A stretch of DNA of 64,000 nt, taken from positions 1 through 64,000 of the forward strand of contig CAIUOP010000075.1 in assembly GCA_903900805.1 (NCBI GenBank), given 5' to 3'. This document shows positions 1 through 64,000 of this stretch, piece after piece (position 1 is the first letter of the stretch; each line of letters opens with the position of its first letter). This DNA is from an uncultured beta proteobacterium. Its GTDB lineage: Bacteria > Pseudomonadota > Gammaproteobacteria > Burkholderiales > Burkholderiaceae. The notes beneath the pieces were generated by a model. It was not told the DNA's origin and did no database searches. It saw nothing but the letters and a program-made list of their open reading frames with translations. Position numbers and translations under genes: made by a program.

Positions 1-11
1 AGTAGCACTTG

Positions 12-98
12 TGGTGCGAGGAGGGGGACTCGAACCCCCACACCATTTCTGGCGTCAGGACCTAAACCTGGTGCGTCTACCAATTTCGCCATCCTCGC
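12..98 (-). tRNA. tRNA-Leu (anticodon UAG), CCA encoded
   Basis: Reverse complement gcgaggatggcgaaattggtagacgcaccaggtttaggtcctgacgcc...ggttcgagtccccctcctcgcacca folds as a long-variable-arm tRNA; anticodon loop TTTAGGT gives UAG. Confidence 0.95.
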
Positions 99-177
99 GA
101 ATATCCGCAAACACTGCCAAGCTTAAACTTCACTCTAAAGACCGTAATTCTACAATGCTTGGGGTTTTAGAGGATCT

Positions 178-681
178 TTAGGCCTTGTAGAGCAATGCTA
201 CGGCATGTACCGCAACGCCCTCGCCCCGCCCAAGGTGGCCCAAGGATTCATTAGTCTTAGCCTTTAGATTTACGTGGCTAGGGTTGACTAAGAGGTCAGC
301 AGCGATATTTCTGACCATTTCCGGCAAAAAATCAGCTAATTTTGGCTTTTGACAAATGATGGTGGCATCCACATTGCCAATTTGAAAGCCAGCTGCCTGA
401 ACTTTTTGCAGGGCTGCCCGCAGCAAGATTCGGCTATCCATATCTTTAAATTGAGGATCGGTATCCGGAAATAATTGACCAATATCGTTTAATCCTGCAG
501 CACCAAGCAAAGCATCGGTTAAGGCATGCAGCAAGGCATCGGCATCCGAATGGCCTAACAAACCTTTTTCATATGGAACATGTACGCCGCCAAGAATCAG
601 TTTGCGATCAGCCACTAGAGCATGGATGTCATAACCTTGACCAATGCGGAACTGCGGAACATGAGCATTACTTTGTGTCAT
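178..681 (-). CDS. ispF: 2-C-methyl-D-erythritol 2,4-cyclodiphosphate synthase
   Basis: 167 aa; [46 protein letters not shown] motifs; next to ispD. Confidence 0.97.
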
Positions 682-694
682 AAGTCTTCTTTAC

Positions 695-1444
695 TTATCT
701 ATTGTTTGAATTCAACAGCAACTGCATCAAATCCCAATCAGCAGGATGAGTTACTTTGAAGTTTCGGGTTGCGCCTTCAATCAACAACGGTTTTACACCT
801 ATTAATTCCATAGCACTCGCCTCATCGGTCACATCAGCCTCTAATCGAATTGCGTCTTCTAAAGCGCTATGGAGTTTCTGAAGGCCGAACATTTGTGGTG
901 TTTGGGCCTGCCACAAACGCTCACGCGGAATGGTTTTTTCTACGTGTGGCATGTTGCCAGCAATCACTGAATCAAAATCAGCCTGTTTTAACGTATCAGC
1001 CAAAGGAACGGCTAATAAACCACCAGAATCGGTATCTTGTACTGAGGTAATCAATTTTTCAATCAGCGCGGGTGTGATGCCCGGTCTTGCCGCATCATGA
1101 ACTAGGATCCAATCATCAGGCGATATTCCTGACTTGAGTTGTGCTGCCAAAGTATTGCGGACAGTCTCTTGGCGTGTAGGGCCGCCAGTAGGTAAGAAAT
1201 GAATAGGTTTGCTTCCCTTGGCAAGACTTTTGAGAATGGGTTGATCAATGAATCCTGGTGAAACGCCAATCCAAATAGAGTCAATGAGCGGGGATTTCAT
1301 AAAGGCTTCGATTGCAAAAGAAAGCATCGGTCTACCAGCCAACTCTTGGAATTGTTTCGGCAAATCGCCGCCCAAGCGAGACCCAGCGCCCGCTGTTGGC
1401 AGGAGAGCATGGCATTTCTTGAGAAATTGATTTCCTGAGCCCAT
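695..1444 (-). CDS. ispD: 2-C-methyl-D-erythritol 4-phosphate cytidylyltransferase
   Basis: LLPTAGAGSRLGGDLPKQF, VHDAARPGITP; track ORF begins at 1492 but the MGSGNQF start (1444) avoids overlap with divergent mfd. Confidence 0.93.
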   Translation of the reverse strand: MGSGNQFLKKCHALLPTAGAGSRLGGDLPKQFQELAGRPMLSFAIEAFMKSPLIDSIWIGVSPGFIDQPILKSLAKGSKPIHFLPTGGPTRQETVRNTLAAQLKSGISPDDWILVHDAARPGITPALIEKLITSVQDTDSGGLLAVPLADTLKQADFDSVIAGNMPHVEKTIPRERLWQAQTPQMFGLQKLHSALEDAIRLEADVTDEASAMELIGVKPLLIEGATRNFKVTHPADWDLMQLLLNSNNR

Positions 1445-1467
1445 GCCTGATTCTATAATGAGCTCAG

Positions 1468-4400
1468 ATGTCTGATGCATTAAATCTAGCACCCCCCATA
1501 CCTGCTCCGCGGGCTGGGCAGCGCTTTACCTTTTCGGGGCTAGTAGGCTCGGCTGATGCAGCCCTGATAGCACAAACTGCCCTCCGCCACCGCAAGGATT
1601 TCTCAGTCATGGTGATATTTTGTGCCCAGGCACAAGAAGCCCAGAGACTATTGGAAGAAATTCCTGCTTTTGCCCCCCAGCTAAAAACCCGCCTATTACC
1701 AGATTGGGAAATTCTTCCTTATGATCATTTTTCACCCCACCAAGACTTGGTATCTGAACGATTAGCTACCCTTTACGAATTACTCAATGGCAGCTGCGAC
1801 ATTGTTTTAGTGCCAGTTACCACAGCGTTACAAAGATTAGGCCCACCTCATTTCTTGTCGGGCCACACCTTCTTCTTTAGGCAAGGTGACAAACTCAATG
1901 AGGCGGCACTCAGGTTACAACTTCAACAAGCTGGTTACGATCCGGTAAGTGCAGTCATGCGACCTGGTGAATACAGTATTCGTGGCGGCCTCATTGATCT
2001 ATTTCCAATGGGATCAAGTCTGCCTTATCGCTTAGATTTATTTGGCGATGAAATCGAGCAAATCCGCTCCTTCGATCCGGATACCCAAAGAAGTCTTTAT
2101 CCCGTAAAAGAAGTTCGTCTACTACCAGGCCATGAGTTCCCATTTAATGACGAGGCACGCACAGCTTTTAGAGGCCGATGGCGTGAGGTGTTTGAGGGTG
2201 ACCCTACCCGTTGCTCTATTTATAAAGATGCCAATCTAGGTATCCCCAGCGCTGGTATTGAGTCTTATCTACCCATGTTCTTTGCTGAGCAATCTAGCGT
2301 ATTTGATTACTTTCCTAGGTCAGGCGATCCAGTTTGGATCCTCAACACTGGTGATGTTGAAGATGCTATACGAGGTTTTTGGAAAGACACTCTCCCCCGC
2401 TATGAATTTCTAAAGCATGATCTTGATCGACCCATTCTTCCGCCGAAAGAATTATTCCTTGATGCAGATGAATTTTTCTCCTTTGCAAAGCCATATGCTC
2501 GATTAGTTCTAGAAAAAGAGAGTTCTGAAACTACTCAATTTCTCCAGGTACCAGATATTGCTGTGCATCGCAAAGATGCTGATCCAGTAAGCGGCTTACG
2601 TAGATTGCTTGCCAGCGAAAAAGTACGCATCCTAATCTGTAGTGATAGTGCTGGGCGCAAGGAGTCAATTCGACAATTATTTGAGGAAAGTAATTCGGTT
2701 GCGGGGCAAGACGGCAAGCCACTCTATCAACTAAAGCCAGAAAGCTTTGAAACCATTGCTGACTTTATTAAAAGTGATTCACGCTTTGGAATAAGCACGG
2801 CGCCCCTCTTTAATGGCTTCTCCTGGCCAGCCCAGAATCTCATCATTGTTACTGAAGCCGAATTATTTACCTCTACGGCAAGACAACGGCGTAAAGGGAA
2901 AGAGTCAGAGAGTGCTGATCCGGATATGCTCTTTAAGGATCTCTCGGAACTGAAGATTGGCGATCCTGTAGTACATGCTGAGCATGGCATTGGTCGTTAT
3001 CAAGGTTTAGTCCTTCTGAATATAGCGCCCCCTAAGGAAATACCTATTTTTGAAGAATTTTTACATCTGCAATATGCAGGTGAAGCCACTTTGTATGTGC
3101 CAGTTCAACAATTACAAATGGTTACTCGCTATGCTGGCTCAGATCCGGACTCTGCACCACTACATCAACTTGGTTCTGGTCAATGGGATAAGGCTAAACG
3201 GAAAGCAGCCCAACAGATTAGAGATACAGCTGCTGAGCTCTTAGGCCTTTATGCTGCAAGAGCAATACGTAAAGGCCATGCCTTTGAGTTTTCTGCTCAC
3301 GACTATGCAGCTTTCTCAGAGAGCTTTGGTTTTGAAGAGACTCCAGATCAAGCCAATGCTATTGCTGCAGTTATTGGTGATATGACTAGTGGGACGCCAA
3401 TGGATCGTCTGGTTTGTGGGGATGTTGGCTTTGGTAAAACAGAGGTTGCACTGCGGGCAAGTTTTGTTGCCGTCATGGGCGGCAAGCAGGTGGCCATTCT
3501 GGCGCCTACAACTTTGCTAGCTGAGCAACATGTTGCCACTTGGAAGGATCGTTTTGCAGATTGGCCTGTGCGTATTGTTGAACTCTCACGTTTTAAAACC
3601 ACCAAAGAAATTAATGCCGCATTAGAGGCAATTGCTAAGGGTGAGGCCGACATCATTATTGGCACTCATAAACTGCTGTCCAAAGAGACGCAGTTTGCTA
3701 ACCTTGGCTTAGTGATTGTGGATGAGGAACACCGCTTTGGTGTCCGCCAAAAAGATGCGCTTAAAGCCCTGCGTGCTGAAGTCGATATTCTGACGCTGAC
3801 TGCCACCCCAATCCCAAGAACATTGGGTATGGCAATGGAAGGCCTACGTGAGTTCTCTATCATTGCTACCGCTCCTCAGAAGCGCCTTGCCATTAAAACT
3901 TTTGTACGCCGCGAAGGTGATGGCGTTATTCGTGAAGCTGTTCTTCGAGAAATTAAACGTGGTGGCCAAGTCTACTTTTTGCACAATGAAGTAGAAACCA
4001 TTCAGAATCGGAAACATGCATTACAAGAATTGATTCCTGAGGCCAGCATTAGCGTGGCTCACGGTCAAATGCATGAGCGTGAATTAGAGTCAGTCATGCG
4101 TGAATTCGTTACCCAGCGAACTAATATTCTGCTGTGTACGACAATTATTGAAACGGGTATTGACGTTCCAACAGCGAACACCATCATCATGCATCGTGCC
4201 GATAAATTTGGCCTAGCGCAGTTGCATCAACTCCGTGGCCGTGTGGGACGTTCCCATCACCAAGCCTATGCCTATCTGATGGTTCCCGATCCTGAGGCGC
4301 TCAGTAAACAAGCACAATTACGCCTTAACGCTATTCAAGCTATGGAAGAGCTAGGGTCTGGTTTCTATCTAGCCATGCATGACTTAGAGATTCGGGGCGC

Positions 4401-5010
4401 TGGTGAAGTCCTGGGCGATAAGCAGTCTGGCGAGATTCATGAAATTGGTTTTCAGCTCTATACCGAAATGCTTAATAGAGCTGTGAAGGCTTTGCGCAGT
4501 GGCAAAGAACCCGATTTACTCTCCCCTCTTCAAGCAACTACCGATGTCAATCTGGGTGTTCCTGCCCTTCTTCCATCTGATTACTGTCCTGATGTCCATG
4601 AGCGTCTCTCCTTATATAAACGCTTCGCCGGCACCAATGATTTTTCAGAGCTCATGGGTCTGCGTGAAGAGTTGGTAGATCGTTTTGGTGATCTACCAGA
4701 TCAAGCCAAGTCCTTTTACGAAACCCATCGCCTACGTTTAGAAATGACGGGGTTTGGTATCAAAAAAATTGACGCAACACCCGCATCAATTCAAATTCAA
4801 TTTATCCCTAATCCGCCCATTGACCCATTAAAAATTATTCAATTGATTCAAAGCTCAAAACATATCCAGCTCAACGGGCAAGATAAGCTTAAAGTGCTAC
4901 CCCAGAAGGATCGGGAATTTGAGAAGCTAGAACAGCGTTTAGACGCTATTAGGCAGGTATTAAGGCGCCTGAACGAATCAGCAGTGCTCAGCACTGCAAA
5001 AGCCAATTAA
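1468..5010 (+). CDS. mfd: Transcription-repair coupling factor
   Basis: 1180 aa SF2 helicase: GDVGFGKTEVA, DEEHRFGVRQK, TATPIPRTLGMA, QLRGRVGRS; RecG-like plus UvrB-like N-terminus. Confidence 0.97.
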   Translation: MSDALNLAPPIPAPRAGQRFTFSGLVGSADAALIAQTALRHRKDFSVMVIFCAQAQEAQRLLEEIPAFAPQLKTRLLPDWEILPYDHFSPHQDLVSERLATLYELLNGSCDIVLVPVTTALQRLGPPHFLSGHTFFFRQGDKLNEAALRLQLQQAGYDPVSAVMRPGEYSIRGGLIDLFPMGSSLPYRLDLFGDEIEQIRSFDPDTQRSLYPVKEVRLLPGHEFPFNDEARTAFRGRWREVFEGDPTRCSIYKDANLGIPSAGIESYLPMFFAEQSSVFDYFPRSGDPVWILNTGDVEDAIRGFWKDTLPRYEFLKHDLDRPILPPKELFLDADEFFSFAKPYARLVLEKESSETTQFLQVPDIAVHRKDADPVSGLRRLLASEKVRILICSDSAGRKESIRQLFEESNSVAGQDGKPLYQLKPESFETIADFIKSDSRFGISTAPLFNGFSWPAQNLIIVTEAELFTSTARQRRKGKESESADPDMLFKDLSELKIGDPVVHAEHGIGRYQGLVLLNIAPPKEIPIFEEFLHLQYAGEATLYVPVQQLQMVTRYAGSDPDSAPLHQLGSGQWDKAKRKAAQQIRDTAAELLGLYAARAIRKGHAFEFSAHDYAAFSESFGFEETPDQANAIAAVIGDMTSGTPMDRLVCGDVGFGKTEVALRASFVAVMGGKQVAILAPTTLLAEQHVATWKDRFADWPVRIVELSRFKTTKEINAALEAIAKGEADIIIGTHKLLSKETQFANLGLVIVDEEHRFGVRQKDALKALRAEVDILTLTATPIPRTLGMAMEGLREFSIIATAPQKRLAIKTFVRREGDGVIREAVLREIKRGGQVYFLHNEVETIQNRKHALQELIPEASISVAHGQMHERELESVMREFVTQRTNILLCTTIIETGIDVPTANTIIMHRADKFGLAQLHQLRGRVGRSHHQAYAYLMVPDPEALSKQAQLRLNAIQAMEELGSGFYLAMHDLEIRGAGEVLGDKQSGEIHEIGFQLYTEMLNRAVKALRSGKEPDLLSPLQATTDVNLGVPALLPSDYCPDVHERLSLYKRFAGTNDFSELMGLREELVDRFGDLPDQAKSFYETHRLRLEMTGFGIKKIDATPASIQIQFIPNPPIDPLKIIQLIQSSKHIQLNGQDKLKVLPQKDREFEKLEQRLDAIRQVLRRLNESAVLSTAKAN

Positions 5011-5021
5011 TCGTACCCATT

Positions 5022-5921
5022 ATGATTAATGCTATGTCCAAGCTACACCTTATTGCCCTATCTAGAGAGCCAATCCCTGAACAGCTAGTCTTTGAGCTCA
5101 AAGACCACGCGCTCACATTTGGATTAGTGCTTCATACAGTTGGTGGCCAAATCTCGAATGGCTCTTATTATTTGGAACGCTGGGAATCTAGTCATCAAAT
5201 AGATGCACCCCATAGAGAAAATCTACGCTCTATCGCAGCAAGATTGAATAGCGATCTCTGCTTCTTAAATGCCGATCTTCAGCCTACTGATATCAAAGTA
5301 CTAGCCATGGATATGGACTCTACCTTAATCAATATTGAATGCATTGATGAGATAGCGGACTTCACAGGCAAGAAAGCAGCTGTTGCTCAAATTACTGAAG
5401 CAACCATGCGTGGTGAGATCAAAGACTTTCAAGAAAGCCTAAGGCGTCGCGTTGCCTTACTAGAGGGCGTATCAGCGGATGCGCTTGAAGCCGTCTATCG
5501 TGAGCGCTTGCGACCTAATCTTGGAGCGGCAGAGCTATTAGCCGGCGCTAATGAGCGCGGGCTATACACGCTGTTAGTTTCTGGTGGCTTTACCTTCTTC
5601 ACGGAGAAACTTCGTCAGCAATTAGGGTTTAAGCAGGCTCAGGCAAATACCCTTGAAATCATTAACGGCAAGCTGACAGGTAAGGTAATTGGAGAGATTG
5701 TTGATAGTATTGCTAAGGCAGCTTACTTAGATGAAGCGTGCCACTCATTAGGCTGCACCAAAGCAAATGCCATCACGATTGGAGATGGCGCCAACGATCT
5801 CATCATGATGAATGGCTCTGGCATCAGCATTGCCTATAATGCGAAACCCATCGTCAAAGAAAAAGCCGACGCGGCTTTTGACCGAGTCGGCTTGGATGCA
5901 GCCCTACTGCTAATTTCTTAA
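5022..5921 (+). CDS. serB: Phosphoserine phosphatase
   Basis: HAD motif DMDSTLINIECIDEIAD, IGDGANDLIMM. Confidence 0.95.
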   Translation: MINAMSKLHLIALSREPIPEQLVFELKDHALTFGLVLHTVGGQISNGSYYLERWESSHQIDAPHRENLRSIAARLNSDLCFLNADLQPTDIKVLAMDMDSTLINIECIDEIADFTGKKAAVAQITEATMRGEIKDFQESLRRRVALLEGVSADALEAVYRERLRPNLGAAELLAGANERGLYTLLVSGGFTFFTEKLRQQLGFKQAQANTLEIINGKLTGKVIGEIVDSIAKAAYLDEACHSLGCTKANAITIGDGANDLIMMNGSGISIAYNAKPIVKEKADAAFDRVGLDAALLLIS

Positions 5922-5929
5922 TAATTCGA

Positions 5930-7114
5930 TTACATACGCTCGAAAATAGTCGCAATACCTTGGCCACCACCAATGCACATGGTCACCAAAGCGTATTTAC
6001 CTTGAACGCGGTGCAACTCATGGATAGCCTTAGTGGCTATAGCAGCACCTGAGCAACCAATAGGGTGACCTAAAGCGATTGCGCCACCATTCACGTTGGT
6101 TTTGGCGGGATCTAAGCCTAAACCTTTAGTAACAGCTAATGCTTGCGCAGCAAATGCTTCATTGGACTCAATCACATCCATTTGATCTAACTTCAGACCA
6201 GCGCGCTCAAGAGCAAGCTTGGTTGCGGGGATGGGGCCTTCACCCATGATGTGGTTAGGCACACCAGCTACTGCGTAAGAAACTAAACGGGCGATCGGTT
6301 TATGACCAGCCTTCTTCGCTGTTTCTGCGTCTGCCAATACAAAGAATGCTGCGCCATCATTAATACCAGAGGCATTACCTGCAGTCACTGAACCGCCCTC
6401 TTTTTTGAACACAGCCTTCATCTTGCCCAGAGTTTCCATCGTGGTTTCTGGCTTGCAATGTTCGTCGGTATCAAACACGATATCGCCCTTACGGGACTTA
6501 ATTGTGATGGGAACGATCTGTGACTTGAAGCGGCCCTCTTTAATTGCATGAGCAGCGCGACGATGAGATTCCACTGCGAGAGCATCTTGCTCTTCACGAG
6601 TCAGCTTCCACTTTTCAACGAGATTCTCAGCAGTAACACCCATGTGACCAACGCCAAATGGATCGGTTAATACAGCAACCATCAAATCAAGCATCTTGGT
6701 ATCGCCCATGCGAGCGCCGCTGCGCATTACTGGTGAGCCATACATACCTCGTGACATGACTTCAACGCCACCGCCCACACCATAATCACAATCACCCAAC
6801 ATAATTTGCTGAGCAGTAGTCACAATTGCTTGTAAACCGGAGCTACATAAACGGTTCAATGCCATTGCCACAGATTCCATCGGTAAGCCAGCCTGAATAG
6901 CGGCTACACGAGCAACATATGCGTAACGACTATCGGTTGGAATCGTGTTACCAACTGTTACATAATTAATTAAGGCAGGATCAACGCCAGAGCGGGCAAC
7001 CGCCTCTTTCATCACAATGCCACCGAGCTCAGAGGGCTCAAAGCTACTAAGAGAGCCATTAAAGGTGCCAATGGCGGAACGAACAGCACTTAGAACAACG
7101 ACATCACGACTCAT
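5930..7114 (-). CDS. Acetyl-CoA acetyltransferase / beta-ketothiolase
   Basis: Thiolase motifs NRLCSSGLQAI, NVNGGAIALGHPIGCSGA, CIGGGQG; start likely MSRDVVV. Confidence 0.92.
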   Translation of the reverse strand: MSRDVVVLSAVRSAIGTFNGSLSSFEPSELGGIVMKEAVARSGVDPALINYVTVGNTIPTDSRYAYVARVAAIQAGLPMESVAMALNRLCSSGLQAIVTTAQQIMLGDCDYGVGGGVEVMSRGMYGSPVMRSGARMGDTKMLDLMVAVLTDPFGVGHMGVTAENLVEKWKLTREEQDALAVESHRRAAHAIKEGRFKSQIVPITIKSRKGDIVFDTDEHCKPETTMETLGKMKAVFKKEGGSVTAGNASGINDGAAFFVLADAETAKKAGHKPIARLVSYAVAGVPNHIMGEGPIPATKLALERAGLKLDQMDVIESNEAFAAQALAVTKGLGLDPAKTNVNGGAIALGHPIGCSGAAIATKAIHELHRVQGKYALVTMCIGGGQGIATIFERM

Positions 7115-7183
7115 AACAATCCCCTTAGCTGAGCCCAAAAATAGGCTTAATTAATAATACAACCCTCATTTTTATTACATTCT

Positions 7184-8542
7184 TCAAGTTTCGGCTATTA
7201 GGTCATGCCCTTGGGAGCTAATGACCGTAGCGCGGATGATTTCCCCGGTGCGATAGCGTTTTGAAGGCTTGCTGGGTGGCAAAACCCTCACTAAACCATC
7301 AATTTCAGGGGCGTCACCAATAGTTCTGCCAATTCCACCCGATTCGTCGACTCGGTCAATTAAGACTTGCACTCTTTTGCCTATTTTTTTCGCAAGACGC
7401 TTAATCGAAATATCTTCTGCTTTTGCCATAAAACGTGCGCGACGCTCCTCACGAATGGCGTCAGGGACAGGATCTTCCAATTGATTTGCAGTAGCGCCTT
7501 CAACAGGAGAATAGGCAAAGCAACCAGCGCGATCAATTTGAGCTTCGTCTAAGAAATTGAGCAGGTACTCGAATTCTGCTTCTGTCTCTCCAGGAAAGCC
7601 TGCAATAAAAGTACTGCGTATCACTAGCCCAGGGCAGGCAGCGCGCCAAGCAAGGATGCGCTCTAAATTTTTCTCCCCGCTAGCAGGTCGCTTCATTCTT
7701 TTAAGAACATCGGGATGGGCATGCTGCAATGGGATGTCTAAGTAAGGCAGTACTCCATATCCATGTTCTGCAAACTCTGCCATCAAAGGCAAGATGTCAT
7801 CTACGTGTGGATAGGGGTAAACATAATGCAGTCTTACCCAGGCTTGATGCTCACGAGCAATTTGATTTAATGCGTTTACCAAATCGAACATGCGGGTCTT
7901 CACGGGTTTGCCATCCCAAAAGCCAGTACGGTGTTGAATATCTACGCCGTATGCACTCGTATCTTGGGATACCACTAGTAACTCTTTAACGCCTGACTCA
8001 AACAAGCGTTTGGCTTCTATCAAAACTTCCCCGATGGGTCTGGATACTAAATCACCACGAAGACTGGGAATAATGCAGAAAGTACAACGGTGGTTACAGC
8101 CCTCAGAAATTTTTAAATAAGCATAGTGCTTTGGTGTAAGCTTGATACCTATCGGTGGAACTAAGTCTGTAAATGGATCATGTGGCTTTGGTAAGTGCAG
8201 ATGTATTGCCTGCATTACCTCATCAGTAGCGTGAGGGCCTGTAACTGCTAAGACTTTAGGATGAATACTTTGAATGAGATCGCTACCATCGGTATTTTTT
8301 TTAGCTCCTAGGCAACCAGTGACGATCACTTTACCGTTTGCGGCGAGTGCTTCTCCAATAGCTGAAAGACTTTCTTCTACTGCTGAATCAATAAAGCCAC
8401 AGGTATTGACAACAACTAAATCTGCGCCAGAGTAATCTTTAGAGGTCTCATATCCTTCGGCGCTAAGCTGCGTCAGGATGAGTTCAGAGTCAACAAGAGC
8501 CTTAGGACAGCCTAAGGATACAAAACCGATTTTTCCAGCCAC
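7184..8542 (-). CDS. rimO: Ribosomal protein uS12 methylthiotransferase
   Basis: Radical [19 protein letters not shown]-terminal MTTase [15 protein letters not shown]-terminal TRAM. Confidence 0.96.
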
Positions 8543-8544
8543 AA

Positions 8545-9105
8545 CTATTCTTTTTCAGATTTGGTGGGCTGTGGACTAAATGGGAAATTACCAAAAAGAT
8601 TTTGTGAGCCCTGCAACTGCTCTTGCATTTTCACAAATAAATCTTTGCTCTGCTCCATGTAATTACCCATCAAACCTTGCATCAGGGGATTTTGGAGATT
8701 CATCATTTGCGACCATGCTTCGGGTGTACTGCCTGCATTGAGACCTTTTGTCTGATCACCTAATTTATTGTGGATATCTACAAAAGACTGCATGGTTTTT
8801 TCAAGGTAATTGCCCATCAAGCCTTGCATGGAATTGCCATAAAAGCGAATGATTTGCGAGAGCATTTGTGAAGAAAATACTGGAGCGCCACCAGCCTCTT
8901 CTTCAAGAATAATTTGCAGCAAAATATTGCGTGTGAGATCCTCATCAGTCTTGGCATCGATGACTTTAAAAACTTCATTTGCCATCACCAAGCCTTTTAT
9001 GTCAGACAAAGTCACATAGGAGCTAGTTTGAGTATCGTAAAGACGACGATTTGGGTACTTCTTAATGAGTCGGTCTTCACCAGCTCGCTTTGTTCGGGTA
9101 GCCAT
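8545..9105 (-). CDS. phaR: Polyhydroxyalkanoate synthesis repressor PhaR
   Basis: [29 protein letters not shown] is the PhaR N-terminal DNA-binding signature; start taken at MATRTKR. Confidence 0.94.
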
Positions 9106-9223
9106 TTTTTTCCTTGCTGAATACTGCAACGCAACATCAGCTTAGTTTATCTCTAGTTTGATGTAAAGGTAAATATGCTGCGTTGCATTCTAGTCAATGC
9201 AAAATAAATGCTGCACCGCAGTA

Positions 9224-9964
9224 TTAGCCTGTGTGAATACCACCATTTAATGAGAAGTCAGCGCCAGTTGCATAGCCGCCATCAGCAGAAGCAATCCAAC
9301 AGCAAATGGAAGCAATTTCATCAGGGGTTCCCAAACGTTTCACTGGAATGCCGGCAACGATCTTCTCGAGTACATCTTCACGGATAGCTTTAACCATATC
9401 AGTACCAATATAACCAGGAGAAACTGTGTTCACAGTAACGCCTTTAGTGGCTACTTCTTGCGCTAAGGCCATCGTAAAGCCATGCAAGCCCGCTTTAGCA
9501 GTCGAATAGTTCGCCTGACCAAATTGACCTTTTTGACCGTTTACAGAAGAAATATTGATGATGCGGCCCCAGTTGTTTTCAACCATGCCTTCAATAACTT
9601 GCTTTGTCACGTTGAACAATGAATTGAGGTTGGTATCAATCACAGCCTTCCATGCATCCGGTGTCATTTTGCGGAAAACGCTATCACGCGTAATGCCGGC
9701 ATTATTCACTAGCACATCAACACGACCTACTTCAGCTTTTACTTTCTCGAAGGCGGCAACGGTACTATCCCAATCGGAAACATTGCCCTCGGAAGCAATA
9801 AAGTCATAGCCCAAAACTTTTTGCTCGCCGATCCAACGGTCTTTACGTGGAGAATTCGGGCCACAACCGGCAATCACTTTGAATCCATCTTTTGCTAAAC
9901 GTTGGCAGATAGCGGTGCCAATGCCCCCCATACCACCAGTAACATATGCGACTTTTTGAGACAT
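9224..9964 (-). CDS. phaB: Acetoacetyl-CoA reductase
   Basis: SDR: YVTGGMGGIGTAI, NNAGITRDSVFRKM, YSTAKAGLHGFTM; adjacent to phaC. Confidence 0.95.
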   Translation of the reverse strand: MSQKVAYVTGGMGGIGTAICQRLAKDGFKVIAGCGPNSPRKDRWIGEQKVLGYDFIASEGNVSDWDSTVAAFEKVKAEVGRVDVLVNNAGITRDSVFRKMTPDAWKAVIDTNLNSLFNVTKQVIEGMVENNWGRIINISSVNGQKGQFGQANYSTAKAGLHGFTMALAQEVATKGVTVNTVSPGYIGTDMVKAIREDVLEKIVAGIPVKRLGTPDEIASICCWIASADGGYATGADFSLNGGIHTG

Positions 9965-10012
9965 TGCATTCCCCTTTAAATAACTTCGTTAATTGTTGCG
10001 GTCTTATATTGC

Positions 10013-11635
10013 TTAAGCTGCTTTTTCTTTGACGTATACCCCAGGCGCAGCTTCCATTTTTTTGTATTTCGCATTACCAAATGAGGTGCTTGCAGGTTTT
10101 TGCTCACCACCAAATTGTTCAAGCCAGTTCGTGTAATTAGGCCACCAGCTACCGGTAATTTGTTTTGCATCATCAAGCCATTCATCAGCTGTAGCTGCAA
10201 TCTTGTTATTTTCAAAGTAATAACGTTTGTTCTTTGCCGGTGGATTAATCACACCCGCAATATGCCCAGAGGCACCAAGCACAAAACGATTTTTACCTTT
10301 TAGGAGACGAGTTGACTCATAAGCCGAATGCCAGGGAACAATATGGTCTTCTTGAGATGCATATATATATGCAGGGCACTTAATTTTGCCCAGATCAATC
10401 TTCTCGCCACAAATGGTGAGCTTGCCAGGCTTAACTAGGTCATTCTGTAGATAGGTATGGCGCAAGTACCAGCAATACATATTGCCTGGCAAATTGGTCG
10501 AGTCACCATTCCAATACAACAAATCAAATGGTGGCGGAGAATTTCCCTTGAGGTAGTTTTCAACTACATAGTTCCACACTAAATCATTGGGGCGCAAAAA
10601 GGAAAAGGTATTGCCTAGGTCTAAGCCAGACATCATGCCGTACTTACCAGCTTTACTGCCAATCATTTTCTCCCGCATCTCCACCATGCCCTCATCGATG
10701 AAGACATCCAAAATACCGGTATTCGTGAAGTCTAATAAAGTCGTGAACAAGGTCAAGCTGGCTGCTGGATGCTCATTGCGGGCTGCCAGAACTGCTAGGG
10801 CTGAAGACGTTAAAGTGCCGCCAACGCAAAAGCCCAAGACATTAATTTGCTTGGTATTGCCAATCTCTTTGACAACCTCAATGGCTTTAATCACGCCCTT
10901 ACCGACATAGTCATCCCAGCTAACTTCTGCCATAGAGGCATCTGGATTTTTCCAGGAGACCAAGAACACAGTATGCCCCTGGGAAACCATATGACGAACC
11001 ACTGAGTTATTAGGCTGCAAGTCCAAGATGTAATACTTATTGATGCAAGGAGGCACCATTAGATAAGGACGCTCAAAGACTGTTTCTGTCAGTGGCGTGT
11101 ATTGGATTAATTCAAATAGCTCATTGCGAAATACAACATGACCTTCTGTAGTAGCAATATTTTTACCAACTTCAAAAGCACTTTCGTCCGTCTGTGAAAC
11201 TTTGCCCTTCTTCATGTCGCCCAGCAGATTCGCAATTCCTTTTTGAATTGATTGGCCTTGGGTGCTAATAATATTTTCCAGAACTTCTGGGTTAGTCGCG
11301 ATGAAATTAGATGGCGAGAGTGCATCAATCATTTGCTCAGTCGTAAACAGGATTTTTTGCCTAGTCTTTTCGTCTGTATCTACCGCTTTGGCTAATGACA
11401 TCAAATGTTTTGAATTGAGGAGATAGGTAGCGACAATCACCTTACTCCAAGAGGAGTGCCAAGCCTTACCAGCAAAGCGACGATCTTTAACTTCAATCGC
11501 TTCTGGATTGGTCGCAATATGAGCTAACTCTGCGAAGTATTCTTTTTGAATTTCCGCCAAACGCTCTGGCGGAATCATCGCCATATGGTGCGGCGCCAAA
11601 GATGGCGTTGCCCCGGTATTCATGCCTGCAAACAT
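10013..11635 (-). CDS. phaC: Class I polyhydroxyalkanoate synthase
   Basis: Lipase-like box GFCVGG, WSWGKVI-type N-domain, SGHIAGVINPPAK, 540 aa. Confidence 0.95.
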   Translation of the reverse strand: MFAGMNTGATPSLAPHHMAMIPPERLAEIQKEYFAELAHIATNPEAIEVKDRRFAGKAWHSSWSKVIVATYLLNSKHLMSLAKAVDTDEKTRQKILFTTEQMIDALSPSNFIATNPEVLENIISTQGQSIQKGIANLLGDMKKGKVSQTDESAFEVGKNIATTEGHVVFRNELFELIQYTPLTETVFERPYLMVPPCINKYYILDLQPNNSVVRHMVSQGHTVFLVSWKNPDASMAEVSWDDYVGKGVIKAIEVVKEIGNTKQINVLGFCVGGTLTSSALAVLAARNEHPAASLTLFTTLLDFTNTGILDVFIDEGMVEMREKMIGSKAGKYGMMSGLDLGNTFSFLRPNDLVWNYVVENYLKGNSPPPFDLLYWNGDSTNLPGNMYCWYLRHTYLQNDLVKPGKLTICGEKIDLGKIKCPAYIYASQEDHIVPWHSAYESTRLLKGKNRFVLGASGHIAGVINPPAKNKRYYFENNKIAATADEWLDDAKQITGSWWPNYTNWLEQFGGEQKPASTSFGNAKYKKMEAAPGVYVKEKAA

Positions 11636-11746
11636 AGTAGTCTCTTCAATTAATTAGGAGTATTTTCGATCTATAAAGCTTATATAGTTATACGCAATAA
11701 CCCTAGCCGTAGGGCTAAGCTAGTATTTACCCTCACAGAATGAGGC

Positions 11747-12508
11747 TTATTGAGAAATCCATATCAATGAGGCAAAGCGTCCAGTGACCCCATCACGCCG
11801 ATAGGAAAAAAATCTCTCCCCGTCCGTAACGGTGCACAGATCTCCACCAAAGATGGCGTTCACGCCGACTTTTTTTAGTCTATCTCGCGCTAACTGATAA
11901 ATATCAGCCAAATACTTTCCAGGCTTGTTGGCGATCGGTAAGAAGCATTTTTGCAGATCATGCAACCCGGTTTCCTGAAAACGCCCCACTACATCTTCGC
12001 CAACCTCAAAAGATTCTGGGCCAATAGCCGGACCCATCCAGGCAATTAAATCTTGAGCGCTAGATTGATTGGCAAGCATGAGGATTTCACTTACCGTGCT
12101 TTCAAGGATGCCATCACATAAACCTCGCCACCCGGCATGGGCAGCTCCAATAACTGTGCCATCAGCGTTAGAAAATAAAACTGGCAGACAGTCAGCGCTC
12201 ATGATTACTAAGACTTCATCTGGAATATTAGTCACTGCGGCATCAGCCACAACAGGATTGCTAGCATGATGAGAGCGACTGTCCGGTGTGCTCACTTCAA
12301 TACCGTGAGTTTGTTTTAGCCAAATGGGTTCTGTTGGAATCTGATTTCTAAGAGTTTGACGATTGGCTATCACCTGAGATGGCTGATCTCCAACGTGATC
12401 TCCCAGATTTAGACTGTCATAAGGTGAGCTACTAACACCACCCTGCCTTGTAGTTACAAGCGAATGAATAGTTGCTGGAGCAGGCCAATGAGGTTTGATA
12501 GCCATCAT
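11747..12508 (-). CDS. pgeF: Peptidoglycan editing factor PgeF (YfiH/laccase-domain family)
   Basis: TRQGGVSSSPYDSLNLGDHVGD, MSADCLPVLF, AAHAGWRGL. Confidence 0.92.
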   Translation of the reverse strand: MMAIKPHWPAPATIHSLVTTRQGGVSSSPYDSLNLGDHVGDQPSQVIANRQTLRNQIPTEPIWLKQTHGIEVSTPDSRSHHASNPVVADAAVTNIPDEVLVIMSADCLPVLFSNADGTVIGAAHAGWRGLCDGILESTVSEILMLANQSSAQDLIAWMGPAIGPESFEVGEDVVGRFQETGLHDLQKCFLPIANKPGKYLADIYQLARDRLKKVGVNAIFGGDLCTVTDGERFFSYRRDGVTGRFASLIWISQ

Positions 12509-13620
12509 GACTGATGTTCATTCTTGATGGAAGCTAGCAAAGCTTCTTCTTTTGGTAAGTCTTCCTCACTCAGTCCTACTTGGGGTAATAAGTCCATTAA
12601 ATCAGTGGGTGGTAAGCGAAACCAGGTCATCCATTCGTGGGATAGCGGGTGTTGCAGACTTAAGGCGAAAGCATGTAAAGCTTGGCGTTCAAACGGCAAA
12701 GACTTTGCCGCACCTGGAGTTTTTTTACGGTAAACAGGATCGCCTAAAAGAGGAAAACCAAGGGATTCAAGGTGAACGCGGATTTGGTGTGTTCGTCCAG
12801 TCTCAAGACGGCACTCGAGTAGAGCAAGGGGGGATTCGTTAAAGCTTCCCTTCGCAAGGCGTCGGAATAAAGTTGCCGCGGGCTTTCCTTGCGCATTACC
12901 AGTTGCCATGCGAAGTCGATCGCGCTGATCCCTGCCAACAGATGCTAGCACTTTGCCTTGGCTTGGCGTATCACCCCACACCCAAGCCAAATATCGACGG
13001 CCAACAGTTCGTTCTTGTAGTTGTCTTACTAAAGAGGTTTGCGCTTGAGCGGTTCGCGCCACTACCATTAATCCTGATGTGTCTTTATCTAGGCGATGAA
13101 CAATCCCAGCCCGAGGTAAGGACTTGAGCTCCGGATAACGAAATAAGAGTCCGTTGAGTAAAGTGCCCGACCAATTTCCGGCGGCCGGATGAACTACCAA
13201 CCCAGGCTGCTTATTAATCACGATGAGAGACTGGTCCTCGTAAACAACATCTAAGGGAATATCTTCAGGACTAAAGGCGAATTGTTCGGGCATTTCTTGC
13301 GGAAAGACCTTAATACTCTCCCCGCCACGTAATAAATAGCGGGCTTTGGTGACCTTTCCATCGACCATGACAGCTCCGGCCTCAACCCAGGCCTTGAGTC
13401 GATTGCGAGAATAATCCGGTAAAGACCCTGCCAATACCTTGTCGAGCCTCTCCCCAGCCATCTCTAAAGGGATATCTAGGGAGATGAAATCCTCTTCATC
13501 GATATAATCAAGAGGATTCGAATCAGGAGTTTGCGGCAATGCCACGCTTAGAGAGCCTTTCAGTAATGTCCGACGGAATATCAGACGCCAGTTTAAGGCT
13601 TGCTGGGAGCTCTGACCCAC
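12505..13620 (-). CDS. rluD: 23S rRNA pseudouridine synthase RluD family
   Basis: S4 domain and HRLDKDTSGLMVVA catalytic motif; start codon uncertain. Confidence 0.92.
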   Translation of the reverse strand: MGQSSQQALNWRLIFRRTLLKGSLSVALPQTPDSNPLDYIDEEDFISLDIPLEMAGERLDKVLAGSLPDYSRNRLKAWVEAGAVMVDGKVTKARYLLRGGESIKVFPQEMPEQFAFSPEDIPLDVVYEDQSLIVINKQPGLVVHPAAGNWSGTLLNGLLFRYPELKSLPRAGIVHRLDKDTSGLMVVARTAQAQTSLVRQLQERTVGRRYLAWVWGDTPSQGKVLASVGRDQRDRLRMATGNAQGKPAATLFRRLAKGSFNESPLALLECRLETGRTHQIRVHLESLGFPLLGDPVYRKKTPGAAKSLPFERQALHAFALSLQHPLSHEWMTWFRLPPTDLMDLLPQVGLSEEDLPKEEALLASIKNEHQS

Positions 13621-13625
13621 AAAAA

Positions 13626-14456
13626 ATGTCCACTTTTTTAAATATCAAGCCAATAAGCTTAATTTTTATCATGTTGACAGCAGTCTTATTGCTGAGTGCT
13701 TGCGCAGGTGGGGATGGCCAAAAAGACGATACCGATATTTGGTCAGAGGCCAAGCTGTATTCAGAGGCAATCGACAAGTTGAACAGTGCTGACTTTGTTA
13801 AGTGCGGCAAATATTTTGAAAAACTAGAGGCACGCTTTCCATTTGGGCCATATTCACAGCAAGCACAGATGAATTCTGCTTATTGCTACTGGAAGGGCAA
13901 TGAGCAAGCTCAAGCATTGGTTGCTATCGATCGCTTTATCAAACTCCATCAAGGCAGCGCTAATTTAGATTATGCCTATTACCTCAGGGGCCTTATCACC
14001 TTTAATGATGACTTAGGCTGGCTGGGTAAGTTTACTGGTCAAGATTTAAGTGAACGCGATCCACAGGCAGCTAAAGATGCTTTTGAATCTTTTAAAGTTG
14101 TTGCAGAGCGCTTCCCAGATAGCAAATACGCCCCTGATGCGTTAGATCGAATGCGGTACATTGTTAACTCCTTGGCTGAAGCAGATGTCATCGTGGCCCG
14201 TTTTTATTATCAGCGCGGCGCTTACCTAGCATCCGCTAATCGTGCGCAGCTCGTGATTAGAGACTATGACCGTGCTCCTGCTGTAGAAGAAGCCCTTTAT
14301 ATTCTGTATAAGTCCTATGAGAAATTGGGCATGGTTGAATTAAGCAACGATACCGCTCGTGTTTTTAAACTCAACTTTCCAGATAGTCCAATGCTTGAGA
14401 CTGGACAGCGCGTTAAAAAAGAACGCAAGTGGTGGCAGTTCTGGATTAAACAATAA
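13626..14456 (+). CDS. bamD: Outer membrane assembly lipoprotein BamD
   Basis: Lipobox LLSACAGG; YSEAIDKLNSADFVKCGKYFEKLEARFPFGPYSQQAQM TPR; divergent to rluD. Start at MSTFLN rather than track start 13539. Confidence 0.94.
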   Translation: MSTFLNIKPISLIFIMLTAVLLLSACAGGDGQKDDTDIWSEAKLYSEAIDKLNSADFVKCGKYFEKLEARFPFGPYSQQAQMNSAYCYWKGNEQAQALVAIDRFIKLHQGSANLDYAYYLRGLITFNDDLGWLGKFTGQDLSERDPQAAKDAFESFKVVAERFPDSKYAPDALDRMRYIVNSLAEADVIVARFYYQRGAYLASANRAQLVIRDYDRAPAVEEALYILYKSYEKLGMVELSNDTARVFKLNFPDSPMLETGQRVKKERKWWQFWIKQ

Positions 14457-14486
14457 TCTCTTAGACTCCTAATCGATCTTACGTGT

Positions 14487-15608
14487 TTATTTAATCACAA
14501 CAGGCACGCGCGGAGCTACGGCACAAAGTAGCTCATAACCTATGGTGTCACTCAATTGCGCAACATCATCCACAGGCACTCTATCACCCCAAAGCTCAAC
14601 CGCACTTCCAATTTTTGCATTGGGCACATTGCGCAGATCAACACTTAACATGTCCATGGATACGCGGCCAACGATTGGGCAAATTGTGCCGCCATCTTTA
14701 CTACCATCACTGACCCAAACTGGAGTACCGTCTTGAGCCTGACGGGGGTATCCATCGGCATAACCACAAGCCACAATACCCACTCTCATTTTTTCAGGCG
14801 CTTCAAAGCGACCGCCATAGCCAACGCGATCACCTTTTTCTAAATGCTGGATATCAATGATTTCACTCTGCAGTTGCATGACTGCTTTTAAATGCGCGTT
14901 CTTAATGTCTGCATACAGCCCTGTGGGTGATGCGCCATAAAGCATGATTCCAGGTCTTACCCAATCGCCAAGGGCATTGCGATGCCACAAAATCGCTGCA
15001 GAATTAGCTAAGGATGTTGGAGCATCTAAACCCTCAATCGTGGTGTTAAATAATTCCATTTGACTTCCTACTGTAGGTAGTCGATCTACTTGATCCGCGT
15101 TTGCAAAATGCGTCATGTGATGCATTTTGTTTCCGGCAGCATGTAAACGATGGAATACAGTTCTATAGACCTCAGGTTTAAAACCTAAGCGATTCATGCC
15201 GGAATTCATTTTAAGAAAAACATTAAATGGCTTATGGGCCTTGTATTTTTCTAGCCACTCAACTTGAGCCTCGCAATGGATGACTAAATCACAAGATAGC
15301 TCCTCGGCTAGGGCCAATTCACTTTCATGGAATAACCCTTCTAATAGTAGGATTCGTCCTTGCCAACCTTGCTCCCTTAATCGCAGTGCATTTTGCATAT
15401 TAAGGAGGGCAAAACCATCGGTAGAGGCCAAACCTTTTAGGGCTGCCTCAATAGAATGTCCATAAGCCCCGGACTTCACAACACACCAAATCTTGGATTC
15501 CGGCGCAAGCTCCCGAACTCTGTTTAAATTGTGTCGAAAGGCATCAGTGTGGATAGATGCCAAAATTGGCCTATTTATTAAGCCAATAGCTGAAGCGCCC
15601 ATATTCAC
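14487..15608 (-). CDS. alr: Alanine racemase
   Basis: VVKSGAYGHS PLP site variant, NSGMNRLGF, GRVSMDMLSVDL. Confidence 0.94.
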   Translation of the reverse strand: MNMGASAIGLINRPILASIHTDAFRHNLNRVRELAPESKIWCVVKSGAYGHSIEAALKGLASTDGFALLNMQNALRLREQGWQGRILLLEGLFHESELALAEELSCDLVIHCEAQVEWLEKYKAHKPFNVFLKMNSGMNRLGFKPEVYRTVFHRLHAAGNKMHHMTHFANADQVDRLPTVGSQMELFNTTIEGLDAPTSLANSAAILWHRNALGDWVRPGIMLYGASPTGLYADIKNAHLKAVMQLQSEIIDIQHLEKGDRVGYGGRFEAPEKMRVGIVACGYADGYPRQAQDGTPVWVSDGSKDGGTICPIVGRVSMDMLSVDLRNVPNAKIGSAVELWGDRVPVDDVAQLSDTIGYELLCAVAPRVPVVIK

Positions 15609-15652
15609 TCCTCCTTTCGTGTTTTAATGGATTCAATGACTAGATTGTACGA

Positions 15653-16975
15653 ATGAACCGTAGTTTTTACACCATTATGGCGGCGCAATTTTTTTCGTCG
15701 CTTGCCGATAACGCTTTGCTGATCGCAGCAATTGCCCTTCTGGCCCAGCTCCAAGCTCCGGCCTGGATGACCCCTTTACTGAAATTGTTCTTCGTTTTGT
15801 CCTATGTAGTGCTAGCAGCCTTTGTGGGTGCCTTTGCTGACTCCCGCCCCAAGGGAAACGTCATGTTTATAACTAATACGATCAAATTTGTAGGTTGTGT
15901 AGTGATGCTGTTTGGAAGTCACCCATTATTGTCTTATGCAATCGTTGGCCTTGGGGCCGCCGCTTACTCCCCTGCCAAATACGGTATTTTGACTGAATTA
16001 CTGCCTCCAGAAAAACTGGTGGCCGCCAATGGTTGGATTGAAGGTCTGACCGTCGGCTCAATCATTTTAGGCACTGTACTAGGTGGCGTCCTCATTAGCA
16101 GCACAGTATCTGGAAGTCTCTTGGCATTAGATGTGCCAAGTATGGATACTGGTATTGATACCCCCGCAGAGTCAGCCATTCTCATCATCATGATGATTTA
16201 TATCGTAGCAGCGATGATTAATCTGAAGATTCCAGACACTGGAGCTCGCTATGTCTCCCAAAAAACCAACCCTATTGAGCTGATCAAAGATTTTTCTGTT
16301 TGCTTTAAAACTTTATGGAATGACCGCTTAGGACAAATCTCATTGGCAGTAACCACTTTATTTTGGGGTGCTGGTGCTACTTTGCAATTTATCGTGATTA
16401 AGTGGGCTCAAGTTTCTTTGCATATGAATTTATCCCAAGGCGCTATTCTGCAAGCCATCTCAGCCGTTGGTGTAGCTGGAGGCGCCGTCTGGGCTGCTTC
16501 ACGTGTCCCGCTTCGCCATTCATTAAAAGTACTGCCTTATGGCATTACCATGGGCCTAGTGGTTTGTGTCATGGCCGTCTACAACTCTAATATGCTGCCG
16601 GACATAACCATCATGACTATTGGCAAGATGGAAATCAGTCTGAATTTATTGCCTGCCTATTTCTTACTCATTGTTGTGGGTTGGCTTGCAGGTTATTTTG
16701 TCGTGCCGATGAATGCGCTACTTCAGCACCGTGGTCACGTTCTGATGTCTGCTGGCCACTCTATTGCAGTTCAAAACTTTAATGAGAATATTTCAGTTTT
16801 AATGATGCTGGCAATCTATTCGCTATTGATATGGTTTGATGTGCCAATCCCTTACGTCATTATTGGTTTTGGATTAACCGTCAGCTGCATCATGTGGCTT
16901 GTAATCAAGCGTCACGCTAGAAACCAGGCTGAATATGACTCTATGCACTTGATCGGTGAGCATAAGCAGCATTAA
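15653..16975 (+). CDS. lplT: Lysophospholipid transporter LplT (MFS)
   Basis: 440 aa multi-TM, AAQFFSSLADNALLIAAIALL, PAKYGILTELLPPEKLVAANGWIEG. Confidence 0.92.
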   Translation: MNRSFYTIMAAQFFSSLADNALLIAAIALLAQLQAPAWMTPLLKLFFVLSYVVLAAFVGAFADSRPKGNVMFITNTIKFVGCVVMLFGSHPLLSYAIVGLGAAAYSPAKYGILTELLPPEKLVAANGWIEGLTVGSIILGTVLGGVLISSTVSGSLLALDVPSMDTGIDTPAESAILIIMMIYIVAAMINLKIPDTGARYVSQKTNPIELIKDFSVCFKTLWNDRLGQISLAVTTLFWGAGATLQFIVIKWAQVSLHMNLSQGAILQAISAVGVAGGAVWAASRVPLRHSLKVLPYGITMGLVVCVMAVYNSNMLPDITIMTIGKMEISLNLLPAYFLLIVVGWLAGYFVVPMNALLQHRGHVLMSAGHSIAVQNFNENISVLMMLAIYSLLIWFDVPIPYVIIGFGLTVSCIMWLVIKRHARNQAEYDSMHLIGEHKQH

Positions 16976-16993
16976 TTAGCGCTTAGCTGTAAA

Positions 16994-17506
16994 TCAAATA
17001 TTTTGTAGTACTGACTTTGCTAGCAAAAGATCCTGCCAGAGCAAGGCCTTATCCTTTGGCTTAGCAAGCAACTGAGCTAAATCAAATGAAGCAATCACCG
17101 GAATTTCTTCATTAGAGCCATTATTTAAAGCCAAAATAGTTTCACGTAATTGAGGTAATGAATCCTTCTCGCCGGTAATTTTTTGAGCAACAGAGCCGCC
17201 AAAGGCAAGCGCAACCACTGGCAAACCATCCTCTGGAACTTGAAGTTGATGTAAATCATCACCAGCATTCTTCCAAGACCACTCTTGCGGGCTTAAGCCT
17301 AGCAACCTAATAACGCTCTGAAAAAGAACCTGCGCATCACCCTGTGGCGCAGTTCCAAAGAACCACCAATGCCCTTGAGATATTTTTTCGGCTGCTGGCG
17401 AGGCTTCTATCGGGGTGTTGACTGTAGGCGGCGCTTGCACAGCATCCTTAGCGGCCCACTCGGTGATGCCCATTTCTTTTAAGAAGGCTGAATTTGTATT
17501 ACTCAT
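16994..17506 (-). CDS. HolD-like (DNA polymerase III psi)/degenerate UDG-like protein, putative
   Basis: 170 aa, overlaps rimI stop by 4 nt; N-terminal LKEMGITEWAAKD and C-terminal KDKALLWQDLLLAK resemble E. coli HolD from memory. Confidence 0.6.
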   Translation of the reverse strand: MSNTNSAFLKEMGITEWAAKDAVQAPPTVNTPIEASPAAEKISQGHWWFFGTAPQGDAQVLFQSVIRLLGLSPQEWSWKNAGDDLHQLQVPEDGLPVVALAFGGSVAQKITGEKDSLPQLRETILALNNGSNEEIPVIASFDLAQLLAKPKDKALLWQDLLLAKSVLQNI

Positions 17507-18018
17507 GTCTCTAGCTTAATCGATTTAGCCATCACTAGCGCATCCTCCCTGCTTCCTAATTGGGGATCGGCTGGATAGTAGTTTTTGCGTATACCAATCT
17601 GCTCGTATCCAAGCTTTTGGTACATGGTGACTGCAGCAATATTTGATGGCCTTACTTCCAGAATAATTCTAGGCATATTTTGCTGGGCGGCAACCCCTTC
17701 AATTGCAGCCATCATTCTGGAGGCCAATCCCAATTTACGCAACTTTGGCGATACCGTGATATTGAGTAAATGCAATTCGTCAACAGCAGGAAAAAGAATG
17801 CAATAAGCCCATAAGACTGCTGGATCTAAATATGATCCTTTGATAGATTGATCCACTTGCGGGCGGATGCAATATGCCCAGTGCCCTGCCGCCAAAGAAT
17901 CCGAAAAGTTTCCTTTGGTCCAAGGGTGCAAATGCGATACCGCTTCTATTGCTAAAACAGCATCTAAATCTGCAGTTTGCATCGGCAGAAAAGAAAGTTC
18001 AGCAATACCCTCAGACAT
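17503..18018 (-). CDS. rimI: Ribosomal protein bS18 alanine N-acetyltransferase
   Basis: GNAT fold; HPWTKGNFSDSLAAGH, LRKLGLASRMM, LEVRPSNIAAVTMYQKLGYE. Confidence 0.93.
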   Translation of the reverse strand: MSEGIAELSFLPMQTADLDAVLAIEAVSHLHPWTKGNFSDSLAAGHWAYCIRPQVDQSIKGSYLDPAVLWAYCILFPAVDELHLLNITVSPKLRKLGLASRMMAAIEGVAAQQNMPRIILEVRPSNIAAVTMYQKLGYEQIGIRKNYYPADPQLGSREDALVMAKSIKLET

Positions 18019-18740
18019 TACTTCAATGCCTCAAGACGCTCTTGCGTTGTTAGTGCTACCTTGTCTCGGACATATAGTGGCTCAAGCTCGCGGACATGGA
18101 TTTGTCTACCTTCATTGAACCCTTGTATAGCGCAGTCTAAGATACCTAAAGCAGTTAAATGGATTTGCGCATCAAGTGCGTTAGATGCTAGCGTTGTATT
18201 AGCAAACAATCGATCGCCATAGACTTCTATGGCACTACCCGCTACAAATTGAACCTCGGTAAGATCTAATTGTTCAGGCTTTGATAAATGAATATTGCCA
18301 ATACGTTTTGCTAAATCTTGTTGCCGTCCTGGAGATTCGTATTTAGCCCAGTAAATTTCATCCATACGCGCATCGATCGCAATCACAAAATGACTCGGCT
18401 TGGCATTTTTAAAATGAGTTGTTTTAATTAATTGCGCTGCAATGGCGTCGAGACTAGCAACTGGCAAGATCGGTAGGTCGCATGAGATAGCTAAGCCTTG
18501 AACTGCGGCTACACCGAGCCTAACGCCAGTAAACGCGCCTGGACCAATGCCAACAGCAATTGCATCAAGCTCGTTTAACCCTATGTTTGCTTCCTCCAGA
18601 AGTTTCTCTACCAAAGGTAAAAGTAGCTGGCTAGCGCCAGCCGATACCAACTCATGTCGGAGGATTGGTGATTTATCACCTAAAGATAAAGCCACCGAAC
18701 ACCAAGCTGTTGAGGTGTCGATGGCTAAGATGCGCGTCAA
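18018..18740 (-). CDS. tsaB: tRNA t6A biosynthesis protein TsaB
   Basis: AIDTSTAWCSVAL, GIGPGAFTGVRLGVAAVQGLA; adjacent to rimI. Confidence 0.94.
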   Translation of the reverse strand: MTRILAIDTSTAWCSVALSLGDKSPILRHELVSAGASQLLLPLVEKLLEEANIGLNELDAIAVGIGPGAFTGVRLGVAAVQGLAISCDLPILPVASLDAIAAQLIKTTHFKNAKPSHFVIAIDARMDEIYWAKYESPGRQQDLAKRIGNIHLSKPEQLDLTEVQFVAGSAIEVYGDRLFANTTLASNALDAQIHLTALGILDCAIQGFNEGRQIHVRELEPLYVRDKVALTTQERLEALK

Positions 18741-18774
18741 TTTGAACTCTTTTTAGTTAGCTTGAAAAAGCAAA

Positions 18775-19245
18775 TTATGAACCCAATCCTGCAATGACTT
18801 CGGGAGGAGCTTGTACAAGCTCAATTAAGACACCTTCTCCACTAATGGGGAACTCATCATTGCCTTTAGGATGTACAAATGTAATGTCAAATCCAGCCGC
18901 TCCTTTACGTATTCCACCGGGAGCAAAACGCAGGCCATTAGCAGATAACCACTCCACTGCCTTTGGTAGGTCATCAACCCATAAACCGATGTGATTTAAG
19001 GGGGTTTGATGGACTGCAGGCTTCTTTTCGATATCAAAGGGCTGCATGAGATCTAACTCAATCTCGTGGACCCCTTTACCAATCGCACAAATGTCCTCAT
19101 CCACATTTTCACGTTCAGATACAAAAGTGCTTTTATATTCAAAGCCCAGCATATCAACCCACAACTTCTTGAGGCGATCTTTGCTTTCACCGCCAATAGC
19201 AATTTGCTGGATACCCAAAATTTTGAATGGCTTAGCTGACATCAC
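18775..19245 (-). CDS. VOC-family methylmalonyl-CoA epimerase-like protein
   Basis: Glyoxalase/VOC pattern [18 protein letters not shown]...[16 protein letters not shown]; in the propionyl-CoA operon. Confidence 0.85.
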
Positions 19246-19251
19246 CCCTCC

Positions 19252-21288
19252 TTATTCAAAGCGCATGATGAGCTGATCAACTGCTAAGCTATCACCCTCT
19301 TTAGCGCAAATCTCTGACACCACACCATCTTGCATTGCTGAAATCGTATTTTCCATTTTCATGGCTTCTATAGATGCCAGCTTTTGTCCAGCAGTTACAG
19401 TCTCGCCTGCCTTAACAGCTACTTTCGTCAATAATCCGGGCATCGGTGACATGACTAACTTGGACGTATCGGGGGGAAGTTTTACTGGCATACGGCGCTG
19501 GAGTTCAGCTCCTAAGGGGCTTAGCACCATGCATTCAAAATACACGCCATCCAGAATCAATATGTATCGTACGCCGCGGCGCTCAACTTGGGCAGTCACT
19601 TTATGGGTGCCATTAATAGTTGCATGGAGACAAATTTGTCCCGGACGCCAATTACTCACAATGTCATAGCGACTCACACCATCAGCTTCATCGATATAAA
19701 CAGAATAGATGCCCTCTTTTAGCTCAACACGAATCGGCACTTCTATAGGGTCATTCATGGACCCTGATTTTTTACCTGTTACCACGACAAACTTCTTCGC
19801 AATAATCATTTCATGACCAGCCAACTGCCCATCAATCATTTTGATATGCTCTAAATAGCGATAACGCATAAATGCAGCCAATGCGGCTAAGCGCCTCGGA
19901 TCAGCTGGTTGTACAGAGTCTTTTTTAAAGCCTTCTGGATACTCCTCAGCGATAAAACCGGTTGTGAAATCGCCGTTAACAAAACGGGGATGCTGCAATA
20001 AAGCGGCCTGGAAAGGAATATTGGAATGGATACCACGAATGACAAAGTCATTTAAGGCGGAACGCATTTTCTCAATCGCCTCTGCGCGATCTTTGCCATG
20101 AACGATCAACTTTGCAATCATGGAGTCGTAATACATTGGGATTTCGCCACCCTCGTATACACCAGTATCGACACGCACACCATTTACGGGCTCTGGTGGT
20201 CGGTACTTGACCAAGCGGCCAGTCGACGGTAAAAAATTTCGGAAGGGGTCATCCGCATTAATACGGCACTCCATTGACCAACCATCTAATTTCACATCTT
20301 CTTGTTTAAAAGTGAGCTTTTCTCCAGCCGCAACCCGAATCATTTGCTCAACTAGGTCAAGGCCGGTGATTGATTCCGTGACTGGATGCTCAACCTGCAA
20401 GCGTGTATTCATCTCAAGGAAGTAGAAAGACTTATCTTTACCAACTACGAATTCCACTGTGCCGGCAGATTGATAATTTACTGCTTTAGCCAAAGCAACT
20501 GCTTGCTTGCCCATGGCTTTGCGGGTTGCGGGATCGATAAAGGGAGAGGGCGCCTCTTCAATCACCTTCTGATGTCGACGCTGAATCGAGCAATCACGCT
20601 CATTTAAATACACTACGTTGCCATGGGAGTCACCTAAGACTTGAATCTCGATATGACGCGGCCCTTCAACAAACTTCTCAATGAAGATGCGATCATCGCC
20701 AAAGCTATTCATCGCTTCAGTCTTACAGGTAGCAAAGCCTTCAGCAGCTTCTTTGTCGTTGAATGCAACGCGTAGACCCTTACCACCACCACCAGCTGAT
20801 GCTTTAATCATGACCGGGTAGCCAATACCTTGTGCAATCTTGACTGCTTCATCGGTAGTAGCAATCGCCTCATTGTGACCAGGGATCGTATTTACCTTAG
20901 CCTCTATTGCGAGCTTCTTAGAGGCAATTTTGTCACCCATGGCAGCAATGGATTGGTATTTAGGCCCAATAAAGACAATGCCCTCTTCTTCACAACGTTT
21001 AGCAAACTGTTCGTTTTCAGATAAAAAGCCATAGCCTGGATGGACTGCTTGCGCACCAGTATCTTTGCAAGCTTGAATGATCCGATCGATCACAAGATAA
21101 GATTCTCGTGATGGTGCAGGACCTATGCAAACGGCCTCATCCGCTAACTGCACATGGCGCGCTTCCTTGTCAGCCTCTGAGTAGACGGCAACCGTCTTAA
21201 TGCCCATCTTCTTGGCAGTACTCATTACACGGCATGCAATTTCACCCCGGTTAGCAATTAAAATTTTCTTAAACATTTTCGTAGTCAT
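19252..21288 (-). CDS. pccA: Propionyl/acyl-CoA carboxylase biotin-carrying alpha subunit
   Basis: Biotin carboxylase KILIANRGEIACRV, EMNTRLQVEHPVTE; C-terminal biotin site EAMKMEN. Confidence 0.95.
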   Translation of the reverse strand: MTTKMFKKILIANRGEIACRVMSTAKKMGIKTVAVYSEADKEARHVQLADEAVCIGPAPSRESYLVIDRIIQACKDTGAQAVHPGYGFLSENEQFAKRCEEEGIVFIGPKYQSIAAMGDKIASKKLAIEAKVNTIPGHNEAIATTDEAVKIAQGIGYPVMIKASAGGGGKGLRVAFNDKEAAEGFATCKTEAMNSFGDDRIFIEKFVEGPRHIEIQVLGDSHGNVVYLNERDCSIQRRHQKVIEEAPSPFIDPATRKAMGKQAVALAKAVNYQSAGTVEFVVGKDKSFYFLEMNTRLQVEHPVTESITGLDLVEQMIRVAAGEKLTFKQEDVKLDGWSMECRINADDPFRNFLPSTGRLVKYRPPEPVNGVRVDTGVYEGGEIPMYYDSMIAKLIVHGKDRAEAIEKMRSALNDFVIRGIHSNIPFQAALLQHPRFVNGDFTTGFIAEEYPEGFKKDSVQPADPRRLAALAAFMRYRYLEHIKMIDGQLAGHEMIIAKKFVVVTGKKSGSMNDPIEVPIRVELKEGIYSVYIDEADGVSRYDIVSNWRPGQICLHATINGTHKVTAQVERRGVRYILILDGVYFECMVLSPLGAELQRRMPVKLPPDTSKLVMSPMPGLLTKVAVKAGETVTAGQKLASIEAMKMENTISAMQDGVVSEICAKEGDSLAVDQLIMRFE

Positions 21289-21302
21289 GATTTATCGGCG
21301 CC

Positions 21303-22859
21303 TTACAGGGGAATATTGCCGTGTTTACGCGCAGGATTCTTCAAGTCTTTATCTTTCAACATTGCTAAGGAGCGTGCAATACGCTTGCGTGTTTCATGCG
21401 GCAAAATCACATCATCAATATAGCCACGACGTCCTGCCACAAATGGGTTTGCAAACTTAGCCTTATATTCAGCTTCACGGGCTGTAATTTTCTGTGGATC
21501 CGATTTTTCTTCGCGGAAGATAATCTCTACGGCACCTTTAGGGCCCATCACAGCAATTTCTGCAGATGGCCAAGCAAAGTTCACGTCGCCACGCAAATGC
21601 TTGGATGCCATCACGTCATAGGCACCGCCGTAGGCCTTACGGGTAATCAGTGTCACCTTAGGTACGGTGCAATCTGCGTAGGCGTAGAGTAATTTGGCAC
21701 CATGTTTAATGATGCCGCCATACTCTTGAGCGGTCCCCGGCATAAAACCTGGAACATCTACCAAAGTCACTACCGGTATATTGAAGGCATCACAAAAACG
21801 GACGAAACGCGCTGCCTTAATGGAGGCCTTGATATCTAAGCAACCAGCCAATACCAAAGGCTGATTAGCAACGATGCCGATAGAGCGCCCTTCCATACGT
21901 GCAAAGCCAATCACGATATTTTTGGCATAGTCAGGCTGGAGTTCAAAGAATTCTCCATCGTCTGCGATCTTGCCAATCAACTCTTTCATATCATAAGGTT
22001 GATTTGGATTGGATGGCACTAATGTATCTAATGAAAAATCAGGCTCTTCAGTACGATTAGCGCCTTTAATCAGTGGTGGCTTTTCTCGATTCGAGAGGGG
22101 TAGATAGTTAAAGAACCGGCGCAACATCATAATGGCATCAACATCGTTATCAAATGCTAGATCGCAAACACCAGAAATGGTTGAATGCGTTACTGCGCCA
22201 CCCAACTCTTCTGAGGTAACATCCTCATGCGTCACCGTCTTCACTACTTCTGGGCCAGTGACAAACATATAAGAACTATCTTTAACCATGAAGATGAAAT
22301 CGGTTAGCGCTGGGGAATACACTGCGCCACCAGCCGATGGCCCCATGATCAAGGAAATCTGCGGGATCACACCCGAAGCGGTCACATTGCGCTGGAATAT
22401 TTCTGCATAGCCGCCTAAGGAAGCCACGCCTTCTTGAATGCGTGCGCCGCCCGAGTCATTTAAACCAATCACAGGAGCGCCCACCTTGAGAGCCTGATCC
22501 ATGATCTTACAAATCTTTTCAGCATGGGCTTCTGACAAAGAGCCGCCTAAAACAGTGAAGTCTTGGGAGAATACAAATACGAGCCGACCATTGATCATGC
22601 CGTAACCAGTGACCACACCATCACCGGGGACCGTTTGATCTGCCATTCCAAAATCATGACAACGGTGCTCAACAAACATGTCCCACTCTTCGAAGGTTCC
22701 AGCATCTAGCAGGAGCTCAATACGCTCACGGGCAGTGAGCTTACCCTTCGCATGCTGAGCGGCAATACGCTTTTGCCCACCACCTAATCGGGCTAACTCG
22801 CGCTTGGCTTCCAGCTGTTGAATGATTTCCTTCATCTCCTGCTCCTTAGAAAAATTCAT
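21303..22859 (-). CDS. pccB: Propionyl/acyl-CoA carboxylase carboxyltransferase beta subunit
   Basis: [41 protein letters not shown]. Confidence 0.95.
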
Positions 22860-23871
22860 GCCCCATGGACTCCAGTAAGCGTCTTGCCGCCACTGAAGCT
22901 GCCATAGTTCCTTGGTTTACCTGTGCAATTAAGATTGGTAAGAGCTCTTGAACCGCTGCATTGTTACGAAACGCAGTCTTGAGGCCTGTATCAATCCGAT
23001 CCCACATCCATGCACCTGCTTGTTGCTTGCGGCGGCTTTCAAATTTACCGTTGGCTCTTTGCAGCTTTTCAAAATGAGTCACTTTTTCCCAGAGCTCAGG
23101 CACTCCTCTACCTTCAAGTGCACTTAAGGTCATTACTGTGGGATGCCATAACTCTTGATCATGCGAAGCATGATCTGGATTTCCCTGAAAACCGAGCAAA
23201 CGCAAAGAACTCGTAATGAATAATTGCGCACGCATCGCTGCATCTGGATCAATATCTACTTTGTTGATGGCAATCAGATCAGCGATTTCCATCACCCCTT
23301 TTTTAATAGCCTGTAGATCATCCCCGGCATTAGGTAGCTGCATAAGCAAAAACATATCTGTCATGCCAGCAACCGCGATTTCGCTTTGGCCAACGCCTAC
23401 CGTCTCAACGATGATGACATCAAAGCCCGCAGCCTCTGCGACTAGCATAGCTTCGCGGGTTTTCTCTGCAACGCCACCGAGCGTTCCCGAGGAAGGGCTT
23501 GGTCTAATAAAAGCATCTTCTAATACCGAGAGACGCTCCATACGAGTTTTATCGCCCAGAATGGATCCACCAGACAAACTGGAGGATGGATCAATCGCCA
23601 ACACGGCAACCCGATGCCCTTTTTTAATTAGGTAAAGCCCAAGGGCTTCGATGAGAGTCGACTTACCAACACCCGGAACTCCGGAGATTCCTAAACGAAA
23701 TGAATTGCCAGTCTTTGGTAGCAGCATATTGAGCACTTCATCCGCACGCTTACGGTGATCCAAGCGCGTAGATTCAAGCAAAGTAATAATCTTTGCTAAA
23801 GCGCGTCGCTGCTTAAGCGATGGTGCGCCAGTGAGATCGCTCACTAAGATCTGATCAGCGGCTTCAAGCAT
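22846..23871 (-). CDS. meaB: Methylmalonyl-CoA mutase-associated GTPase
   Basis: P-loop [31 protein letters not shown]. Confidence 0.95.
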
Positions 23872-23886
23872 GCAATGGCATCCGAG

Positions 23887-26073
23887 TTAGGCAGGTTTAA
23901 TTGATTTACGTATTTGCTCAAGCACATCCTTGGCCGAAGCAGGGATAGGTGTACCTGGGCCATAAATGCCCTTTACACCTGCTTCGTAGAGAAACTCATA
24001 GTCCTGTCTTGGAATCACGCCACCCACAAACACGATGATGTCATCAGATCCTTGTTTTTTGAGTTCCGCAATGATGGCAGGGACAAGTGTCTTATGACCT
24101 GCAGCTAAGGTCGAGACACCTAATGCATGAACGTCATTCTCAATAGCTTGGCGAGCACACTCTTCAGGAGTTTGGAATAAGGGCCCGATATCAACGTCAA
24201 AGCCTAAGTCTGCATAGGCAGTAGCAACTACTTTGGCGCCACGATCATGTCCATCTTGACCAAGCTTAGCAATCATCACACGCGGGCGACGACCAAAATC
24301 TTTAGCAAAGTCAGCGATTTCTACTTTAAGTTTTTCCCAGCCCTCGGCTGAATCATAGGCAGCTGCATACACTCCGGTCACCTTTTGAGTATCGGCGCGA
24401 TGGCGCCCGTAAATTTTTTCCAATGCGTCTGACACTTCACCAACAGTTGCACGTAAACGAATGGCATTGATAGCCAATTCCAATAAGTTCCCTGTGTTGT
24501 CATGCGCGGCTTTTGTTAATGCCTCTAATGCAGCTTCTACTTTTTTACTGTCTCGCTTTGCTCTAATTTCTTTTAAGAGCGCAACTTGACCTTCACGAAC
24601 ACGATCGTTATCAATCATTAAGACATCAACGAGATCCTCTTTATCGAGTTTGTACTTGTTGACGCCAACAATGACGTCAGTACCAGAGTCAATCTTGGCC
24701 TGTTTCTCAGCAGCTGAGGCCTCAATCTTCAATTTAGCCCAACCACTTTCAACGGCCTTAGTCATGCCACCCATGGCATCAACTTCTTGAATAATTTCCC
24801 AAGCCTTATCTGCCATCTCTTGCGTGAGGTTCTCCATCATGTAAGAACCGGCCCAAGGGTCAATCACGCTAGTAATATGCGTTTCCTCCTGAAGAATTAA
24901 CTGAGTATTTCTGGCAATGCGGCTTGAAAACTCGGATGGTAATGCAATCGCCTCATCAAATGAGTTGGTATGCAAGGATTGTGTCCCACCAAATACAGCA
25001 GCCATTGCTTCCACCGTAGTTCTTACTACGTTGTTATAGGGATCTTGCTCAGTCAATGACCAGCCTGATGTTTGGCAATGGGTACGCAGCATCAAAGACT
25101 TTGGATTCTTTGGCTCAAAAGACTTCATAATGCGCCACCACAATAATCTGGCGGCACGTAATTTAGCGACTTCTAAGTAGAAGTTCATACCAATAGCGAA
25201 AAAGAATGACAAGCGACCTGCAAAGCCATCAATATCTAATCCTTTGGCAAGTGCTGTTTTGACATACTCTTTACCATCTGCCAATGTAAAAGCGAGTTCT
25301 AAAACTTGATTGGCACCAGCTTCTTGCATGTGGTAACCCGAAATTGAAATCGAGTTAAATTTGGGCATGTGCTTGGCGGTGTATTCAATGATGTCGCCAA
25401 TAATGCGCATCGAAGGCTCTGGTGGGTAGATATAGGTATTTCGTACCATGAACTCTTTCAGAATGTCGTTCTGAATCGTTCCAGATAACTGCTCTTGCTT
25501 CACACCTTGCTCTTCACCAGCAACGATGTAGCCAGCTAGTACTGGTAATACAGCGCCATTCATGGTCATCGAAACGGAAACTTTGTCTAATGGAATCCCA
25601 TCAAACAAGATCTTCATATCTTCTACAGAATCAATTGCAACACCCGCTTTACCAACGTCGCCCGTAACGCGTGGATGATCTGAGTCATAGCCGCGGTGGG
25701 TCGCCAAGTCAAATGCTACGGATACACCTTGACCACCAGCATCCAATGCTTTTCGATAAAACGTATTGGATTCTTGCGCAGTAGAAAAACCAGCGTATTG
25801 TCTAAGCGTCCATGGGCGAACTGAATACATCGTTGCTTGAGGACCACGTATATACGGCTCGAATCCTGGCAAGGTATTGGTGTAATTTAAGTCTTGTGTA
25901 TCTGCAGCTGTATAAAGCGCCTTAATGTGAATACCATCTGGCGTATTCCAACCCAGTTTCTCTGGGTCGCCATTTGGCGCTGATTTCTGCGCAGATTTTT
26001 TCCAAGCATCCAGATTGGCATCTGGAACTGCTGGCCATGTATTTGCTGCTGACCGTTTCTTTTCTGAACTCAC
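23887..26073 (-). CDS. scpA: Adenosylcobalamin-dependent methylmalonyl-CoA mutase (single polypeptide)
   Basis: 728 aa; [24 protein letters not shown]12 site [16 protein letters not shown]. Confidence 0.96.
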
Positions 26074-26153
26074 AAAGCACTCCTAGTCAATTTTGCTGCA
26101 TTGCATCTAATTTTCTATATTCTGCTTGACTATTTCAAATTTGTCTAGTTATC

Positions 26154-26163
26154 ATGTATACAT
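26154..26163. promoter_or_regulatory. Candidate GntR operator ATGTATACAT
   Basis: 10-bp perfect palindrome 4 bp before the GntR start codon, overlapping a plausible -10 (TTGACT N18 TATCAT). Confidence 0.55.
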
Positions 26164-26167
26164 AATT

Positions 26168-26806
26168 ATGAATACGAAATTGAACAATAGGCCTTTATAT
26201 GAGGACGTAGCTGACAGGCTGCGGGAGCAAATATTTTGCAAGCAATTAGCCCCAGGAAGCTGGTTAGATGAGCAATCTCTAGCGGCTCAGTTTGGTATTA
26301 GCCGAACACCGATGCGGGAAGCCATTAAGGCTTTAGCCTCTGAGGGCTTAGTAACCATCAAGATGCGTCGTGGGGCCTATGTTACAGAGGTCAATCGTGC
26401 TGATTTAGAGCAAATTTATACTGTGTTATCTCTACTTGAAAGCAAGGCAGCCAGAGAATCTGCTCTTAAAGCTACTGAAGAAGAGCTTAATCTCTTAGAT
26501 CACCTCCATCATCGACTGGAAACTGCGGCAGCAGACCGTAATATTGAACAATTCTTTGAAATCAACGGTAAATTCCATGAGCTGATCCAAGATATTGCAG
26601 GCAATCGATGGATGAATGGCGTTATTACCGATTTAAGGAAAGTGCTCAAATTGCACCGTAAAGACTCTTTAACAAGCACTGGAAGGCTCCAAAGCTCTCT
26701 TCTTGAGCATCGTGAGATTCTCAAAGCCATCCTAAAGCGGGATGAATTAGCTGCTGAGGCAGCCATGCTTAAGCACTTTACCCGCAGCTTAGAAGCAATT
26801 AGATAA
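26168..26806 (+). CDS. GntR-family (FCD) transcriptional regulator
   Basis: wHTH LYEDVADRLREQIFCKQLAPGSWLDEQSLAAQFGISRTPMREAIKALASEGLV; divergent from mutase operon; start at MNTKLNN. Confidence 0.93.
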   Translation: MNTKLNNRPLYEDVADRLREQIFCKQLAPGSWLDEQSLAAQFGISRTPMREAIKALASEGLVTIKMRRGAYVTEVNRADLEQIYTVLSLLESKAARESALKATEEELNLLDHLHHRLETAAADRNIEQFFEINGKFHELIQDIAGNRWMNGVITDLRKVLKLHRKDSLTSTGRLQSSLLEHREILKAILKRDELAAEAAMLKHFTRSLEAIR

Positions 26807-26827
26807 AACTAAATATCTATAAATAAC

Positions 26828-26856
26828 AATGGCTTAGAAGACTATTCTAAGCCATT
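26828..26856. terminator. Candidate bidirectional terminator hairpin
   Basis: Perfect 12-bp stem aatggcttagaa-gacta-ttctaagccatt between convergent GntR and cytochrome c genes; weak T-tract. Confidence 0.55.
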
Positions 26857-26880
26857 ACTTTATCCAATACTCTGGGGGAA

Positions 26881-27234
26881 TTATCTCTTGACTACAAAGT
26901 TTCCGGGCAAAGAAGCAAGGTACGCGGCAATATCTTGCATATCTGCATCGGAGTAGCCCTGTACTAGCGCGCCCATAATGGCATTATTACGACCATATTG
27001 CGGGTTGCCACCCCCTACTTTGTAGGCTTTCAAGGCATAGTAAAGATAATCAGCATATTGGCCAGCGAGTTTTGGATAAATTGGCAAGATTGCCTCTTTG
27101 TATCCAGGACCATGGCAAGAAGCACAATTGCCTTTCTCTACAAGTGCTTTGCCTTTATCAGCATTAGCAGCATTGGCTACATTCACTAGGCCAATACTAG
27201 AAAGCAAAACTACGGTAATTAGTGCAAATTTCAT
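26881..27234 (-). CDS. Class I cytochrome c
   Basis: Signal peptide; CASCH heme motif; C-terminal methionine ligand region NAIMGALVQG. Confidence 0.88.
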   Translation of the reverse strand: MKFALITVVLLSSIGLVNVANAANADKGKALVEKGNCASCHGPGYKEAILPIYPKLAGQYADYLYYALKAYKVGGGNPQYGRNNAIMGALVQGYSDADMQDIAAYLASLPGNFVVKR

Positions 27235-27247
27235 AAACGTGCCTCTA

Positions 27248-27613
27248 TCACTTCAAGGGGTTGTTAGGTGAGCTGGCTGTTTGCGCAGCATAGTATTCGC
27301 CAAGGTCAGCCATGTCCTGATCAGAAAGACTGCCAGCAATGGCGCGCATTGTAGGGTGCTTTCTATCGCCTTTTTTATAGGCAGCTAATGCACTCGCAAT
27401 ATAGGCTGCATTTTGGCCGCCTATCATGGGGACTTTATAAACCAAGGGATAGTCAGCGCGGTAATCAGGAATGGAGTGACAGCCAACACAAAGCCAAACC
27501 TTGGCATTTGCAGCTGCAGCGTTTCCCTTTATCTCATTAGCCTGGGCAGCAAAACCAGTCAGTGCTAAACCAGCAGCAAGTAGGAATTGAGGAAGAATTG
27601 TTATTTTTTTCAT
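27248..27613 (-). CDS. Class I cytochrome c
   Basis: Signal peptide MKKITILPQFLLAAGLALTGFAAQA; CVGCH heme motif. Confidence 0.88.
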   Translation of the reverse strand: MKKITILPQFLLAAGLALTGFAAQANEIKGNAAAANAKVWLCVGCHSIPDYRADYPLVYKVPMIGGQNAAYIASALAAYKKGDRKHPTMRAIAGSLSDQDMADLGEYYAAQTASSPNNPLK

Positions 27614-27633
27614 AGGAATCAGTATTTATGAGC

Positions 27634-27647
27634 TTGATTTAAATCAA
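27634..27647. promoter_or_regulatory. Perfect FNR/ANR-type box TTGATTTAAATCAA
   Basis: Exact TTGAT-N4-ATCAA consensus upstream of the cytochrome c pair. Confidence 0.65.
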
Positions 27648-27791
27648 CCTGCAAGATTATAGCGGACAGACGCTCCTTTTCAGCATTTTTGGGGCATTTG
27701 AGCGCTCAAAATGGTCAGAAATACTGAAAGATTCTCGCCCTTTACCTATACTAGAAAGCCTAACTAACTAAGAGATTTTCGGGCAATCAAG

Positions 27792-28661
27792 ATGAGTAAA
27801 TCCGGCGACCAATCCAAAACCCGCTTTGACGGAAGCGCTAGCTATGTTGCTACCGAGGATCTGAAATTGGCAGTAAATGCCGCAATGGCATTGCAGCGCC
27901 CACTGTTAATTAAAGGCGAGCCTGGCACAGGAAAAACAATGCTTGCAGAAGAAGTTGCTGCAGCACTCAATATGCCTCTCTTGCAGTGGCATATCAAATC
28001 TACTACCAAAGCCCAACAAGGCTTATATGAATATGACGCTGTGAGTCGCCTGCGTGATTCTCAGTTGGGCGACGAGAAGGTCAACGACATCCGTAACTAC
28101 ATTATCAAAGGTGTTTTATGGCAAGCCTTTGAGGCAGATGAACCTACCGTTCTTCTCATTGATGAAATTGATAAGGCTGATATTGAGTTCCCCAACGATT
28201 TATTACGTGAAATCGATCGGATGGAATTTTATGTCTATGAAACACGCGAACTCATTAAAGCAAAACACAGGCCTTTGGTAATCATTACATCCAATAATGA
28301 AAAGGAACTTCCTGATGCGTTTTTACGCCGCTGCTTTTTTCACTACATTGCATTCCCTGACGCTGATACGATGCAGCGCATTGTGGATGTCCATCACCCC
28401 AAGATCAAACAAGATCTGCTGGATGCAGCCCTCAAGGCCTTCTATCAAATACGCTCTCTGCCTGGCCTAAAGAAAAAACCGTCTACTTCTGAATTAATAG
28501 ATTGGCTCAAGCTCTTACTGGCCGAGGATATTTCCCCTGAAGCACTGCATAGCCAAGATGAAAAAATAGTAGTACCGCCTTTGCATGGCGCATTACTGAA
28601 AAATGAACAAGACGTTCATCTTTTTGAGCGCCTGGTGATGATGAATCGTAATCATCGCTAG
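27792..28661 (+). CDS. MoxR-type AAA+ ATPase
   Basis: Walker A GEPGTGKTMLAEEVA, Walker B VLLIDEIDKAD, ITSNNEKELPDAFLRRC. Confidence 0.93.
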   Translation: MSKSGDQSKTRFDGSASYVATEDLKLAVNAAMALQRPLLIKGEPGTGKTMLAEEVAAALNMPLLQWHIKSTTKAQQGLYEYDAVSRLRDSQLGDEKVNDIRNYIIKGVLWQAFEADEPTVLLIDEIDKADIEFPNDLLREIDRMEFYVYETRELIKAKHRPLVIITSNNEKELPDAFLRRCFFHYIAFPDADTMQRIVDVHHPKIKQDLLDAALKAFYQIRSLPGLKKKPSTSELIDWLKLLLAEDISPEALHSQDEKIVVPPLHGALLKNEQDVHLFERLVMMNRNHR

Positions 28662-28677
28662 TCAATAAAACTCTAGT

Positions 28678-29853
28678 ATGTTGATTCAATTCTTCTTGCA
28701 ACTGAAAGAGGCTAAAGTGCCAGTTTCAGTAAGAGAATTTTTAACTCTTTTGGAAGCGCTCAAGACTGGCGTTATCAATCCTTCTATTAATGAGTTTTAT
28801 CAACTTTCCAGAATGACTCTAGTGAAAGATGAGCAGCATTTTGACCGCTTTGATCAGGTCTTTGGTTCTTATTTCTCAGGGGTGGAGCAAATCATTGCAA
28901 TGTCACCTGATATTCCACTAGCTTGGCTAGAGCAGAAATTACAACGCGTACTCACCGCTGAAGAAAAAGCAGCCCTCCAAAAATTAGGCGGTCCAGAAGC
29001 CTTAAAAAAACGCCTTGAGGAACTATTAAAAGAGCAAAAGGAGTGGCACGGTGGCGGTAAGAAGTGGGTTGGTGCTGGCGGATCTTCACCCTTTGGGCAT
29101 AGCGGCTACCACCCCGAAGGTATCCGTATTGGTGGCGAAAGCGCTGGGAATCGTACCGCTATCAAAGTCTGGGAAGCGCGAGAGTTTAAAGACTATGACA
29201 GTGATTTAGCACTAGGTACTCGCAATATTAAGGTGGCATTGCGCCGCTTACGTCGCTTTGCTCGCGAAGGATCAAACCTGGAGCTAGATCTAGATAAAAC
29301 AATTCACTCTACTGCAGCTAATGCAGGCATGTTAGATATTCAAATGCGGCCTGAGCGCCATAATAATGTCAAAGTATTGCTCTTAATGGATGTTGGTGGC
29401 TCTATGGATGACCACATTTTGCGCATTGGAGAATTATTTTCTGCAGCAAAAGCAGAATTTAAGCATTTAGAGCACTACTATTTTCATAATTGTGTTTATG
29501 ACAACCTTTGGCAAAGTAATCGGCGCAGGCGAGATCAAGTGACTCCCACGCAAGACATAATTAATAAATATGGGCCTGACTATAAGCTCATTTTTGTTGG
29601 TGATGCCACTATGTCGCCTTATGAAATCTATAGCCCTAACGGCTCGGTTGAGCACAATAATCAAGAGCCTGGTGCCGTTTGGATCAATCGCCTCTTGGAC
29701 CATTTTCCCCATTTTGCCTGGCTCAATCCTGAGCCTGAATCTATTTGGCAATATCGTCAATCGATTGACATCATGAGAGGCTTACTAAAGGATCATATGT
29801 ACCCAGTAACGATGAATGGTCTAGAAAGTGCGATGCGTCAACTTTCCAAGTAA
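28678..29853 (+). CDS. VWA domain protein, CoxE-like
   Basis: 391 aa downstream of MoxR; MIDAS-like LLLMDVGGSMDDH; FVGDATMSPYEI. Confidence 0.88.
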   Translation: MLIQFFLQLKEAKVPVSVREFLTLLEALKTGVINPSINEFYQLSRMTLVKDEQHFDRFDQVFGSYFSGVEQIIAMSPDIPLAWLEQKLQRVLTAEEKAALQKLGGPEALKKRLEELLKEQKEWHGGGKKWVGAGGSSPFGHSGYHPEGIRIGGESAGNRTAIKVWEAREFKDYDSDLALGTRNIKVALRRLRRFAREGSNLELDLDKTIHSTAANAGMLDIQMRPERHNNVKVLLLMDVGGSMDDHILRIGELFSAAKAEFKHLEHYYFHNCVYDNLWQSNRRRRDQVTPTQDIINKYGPDYKLIFVGDATMSPYEIYSPNGSVEHNNQEPGAVWINRLLDHFPHFAWLNPEPESIWQYRQSIDIMRGLLKDHMYPVTMNGLESAMRQLSK

Positions 29854-29901
29854 GATTGTTTTACCAAGCAAAATTCATCTACTTAACGACAGATATATGC
29901 C

Positions 29902-30360
29902 ATGAACACCAATATTAGCGCCCGTCTTAAAGCTTTAGGTATCGACTTACCGCCACCTGGTCCGCCAGCTGCCGCCTATGTGATGGCTGCAAGCACTGGC
30001 AATATGGTTTTTCTTTCTGGCCATATTGCTAAAAGAGATGGTAAGCCTTGGATAGGAAAGCTCGGTCAAGATATGGATACCGAGACAGGAAAAGCAGCCG
30101 CAAGAGCTATTGGCATTGATCTCATTGCTACATTACAAAATCATGTAGGCTCGTTAGATAAAGTCAAGCGCATTGTCAAAGTGATGGGCTTAGTTAACTC
30201 TACCGCTCAATATACCGATCAACATTTAGTAATTAATGGCTGCTCAGAGTTACTGGTCGAAGTATTTGGGGATGCAGGCAAACATGCACGTAGCGCATTT
30301 GGTGTAGCACAAATTCCCTTAGGTGCTTGCGTTGAAATTGAATTAATTGCTGAGATCTAA
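29902..30360 (+). CDS. RidA-family protein
   Basis: NMVFLSGHIAKRDGKPWIGKLGQDMDTETGKAAAR, ARSAFGVAQIPLGACVEIE. Confidence 0.88.
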   Translation: MNTNISARLKALGIDLPPPGPPAAAYVMAASTGNMVFLSGHIAKRDGKPWIGKLGQDMDTETGKAAARAIGIDLIATLQNHVGSLDKVKRIVKVMGLVNSTAQYTDQHLVINGCSELLVEVFGDAGKHARSAFGVAQIPLGACVEIELIAEI

Positions 30361-31007
30361 AAGCGTGTTAAGTCAAATTGAGAGAGCTCAGACTCTGTAT
30401 CAACATCTGCGATGTAAGCTTCATTATCAGTAACAAAAATCTGCACTAGCTCTGGATGCTGATCCATAAAGGGTCTACACACCATTTTCGGGGTTGCCAA
30501 AATATTAGCGATGACTTTGCCTGAAAATGCTACCGGGTTGCCACGTTGTTGCCCTACCATTGGCAATACAACTTCTGTTTTCTGATCACGCCGCTTAAAT
30601 TCTTGAAGTAATGCATCAATCTCAATAGCGCCCACTAGCGGTTGATCGCATAGCGCAATCAACAAAACCTCGTAATCGCTCTTTAAGGTTTCAAGCCCCA
30701 AACGCACTGAAGATGCTTGCCCTAGTTCTGGCTGTGGATTGCGAATATATTCAATTGGCAAGTCGAGATCTGCTTTGAGCTTGGCCAACTTAGACTCGAT
30801 CACATCAGCATAAAAACCAGTGACCACCAAGAATTCTATGGGTGAAAATGCTTTGATTGCATAACTGAAATGGCTTAATAGGCTTTGACCATCCTTTTGT
30901 AATAGGGCTTTGGGCGTTGATCCCAAACGACTGCCCTCACCTGCAGCTAGCAACAGAACTGCTAAGCGGAGATTAGTGGTGCCTGATTGCTTACCTAAAG
31001 ATGTCAT
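30357..31007 (-). CDS. MobA-like nucleotidyltransferase (MocA family)
   Basis: VLLLAAGEGSRLGSTPKALL; RGNPVAFSGK. Confidence 0.85.
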   Translation of the reverse strand: MTSLGKQSGTTNLRLAVLLLAAGEGSRLGSTPKALLQKDGQSLLSHFSYAIKAFSPIEFLVVTGFYADVIESKLAKLKADLDLPIEYIRNPQPELGQASSVRLGLETLKSDYEVLLIALCDQPLVGAIEIDALLQEFKRRDQKTEVVLPMVGQQRGNPVAFSGKVIANILATPKMVCRPFMDQHPELVQIFVTDNEAYIADVDTESELSQFDLTRF

Positions 31008-31062
31008 TAGAGTGATAATAAATAGGAATCTAGAAAAATAAACAATAAAGATAAATCACAGC

Positions 31063-32022
31063 ATGAATAGCACCGATTTAAGCGTTCTTCGCTCTGCCGT
31101 CAGTTGGCTTCAAGCCGGCCACTCCGTGGCCATTGCTACAGTCGTGCAAACTTGGGGGTCCGCCCCAAGACCTATTGGCTCTTGGCTTGCAATTCGGGAG
31201 GATGGTCAAGTAGCTGGTTCTGTTTCTGGTGGTTGCGTTGAGGATGACTTAATTCGCCGGGTGCAAACAGAAATTCTGACTAGAGCTACCCCTGAAATGG
31301 TGATTTACGGAGTCAGTCAGCAAGAAGCGGCACGCTTTGGATTGCCTTGCGGTGGGACCTTAAGACTGTTGGTTGAGCCAAAGCCTGAGCTGGTAGTTCT
31401 GGAGAAGTTACTTACACAAATTGCTGCCCATCAAATTACCCGGCGTACAGTCAATTTAAGTTCAGGCCAATCCACCTTAAGTGCTGGGTCTCGTAATGAC
31501 CAATTTATTTGCAACGATCAAGAGATGCAAACTACTTACGGGCCGCGTTGGCGTATGGTCATTATTGGCGCTGGTCAACTATCGCTGTACACAGCAGATT
31601 TTGCAATAGCATCTGACTTTGAAGTGATTGTGATTGATCCGCGTGAGGAATATGCAGAAGGCTTAAATCGTGAAGATTTGATCTTCATTAAAGGCATGCC
31701 AGATGATGTCTTGCTTGAAATTGGGGTTGATCAGCATACTGCTGTTGTAGCCCTAACGCATGACCCTAAGCTAGATGATATGGCGCTGATGGAGGCCTTG
31801 AAGTCACCCGCTTTTTATGTGGGTGCATTAGGTAGCAGAAAGAACACTCAAAAACGCAAAGAGCGCCTCTTAGAGTTCGATCTTAATCAAGCGCAAGTTG
31901 ATCGGCTCCATGGCCCAGTGGGCCTTTATATCGGAGCGCTAACCCCACCAGAGATTGCAGTATCGATTCTGGCGGAGGTTATTGCCGTGAAATATAGCGT
32001 CAGTATTCCAAAGAAAAACTAG
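31063..32022 (+). CDS. XdhC/CoxI-family molybdoenzyme maturation factor
   Basis: ATVVQTWGSAPRPIGSWLAI, GSVSGGCVEDDLI, GALGSRKNTQKRKERL Rossmann C-terminal domain. Confidence 0.92.
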   Translation: MNSTDLSVLRSAVSWLQAGHSVAIATVVQTWGSAPRPIGSWLAIREDGQVAGSVSGGCVEDDLIRRVQTEILTRATPEMVIYGVSQQEAARFGLPCGGTLRLLVEPKPELVVLEKLLTQIAAHQITRRTVNLSSGQSTLSAGSRNDQFICNDQEMQTTYGPRWRMVIIGAGQLSLYTADFAIASDFEVIVIDPREEYAEGLNREDLIFIKGMPDDVLLEIGVDQHTAVVALTHDPKLDDMALMEALKSPAFYVGALGSRKNTQKRKERLLEFDLNQAQVDRLHGPVGLYIGALTPPEIAVSILAEVIAVKYSVSIPKKN

Positions 32023-32026
32023 TGAA

Positions 32027-34468
32027 TTAATTCGCTTTAAGCTTACCGTCTTTCAAGCGTGGCTCAACAAAGTGACCTTTGCGCGCACGATTACCAGCAA
32101 ATGATTTAAGCGTCTTTGCATCTAGATTGAGCTCTGTTGGTTTACCAGCACGACCAGCGCCAGAATAAGATGCACCGTCTGGACCCACAGCAATTGCTGA
32201 CGCTAAGAACTCTTTATCATCTAAGCCCATCAGAATGACGCCTCTGCCACCTGTTGGTAAGCGCTTTAGATCCCCCAACGGGAATACCAGTAATTTAGAA
32301 GCTTGTGACAAGCAGGCCACTTGTTTCATACCAGCATGAACCTTTACTGCACCTAATGGTGCATCGCCGGTCATTTTGGCATCAATACTGACAAACGATT
32401 TACCTGCTTTGTTTCGGGTACTCATATCGGCTACATTTGCCAAAAAGCCATACCCTGCTTTAGTAGAAAGTAAGACTAAGTCATCTGGCTGGCCAGCGTA
32501 ATAAGCCACCATTTGTGAGCCAGGGGCCAAGTTCACAAAGCTGGTTAATGGCGAACCATCACCACGTGCACCTGGTAATTCGCTAATGGGCACTGTATAG
32601 ACTCTGCCATCACTGCCAAAACCTTGCATTACATCGACCGTGCGAACCTCAAAGGTGTCATACATGGCATCGCCTGCTTTGAAGCCAAATTGGGTGGAAT
32701 CATGCTCATGTCCTTGACGCACGCGCACCCAACCTTTTTGAGAAACAATCACTGTCACTGGTTCATCAATGACCTTAGTTTCTGCAATAGCCCGTTTGTC
32801 TTCCTGAATTAAGGTGCGACGATCATCACCAAAATCTTTCAGGTCAGATTCAATTTCCTTGATGATGCGTTTACGCAGTACTGAATCGCTTTGTAGCAAA
32901 CCGTCTAAATCATCTCGCTCCGCTTTAAGCTCTTTGAGTTCTTGTTCAATCTTGATGCCCTCAAGACGGGCCAACTGGCGCAAACGAATATCCAAAATGT
33001 CTTCAGCTTGACGATCAGATAATTTGAACTCTTTGATGAGGTCGACTTTAGGCTCATCACTATTGCGAATAATCTTAATGACCTTATCAATATTGAGAAG
33101 AACGGTTAATCGTCCTTCCAATATATGCATACGATCTTTGACTTTGCCTAAGCGGTATTGTGTGCGGCGGGTTACGGTAGCGACCCTAAACTCAACCCAT
33201 TCGGTCAGAATCTCTTTGAGGCCTTTTTGGCGTGGACGACCATCATTCCCAATCATCACCAAGTTCATTGGCGCATTCGATTCGAGTGAGGTATGCGCCA
33301 ATAAAAGATTGGCAAACTCATTCACATCAATATTTTTACTCTTCGGCTCAAAGACCAAACGTACTGCGGCGTCTTTACTAGATTCATCACGAACACCATC
33401 TAATACATTTAAAATGGTGGACTTCAGATTGTTTTGCTCAGGAGTAAGCGTCTTTTTACCGACTCTCACTTTTGGATTGGTAATCTCTTCAATCTCTTGC
33501 AGTACGCGCTGAGATGAAGTTGCTGGTGGCAATTCATTGACAACAATTTGCCATTGGCCACGGGCCAATTCTTCAACCGACCAGCGGGCACGTACCTTAA
33601 TGCTGCCCCGGCCAGTTTCATAAATCTGGGCGATCTCCGCAGTAGAGGAAATGATTTGACCGCCGCCTGGATAGTCAGGGCCAGGCATGATTCCCAGTAA
33701 ATCAGAGGTTGATAGCTTGGGAGACTTCATCAGGGCAATGGCAGCACTAGCAACTTCACGCAAATTATGGGAAGGAATCTCTGTTGCCATACCAACGGCA
33801 ATACCAGATGCACCATTTAAAAGAACAAATGGCAAACGTGCTGGCAATACCTTAGGCTCCTGAAATGAGCCATCATAGTTAGGCGCGAAATCAACTGTTC
33901 CTTCATCAATTTCACTTAATAACAAACCTGCAATCTTCGTTAAACGCGCTTCGGTATAACGCATCGCAGCTGCACCATCACCATCACGTGAGCCAAAGTT
34001 GCCTTGACCATCAATTAAGGGATAACGCAATGAGAAGCTTTGTGCCAAGCGAACTAAAGCGTCATAAGCAGATTGATCGCCATGGGGATGGAACTTACCA
34101 AGCACATCACCCACAACTCGGGCGCTCTTTACTGGCTTGGCATCAGCACGCAGACCCATTTCGCTCATGGAGAACAAAATGCGCCGTTGTACTGGCTTCT
34201 GACCGTCAGATACTTCTGGTAAAGCGCGTCCTTTAACTACGCTAATCGCGTAATCGAGATAAGCACGCTCTGCATAAACTGCTAAGGTCAAACTGTCCTT
34301 GTTGTCTTCATTCAGATCCATGGTCTTTGGATCATGAGGATCATTTGGTCCCTTGGGTCCTTTGGCGGACGACCTTACTTTAGGGGTCTCTTCAAGCTCA
34401 ACTTGATCGGAAAATAAATCAGCCTGTTGTGTGGCTGGTTTTTTACCTGGAGTTTTTTTTGTTGCCAT
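32027..34468 (-). CDS. parC: DNA topoisomerase IV subunit A
   Basis: 813 aa; [46 protein letters not shown] catalytic Tyr. Confidence 0.96.
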
Positions 34469-36456
34469 TAAATGTCTGCCTCAACTTCATTGCCACGCTC
34501 TTCTAGCCAATCACGTCTTGCACCAGATTCAGATTTACCCATCAGCATATCCATAGTTTTGAAGGTTTCATCTTCGGTCCAAGAGCCTAAGGTCACTGGT
34601 AATAAGCGTCTTGTGTCTGGATTTAGCGTGGTATCCCATAACTGCTCCGCACTCATCTCTCCTAAGCCTTTAAAGCGAGAGATTTGCCAAGCAGATTCTT
34701 TCACGCCATCTTTGCGTAATTTATCTTCAATCGCTTGCAGCTCACTGGCATCGAGCGCATAAATTTTTTGGGCTGGTTTTTTACCACGCGCTGGAGCATC
34801 TACCCTAAAGAGCGGCGGCCTAGAAATATATATATGACCTAGATCAATCAACTTAGGAAAATGCTTATAGAACAGGGTTAACAGGAGCACCTGAATATGC
34901 GCTCCATCAACGTCAGCATCAGACAAAATACAAACCTTGCCGTATCGTAAGTTAGATAGATCGGGGTCATCATTCAGACCATGCGGATCTACGCCAATTG
35001 CGACCGCAATATCGTGGACTTCATTATTCGCAAATAAACGATCTCGCTCTGCTTCCCAAGTATTGAGGACCTTACCGCGCAGGGGCAGGATGGCTTGGTA
35101 TTCTTTATTGCGCCCCATTTTGGCTGAGCCGCCAGCTGAATCACCCTCAACCAGAAAGATTTCATTCATGGAAATGTCTTGGCTCTCGCAGTCGGTGAGC
35201 TTTCCAGGCAGAACAGCAACGCCAGAAGATTTTTTCTTCTCAACCTTCTGACCAGCCCTGGTTCTCGCCTGAGCTTGCTTAATCACCAAATCAGCCAGTT
35301 TGCGACCGTAATCGACATGCTGGTTGAGCCAAAGTTCTAAGGCAGACTTTGCATAGCCCGATACCAATCTGACAGCATCGCGAGAATTTAAGCGTTCTTT
35401 AATTTGACCTTGAAATTGTGGGTCCAATACTTTGGCGGACAAAATAAAAGAAGCTCGTGCAAATACGTCTTCGGGCATGAGCTTGACACCTTTCGGTTGC
35501 AGCGCATGCATTTCAATAAAGCCTTTGACGGCATTAAAAAGACCTTCACGCAAACCACTCTCATGTGTGCCACCAGCAGGTGTTGGAATCAGATTCACAT
35601 AGCTCTCGCGCACAGGTGCACCATCTTCAGTCCAACTCACAACCCAGGCAGCGCCCTCGCCTTCGGCAAATGAATCGTCTTCACCGGTACCAGTAGCGTA
35701 TTGCTCTGCTTCGAATGGTGGAATGACTTCTGGGCCATGCCCAGCTTGGGCAATCGCTTCATTTAAGTAGCCACGAAGGCCTTGAGCGTATTGCCAAGTT
35801 TGACTATCGCCAGACTTTTCTTGAATGAGGGTCACTTTCACGCCAGGCAATAGCACTGCCTTAGAACGCAAGAGACGAATCAGGTCAGCCATGGGAATAG
35901 CTGAACTATCAAAATACTTACCGTCAGGCCAAGCACGCACGCGCGTGCCATGCGATTTATCTTGTTTAGATGATGGCTTTGTTTTGAGCTTCTCGATCAC
36001 TCTGCCATCGGCAAAAGTCAAAGTAGAGATCTGACCATCACGCCAAACCGTCACTTCTAGTCTTTTGGAGAGTGCGTTGGTTACTGAAACCCCAACGCCA
36101 TGCAAACCACCAGAGAATGCATAAGCACCTCCGGATCCTTTTTCAAATTTGCCACCAGCATGCAATTGGGTAAATACGATTTCGACTACGGGTAGTTTTT
36201 CAGTAGGATGCATTCCAACTGGAATTCCTCGACCATCATCTTCTACGCTCACGCTACCGTCGGTATGCATGGTCACAATAATGTGTTTGCCAAACCCACC
36301 TAATGCTTCGTCTGAGGCGTTATCTAAGACTTCTTGAATCACATGCAAGGGATTATCAGTTCGGGTGTACATCCCCGGGCGCTGGCGGACGGGTTCTAGA
36401 CCTTTTAGGACCTGAATCGACGATTCGCTGTATTCGGATGTTTTACGGGTAGCCAT
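34468..36456 (-). CDS. parE: DNA topoisomerase IV subunit B
   Basis: [43 protein letters not shown]; overlaps parC start. Confidence 0.96.
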
Positions 36457-36535
36457 GCGCGCAAATTGTAGTCATGTCTGAGCTCAAAGCGGAACTTTTC
36501 AAGAATTCCCCTGCCATCCATGCCAAAATCAGGGC

Positions 36536-37756
36536 ATGGGAGCCTTAAGTCATATTCGTGTTTTAGACCTTAGCCGGGTGCTGGCTGGCCCTTGGTGCGC
36601 TCAAAACTTGGCAGATCTCGGTGCCGACGTCATTAAAGTCGAACGGCCAGGCGCTGGAGACGACACCCGCCATTGGGGGCCACCTTTTGCTAAAGATGTC
36701 AATGGCAAGGAAACCGAAGAGTCTGCCTACTTCATTTGCATCAATCGAAATAAACGTTCCATCACAATCGATATTGCTAAACCTGAGGGTCAGGAGATCA
36801 TTCGTAAGCTTGCAGCCGAGTCGGATGTGGTGATTGAAAACTATAAAGTTGGAGATTTAGCTAAATACGGCCTTGATTATGAGAGCCTTAAAAAAGTGAA
36901 GCCCGATGTAGTCTATTGCTCGATTACTGGCTTTGGTCAAACTGGTCCTTATGCAAAACGCCCTGGTTACGATTTCATTATTCAGGGCATGGGTGGCTTC
37001 ATGAGCATTACCGGTGAGGCTCATGATTTTGAGGGTGCTAGCCCCCAAAAATCAGGAGTTGCGATTGCCGACATTTTTACGGGCATGTATGCCTCTTCCG
37101 CAATTCTGGCGGCCATCATTCATCGCGATCGCACTGGTGAAGGCCAATATATTGATATGTCCTTGCTCGATACGCAGATTGCCGTGATGGCTAATATGTC
37201 TAGCGCCTACCTCACCTCTAATGAAATACCTAAGCGCTGGGGTAATGCTTCTCCTATCATCGTCCCTTATCAAACTTTTCCAACTTCAGATGGTTGGATT
37301 ATTGTGGCAGCTGGTAATGATGGCCAGTTCAGACAGTTTGTTACCGTCGGCGGGGAGGCGCACTTAGCCGATAACCCACTTTATTTAAATAATCCATTAC
37401 GCGTTCAACATCGCAAGCAATTAGTTCCGCTGCTAGAACAAATGACCCGTAAAAAACCGAAGGGTGAATGGATTGCCTTATTAGAAAAAGCAAAGGTTCC
37501 TTGTGGTCCCATTAATAACCTCAAAGAAGTATTTGAGAATGAACAAGTAATTGCTAGAAATGTTTTATTAAATGTACCTCACCCCACCGTTGGCAATATG
37601 AAATTGGTTGCTAGCCCAATGAAGCTTTCTAAAACGCCAACTGAAGTTCGGATGGCGCCACCAACACTGGGCCAACATACCGAAGAAATCTTGCATGATC
37701 GACTCAAGCTCAATGATCAGGCGATTCATGAGTTGCGCGCCAAAGAAATCATTTAA
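36536..37756 (+). CDS. CaiB/BaiF (class III) CoA-transferase
   Basis: IRVLDLSRVLAGPWCAQNLADLGADVIKVERPGAGDDTR. Confidence 0.94.
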   Translation: MGALSHIRVLDLSRVLAGPWCAQNLADLGADVIKVERPGAGDDTRHWGPPFAKDVNGKETEESAYFICINRNKRSITIDIAKPEGQEIIRKLAAESDVVIENYKVGDLAKYGLDYESLKKVKPDVVYCSITGFGQTGPYAKRPGYDFIIQGMGGFMSITGEAHDFEGASPQKSGVAIADIFTGMYASSAILAAIIHRDRTGEGQYIDMSLLDTQIAVMANMSSAYLTSNEIPKRWGNASPIIVPYQTFPTSDGWIIVAAGNDGQFRQFVTVGGEAHLADNPLYLNNPLRVQHRKQLVPLLEQMTRKKPKGEWIALLEKAKVPCGPINNLKEVFENEQVIARNVLLNVPHPTVGNMKLVASPMKLSKTPTEVRMAPPTLGQHTEEILHDRLKLNDQAIHELRAKEII

Positions 37757-37759
37757 GCC

Positions 37760-38986
37760 ATGACCGCCATCAAACCATCGCTCACCGTTAAACAAGTCCT
37801 CATCTTTGGGGGCTTCATGGTCACCATGTCTATGGGTATTCGTCATGGCTTTGGCTTATTTAATCTTCCAATTACCTCCGCTAATGAGTGGGGTCGCGAA
37901 ACATTTGCCTTAACCATTGCTTTGCAAAATCTCACTTGGGGCGTATTTCAACCCATCACAGGGGCGTTGGCTGATCGTTATGGTGCATTCAAGATCATGG
38001 TAGCTGGTGGCCTTCTATATGCCTTAGGTTTGGCTGGCATGGCAGTTTCTACCGATATCCTCAATTTCACGATTGCCGGTGGCTTACTCATTGGTCTGGC
38101 GCAAACTGCAACTACCTATAGCGTGGTCTATGGAATCTTAGGCCGAAATGTTCCAGCAGATAAACGGGTTTGGGCAATGGGTGTTGCTGCAGCTGCAGGA
38201 TCTTTTGGGCAGTTTCTGATGATTCCTGCAGAGCAAGGCTTATTAAGCGCCTTTGGAGCTCAAGACGCGCTCCTATTGCTAGCGCTGATGGCCAGTCTCA
38301 TGATTCCAACCGCTTATATGCTGCGTGAGAAAAATTTTGTTCAGAACAATAATCTGGGTGATCAAACCATTAAGCAGGCTTTAAAGGAGGCCATGGGTAA
38401 TCCGAGTTTTCGTTTGCTGACTTTGGGTTATTTTGTCTGTGGCTTCCAAGTAGTTTTCATTGCAGTGCATCTCGCACCGTATCTCAAAGATCTCTCATCA
38501 ACTTATCCCTCTGTTGCATCTCCCGTAGTAGCTACTACCGCATTAGCCCTCATTGGACTATTTAATGTGTTTGGTACGTTTGGTGCTGGCGTCTTGGGCC
38601 AACGCTTTCCGAAACGCTATTTACTCTCCGGTATCTACTTGACACGATCTGTCGCAATTATCGGCTTCTTACTCCTGCCCTTAAGTCCAACAACAACCTA
38701 TATATTCGCAGCAATTATGGGCTTCTTATGGCTATCGACTGTGCCACTGACAAACGCAATCGTTGCGCAGATCTTTGGCGTTAAATACCTGAGCATGCTT
38801 TCTGGCCTAGTATTCTTTTCTCATCAACTTGGCAGCTTCTGTGGGGCATTCTTGGGCGGCTACTTATTCGATCGCACTGGCTCTTATTTGATCGTTTGGG
38901 AAATTGCCATCGCATTAGGTGTCTTTGCCTTCTTAGTGAACTTACCGGTTAAAGAGCGTGCAATCAGTAGAACAGTCAACGCATGA
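37760..38986 (+). CDS. MFS transporter
   Basis: 408 aa, 12-TM pattern, GALADRYGAFKIMVAGG. Confidence 0.9.
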   Translation: MTAIKPSLTVKQVLIFGGFMVTMSMGIRHGFGLFNLPITSANEWGRETFALTIALQNLTWGVFQPITGALADRYGAFKIMVAGGLLYALGLAGMAVSTDILNFTIAGGLLIGLAQTATTYSVVYGILGRNVPADKRVWAMGVAAAAGSFGQFLMIPAEQGLLSAFGAQDALLLLALMASLMIPTAYMLREKNFVQNNNLGDQTIKQALKEAMGNPSFRLLTLGYFVCGFQVVFIAVHLAPYLKDLSSTYPSVASPVVATTALALIGLFNVFGTFGAGVLGQRFPKRYLLSGIYLTRSVAIIGFLLLPLSPTTTYIFAAIMGFLWLSTVPLTNAIVAQIFGVKYLSMLSGLVFFSHQLGSFCGAFLGGYLFDRTGSYLIVWEIAIALGVFAFLVNLPVKERAISRTVNA

Positions 38987-39123
38987 TCAATAAATTTTCT
39001 TTATGGCAATGGGTGTTTTATAGTTTCACCCTGTTTGTCTTGCTAGTCATTTTTTCTGCCTACTTTGCGCCTGACATGATGGTTGCCATTACTACTCAAG
39101 TTTGGGCTTTGTGTGGCTGGTAA
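38983..39123 (+). CDS. Putative 46-aa single-pass membrane microprotein
   Basis: MINKFSLWQWVFYSFTLFVLLVIFSAYFAPDMMVAITTQVWALCGW*; ATG overlaps the MFS TGA (ATGA). Below the size cutoff of the ORF track. Confidence 0.6.
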   Translation: MINKFSLWQWVFYSFTLFVLLVIFSAYFAPDMMVAITTQVWALCGW

Positions 39124-39142
39124 TAGTTTTAAAAATGAGTAT

Positions 39143-39169
39143 TTAATTTCCTTAATTTCCTTAATTTCC
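39143..39169. repeat. Three perfect tandem copies of TTAATTTCC (9 bp)
   Basis: Direct reading: ttaatttcc ttaatttcc ttaatttcc. Confidence 0.9.
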
Positions 39170-39196
39170 ATAACATAGATTGATATCGGATTCAAA

Positions 39197-39271
39197 CTCG
39201 CCGTAGCACAATGGATAGTGCACATGCCTCCTAAGCGTGGGATACAGGTTCGATTCCTGTCGGCGGGACCA
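39197..39271 (+). tRNA. tRNA-Arg (anticodon CCU), CCA encoded
   Basis: ctcgccgtagcacaatggatagtgcacatgcctcctaagcgtgggatacaggttcgattcctgtcggcgggacca; anticodon loop CTCCTAA. Confidence 0.94.
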
Positions 39272-39286
39272 CGAAATCATCAAAAC

Positions 39287-39309
39287 TTATCCACAGGTAA
39301 TGTGGATAA
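39287..39309. promoter_or_regulatory. Inverted pair of perfect DnaA boxes
   Basis: TTATCCACA-ggtaa-TGTGGATAA. Confidence 0.65.
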
Positions 39310-39505
39310 ATCAGCAAAAGTTTTCCTAAGTCATAGATTTGTATAGAGTGATCTGACCTGCTTAAATTATTGGCAGCTATTGAGATCTGTTTGCTGCGAT
39401 TGCATATGAAAATATATTGATGCGCACCGGAAATTTTTATGTTAAGAATCATTGCCAAATAGGCTAAAAACCCCAAAATTGGCAAGTTCCCTTAAACTCC
39501 AAACT

Positions 39506-40339
39506 ATGAATAGCCTATCAACCAGCTCGCTCGCGGCCTTAGAGGAAATGCTTCAAAACACGGCGCGTTCTGCTCCAGCTGACTTTCTGCCGATTCATCT
39601 TTCTAAGGATTTGGAGGGCGAACAAGTCATTGGTCACTTAAATCCAGAATTCATCCCCTACTTACAAGACTCACTCAAAAAAGAATCCATTCCACTAATC
39701 TCAATCAGAAATGATTGCTTAGCGATTAAGTTTGCTCGCCCCAAAGAGTTATCTGCCAGCCTAGCTCAATTAGCGGACAAAATGCGTGCAGGTGGTTATG
39801 TTCCGGGTTGGCGCAATGAAGATTTTGCGTGGCTGGATCAACATGGCCACCAATACTTTCGCTTAGAGCGTGCTGCGTTTCGGACCTTTGGATTGCGGAG
39901 CATGGCAACGCATATCAATGGCTACACCAAATCCGGCTTGCTTTGGTTGGGTAGACGTAGTGAGACAAAATCAACCGACCCAGGTAAGTTAGACAATCTG
40001 GCAGCTGGTGGTATTTCTGCTGATGAGACCCCTTGGGTTTGTGCAAAACGCGAACTTTGGGAAGAAGCTGGAGTGCCGCCACAAATTGCCGATCAAGTTG
40101 AACCTGTTGGTCGCATCCATATGCGTCGCCCCATTCCTGGGCGAGGCTTTCATGATGAGCAACTCTTTATCTATGACCTAGAACTCCCCGATCAGTTTGT
40201 TCCAACCAATCATGATGGTGAAGTCAGTGGCTTTATCCAGATCTCCCTGGCCGAAGCTGCTGCCCGGATCTTGGCAGACGAATTTACGAGTGACGCTGCT
40301 TTTGTTACAGCCGACTACATTCTGCGCCGCAATAAATAG
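39506..40339 (+). CDS. DUF4743/Nudix hydrolase
   Basis: Nudix box variant GGISADETPWVCAKRELWEEAGVP; N-terminal DUF4743-like region; directly upstream of thi cluster. Start at MNSLSTSS. Confidence 0.85.
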   Translation: MNSLSTSSLAALEEMLQNTARSAPADFLPIHLSKDLEGEQVIGHLNPEFIPYLQDSLKKESIPLISIRNDCLAIKFARPKELSASLAQLADKMRAGGYVPGWRNEDFAWLDQHGHQYFRLERAAFRTFGLRSMATHINGYTKSGLLWLGRRSETKSTDPGKLDNLAAGGISADETPWVCAKRELWEEAGVPPQIADQVEPVGRIHMRRPIPGRGFHDEQLFIYDLELPDQFVPTNHDGEVSGFIQISLAEAAARILADEFTSDAAFVTADYILRRNK

Positions 40340-40419
40340 GTTTTTGAAGCTCTTATGGGGGTCTTGATGAGTGTCATGCACCCAAATCCAATTTCGTGGT
40401 TAAATCCTAATTAAGGATG

Positions 40420-42496
<2,077 letters not shown>

Positions 42497-42507
42497 ATCA
42501 TCCTACC

Positions 42508-43662
42508 TTGACTGTGAACAGCACTTCCTTCTCGCATAGCAAATACGCGATCGTCGGTGGCGGCCTGATGGGCCGTTTACTGGCGGTAGCGCTTGCCCAA
42601 CGAGGCGCGCAAGTAGATCTTTTTGATAAAGGTAGTTCGGATGGGAAAGGCTCTGCTGCGCGAGTGGCGGCTGCCATGTTGGCACCGCTCGCCGAGTCTG
42701 CAATTACAGAAGATTCGGTTGTGCGGATGGGTATTCACAGTCTGCCGCGCTGGAAAGAACTCATTAGTGAATTGTCTACACCCGTATTTTTTCAGCAAGC
42801 TGGCACTTTGATTGTGTGGCATCGGCAAGATGCTAGCGATGCGCAAAGATTTACGGCCCACTTAGAGCGTAACTGTCGCAACAATACATTATTGCAATTA
42901 CCACAAAAGTTAAACAATGAAGCAGTGCGTGATTTAGAGCCAGGACTTGCTGAGCGCTTTACTCAGGGATTATTTTTGCCCAATGAGGGGCAGCTCGACA
43001 ATCGCCAATTGTTGGATGCCCTGCTTGTAGAGCTCGGCAAGCTGAAGGTTCATTGCCACTGGCATACCGAAGTCCATCCAGATGATCTGCGTAAAGATCA
43101 GGCTTATCAGACTGTGATCGACTGCCGTGGCACGGGCGCTCAGAATGTCTGGGCTTCTAATGGCGCTAATACCTTACGCGGCGTGCGTGGTGAAGTGATT
43201 CGCTTATATGCACCCGAAGTGAAACTCGAACGCCCAACCCGCCTCATTCATCCACGCTACCCAATCTATATTGCCCCAAAAGAAAATGACATCTATGTCG
43301 TTGGCGCAACCGAAATTGAATCAGACGACCTATCTGAGATGAGCGTTCGCTCTGCTATGGAATTACTCAGTGCTGTGTATACCGTGCATAGCGGTTTTGC
43401 TGAGGCCCGTATTTTAGAAATGGCAACACAATGTCGCCCAACCCTGAAAAATAATCTTCCAGAGATCAAGACGCGCAAAGATAAGGGGCTCTCTGATGTG
43501 ATGATGATCAATGGCCTATACCGCCATGGATACATGATTTCTCCGGCGGTTATGGACTGCACCTTAGAGCTGCTGGCTTCTGGTGAAAGTAATACTGCTT
43601 TGGAATTAGGCTTGAACATTACTAAAGAGGCCAGTGATCAAGAGGCTAGCTTATGCGCGTAA
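42508..43662 (+). CDS. thiO: Glycine oxidase ThiO / FAD-dependent oxidoreductase
   Basis: YAIVGGGLMGRLLAVALAQRGAQVDLFDKG; between thiC and thiS. Confidence 0.9.
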   Translation: MTVNSTSFSHSKYAIVGGGLMGRLLAVALAQRGAQVDLFDKGSSDGKGSAARVAAAMLAPLAESAITEDSVVRMGIHSLPRWKELISELSTPVFFQQAGTLIVWHRQDASDAQRFTAHLERNCRNNTLLQLPQKLNNEAVRDLEPGLAERFTQGLFLPNEGQLDNRQLLDALLVELGKLKVHCHWHTEVHPDDLRKDQAYQTVIDCRGTGAQNVWASNGANTLRGVRGEVIRLYAPEVKLERPTRLIHPRYPIYIAPKENDIYVVGATEIESDDLSEMSVRSAMELLSAVYTVHSGFAEARILEMATQCRPTLKNNLPEIKTRKDKGLSDVMMINGLYRHGYMISPAVMDCTLELLASGESNTALELGLNITKEASDQEASLCA

Positions 43663-43850
43663 TTGTGAATCAAGTGGAATATGAGCTGCCTAAGCAGAGC
43701 ATGATCTCGGATGTACTTTCTTTAATTAATGCAAGACCGCCCTATGCTGTAGCGGTCAATTTAAACTTTGTACCGAAAACCCAGCATGATGAATTTCTGC
43801 TCAATGAGAATGATCAAGTAGAAGTGATTGCTCCGGTTACTGGTGGTTAG
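43653..43850 (+). CDS. thiS: Sulfur carrier protein ThiS
   Basis: 65 aa ending in VTGG (C-terminal Gly-Gly). Confidence 0.94.
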   Translation: MRVIVNQVEYELPKQSMISDVLSLINARPPYAVAVNLNFVPKTQHDEFLLNENDQVEVIAPVTGG

Positions 43851-43856
43851 AAATCC

Positions 43857-44675
43857 ATGACAGCCCCATTACCCAATAATCTCAATAGTGCTGATGCCTT
43901 AGTGCTCTATGGCGAGAGCTTTGCTAGCCGTTTGCTATTAGGAACCTCGCGTTATCCCTCCCCACAAGTGCTGGAGAACGCAGTGCATGCCTCCAATCCG
44001 GCAATGATTACGGTGAGCTTGCGCCGCCAAGGAACCTCTACTACCGAGGCGCATAGTGGCTTTTGGGAGCTCTTAAAAAAGATGGCTGTACCAGTACTAC
44101 CAAATACTGCTGGTTGTCATAGCCCACAAGAAGTCATCACCACAGCACAAATGGCGCGTGAAGTTTTTGAGACTGACTGGATTAAGCTCGAATTAATTGG
44201 TGATGATTACACCTTACAACCAGATACTTTGCGCCTGGTTGAAACGGCGCAGACTTTAATTAAAGATGGTTTTAAGGTTTTGCCGTATTGCACTGAAGAC
44301 TTAATATTGTGCCAACGCTTAGTCGATGTTGGTTGCCAAGCTGTCATGCCTTGGGCTGCGCCAATTGGCACGGGTCAAGGCCCCTTAAATCCCTATGCTA
44401 TGCAGCTGCTGCGTGACCGGTTAAAAGTGCCTCTTCTAGTAGATGCTGGCTTAGGCCTGCCATCTCATGCCTGCACTGTGATGGAATGGGGTTTTGATGG
44501 TGTGTTATTAAATACTGCCGTTGCGCTTGCCGAAGATCCAGTAGTGATGGCAAAAGCTTTTGCGATGGCCGTCGATGCTGGTCGCGCAGCTTATTTATCA
44601 GGCGCCATGAAACCACAAGCATCTGCTCAGGCGAGCACACCATTGGTGGGCACTCCTTTTTGGCATCAGAGTTAA
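43857..44675 (+). CDS. thiG: Thiazole synthase
   Basis: [41 protein letters not shown]. Confidence 0.95.
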
Positions 44676-45598
44676 TGAGTTTAATTCGAGATCTTGCTGA
44701 TCAAATTCTGGCAGCGCATGGCAATGATGATCTGTGCCTACCGATCCCGCAATATACCGTCAGCAAACCGCCACCCAGAATTGATAATGAATCTGCTGTT
44801 GATCATTACGAGCTTGCTGGTGCTCTTGCGGCCATTAATATGGGCTTTATCGAGAGCGATGCCAAAGTATTAGGTAAGGCTTGGTCCCGTATGGCGCAGG
44901 AAGATGGTGGCTTTAATGCCTTGAAGTGGCCCAACAGACCAGAACACTTTGATTTGCTTCCCTGGACTCGCAATATGAATCCCAACGCATTTCCAGAGTG
45001 TCCCATGCGTTTAGGTTTATACGGCGTGATGCCGGATGCAGATTGGGTAAAGCGTATGGTCGATGCACAGCTTCCCACGGTCCAATTACGTTTTAAATCC
45101 GAAGATAAATACAAAATCAGAAAACAAATTAAAGAATCCGTGAAGGCCGTCAAAGACAGTCAAACCTTGCTCTTTATTAATGATTATTGGGAGCAAGCAA
45201 TTGATGCAGGCGCTTATGGCGTTCACCTTGGTCAAGAAGATATGGCCACTGCCGATTTAGATAAAATTCGCTCTGCAGGTCTGCGCTTAGGTTTGAGCAC
45301 GCATGGCTATGCCGAGATGGCTTACGCGGATCGTTTTTGCCCCAGTTACATTGCAATGGGAGCGGTTTTTCCAACCAATTTGAAGAAGATGCCTACTGTG
45401 CCGCAAGGCTTAGGTCGCCTTTATCAATACGCCAAACTCATGAATCACTATCCATTGGTAGCCATTGGTGGCATCGATCAAGATAGTATGCGTGCAGTGT
45501 CTAGGAGTGGTGTTGGTTCAGTTGCAGTAGTTCGAGCGATCACGCAAGCCAAAGATCCCAAGGCCGCCGTTAAGCACCTAAAAGAATTAATACAGTAA
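44675..45598 (+). CDS. thiE: Thiamine-phosphate synthase with N-terminal extension
   Basis: C-terminal core TVQLRFK, FINDYWEQAIDAGAYGVHLGQEDM, IAMGAVFPT; ATG overlaps thiG stop. Confidence 0.9.
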   Translation: MSLIRDLADQILAAHGNDDLCLPIPQYTVSKPPPRIDNESAVDHYELAGALAAINMGFIESDAKVLGKAWSRMAQEDGGFNALKWPNRPEHFDLLPWTRNMNPNAFPECPMRLGLYGVMPDADWVKRMVDAQLPTVQLRFKSEDKYKIRKQIKESVKAVKDSQTLLFINDYWEQAIDAGAYGVHLGQEDMATADLDKIRSAGLRLGLSTHGYAEMAYADRFCPSYIAMGAVFPTNLKKMPTVPQGLGRLYQYAKLMNHYPLVAIGGIDQDSMRAVSRSGVGSVAVVRAITQAKDPKAAVKHLKELIQ

Positions 45599-45640
45599 TC
45601 CGCAAGAAGCTAAAAAGCTTTTAGTGCTTAGCGGTGCTCA

Positions 45641-46525
45641 CTAGTACTTGCCTTTTTCATCAAGCAGAGCGGTTGGATAAAAATCATGCATATGCCACAA
45701 AGGGCCTGGGCCTTCACCAATACTTAAGAAGCGCCCTGCTTCTAAGCCAGCTTCCACATAAGAAATCGCTTTTGCTACCGCGTGACTTAAATCATGGCCA
45801 TCGGCCAAATAGGTTGCAATAGCAGAGGCTAGAGAGCAACCTGTGCCATGAGTATTGAGGGTATTGACGCGATAGTGTTTGAATTCTTTCGTTTGGGTGA
45901 CCTCTAAGTCATCCTCTAGAGTTTTCCACATCAAAAAATCGGTGATTTGAGTATGCGTAGCATCAAGATGTCCGCCTTTTATCAATACAGCCTGAGGACC
46001 CATCTCAAGTAATTCTTGAGCCGCCATCTTGAAATCACCTGGCGCTGTAATATCGCGTCCCAGTAGCAATGATGCTTCTTCCATGTTGGGAGTGATCAAT
46101 GTTGCCATCGGAAACAATTCAGCAATCATAGCTTGTGCTGTGTCATCGCCACCTAAACTTGCTCCAGAGGTTGCACGTAAGACAGGATCAAGAACGATGC
46201 GTTGCACGCCATGACGATGCAATGCTTTGGCAACAGTTTGCACAATTTGCGGGCTAGCCAGCATTCCAATTTTGACAACATCTACCCCGATATCCAAGAT
46301 GACAGCATCAATCTGAGCTTCAATCACATCAAGATCGATATCTTGGATACGAGTGACACCTAGCGTATTTTGAGCGGTGATGGCGGTGATCACTGACATG
46401 CCGTAAGCCCCAAGCGCTGTGAACACTTTGAGATCAGCCTGAAGCCCTGCCCCGCCACCGCTGTCCGAGCCGGCGATAGTCAGTACTTTAGGGATCTGTA
46501 CGGATGTGGGTAGTAAAGAACGCAT
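45641..46525 (-). CDS. thiD: Hydroxymethylpyrimidine/phosphomethylpyrimidine kinase
   Basis: IAGSDSGGGAGLQADLKVFTALGAYGMSVITAITAQNT; HGTGCSLASAIA. Confidence 0.95.
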   Translation of the reverse strand: MRSLLPTSVQIPKVLTIAGSDSGGGAGLQADLKVFTALGAYGMSVITAITAQNTLGVTRIQDIDLDVIEAQIDAVILDIGVDVVKIGMLASPQIVQTVAKALHRHGVQRIVLDPVLRATSGASLGGDDTAQAMIAELFPMATLITPNMEEASLLLGRDITAPGDFKMAAQELLEMGPQAVLIKGGHLDATHTQITDFLMWKTLEDDLEVTQTKEFKHYRVNTLNTHGTGCSLASAIATYLADGHDLSHAVAKAISYVEAGLEAGRFLSIGEGPGPLWHMHDFYPTALLDEKGKY

Positions 46526-46546
46526 CTTGCTATAATATCGGCTTAT

Positions 46547-46621
46547 TCCCCGATAGCTCAGCGGTAGAGCAGCAGACTGTTAATCTGTTGGTCCGTGGTT
46601 CGATCCCACGTCGGGGAGCCA
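46547..46621 (+). tRNA. tRNA-Asn (anticodon GUU), CCA encoded
   Basis: tccccgatagctcagcggtagagcagcagactgttaatctgttggtccgtggttcgatcccacgtcggggagcca. Confidence 0.96.
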
Positions 46622-46640
46622 AAATATCTGCAGTTATGAA

Positions 46641-46668
46641 GGGTCTAGAACAATCTAGGCCCTTTTTT
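46641..46668 (+). terminator. Rho-independent terminator after tRNA-Asn
   Basis: gggtctaga-acaa-tctaggccc followed by TTTTTT. Confidence 0.85.
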
Positions 46669-46779
46669 CATTGTTAGGCTGCTTTAGGCTACTAAAGTGT
46701 TCCAAGCGATTAGCCGATTGTGCTTAAATTGGGTAATTCAATTCATCATCAGAATGAGTCCATTCAACCGGAGATAGTC

Positions 46780-47811
46780 ATGATTCAAAGTAGCCCCTTT
46801 AATTCGCTTGGCCGAGCAATTGCCCTCGTTATAGGCCTAGTTGCCCTGCTTGCTGGTCTCGCCCAACCAAGCTTAGCCCAATCAGATTACCCAAATAAGC
46901 CGATCCGATTTGTCATTCCTTTTCCTGCTGGCGGCTCAACCGATAATATTGCTAGGCCACTTCAAAATGAACTCCTCAATACGGCCAAGTGGAATGTCCT
47001 TATCGATAATAAAGCAGGCGCTGGAGGCAATATTGCCGCAGAAATCGTTGCTAAAGCACCCCCTGATGGCTACACCTGGCTGATGGCCTCTGTAGGTACA
47101 CATGGCATCAATCTTCCTCTTTACACTCAAGGTGGCGGCAAGCTGCCATATGATCCTATTAAGGATTTCACACCCATCTCTTTAGTAGCTGAACTGCCGA
47201 ATGTCTTAGTTTTGAATCCAGAGTTTGCTGCTAAGAACAATATCAATAGCGTCAATGATTTGATTGCTTATGCCAGAGCAAATCCTGGCAAGGTGAATAT
47301 GGCCTCAAGCGGCAACGGCACATCGATCCATATGGCTGGAGAACTCTTTAAGTCGATGACTAAAACCTATATGGTTCATCTGCCATACAAAGGAAGCCCT
47401 CCCGCAGTAATCGACCTCATGGCAGGCAATGTCGATATCATGTTTGATAATCTGCCGTCTTCGATTAGCTTTATTCGTGCGGGCCGCTTAAAAGCATTGG
47501 CGGTGACTAGTGCTAAGCGCTCAGCTGCCTTGCCAGACTTGCCAACCGTTGCTGAAGCAGCTAATTTACCTGGCTATGAGGTAACCTCTTGGTTTGGAGT
47601 AGTTGGCCCTGCAAATATGCCTGCAGATATTTTGAGCAAAGACAGTGCTGCAATAATAGCGGCTGTTAATAGCCCATCAGTAAAAGAAAAGTATCTGGCG
47701 ATGGGTGCGCAACCGGTTGGCAATACGCCTGCACAATTTAGCGCCTTCATTAAAAATGAGATCGCAAAGTGGACTAAGGTAGTCAAAGAATCCGGAGCAA
47801 AAGTAGATTAA
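46780..47811 (+). CDS. Bug/TctC-family tripartite tricarboxylate solute receptor
   Basis: Signal peptide ending [45 protein letters not shown]. Confidence 0.92.
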
Positions 47812-47831
47812 TCTTTTTAAGCTTAGCAAAC

Positions 47832-47858
47832 AAAAGAGGAGCGTTGCTCCTCTTTTTT
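47832..47858. terminator. Bidirectional rho-independent terminator
   Basis: aaaagaggagc-gtt-gctcctctttttt between convergent genes. Confidence 0.85.
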
Positions 47859-47859
47859 A

Positions 47860-49518
47860 TTACTTACCTAATTGAGACAGTAATTTACTAGGTGAGATTA
47901 CTTCTTGATCTAAGACCAACTCTATTAATGCGCCCTTTTTACTGGCTAGTGCTTTTGCAAATACGGCTCCAAACTCTTCAGTCTTAGTGACTCTAAATCC
48001 AGGCATTCCAAAGCTATCGGCAAACTTCACAAAATCTGGATTGGTTAAACCAGTCGCCATCACGCGCGACTTAAACTCCCTCTCCTGATGCATACGAATC
48101 GTTCCTAACATATTGTTATTAACTACCAAAACAATTGGGAAGGCGTCATAACGGGCTGCGGTAGCAAGCTCTTGGCAATTCATCATAAAGTCACCGTCAC
48201 CACAGACTGCGACCACAACTTTTTCAGGATTTGCGATTTTGGCGGCAATGGCTGCAGGCAAACCATAGCCCATGGAGCCATTTGCGGGAGCCAATTGGGT
48301 TTTGTATGGCCCATAAGGATAAAAGCGATGCACCCAAGTGGCAAAGTTACCAGCGCCATTAGTCACAATGGCGTCACGCGGTATCGAACTTGGCAATGAA
48401 CTCATGATTTGAGCTAACTGCAAATCACCAGGAGTGATCACTGGGCTAGCGAATGCTAAATACTCAGCGTGTGCTGCTTTAATAGTTGTATTGTCATATT
48501 GGCCGTCCATCTTGACATTCTTGAGAGCTGAACAGAAATTTTCTGGGCTGCAATTGATCGCAAAGTCTGGACGATACACACGGCCTAGATCTTCTGTACC
48601 TGAAAGCACATGGATTAAGGTATTTTTAGCTTGAGGAATAGAGAATAAGGTGTAACCCGCTGTGGTCATCTCACCCAAACGCTCACCAATAACCAATAGA
48701 ACATCGGCTTCAGTAACGCGCTTTACTAAGGCTGGGTTGGCACCAATTCCTAAATCACCCGCAAATGCAGAATCTAAGTTATCAATCACATCCTGAGACC
48801 GAAAGCCAGTAGCTACGGGAACGCCTTCTTGATTAGCCCAACTTCTCAAATCCTCGCAAGCAGTACTATTCCAATTGCCCCCACCGGCAATAATCATCGG
48901 CTTCTTAGCAGATGTGAACGCCTTCATTGCCAAATCAAATTGCTTACTATCTAAGCCTGGCTGAACAATATGCGCTGGCTTAACTGGGTTTTCATGACCG
49001 GACGTGTACAAGACATCTTCAGGCAAAGCGAGTACAACTGGGCCTTTACGTCCTGCTTGAGCAATATGAAATGCATGCGAAACAAATTCATCGATGCGAT
49101 CAACGCGATCAATGCTACCAACCCATTTCGCACATTCTGAATACATGCGGCGATAGTCGATTTCTTGAAAAGCTTCACGCTCAACCATGTCTGTGCCTAC
49201 TTGACCCACTAGTAAAACCATTGGGGTCGCATCTTGGTAGGCTGTATGCATCCCAATCATGGCATTAGATGCGCCCGGCCCCCGCGTAACCATCATCACT
49301 CCTGCTTGGCCTGTCAATTTTGCATAGGCCTCAGCCATATAAGCAGCGCCACCTTCTTGACGGCAAGTAATAAACTGAAAGTTGGGATGATCCACAAGCC
49401 CATTTAAAAGGGGTAGAAAGCTTTCTCCAGGGACCCCAAAGGCAATATCTACTCCTTGTCTTACTAAGGAATTTGCCAGTATCTGACCACCATTCATCAT
49501 CTTGCTTGGTGTCGCCAT
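47860..49518 (-). CDS. Thiamine-pyrophosphate-dependent enzyme (acetolactate synthase-like)
   Basis: VDIAFGVPGESFLPLLNGL, RQEGGAAYMAEAYAKLTG; GDGDFMMNCQELATAARYDAFPIVLVVNNN TPP motif. Confidence 0.92.
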   Translation of the reverse strand: MATPSKMMNGGQILANSLVRQGVDIAFGVPGESFLPLLNGLVDHPNFQFITCRQEGGAAYMAEAYAKLTGQAGVMMVTRGPGASNAMIGMHTAYQDATPMVLLVGQVGTDMVEREAFQEIDYRRMYSECAKWVGSIDRVDRIDEFVSHAFHIAQAGRKGPVVLALPEDVLYTSGHENPVKPAHIVQPGLDSKQFDLAMKAFTSAKKPMIIAGGGNWNSTACEDLRSWANQEGVPVATGFRSQDVIDNLDSAFAGDLGIGANPALVKRVTEADVLLVIGERLGEMTTAGYTLFSIPQAKNTLIHVLSGTEDLGRVYRPDFAINCSPENFCSALKNVKMDGQYDNTTIKAAHAEYLAFASPVITPGDLQLAQIMSSLPSSIPRDAIVTNGAGNFATWVHRFYPYGPYKTQLAPANGSMGYGLPAAIAAKIANPEKVVVAVCGDGDFMMNCQELATAARYDAFPIVLVVNNNMLGTIRMHQEREFKSRVMATGLTNPDFVKFADSFGMPGFRVTKTEEFGAVFAKALASKKGALIELVLDQEVISPSKLLSQLGK

Positions 49519-49669
49519 GCTATTTTTATGCTTTCTTATAGATCTTGAGAGTAGTGAAGTACATCTATGTCAAATAGAAAGTTATCACACTTTGATAAAG
49601 CACTAGGTCAATCGGGCTGACCTATACTGCGGGAACTGACAATAAATCAATACAAATGGAGGCACAAAG

Positions 49670-50539
49670 ATGAGGTTATTTGGCTTTAAAGGTCCAAATG
49701 GATATGAGAGCGTAGGAGCCCTCTCCAAAGGGGATCAAGATACCTTTATTGATGTGTGCGCCACAGACCCACTCACACCCAAGGACTTACAAGAAATCAT
49801 TCAATCTCAGGGCCATTTAGATCGAGTAGGCACTGCCATTGCACATTCCAAAGCAATCACTGGCAAGCTTAATACTATTAGCTTCAAGGCGCCTATTGAA
49901 AAACCTGGGAAAATCGTCTGTATGGGCTTGAACTACGCTGACCATGCCAAAGAAGGTGGCAATGCAAGGCCTGAGTATCCTAGTTTTTTTATGCGCGGCC
50001 CCAGCTCCATGACGGCACATTTAAGCCCAATTCTGCGCCCTAAAGTTTCAGACAAGTTAGATTACGAGGCTGAGCTTGCTTTTATTATTGGCAAAAAGGC
50101 ACGACACCTCACTCTAGATAATGCTTTAGATTGTGTTGCCGGTTACAGTATCTTTAATGATGGCAGTATTCGTGATTACCAACGTAAAACGACTCAGTGG
50201 ACGATTGGTAAAAACTTTGATCAAACCGGTGCGTTTGGTCCATGGCTTGTAACGCCAGATGAGCTACCACCCGGATGCGATGGTTTAAATATTCAATCTC
50301 GCTTAAATGGCAAAGTAATGCAAAACGCCAATACAAAGGATTTCTTGTGGGGAGTTGCAGAGACTATCGTGTTGATTACTGAGTGTATGACTTTAGAACC
50401 AGGTGATGTCGTGATTACCGGAACCCCAGCTGGTGTGGGCTACGCCAGAACTCCCCCAGTTTTTATGAAGCCTGGGGATATTTGTGAAATCGAAATCGAA
50501 TCCATTGGTATATTGCGGAACAGCATTGCTGATGAATAA
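49670..50539 (+). CDS. Fumarylacetoacetate hydrolase-family protein
   Basis: KIVCMGLNYADHAKEGG, DYEAELAFIIGKKAR, GDVVITGTPAGVGYAR. Confidence 0.93.
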   Translation: MRLFGFKGPNGYESVGALSKGDQDTFIDVCATDPLTPKDLQEIIQSQGHLDRVGTAIAHSKAITGKLNTISFKAPIEKPGKIVCMGLNYADHAKEGGNARPEYPSFFMRGPSSMTAHLSPILRPKVSDKLDYEAELAFIIGKKARHLTLDNALDCVAGYSIFNDGSIRDYQRKTTQWTIGKNFDQTGAFGPWLVTPDELPPGCDGLNIQSRLNGKVMQNANTKDFLWGVAETIVLITECMTLEPGDVVITGTPAGVGYARTPPVFMKPGDICEIEIESIGILRNSIADE

Positions 50540-50555
50540 GCTGCCTTGGGCTAAT

Positions 50556-51893
50556 CTAGTGCAGCTTCACAATCGAATCAGTTCTGCGATGAATTAAACG
50601 ACTGATCGTATCGAGTATTACCTTGATCCAGCCGTGCAAGGCTAGTTGATGTAATTTATAAAGACTCAGATACATGACCTTAGCAAAAAAGCCATCGATC
50701 ATGAGACTGCCGCCGATCAATCCGCCCATCATGCTTCCAACGCTACTAAATTTGCCTAGCGAAACGAGTGAGCCAAAGTCGCGATATCGATAAGCTTTTA
50801 AGGGTTTGCCATGAACAATGTTTTCTATTTGAGAATACAGATGGGAGGCTTGTTGATGCGCTGCTTGAGCACGCGGTGGAACAATCCCACCCTTCCCATT
50901 GCTAGCCTCGGGCCAAGGACAAGCAGCACAATCTCCCATCGCAAAGATATGAGGATCGCGCGTGGTTTGCAGCGTCGGTAACACCACTAATTGATTTGCG
51001 CGGTTACTTTCTAGGCCACCAATTTCATGTAAAAAATCAGGGGCCTTCACTCCAGCAGCCCAAACAATTAATTCGGCAGGAATCTCCACTCCATCAGCGA
51101 GGCGTAGCTTATCCAAAAAGACTTCCTCCACTTTTGCATTGGTAATCACTTCAACTCCAAGATCTACTAAGAGTACTTGCGCCGCTGCAGCTACTCTTTC
51201 AGGAAGTGCTGGCAATATCCGTGGCGCAGCCTCAATCAGGATGACTTTCATATCTTTATCTGGATCAACACGATCCATGCCATAAGAGATCACCTGCCGA
51301 GTTGTGCGATGAAGTTCTGCAGCGAGCTCGACACCTGTTGCGCCAGCGCCAATAATGGCAACCTTCAGTTGATTAAGCGCTAAAGGAGCATTCTGTGATT
51401 GCGCTCTAAGACATGCATTAATCATACGCAAATGAAAGCGCTTGGCATCTGCCAGCGACTCTAAGCGCTGCGCATACTTTTCTACACCGGGGGTTCCAAA
51501 ATCATTGGTTAAGCTACCAATCGCAATGATCAAGGTATCGTAAGGAATTAAACGCTCAGGCGTCACCATTTCACCTGAGTCATCTAAAAATGGGCCAATC
51601 CGAATTTCTTGTTTCTCGCGATTAACATCGATCAGCTCACCAATCCGAAATGCAAAATGGTGCCAATGGGCTTGGGCGATGTAATCTAACTCCTGGTCAG
51701 CAAGATCCATAATACCTGCAGCAACCTCGTGGAGTTTTGGCTTCCAGATGTGCGTGCGATTTTTATCTACTAAGGTAATGCTGATTTTTTGAGAGCCAGG
51801 CTTTGCTGATCCGTAGCGATTCCCTAGCTTTGTAGCTAGCTCCAAGCCCCCTGCACCGCCCCCTACTATGACTACCTTGTGAACCTGACTCAT
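50556..51893 (-). CDS. ndh: NADH dehydrogenase type II-like FAD oxidoreductase
   Basis: VVIVGGGAGGLELATKLG; VAIIGAGATGVELAAEL; IFAMGDCAACPW. Confidence 0.9.
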   Translation of the reverse strand: MSQVHKVVIVGGGAGGLELATKLGNRYGSAKPGSQKISITLVDKNRTHIWKPKLHEVAAGIMDLADQELDYIAQAHWHHFAFRIGELIDVNREKQEIRIGPFLDDSGEMVTPERLIPYDTLIIAIGSLTNDFGTPGVEKYAQRLESLADAKRFHLRMINACLRAQSQNAPLALNQLKVAIIGAGATGVELAAELHRTTRQVISYGMDRVDPDKDMKVILIEAAPRILPALPERVAAAAQVLLVDLGVEVITNAKVEEVFLDKLRLADGVEIPAELIVWAAGVKAPDFLHEIGGLESNRANQLVVLPTLQTTRDPHIFAMGDCAACPWPEASNGKGGIVPPRAQAAHQQASHLYSQIENIVHGKPLKAYRYRDFGSLVSLGKFSSVGSMMGGLIGGSLMIDGFFAKVMYLSLYKLHQLALHGWIKVILDTISRLIHRRTDSIVKLH

Positions 51894-51950
51894 ATATTTT
51901 TATGAATACGAGCGTTAATGACATTGTTTTGTGATCTCACGCAAATTGAA

Positions 51951-52682
51951 TTAACTTGCATTACTTAAGCCAACTGTGATGCCACCACAAACGTAGAGCG
52001 TTTGACCAGTAGTAAAGCTAGTGCGATCATCTAATAAGTAGGCTGCTGTATGTGCAATATCCTCTGGCTGACCCATTCTCTTCACCGGAACATTTTCAAT
52101 AATTTTGATTGTTTTTGGAGCATTTGGTGGATTGCCAGAAGTAAACAATTCTGTTGCAATTGGCCCAGGACCAATAGCATTAACAGTAATACCAAATTGG
52201 GCCAACTCCAGAGCCCAGGTTCTGGTCATCCCTTGCAACCCTGCTTTCATAGCAGAATAGGCGGTACGCTCTTCTTTACCTAGCGCTGCACGACTTGCAA
52301 TATTGACTATCCGCCCGAAGTTTTCTTCTCGCATCTGCGGAGCCAATTGTTGAGTTATAACCATGGGAGCCTTTAAATTCAAGGCATAGACAGCATCAAA
52401 ATCCTCCATACTTACATCCTCTAGAGCACCTGGCTTAATAATGCCCGCATTGTTTACTAGCCTAAGCACTTTAGTACGATACGTAATCTCTTGAAGAAGG
52501 GCCCTTAGAGCATCACTGTCAGTAATATCAATTTGATGAAATTCTTCGTCTTTTAATAAGCCTGGTGGTGCTAACTTATCTAAATTAATCACTCGATAAC
52601 CATCGTGAGTTAATCGTGTAGCAATAGCCCTACCTATTCCACGACTAGCACCAGTAATCAATACATTCTTTTGCTTATCCAT
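51951..52682 (-). CDS. SDR-family oxidoreductase
   Basis: VLITGASRGIGRAIA; YSAMKAGLQGMT; TTGQTLYVCGG. Confidence 0.92.
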   Translation of the reverse strand: MDKQKNVLITGASRGIGRAIATRLTHDGYRVINLDKLAPPGLLKDEEFHQIDITDSDALRALLQEITYRTKVLRLVNNAGIIKPGALEDVSMEDFDAVYALNLKAPMVITQQLAPQMREENFGRIVNIASRAALGKEERTAYSAMKAGLQGMTRTWALELAQFGITVNAIGPGPIATELFTSGNPPNAPKTIKIIENVPVKRMGQPEDIAHTAAYLLDDRTSFTTGQTLYVCGGITVGLSNAS

Positions 52683-52705
52683 CAGTTAGCCTTCTATCAT
52701 TGCAT

Positions 52706-53674
52706 TTAATCTACTGTAGCACCAGAAGCCTTCACTACTTTTTCCCATTTCTGAGTTTCATTGGCAATGACTTTTCCAAAATCTTCGGGTGTTCCGGGAA
52801 TCGGTACACCACCCAAATCAGCTAAACGTTTTAACATCTTCGGATCTGCTAATAGTTGATTCATCGCAGTATTGACTTTAACAATAGCCTCGCGTGGGGA
52901 CCCTTTGGGCATCGATAGACCAAACCAAGCAGTTGCCTCGTAGCCAGGTACCGTCTCTGCAACCGTTGGCAGATTGGGGAATGAAGGTTCAATCGCTACT
53001 GAAGTTACCGCCAGCGCCCGAATTCTGCCGTCTTTAATAAATCCAGCAGATGAAGGTAAATTATCAAACAGGACCTGCACCTGTCCACCCATCAGATCAG
53101 TTAAGGCAGGACCTGCACCCTTATAAGGGATATGGGTCATCTTGCAGCCCGTCATCGATTTAAAGAGTTCGCCCGATAAATGGACTGAGGTTCCACTACC
53201 AGAGGATGCCATATTCACTTTGGTGGGATTGGCCTTGCAATACTCAATAAACTCTGCAACGGTCTTCACAGGCATACCATTGGTAATCACCATCACATTG
53301 GGTGTTCGCACAATACCCGCTACCGGGGCTGTATCGTTGATAAAGTTATATGGCAAGTTTTTATACAGGGTAGCATTAATGCCATTAGCTGGATTAGTTA
53401 AGTGCAAGGTATAGCCATCGGCCGGTGATTTAATTACGAACTCAGTACCAATATTATTTCCGCCGCCTGGCTTATTTTCAACCACGACATTAACGCCTAA
53501 TTTTTCGGACAAGCCTTGAGAAATAATTCTGGCTAAGACATCAGTAGTCCCACCTGGAGGGTAAGGCACCACTAAACGAATAGGCTTATCTGGATATGGT
53601 GCTGCAGTAGCAAAGCTAGAAAAAAGGCTTAGGCAGCCAAACAACAATGCAGCGTATGGTGAAATATGGCGCAT
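52706..53674 (-). CDS. Bug/TctC-family tripartite tricarboxylate solute receptor
   Basis: YPDKPIRLVVPYPPGGTTDVLARII; DNLPSSAGFIKDG. Confidence 0.92.
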   Translation of the reverse strand: MRHISPYAALLFGCLSLFSSFATAAPYPDKPIRLVVPYPPGGTTDVLARIISQGLSEKLGVNVVVENKPGGGNNIGTEFVIKSPADGYTLHLTNPANGINATLYKNLPYNFINDTAPVAGIVRTPNVMVITNGMPVKTVAEFIEYCKANPTKVNMASSGSGTSVHLSGELFKSMTGCKMTHIPYKGAGPALTDLMGGQVQVLFDNLPSSAGFIKDGRIRALAVTSVAIEPSFPNLPTVAETVPGYEATAWFGLSMPKGSPREAIVKVNTAMNQLLADPKMLKRLADLGGVPIPGTPEDFGKVIANETQKWEKVVKASGATVD

Positions 53675-53732
53675 GCTTACTCTCCTATGATTAATAGCAA
53701 ATCAATGTACTTAAGGGCTATTTTGAATGGAC

Positions 53733-55157
53733 TTATTGGGAATTGCATATAGGGGGTTTCCTTTGTGCAAACCGCGTTTTTTGCTCAAAGGCGTGGGCTA
53801 GCTGCAAAATACCAAAATCATCGCGATGGCGTCCCACAATCTGTATACCTACTGGTAGCCCACCTTCTGTAAATCCCGCTGGTACTGAAATTGCTGGGTT
53901 TCCTAGCGCACTAATGAAGTAGCACGTTTTTTGCCAATCAATATAAGTATTCATTTTTACGCCATTAATTTGCGCTGGATACTCTTCCTCAACAGAAAAA
54001 GGTGCCACTTGAGATACTGGTAAGACTAAAAACTCATACTTCTTAAAAAACTCTCGCATCCGGTGATAGAGCTCAGTTCGTTTGGCTTCTGCTCGCGCTA
54101 ATTGGGGGCCGGTAATGGGCAAGCCTTGCTCAGCATTCCAAATGACAGTGTCTTTAATCTGATCACGATGCTCTTTTAATAAGGGAGTAATCCGAAGCTC
54201 TGTTCTCCAGGCACGCCAGAGCATGAAGATTTCATCTGCCTCACTAATATCGGGCTCATCATTGACTACATCACAACCCATCTCTTGCAATACTGCCCGC
54301 GATGACTCCACTACTCTAGCCACTTCTGGCTCAACTGGTAAGCCGCCTAAGTTGGCACTAAAAGCCACCCTGCATCCTTTAAAAGATCTTGCCAACGGAT
54401 TGAGAAAGATCTCCCCGGGGGCTTCTAAAGAAATTGGCGAACGATCATCAGGTCCCGACATTGCGGCCATAGCTAATGCTAGATCTTGTGCCGAGCGCGC
54501 CATAGGGCCAGATACGCTCAAGGTTTGCCAGCCCAATGAGTCTGGCCATGAAGGCACTCTACCAACTGAGGGCCGAATGCCCACAATATTACAAAAGCTT
54601 GCTGGGTTTCGTAATGAACCCCCCAAGTCTGTACCATCAGCCAGTGCAATCATGCCACTCGCTAAAGCAACTGCAGCGCCACCTGAAGATCCTCCACAGG
54701 TCTTACTCAAGTCATATGGATTAGGTGTGGAGCCAAAGACAGCATTAAATGTTTGACTACCAGCGCCAAACTCTGGTGTATTGGTTTTTCCTAAGCTGAT
54801 AGCGCCCGCTTGCTTTAAGCGCTCCACTGGTAAAGCGTCCACATCAGGCACAAAATCTTTATATACAAGAGATCCAAATGTAGTTCTCACGCCGCGAGTT
54901 ACAAATAAATCTTTATGGGCTACTGGCAATCCATGCAAGATACCGAGGGCATCATTTGCAGAAATTTTTTGATCTGCAATAACAGCTTCTGCCATTGCAG
55001 ACTCAGCTGTTAACGTAACAATCGCATTTAAGATGGGGTTAAGACGCTCAATCTGATCTAAATGGGCACGAATGACCTTCTGAATAGAGATCTTCTTTAA
55101 GCGAATGAGTTTGGATAACTCAGCGGCGGATAAAAAACATAAATCATCATTCAGCAT
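53733..55157 (-). CDS. Amidase-signature family protein
   Basis: HGLPVAHKDLF; GGSSGGAAVALASGMIALADGTDLGGSLRNPASFC. Confidence 0.93.
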   Translation of the reverse strand: MLNDDLCFLSAAELSKLIRLKKISIQKVIRAHLDQIERLNPILNAIVTLTAESAMAEAVIADQKISANDALGILHGLPVAHKDLFVTRGVRTTFGSLVYKDFVPDVDALPVERLKQAGAISLGKTNTPEFGAGSQTFNAVFGSTPNPYDLSKTCGGSSGGAAVALASGMIALADGTDLGGSLRNPASFCNIVGIRPSVGRVPSWPDSLGWQTLSVSGPMARSAQDLALAMAAMSGPDDRSPISLEAPGEIFLNPLARSFKGCRVAFSANLGGLPVEPEVARVVESSRAVLQEMGCDVVNDEPDISEADEIFMLWRAWRTELRITPLLKEHRDQIKDTVIWNAEQGLPITGPQLARAEAKRTELYHRMREFFKKYEFLVLPVSQVAPFSVEEEYPAQINGVKMNTYIDWQKTCYFISALGNPAISVPAGFTEGGLPVGIQIVGRHRDDFGILQLAHAFEQKTRFAQRKPPICNSQ

Positions 55158-55190
55158 TTAAAAAGGGCCCCTATTTCTTATTCTTATTGA

Positions 55191-55346
55191 CGTAGTATAT
55201 GCGACTACATTACGGAGCGCATTGCCATTGCCCTGCAACGAGGTAAAGAAGTCAATATTGATTTAGTTCTTGGTATTAACTATTTTGATTATGCCCATGT
55301 GCCCTTAGAGGAGCTGCGCAAAAGATGGAATATCCCATCTAAATAA
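55191..55346 (+). pseudogene. Start-less C-terminal ORF remnant
   Basis: Open frame CDYITERIAIALQRGKEVNIDLVLGINYFDYAHVPLEELRKRWNIPSK* preceded in frame by TGA (55188-55190), with no ATG. Confidence 0.5.
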
Positions 55347-55388
55347 GCATTCTGATGTCATCACAACGGCTAGAGAGACCCAAGACCG

Positions 55389-56072
55389 CTAGATAACTTC
55401 CAATACTTTGCTTAGTGAATTGCCTTCATAGTTTGGCTTTTCACCTACCTCCTCAAAAGGATGGCCAAGACGATTAACCCAAAAGACATCAAAGCCATAC
55501 CACTTAGCCGCTAAAGCATCCCAAGCATTACTGGACACAAATAAAATGTCTTCTTTTTTAACAGGGAATGCTTTTAATAGTAGCCCATAGGCTTGTGGGG
55601 CAGTCTTAAATAAACGGATATCCTCAATCGTCACAACTTGATCAAGATAAGGCTTTAAGCCGTTACTCTCCACCACGGTAGTCAGCATTTCTCTGCTACC
55701 GTTAGACAAAATTGCAGTAGATAAACCCTTTTCTTTTATTGTCTTAAGAACTTTTAGGCTATCGTCAAAGCTGGTGAGCTTGGCATACTGATCCATCAAC
55801 TTCTTTTCAGATTGCTCGGTAAGATTTAAGTCCATTCGTTTGCAAACATAACGTAAGGAGCGAATCGTTAATTCCCAGAATGGGAGATAGTATTTACTTC
55901 CGGCTGGATTAGGATCGCTCATGGTGACAAGGCGAGTGTATTCAATTTGACGATCACGCCACATTAAAGTCATTGCTTGACCCTGTCCTGGAAACAGTTC
56001 TTCTGCTAACTGGCCCATGGAATAGACATCAAACAGTGTTCCATAGGCATCAAAAGCGATAAGCTTATACAT
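55389..56072 (-). CDS. Type II haloacid dehalogenase (HAD)
   Basis: IAFDAYGTLFDVYSM, ILSNGSREML, FVSSNAWDALAAKWYGF. Confidence 0.92.
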   Translation of the reverse strand: MYKLIAFDAYGTLFDVYSMGQLAEELFPGQGQAMTLMWRDRQIEYTRLVTMSDPNPAGSKYYLPFWELTIRSLRYVCKRMDLNLTEQSEKKLMDQYAKLTSFDDSLKVLKTIKEKGLSTAILSNGSREMLTTVVESNGLKPYLDQVVTIEDIRLFKTAPQAYGLLLKAFPVKKEDILFVSSNAWDALAAKWYGFDVFWVNRLGHPFEEVGEKPNYEGNSLSKVLEVI

Positions 56073-56101
56073 GCTGTCCCTTATTTTAATGATGAATCAA
56101 C

Positions 56102-56125
56102 AAAAAACCACCCGAAGGTGGTTTT
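56102..56125 (-). terminator. Rho-independent terminator (minus strand)
   Basis: Minus strand aaaaccacc-ttcg-ggtggtttttt downstream of the solute-binding gene. Confidence 0.8.
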
Positions 56126-56183
56126 AATGCCTGCTTGAGTACAAAAACGAATCTACTTTCTGATGAGGCTCTGAATGGCAAAA

Positions 56184-57071
56184 TTATTTAATGACTAGGA
56201 CCTCAGCCGGAGCATCGCTTGGATTTTTAAAGAGCTCAACTAATGTTGCGCCCATAGGAATACCTATAACAGAATTCTTTGGAGGAATTGGGGACAAAAA
56301 CCACTTTTCATAAAGCGTTTTGAGTTCACCTGATTTCATCATAGACTTTACTTGGCTATCTACTCCAGCCTTAAATATAGGGTCATCCTTACGGACCATA
56401 ATTCCAATTGCCTCGACACTTAAAGGGTCTCCAACAATCTTATACGCACCTGGATTCTTGCTAGCGGCAATATTTCCGGCCAGGATATTGTCATCCATTG
56501 CAAATGCGTCTGCACGGTCAGATTCAACGAGTAAGAATGCTTCTGAGTGATCTTTAGCGTAGATTACATCCAACTTAACGCCCTTCGCTTGCTCTAGTCT
56601 TCGTAAATGTTGAACTGGGGTAGTGCCAACAGTAGTAACAATTTTTTTCTTAATCACATCATCAGTCGTATTAATGCCTGAAGATTTTTTTACAGCGTAA
56701 CGCGCTTCAGTGACATAAGTAGTGACTGCGAAATCAACTTGTTCTTTTCTTGAAGCAGTATTACTTGTAGAACCACATTCAATATCAATTGTTCCATTTT
56801 GGAGCAAAGGAATTCTATTCTGAGGAGTTACTGTCATGTACGTTAGTTTGGCATTTGGATAAAGTCGTTTTAAGACTTTTGCGCATAGTTCAACGTGATA
56901 ACCTGCGTATTCACTACTTCCTATGGCATAGGATAAGGGCGCAGACGATTCCCTTACCCCTACTGTAATGGAATTAGATGATTTCACTTTGGCATCTGTA
57001 TTAGAAACCTGTGCATAAGCAGTCATTGAAATAAATGCTGATAGAAAGACTAATGAGGCAAGCTTTTTCAT
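56184..57071 (-). CDS. ABC transporter substrate-binding protein, family 3 (amino acid type)
   Basis: Signal peptide; ITVGVRESSAPLSYAIGSSEYAGYHVELCAKVLKRL; DIECGSTSNTASRKEQVDFAVT. Confidence 0.9.
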   Translation of the reverse strand: MKKLASLVFLSAFISMTAYAQVSNTDAKVKSSNSITVGVRESSAPLSYAIGSSEYAGYHVELCAKVLKRLYPNAKLTYMTVTPQNRIPLLQNGTIDIECGSTSNTASRKEQVDFAVTTYVTEARYAVKKSSGINTTDDVIKKKIVTTVGTTPVQHLRRLEQAKGVKLDVIYAKDHSEAFLLVESDRADAFAMDDNILAGNIAASKNPGAYKIVGDPLSVEAIGIMVRKDDPIFKAGVDSQVKSMMKSGELKTLYEKWFLSPIPPKNSVIGIPMGATLVELFKNPSDAPAEVLVIK

Positions 57072-57096
57072 GTTTTATCCTATTCGTTTTTGTTTA

Positions 57097-58434
57097 TTAA
57101 AGCGCTTTCAGACTCTCGTCTAAAGCTCTATCTAATATTGTGATGGCCTGATCAATCTCTTGATTCGACACCGTTAATGGGGGAGCGATCCTCCAAACTG
57201 ATCCACGCTCAGGACGTCTCCTAATATTCATACTTAAACCTAACTCAAAGCACTTTTTGGTCGTTAACTCACCCAATCGATGATGAGCTAACCTGGATTT
57301 ACGATCCTGCACTAATTCAACCCCTAATAGCAGCCCCTCACCCCTCACCTCGCCAATACACTCATACTTATCTTGTAATTGTAGAAGTTGTTTTCTTAAA
57401 TAAGCCCCCGTGACATTCGCCCTCTCAATTAAGTTCTCATTCTTAATAGTATCTAAAACTGCCAGCCCAACCGTCGCTAGCAAAGGATCTGATACATGGC
57501 TGGTGTAGAAAGAAAATCCTTTTTGGTGAATATCCTCTTCAATCTCAGGAGTGGTCACTACAGCAGCTAAGGGCAATCCACCGCCCATAGTTTTAGAAAG
57601 AGTCATGATGTCGGGGATAATTCCGAATAATTCTGAGCCTGTTTTTTTACCAATCCGTCCAAATGCAGTTTGAGCTTCATCAAAGATTAACAACATACCA
57701 CGGTCATCAGCTGCCTTTCGAAGTGCCTGCATATAGCTTTTGGGTGGTATTAAGACTCCACCAGCACTGATCACTGGCTCAACAATAATGGCTGCCCCTC
57801 TTCCAGTTGTAGCCATATCGAACATCTTTAAGCCAATTTCCAAACTTCTAAGAGCAGACTCCTCAGGGGGAAGCTCTGGTATATATGGTCTGTACATATT
57901 AGGCTCTGGCAGTATAAAAACTCCAGGAGGCGGAACTCCATAGCCCTTTCTGTCACTAGCAAATGAAACCGAGCTTGCAGTGCCAGTTACGCCATGCCAC
58001 GACCCTCCTACTGCGAGCACCTCATAGCCACCCGTATACATTTTTGCAATCCGCAAAGCCACTTCGTTGCTTTCAGAGCCTGTATTAATAAAGATTGACT
58101 TGCTCAGCGAAGGCGGCATCCATTCAGTAGCCACTTTTTCTGCCAGCAGAGCGACATCCTCAGGAATCATCCCGCTAAACATGTGGAATGCTTTTTTTCC
58201 AGCCTCGTTCACAGCATTAACTATTGCAGGATGATTGTGGCCTATAGTGGCGCACATCTGCCCAGAGGTGAAATCCAATATTTCACGACCGGTATCATCT
58301 ATAACGATGGTGCCTTTAGCACTTTTAAAAAGGTTTGGGAAAGCATCTCCACCGTATCTCAGCATGTATTTTTTTGCTGCGGCGTGTAATGCATTATTCA
58401 TTCTTTTTCCTATGTTCTTTAGCTCTGATTGCAT
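57097..58434 (-). CDS. Class III (PLP-dependent) aminotransferase
   Basis: FINTGSESNEVALRIAKMYTG; LLIFDEAQTAFGRIGK; MTLSKTMGGGLPLAAV. Confidence 0.92.
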   Translation of the reverse strand: MQSELKNIGKRMNNALHAAAKKYMLRYGGDAFPNLFKSAKGTIVIDDTGREILDFTSGQMCATIGHNHPAIVNAVNEAGKKAFHMFSGMIPEDVALLAEKVATEWMPPSLSKSIFINTGSESNEVALRIAKMYTGGYEVLAVGGSWHGVTGTASSVSFASDRKGYGVPPPGVFILPEPNMYRPYIPELPPEESALRSLEIGLKMFDMATTGRGAAIIVEPVISAGGVLIPPKSYMQALRKAADDRGMLLIFDEAQTAFGRIGKKTGSELFGIIPDIMTLSKTMGGGLPLAAVVTTPEIEEDIHQKGFSFYTSHVSDPLLATVGLAVLDTIKNENLIERANVTGAYLRKQLLQLQDKYECIGEVRGEGLLLGVELVQDRKSRLAHHRLGELTTKKCFELGLSMNIRRRPERGSVWRIAPPLTVSNQEIDQAITILDRALDESLKAL

Positions 58435-58599
58435 CTCGCTTTAAAGCTCTATTGAGAGGATCAATCAATCCTTAATATATACCAAAGCTTTCAGTGGCAA
58501 ATTTGATGCGATGCAATATGAGGCTCTACTTTGCCAATTTGTCGGTTTAACTAATTGGCACTATCTGAAAAAAATTAGTGATCTCACCCTTTGGGTTTA

Positions 58600-58689
58600 G
58601 TGACTCAAGTCATCGAGGATGTCAAGGGGAAATACAAGGGCTATCAATTGACCTCCTATAGCGGCGCAACCGCTGCTTATGCATCTTAA
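58600..58689 (+). pseudogene. Short ORF remnant
   Basis: VTQVIEDVKGKYKGYQLTSYSGATAAYAS* with in-frame TGA upstream at 58579; protein-like but very short. Confidence 0.35.
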
Positions 58690-58766
58690 TTAGAAAGGAA
58701 AACCGCAAAAGAGCCTTTATCTAATGGATTTATCGCTAAAATGACTCGATTGAACCATGCAAGCTT

Positions 58767-60020
58767 ATGAATATCTCTATTAGCCAATCACCGCCAATCC
58801 GACTTACTACGCGTCAGATTACCTATTACGCACTTAATAACGCCCTTCCGACGTACGACAGTAACTATAGTTTTGCCGTACGGATTGCCAACCAATACGG
58901 AAAGCTAAGCAAATTAATAGCGCATATCCTTACTGTGGCCATTCTCTCAATGGCCATCTTGCGAATTATAGAAAGTCAACTTTGGGAACTAACGGGTCTT
59001 CCTAGCCTTGAAAAAATTCTCCTCATCATCTTGTTATCTATTTTTACTATTGAATATCTTGGGCGAGTTTGGTCTGCTCCAGAAAGTTGCACCGACTTAC
59101 CGGAAGAAGGTGATGATTACAAAGAGTATGAATCCGATCTAAGCTATCGCTTCTACTATGTAATTTCATTCTTGGGGATTATTGATCTTTTAGTCATCCT
59201 CAGTATTCTTCACAACATCATCGGCGTGGACCTCAATTCCTGGCCAAATTATGTGGTTGTTATGGGCTTATTCAAATTGAGTCGCTATATCCCCGGAATT
59301 GAAATTGTTGGTGCGGTCGTAAAAAAAGAGCGCCAAATCCTGACTGCCTCATTGCTCTGTCTGGGATTATTAGTCGTGATTTTATCAACCGCTCTTTACT
59401 TGGCAGAACGCAATGTGCAACCGGAGGTTTTCACAAATATTCCAACGGCTTTATGGTGGGGTATCGTAACCATGACGACAACCGGCTATGGTGACATAAC
59501 TCCCATAACCTCAATCGGGCGAATATTAGGTGGGGTAGCCATGATAGGCGGTATTGCCATGCTGGCGATCCCTGCGGGTATCTTAGCGAGTGGGTTCGCA
59601 CAAGAATTAAGATACCGGGAACAAATCTATAACTGGCAAATTATCTCTAATTTGGATTTATTTCATGACCTCGACAGCAGCTGTATAGCTGATATTACAC
59701 GTCACTTAAGATCAATTGTTCTACCAAAAAATACCACTGTATTTAAGAAAAATTCGACGCCCGATGCGATTTATTTTATTGCCGATGGTGCGGTTGAGGT
59801 GCAAATTCATCCTAAACCGCCCTCGCCTATTATCTTGAAAAAAGGGGATGTATTTGGTGAGGCGGGGTTATTAGAGAATCGTAAACGCAATGCTACAGTC
59901 AAAACGACTCGCGCCACGCGTTTAATGGCTTTAGATTTACACGACTTTCATCGCCTAGCCAATGATCATGCTTCTTTAAAGAAAAAAATTGAATTAATTA
60001 ACTTATCACGCAAAACATAA
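58767..60020 (+). CDS. 6-TM potassium channel with C-terminal cyclic nucleotide-binding domain
   Basis: Selectivity filter TMTTTGYGDITP; CNBD GDVFGEAGLLENRKRNATVK. Confidence 0.92.
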   Translation: MNISISQSPPIRLTTRQITYYALNNALPTYDSNYSFAVRIANQYGKLSKLIAHILTVAILSMAILRIIESQLWELTGLPSLEKILLIILLSIFTIEYLGRVWSAPESCTDLPEEGDDYKEYESDLSYRFYYVISFLGIIDLLVILSILHNIIGVDLNSWPNYVVVMGLFKLSRYIPGIEIVGAVVKKERQILTASLLCLGLLVVILSTALYLAERNVQPEVFTNIPTALWWGIVTMTTTGYGDITPITSIGRILGGVAMIGGIAMLAIPAGILASGFAQELRYREQIYNWQIISNLDLFHDLDSSCIADITRHLRSIVLPKNTTVFKKNSTPDAIYFIADGAVEVQIHPKPPSPIILKKGDVFGEAGLLENRKRNATVKTTRATRLMALDLHDFHRLANDHASLKKKIELINLSRKT

Positions 60021-60035
60021 TTGCTGGCTTGTTAA

Positions 60036-61496
60036 CTACTTATTGAAAAAGAATTTCAATATCTTCTTGGCAATATTCTTGCTGTTTTCAGATGTGTTTT
60101 TATCTTGGTCTGCACCGCTCTTCACACGCTCATTATGGGCTGCACGCTGCGCTAAGACATCAGAGATATTCTGAATGAGTTGAGGACGACGCTCTAGGAT
60201 AGGAGAAATATCATCTTTTTCAATTTCGATCATCAGCGCTGAAGTGCCAGAAAAAACATCGGCAGAACGCGGTGCACCAGTTAATAAAGACATCTCACCA
60301 ACAATATCCCCGGGCCAAATCGAAGCGACGGCAATAGATTTACCTTCAGCATTAGGAACCTTCACCTCCAAACGTCCCTCTAAAAGCAAATACATACTGT
60401 AGGCCTCATGCCCCTTAGCAATTAACTGCTCACCAGCCGAGGTACGAACAAAATGGGCGTGCTGAGCAAGATAGGTTAAGTCTTCTTCATTTAAAGCAGC
60501 CAAGAATCCAAGCGATGCAAAGGCAGTTAAACGATTTTTTAAGTCGAGCTGAGCGCCTGCTTCGTTTGGTGAACTGGTTAAATCGATTGCACCCGCCTTT
60601 AAAAAAAGCATGATGGTATTAAGCACTAGACAGTTAGTTAGCTCTTTAGGTAAATCCAGATTTGGATCGCACTCGTAACGGACTATATATTCGACATGAC
60701 CACCTTTTAAATCAAAAGCTCCGCATAGATACCAGTTACGAAAAAACTTATTTTTAGATATCACGCACTCCATTGCCAAATTCAATATCTCAGTCACCTT
60801 TTCGCTATCGCAATGGGAACCCAGAGAAATAGTGAGATGGCGCCGAAATCCCCGGTTGGGTTCCTGCTTAGTAACGTTGATGTAATCAAGCTCAAGAAAT
60901 TTATTGTTATAAAACTTCTTAATCAATCCATATGTAGTTCCCTTAAGGGTAATCAAACGATGCTCCATTTGAATCACTTCATAGGTTTCTGGAATTCTTT
61001 CGTCGCCTTCGAAAATAACAATGTAATCGCCTAGGGCAGCTAGGCCATCAGTCTGCAGAGAAACACTTGCAACAATGTCTGCAATTCGGTCTCTAAACAC
61101 ATACCCTAAACCTAGACCCACACCACCAGAAGCCGCCAATAATCCCGTCAGATTATGGTCGTAGAGAAGAATAAAACCAGCTAAGCCGATTAAAGACATA
61201 ATAATCAGCGAACCAGCTGTAACAATAATATTGGGAATTCTTTTCCCAGGATTAATGCGATTCAGATTAATAACAGTGCGCCTAAAAGCAGCATCGGCAG
61301 TCACTGCTATGAGCACAATCTGCACGACAGCGATGATGTCAATCTCAGAGAATTGAGCATCTGATAAATCAGCTCCAATAAACGCGAAAATATCTCCTAA
61401 TGTATAGGCATAGATAGCAACGACAATATTGAGCGCGATTAGAAGAATCAAGGCCCATTTAGGTAATGCAAAAAATTTTTCGTGTTTTAGAACCAT
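60036..61496 (-). CDS. MscS-family channel with C-terminal cyclic nucleotide-binding domain
   Basis: MscS pore/beta region GGVGLGLGYVFRDRIADIVASVSLQ; CNBD GDIVGEMSLLTGAPRSADVF. Confidence 0.92.
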   Translation of the reverse strand: MVLKHEKFFALPKWALILLIALNIVVAIYAYTLGDIFAFIGADLSDAQFSEIDIIAVVQIVLIAVTADAAFRRTVINLNRINPGKRIPNIIVTAGSLIIMSLIGLAGFILLYDHNLTGLLAASGGVGLGLGYVFRDRIADIVASVSLQTDGLAALGDYIVIFEGDERIPETYEVIQMEHRLITLKGTTYGLIKKFYNNKFLELDYINVTKQEPNRGFRRHLTISLGSHCDSEKVTEILNLAMECVISKNKFFRNWYLCGAFDLKGGHVEYIVRYECDPNLDLPKELTNCLVLNTIMLFLKAGAIDLTSSPNEAGAQLDLKNRLTAFASLGFLAALNEEDLTYLAQHAHFVRTSAGEQLIAKGHEAYSMYLLLEGRLEVKVPNAEGKSIAVASIWPGDIVGEMSLLTGAPRSADVFSGTSALMIEIEKDDISPILERRPQLIQNISDVLAQRAAHNERVKSGADQDKNTSENSKNIAKKILKFFFNK

Positions 61497-61677
61497 ATAG
61501 TGGCAATAGAATAGTGAGCTAATTGAATGATCACAAGATTATCATACTAATCAGGGAATCGAGGCCGAAACGGGCAAATCAATACCCTCAAAGTACGATT
61601 GGGCCGTGCGAATTAACCCTCTGTGTTTCTGCTGGCCCAGGCCTATTTTTAACGGTGCCCATCTCCATACTAGCGGC

Positions 61678-62439
61678 TTATGCCATGAAGTTTCCACCAT
61701 TTACATCTATTGTCACTCCAGTTAAATAGGAAGCGCTATCTGAAACTAGGAACTCAACTACCGCTGCCACATCTTGAGGTTTTCCAAGTCTACCTATAGG
61801 AATGCTCTTAGCTAATTCTGCATTAACAGAATCCCCAACTTCTGCTGTCATTTTGGATTCAATGCGGCCAGGAGCGATGCAATTCACAGTGATTCCATAT
61901 TGAGCAACTTCGCCAGCTAATATTCTTGTATAGCCCGCTATGCCAGCTTTTGAAGCCGCATAATGCGCACCTGGTATTGGCGTGCGTGTTCTAGCTGCCT
62001 GACTGGTGATATTAATCACTCTCCCATGCTGATTATTCATCATGGGAGAAAGACAAATTTGAGTAATTAAGAAATTCGCAGTCAAATTGATATCAATAAC
62101 ACGCTGCCATTCATCCAATGGAATATCAATAAATTGCCTTTTCTTTCCCTGATGCTTGGGGGATATTCCTGCATTGTTTACCAGAACACTCAAATCCTTA
62201 AATGACACGCCAATAAGGGCTTGCAAGGAGCGGATTGAATTGAGATTACTGAGATCTAATACATACCCTTTTGCATCGGCACCTTTACTTGCTAACAGTT
62301 TTGCAGATTCCATTACGCTAGGGTTGATATCAAGCATAGCAACTGAGTAGCCAACATCTACTAAGCGTTCGCTAATGGTGAACCCAATACCCTGGGCTGC
62401 GCCAGTTACCAAAGCCAATTTATTTCCTTGAATTGACAT
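61678..62439 (-). CDS. SDR-family oxidoreductase
   Basis: ALVTGAAQGIGFTIS; NNAGISPKH; YAASKAGIAGYTR; DVNGG. Confidence 0.93.
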   Translation of the reverse strand: MSIQGNKLALVTGAAQGIGFTISERLVDVGYSVAMLDINPSVMESAKLLASKGADAKGYVLDLSNLNSIRSLQALIGVSFKDLSVLVNNAGISPKHQGKKRQFIDIPLDEWQRVIDINLTANFLITQICLSPMMNNQHGRVINITSQAARTRTPIPGAHYAASKAGIAGYTRILAGEVAQYGITVNCIAPGRIESKMTAEVGDSVNAELAKSIPIGRLGKPQDVAAVVEFLVSDSASYLTGVTIDVNGGNFMA

Positions 62440-62449
62440 TGCCTCTTAC

Positions 62450-63436
62450 CTATTGCGCTTCAATCTTGGCTTTTTTGGCTACCTCTGCCCATTTCTTATA
62501 ATCAGATTCAAGTAGCTTCTGGTAATCCTCTGGGCTTGTCCATGCTGGCTGGGCTCCCAAATCTTTGAGTCGATTCTGTATATCAGGATTCTTTAATGCT
62601 GCCAAAATTTCAGCATTTAATTTATCAACGATCGGTCTAGGGGTTCCAGCGGGAGCAAACAATCCAAACCAAGTTTCAACCACAAAATCGGGATAGCCTG
62701 ATTCCTTAATGGTCGGCAGATTGGGTTCAGATGCAACGCGATTGGGGCCAGTGACAGCGAGGGCTTTTAATTTGCCGCTGCGAACAAAATTGATTGCTGA
62801 AGGCATATTGTCGAACATCACTTGTACACCTTGACCTGCCATTAAATCAATTAAGGCTGGACCGCTTCCCTTGTATGGCACATGAACCATTTCTAAACCT
62901 GCAGCCAAGTTAAATAATTCCCCAGTCATATGAGGAGCATTGCCATTTCCTGATGAGGCAAAAAAGACTTGACCGGGCCTAGCCTTTGCCCAATCAACAA
63001 ATTCTTTAACATTTTTGACGGGAACGCTTGGATTGACCACCATGATATTGGGAACGGTAGCAATATTGGAGATCGGCTGAAATGCCTTGAGGGTATCTAT
63101 CGGCATATTTTTATATACCGATGGATTAATAGTCATATTTCCCATCGTTCCCAATTGAAGTGTGTACCCATCTGGGGCTGCTCTTGCCACAGCTACAGCG
63201 CCAAGATTGCCTCCAGCACCTGGGATATTTTCAACATAGACGGGTTGACCCATTGAGGTTGTAAATCGCTCAGCGATTATTCTTGCAAGAATGTCAGTTG
63301 TACCGCCAGGCGCGTAACCAACAATAATCTTAATTGGACGTACAGGAAAGTTCACTTGGGAAATTGCTGTGTTACAAAATAGCGCTGCTATTAACCCAAT
63401 AAAAATGCCTAAAAAGTGATTCTTATTCTTTCTCAT
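62450..63436 (-). CDS. Bug/TctC-family tripartite tricarboxylate solute receptor
   Basis: FPVRPIKIIVGYAPGGTTDILARIIAERF; FDNMPSAINFVRSG. Confidence 0.92.
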   Translation of the reverse strand: MRKNKNHFLGIFIGLIAALFCNTAISQVNFPVRPIKIIVGYAPGGTTDILARIIAERFTTSMGQPVYVENIPGAGGNLGAVAVARAAPDGYTLQLGTMGNMTINPSVYKNMPIDTLKAFQPISNIATVPNIMVVNPSVPVKNVKEFVDWAKARPGQVFFASSGNGNAPHMTGELFNLAAGLEMVHVPYKGSGPALIDLMAGQGVQVMFDNMPSAINFVRSGKLKALAVTGPNRVASEPNLPTIKESGYPDFVVETWFGLFAPAGTPRPIVDKLNAEILAALKNPDIQNRLKDLGAQPAWTSPEDYQKLLESDYKKWAEVAKKAKIEAQ

Positions 63437-63454
63437 AATATCCTCAGATCCTCT

Positions 63455-64000
63455 TTAAAAATGTTGCTGGGAAATACTAGCGCCACCACAAACAAAAATC
63501 GTTTGACCAGTTGTAAATGAAGCGCCCTTTGATAAAAAGTAAACAACTGCCGATGCCACCTCGCGTGGATCTCCGAGTCGATTCATAGGAATGGAGTCCA
63601 TCATTGACTTTCTTCCAGGGGAGCCTATTGGGTTATTTCGATTGAACATCTCTGTTTCAATCGGCCCTGGAGCAACGCAGTTGACCGTTATAGACGAAGG
63701 AGCTAGCTCAATGGCCCAAGATTTAGTAAAGCCTACCAGGCCGGCTTTAGCTGCTGCATACACACTACTATTTTTTCTGCCAAGCATTGATCTACTGGCA
63801 ATGTTGACCACTCTACCTTGACCTAAGGCTAGCATGGAGGGCAATACTGCCTGGGTCAACTCCAGAGCTAGGGTTAAATTAAGATCAATAATCTTTTGGT
63901 AATTTTGTGCAGTAATATCAGCCAATCCCTGTAATTGATTGAACCCAATGTTATTGACTAATCGATCGATCGGAAAAGATTGAGCAATCTCTTTGAATAC
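63455..64000 (-). CDS. SDR-family oxidoreductase, truncated by window edge
   Basis: Frame stays open upstream of the track start to 64000 (VFKEIAQSFPIDRLVNNIGFNQLQGLADI...); YAAAKAGLVGFTK; TTGQTIFVCGG. Confidence 0.9.
   Translation of the reverse strand, partial: VFKEIAQSFPIDRLVNNIGFNQLQGLADITAQNYQKIIDLNLTLALELTQAVLPSMLALGQGRVVNIASRSMLGRKNSSVYAAAKAGLVGFTKSWAIELAPSSITVNCVAPGPIETEMFNRNNPIGSPGRKSMMDSIPMNRLGDPREVASAVVYFLSKGASFTTGQTIFVCGGASISQQHF

Follow-up and report, generated by a model that had tools for sequence, protein, structure and literature searches.

In Escherichia coli, holD, the gene for psi, adjoins rimI and lies upstream of it, and the "cryptic" psi of Pseudomonas aeruginosa belongs with HolD (PF03603). 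Of the PDB entries referred to below, 1EM8 is the E. coli chi–psi heterodimer, 3SXU is a structure of E. coli psi, and 3GLI holds the psi peptide; the DnaX-binding peptide corresponds approximately to residues 2–28 of E. coli psi.

The chi subunit occurs in alpha-, beta-, and gammaproteobacteria, whereas psi is found in gammaproteobacteria only and may have diverged past detection elsewhere; the N terminus of psi binds domain III of three tau subunits (PMC3290774). Some genomes without a recognizable psi have chi genes in which the site for psi binding is conserved (PMC3197488), and chi–psi sits on the DnaX collar (PMC12871192).

The window analyzed here is a 64,000-nucleotide stretch of DNA from an uncultured beta proteobacterium. 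One of its genes, denoted X, very probably encodes the psi subunit (HolD) of Polynucleobacter, with a core that stems from a family-4 uracil-DNA glycosylase (UDG) and with a UDG form of psi in most relatives. Its short, unannotated product is, with near certainty, the psi that had long been missing from the replication machinery, and on the best reading the missing betaproteobacterial psi is a UDG that probably docks on the clamp loader. Psi as a decayed UDG is the best reading of the homology and gene order that we observe, from which we infer the direction from UDG to psi.

Gene X and its neighborhood

X is an open reading frame on the minus strand with its ATG at 17506 and its stop at 16994. 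It is the third gene of a tsaB-rimI-X cluster, in which tsaB lies upstream of rimI, and it differs from E. coli-type holD loci in being located downstream of rimI instead of upstream. An earlier note on this DNA had listed the reading frame of 170 residues, and the translation is exactly as quoted there; the 4-nt overlap with rimI that it described was also borne out. The features of the locus are the following.

15653–16975, plus strand: MFS transporter, lplT-like, convergent to X (PF07690)
16994–17506, minus strand: psi (HolD)-like protein X, 170 aa (open reading frame; PF03603; TIGR00758; kept in the genus)
17503–18018, minus strand: rimI (TIGR01575, 92.4 bits), marker of the holD-rimI or rimI-UDG neighborhood
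18018–18740, minus strand: tsaB (TIGR03725, 168.7 bits)
17444–17500, minus strand: putative psi-type clamp-loader-binding peptide, codons 3–21 (L9, M12, G13, I14, W17; alignments and models)
17372–17443, minus strand: linker, codons 22–45, of a length that varies among relatives (pLDDT)
17000–17371, minus strand: decayed family-4 UDG/psi core, codons 46–169 (alignment, Foldseek, HHalign)
17018–17092, minus strand: former motif-B (HP) region and last helix, codons 139–163, ASFDLAQLLAKPKDKALLWQDLLLA (alignments)

Close relatives of the protein in a named collection are from Polynucleobacter, and the gene is present in 36 of 37 genomes of the same genus, the window genome (G000) being counted. 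The most fitting name for the gene is Polynucleobacter holD, and its product is a family-4 UDG in decayed form.

Similarity to HolD and to family-4 UDG

PF03603 (DNA_III_psi) matches the window protein over residues 4–158 (E = 3.4e-4, 21.3 bits). This score lies just below the gathering cut-off of 22.2 bits, which counts against an identity as psi and distinguishes the protein from known HolD; orthologues from the genus pass the cut-off (L036, 26.4 bits; L030, 31.7 bits; L031, 23.5 bits). The UDG profile TIGR00758 (NCBIfam UDG_fam4) matches residues 96–167 (E = 0.0018) and detects divergent relatives from the genus with E values from 4.1e-9 (L031) to 2e-7. Compared with HolD, the core is more UDG-like in sequence, and its C-terminal half still matches TIGR00758. 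Profile searches return HolD and UDG-4 alike, and both resemblances pointed out in the earlier note are real. Judged by these profiles, each is more than chance, and the two have one cause.

The same note had stated that the GEAPG and HPS motifs are lost, which is correct. Neither motif A (GE[AG]PG) nor motif B (HP[AS]) was found in the window protein by pattern and alignment checks, and as for the Fe-S cysteines, there is no cysteine anywhere in its 170 residues. In an alignment to UDG, the motif A insert and the Fe-S cysteine segments are deleted from the core. The protein, which is shorter than family-4 UDGs and has no motif A, no HP motif, and no Fe-S cysteines, cannot be an active UDG. 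Motif B still reads YHP[ED]HLLK in the genus relatives L030 and L031. In alignments, ASFDLAQLLAKPKDKALLWQDLLLA of the window protein is the counterpart of SPALTDLRANPTARAALWQQI in psi and of TYHPAYLLRxPxDKAxAWxDL in UDG, and SPALTDLRANPTARAALWQQI of E. coli psi aligns with TYHPAYLLRxPxxKxxAWQDL in UDG.

PF03603 has a single match in the window genome (assembly 92% complete); a separate holD, which would count against the earlier hypothesis, was not found there. A profile search of the same assembly gave no match to any other family-4 UDG, and HolC (chi) is present with 104 bits. A single-sequence search of the PDB with the window protein returned nothing useful.

Predicted fold

An AlphaFold2 model of the window protein, computed from an alignment of 44 sequences with UDGs among them, has a pLDDT of 81.3 and predicts a helix (residues 3–11), a disordered linker (residues 22–38), and an α/β core. 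Because this alignment held UDGs, we made a control model from 30 Polynucleobacter-type sequences only, with no UDG among them. Its fold and its Foldseek list were unchanged, and a bias of the first model by UDG sequences was therefore rejected. The pLDDT of the linker is below 50 over residues 22–38 in the first model and 21–40 in the second.

Searched with Foldseek against 350,542 PDB chains, the first model matched 35 UDG-4/UdgX chains at a probability of 1.00, with 4zby and 1ui0 as the best matches, followed by E. coli psi (1em8_B, 1.00; 3sxu_B, 1.00; 1em8_D, 0.98). Beyond UDG-4/UdgX and E. coli psi, nothing among these chains scored above 0.4. For the psi core fold, the probability to 1em8_B and 3sxu_B is 0.99–1.00, with a TM-score by target of 0.57–0.63; global TM-scores by query are modest (0.4–0.55), a range to be expected of a shrunken domain whose N terminus is floppy. 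With family-4 UDG (TIGR00758; 1UI0, 4ZBY) and UdgX, the window protein shares the predicted core fold, collinear over residues 46–169. Among the chains searched with Foldseek, UDG-4 and psi are the only ones that both AlphaFold models resemble, in favor of the earlier proposal.

The N-terminal peptide

Residues L9, G13, I14, and W17 of the window protein stand in identical register to E. coli psi. Across 30 aligned species of the genus, L9, E11, G13, and W17 are invariant, I14 is kept in at least 90%, and the N-terminal peptide is among the most conserved positions of X.

We built a peptide model from 15 HolD-type peptides alone and scored N-terminal regions against shuffles. All 37 gammaproteobacterial rimI-linked UDGs scored above every shuffle (median 19.3 bits), and 33 of the 36 betaproteobacterial ones exceeded the 99th percentile of the shuffles, 26 of them also the maximum. 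None of 26 UDG-4s from other classes that are not linked to rimI rose above the shuffle maximum; 15 of these weakly passed the 99th percentile via YLREIGV, a conserved motif that does not include the Trp. Scored in this way against shuffles and unlinked UDGs, a likeness of the peptide by chance was rejected, and family-4 UDGs away from rimI lack the psi peptide. A simple regular expression for the peptide gave the same trend and missed some true cases.

In a set of family-4 UDGs not near rimI, mostly from family f230 of the same phylum (L223, L226–L227, L229–L237, L241, L245, L247–L248, and L250), the proteins start with a peptide of the YLREIGVQTPVSL type. It is strongly conserved and equals the psi peptide in its first half, with the Trp missing. 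UDGs L224, L225, L228, and L235 start with LLxFYxDIGVDxAV instead. Both kinds of start may be partner-binding peptides of another and perhaps older sort, for which the clamp loader is again a possible target.

Homology of the cores

Profiles were compared with HHalign after the N-terminal peptide had been cut from the HolD proteins. The HolD core aligned with the UDG core at 97.8%, and a strict HolD core, from which HP-bearing intermediates were left out, still reached 95.9%. The core of the window family gave 99.2% with the UDG core and 96.0% with the HolD core. Controls for HolD (reversed profiles and 100 column shuffles) reached at most 0.7%, and those for the window family at most 1.9%, except for one shuffle in 100 at 27.8%. 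By these alignments, HolD and UDG cores are homologous over their length, independent of the peptide.

Relatives at the rimI locus

With one rimI-linked UDG (P0002, L042) as the query, a match was found in 217 of 249 Burkholderiales genomes. In the 30 best loci that were read, rimI always lies directly upstream of the UDG, tsaB is also present in 29, and a UDG-4 with a psi peptide fills the tsaB-rimI-X slot in all 30. When the UDG starts are set beside the stop of rimI, each shows a psi-like peptide, e.g. MKDRRALILKEMGITEWRLRP (L042) and MTSDERRALMLREMGITPQWHLRR (L080). An lplT-like convergent neighbor also follows the intact UDG in L076 and L086; because these loci share it with the window, X is the positional orthologue of the intact UDG, which in the relatives occupies the genomic slot of the window gene. 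A scan of GTDB genomes, with a C-terminal pattern only, revealed the same arrangement in Paraburkholderia, Chromobacterium, Propionivibrio, Accumulibacter, Massilia, Duganella, Thiobacillus, and others. A further tsaB-rimI-UDG cluster of betaproteobacterial type (L143, CAJCHO010000117.1) is titled Mycobacteriaceae and probably lies on a mis-binned contig.

In gammaproteobacteria, positions 3–26 of PF03603 match the N termini of UDG-containing open frames of 232–258 residues (L105–L109); in L106, L107, and L109, rimI directly follows the UDG, as it follows holD in E. coli. A psi-UDG profile (A3, E ≤ 1e-10) matched 215 of 274 class-level genomes, the window protein being among the matches (3.3e-12); linkage to rimI was read in the best 30 loci only, so that the other matches may include unlinked UDGs. 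In all 30 of the best Gammaproteobacteria loci, rimI lies directly downstream of the UDG, which thus takes the holD position.

No genome in the class-level survey held a separate detected HolD together with a psi-UDG. Six genomes were matched by both searches; in five, the HolD match is the UDG's own peptide, and in the sixth (G368), both matches appear to be one short psi (L102/L251). Separate HolD and psi-UDG are apparently mutually exclusive. HolC accompanies the UDG in 199 of the 215 genomes (Fisher p = 1.7e-9, phylogeny ignored), a statistic that is not independent of phylogeny because HolC and UDG are both widespread by descent. Counting against the psi reading, 22 psi-positive genomes, some of them incomplete, have no detected HolC. 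Another 28 genomes bear HolC and neither form; a divergent-psi profile matches 15 of them, 12 with rimI at the same locus and several with HP vestiges.

Intact and decayed forms

A pattern check finds the full set of motif A, motif B, and four cysteines in 29 of 36 betaproteobacterial and in 37 of 42 gammaproteobacterial and other rimI-linked UDGs, so that most of these proteins are apparently intact. Across orthologues at this locus, the forms grade from a UDG that has a psi peptide and is apparently intact down to a bare psi, and intermediates retain HP vestiges (L030, L031, L100, L101, and L264). Decay is seen in Polynucleobacter, in the betaproteobacterial genus g70 (L252), in the betaproteobacterial family f34 (L034, 137 aa), and in several gammaproteobacterial lineages. 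The tree parts unlinked UDG-4s from rimI-linked UDGs at a single branch (SH-aLRT 96), and Polynucleobacter lies on a long unresolved branch. The short forms evolve fast and are poorly resolved in this tree, so that the count of independent decays is one that we infer.

L252 (G127, 991–1890) encodes a betaproteobacterial rimI-linked protein of 299 aa with a psi peptide and a long proline/alanine-rich linker. Its core reads TYDPNYLL (HP now DP) and has neither motif A nor an Fe-S site; this decay, outside Polynucleobacter, is apparently independent. Motif A is partly degraded (GEMPN, GEAPK, GDLPS, GDAPD) in the rimI-linked UDGs L105, L106, L146, L152, and L167, possibly as an early decay or a changed specificity.

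Family-1 Ung, encoded in the window genome at G000:C16:55079-55747, occurs in only 32 of 120 Burkholderiales genomes. Yet it is present in all three Polynucleobacter matches seen (G000, G016, and G024) and in G127, where the rimI-linked UDG is decayed. These occurrences are suggestive only; a takeover of uracil repair by Ung may have come first and left the UDG core free to decay.

Discussion

The earlier hypothesis of a diverged betaproteobacterial psi, possibly of UDG-like ancestry, is supported by the profiles, the fold, the lone HolD match, HolC, and the same-locus series. It had missed that the UDG form persists in most relatives and carries the psi peptide, and that the same holds for psi of the E. 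coli type. With HolD, the window protein shares the docking peptide in identical register, a flexible linker, the core fold, the linkage to rimI, and a chi encoded in the genome.

In the proposed mechanism, the product of X would serve as psi in the DNA polymerase III clamp loader of Polynucleobacter. With its N-terminal peptide it would dock into the collar of three DnaX subunits, and the disordered linker would lead to a small α/β core that binds chi (HolC). As the core would bind chi and chi would bind SSB, psi would connect the clamp loader with a lagging strand that SSB coats. The core itself would be a family-4 UDG that no longer has an Fe-S cluster or catalytic motifs. The gene still seems to encode an intact, peptide-bearing family-4 UDG in many Gammaproteobacteria and in most Burkholderiales other than Polynucleobacter, where an enzyme that excises uracil would thus sit on the clamp loader in the role of psi. 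Several lineages (Polynucleobacter, betaproteobacterial g70 and f34, and E. coli-type gammaproteobacteria) would have lost the UDG activity, with the docking peptide and the last helix retained through decay. We consider it reasonably likely that psi in most Burkholderiales and many Gammaproteobacteria is an active family-4 UDG that builds uracil excision into the replisome, that E. coli-type and Polynucleobacter psi are independent dead remnants, and that in the beta/gammaproteobacterial clade the ancestral form is the UDG.

The match of the C-terminal half to UDG-4 profiles and the loss of the catalytic residues would also suit a degenerate UDG relic or DNA-binding pseudo-enzyme, its HolD-like N terminus being chance or a generic short helix. 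We regard this as highly improbable, since L9, E11, G13, and W17 are invariant across the genus, the HolD-only peptide model recognizes rimI-linked UDGs and not unlinked ones, and a relic would not persist in almost every species of Polynucleobacter (36 of 37 genomes). The linker makes the peptide separable, and the peptide might hold a UDG, or what remains of one, on the clamp loader without the core binding chi, as a repair adaptor rather than psi. Such an adaptor is unlikely, given that the UDG and HolD cores are homologous along their length without the peptide, that E. coli psi uses this very core to bind chi (1em8), that HolC is found in 199 of 215 UDG-positive genomes, and that the searches described above found no other psi.

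A reverse direction, in which a UDG captured the peptide and replaced an older psi at the rimI locus, would leave the two cores alike by fold only. The root of the UDG tree is unfixed, with the unlinked UDG-4s on one side of a single branch, which leaves room for this order of events. We nevertheless hold it to be quite improbable: the core-only HHalign values lie far above the controls, for strict HolD too; L030, L100, L101, and L264 combine the peptide, an HP vestige, and a reduced core in one protein; and loss of the cluster and motifs is easier than their gain.

A partial parallel is offered by vaccinia D4, which belongs to another UDG family than family-4; here too a UDG was recruited into a replication machine, but in a poxvirus, with another partner, and in a separate recruitment. 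PMC1936997 describes D4, together with the processivity factor A20, as a replication-machine UDG with a catalysis-independent role. In the open literature we found no link between psi and UDG; subscription journals were outside the scope, and an earlier publication is possible.

The missing betaproteobacterial psi can probably now be named, as the family-4 UDG beside rimI or, in Polynucleobacter, its decayed form. This gives psi an origin and suggests a reason for its fast evolution. It also predicts a base-excision enzyme that would sit on the clamp loader beside SSB, and many "uracil-DNA glycosylase" annotations could need a new reading.
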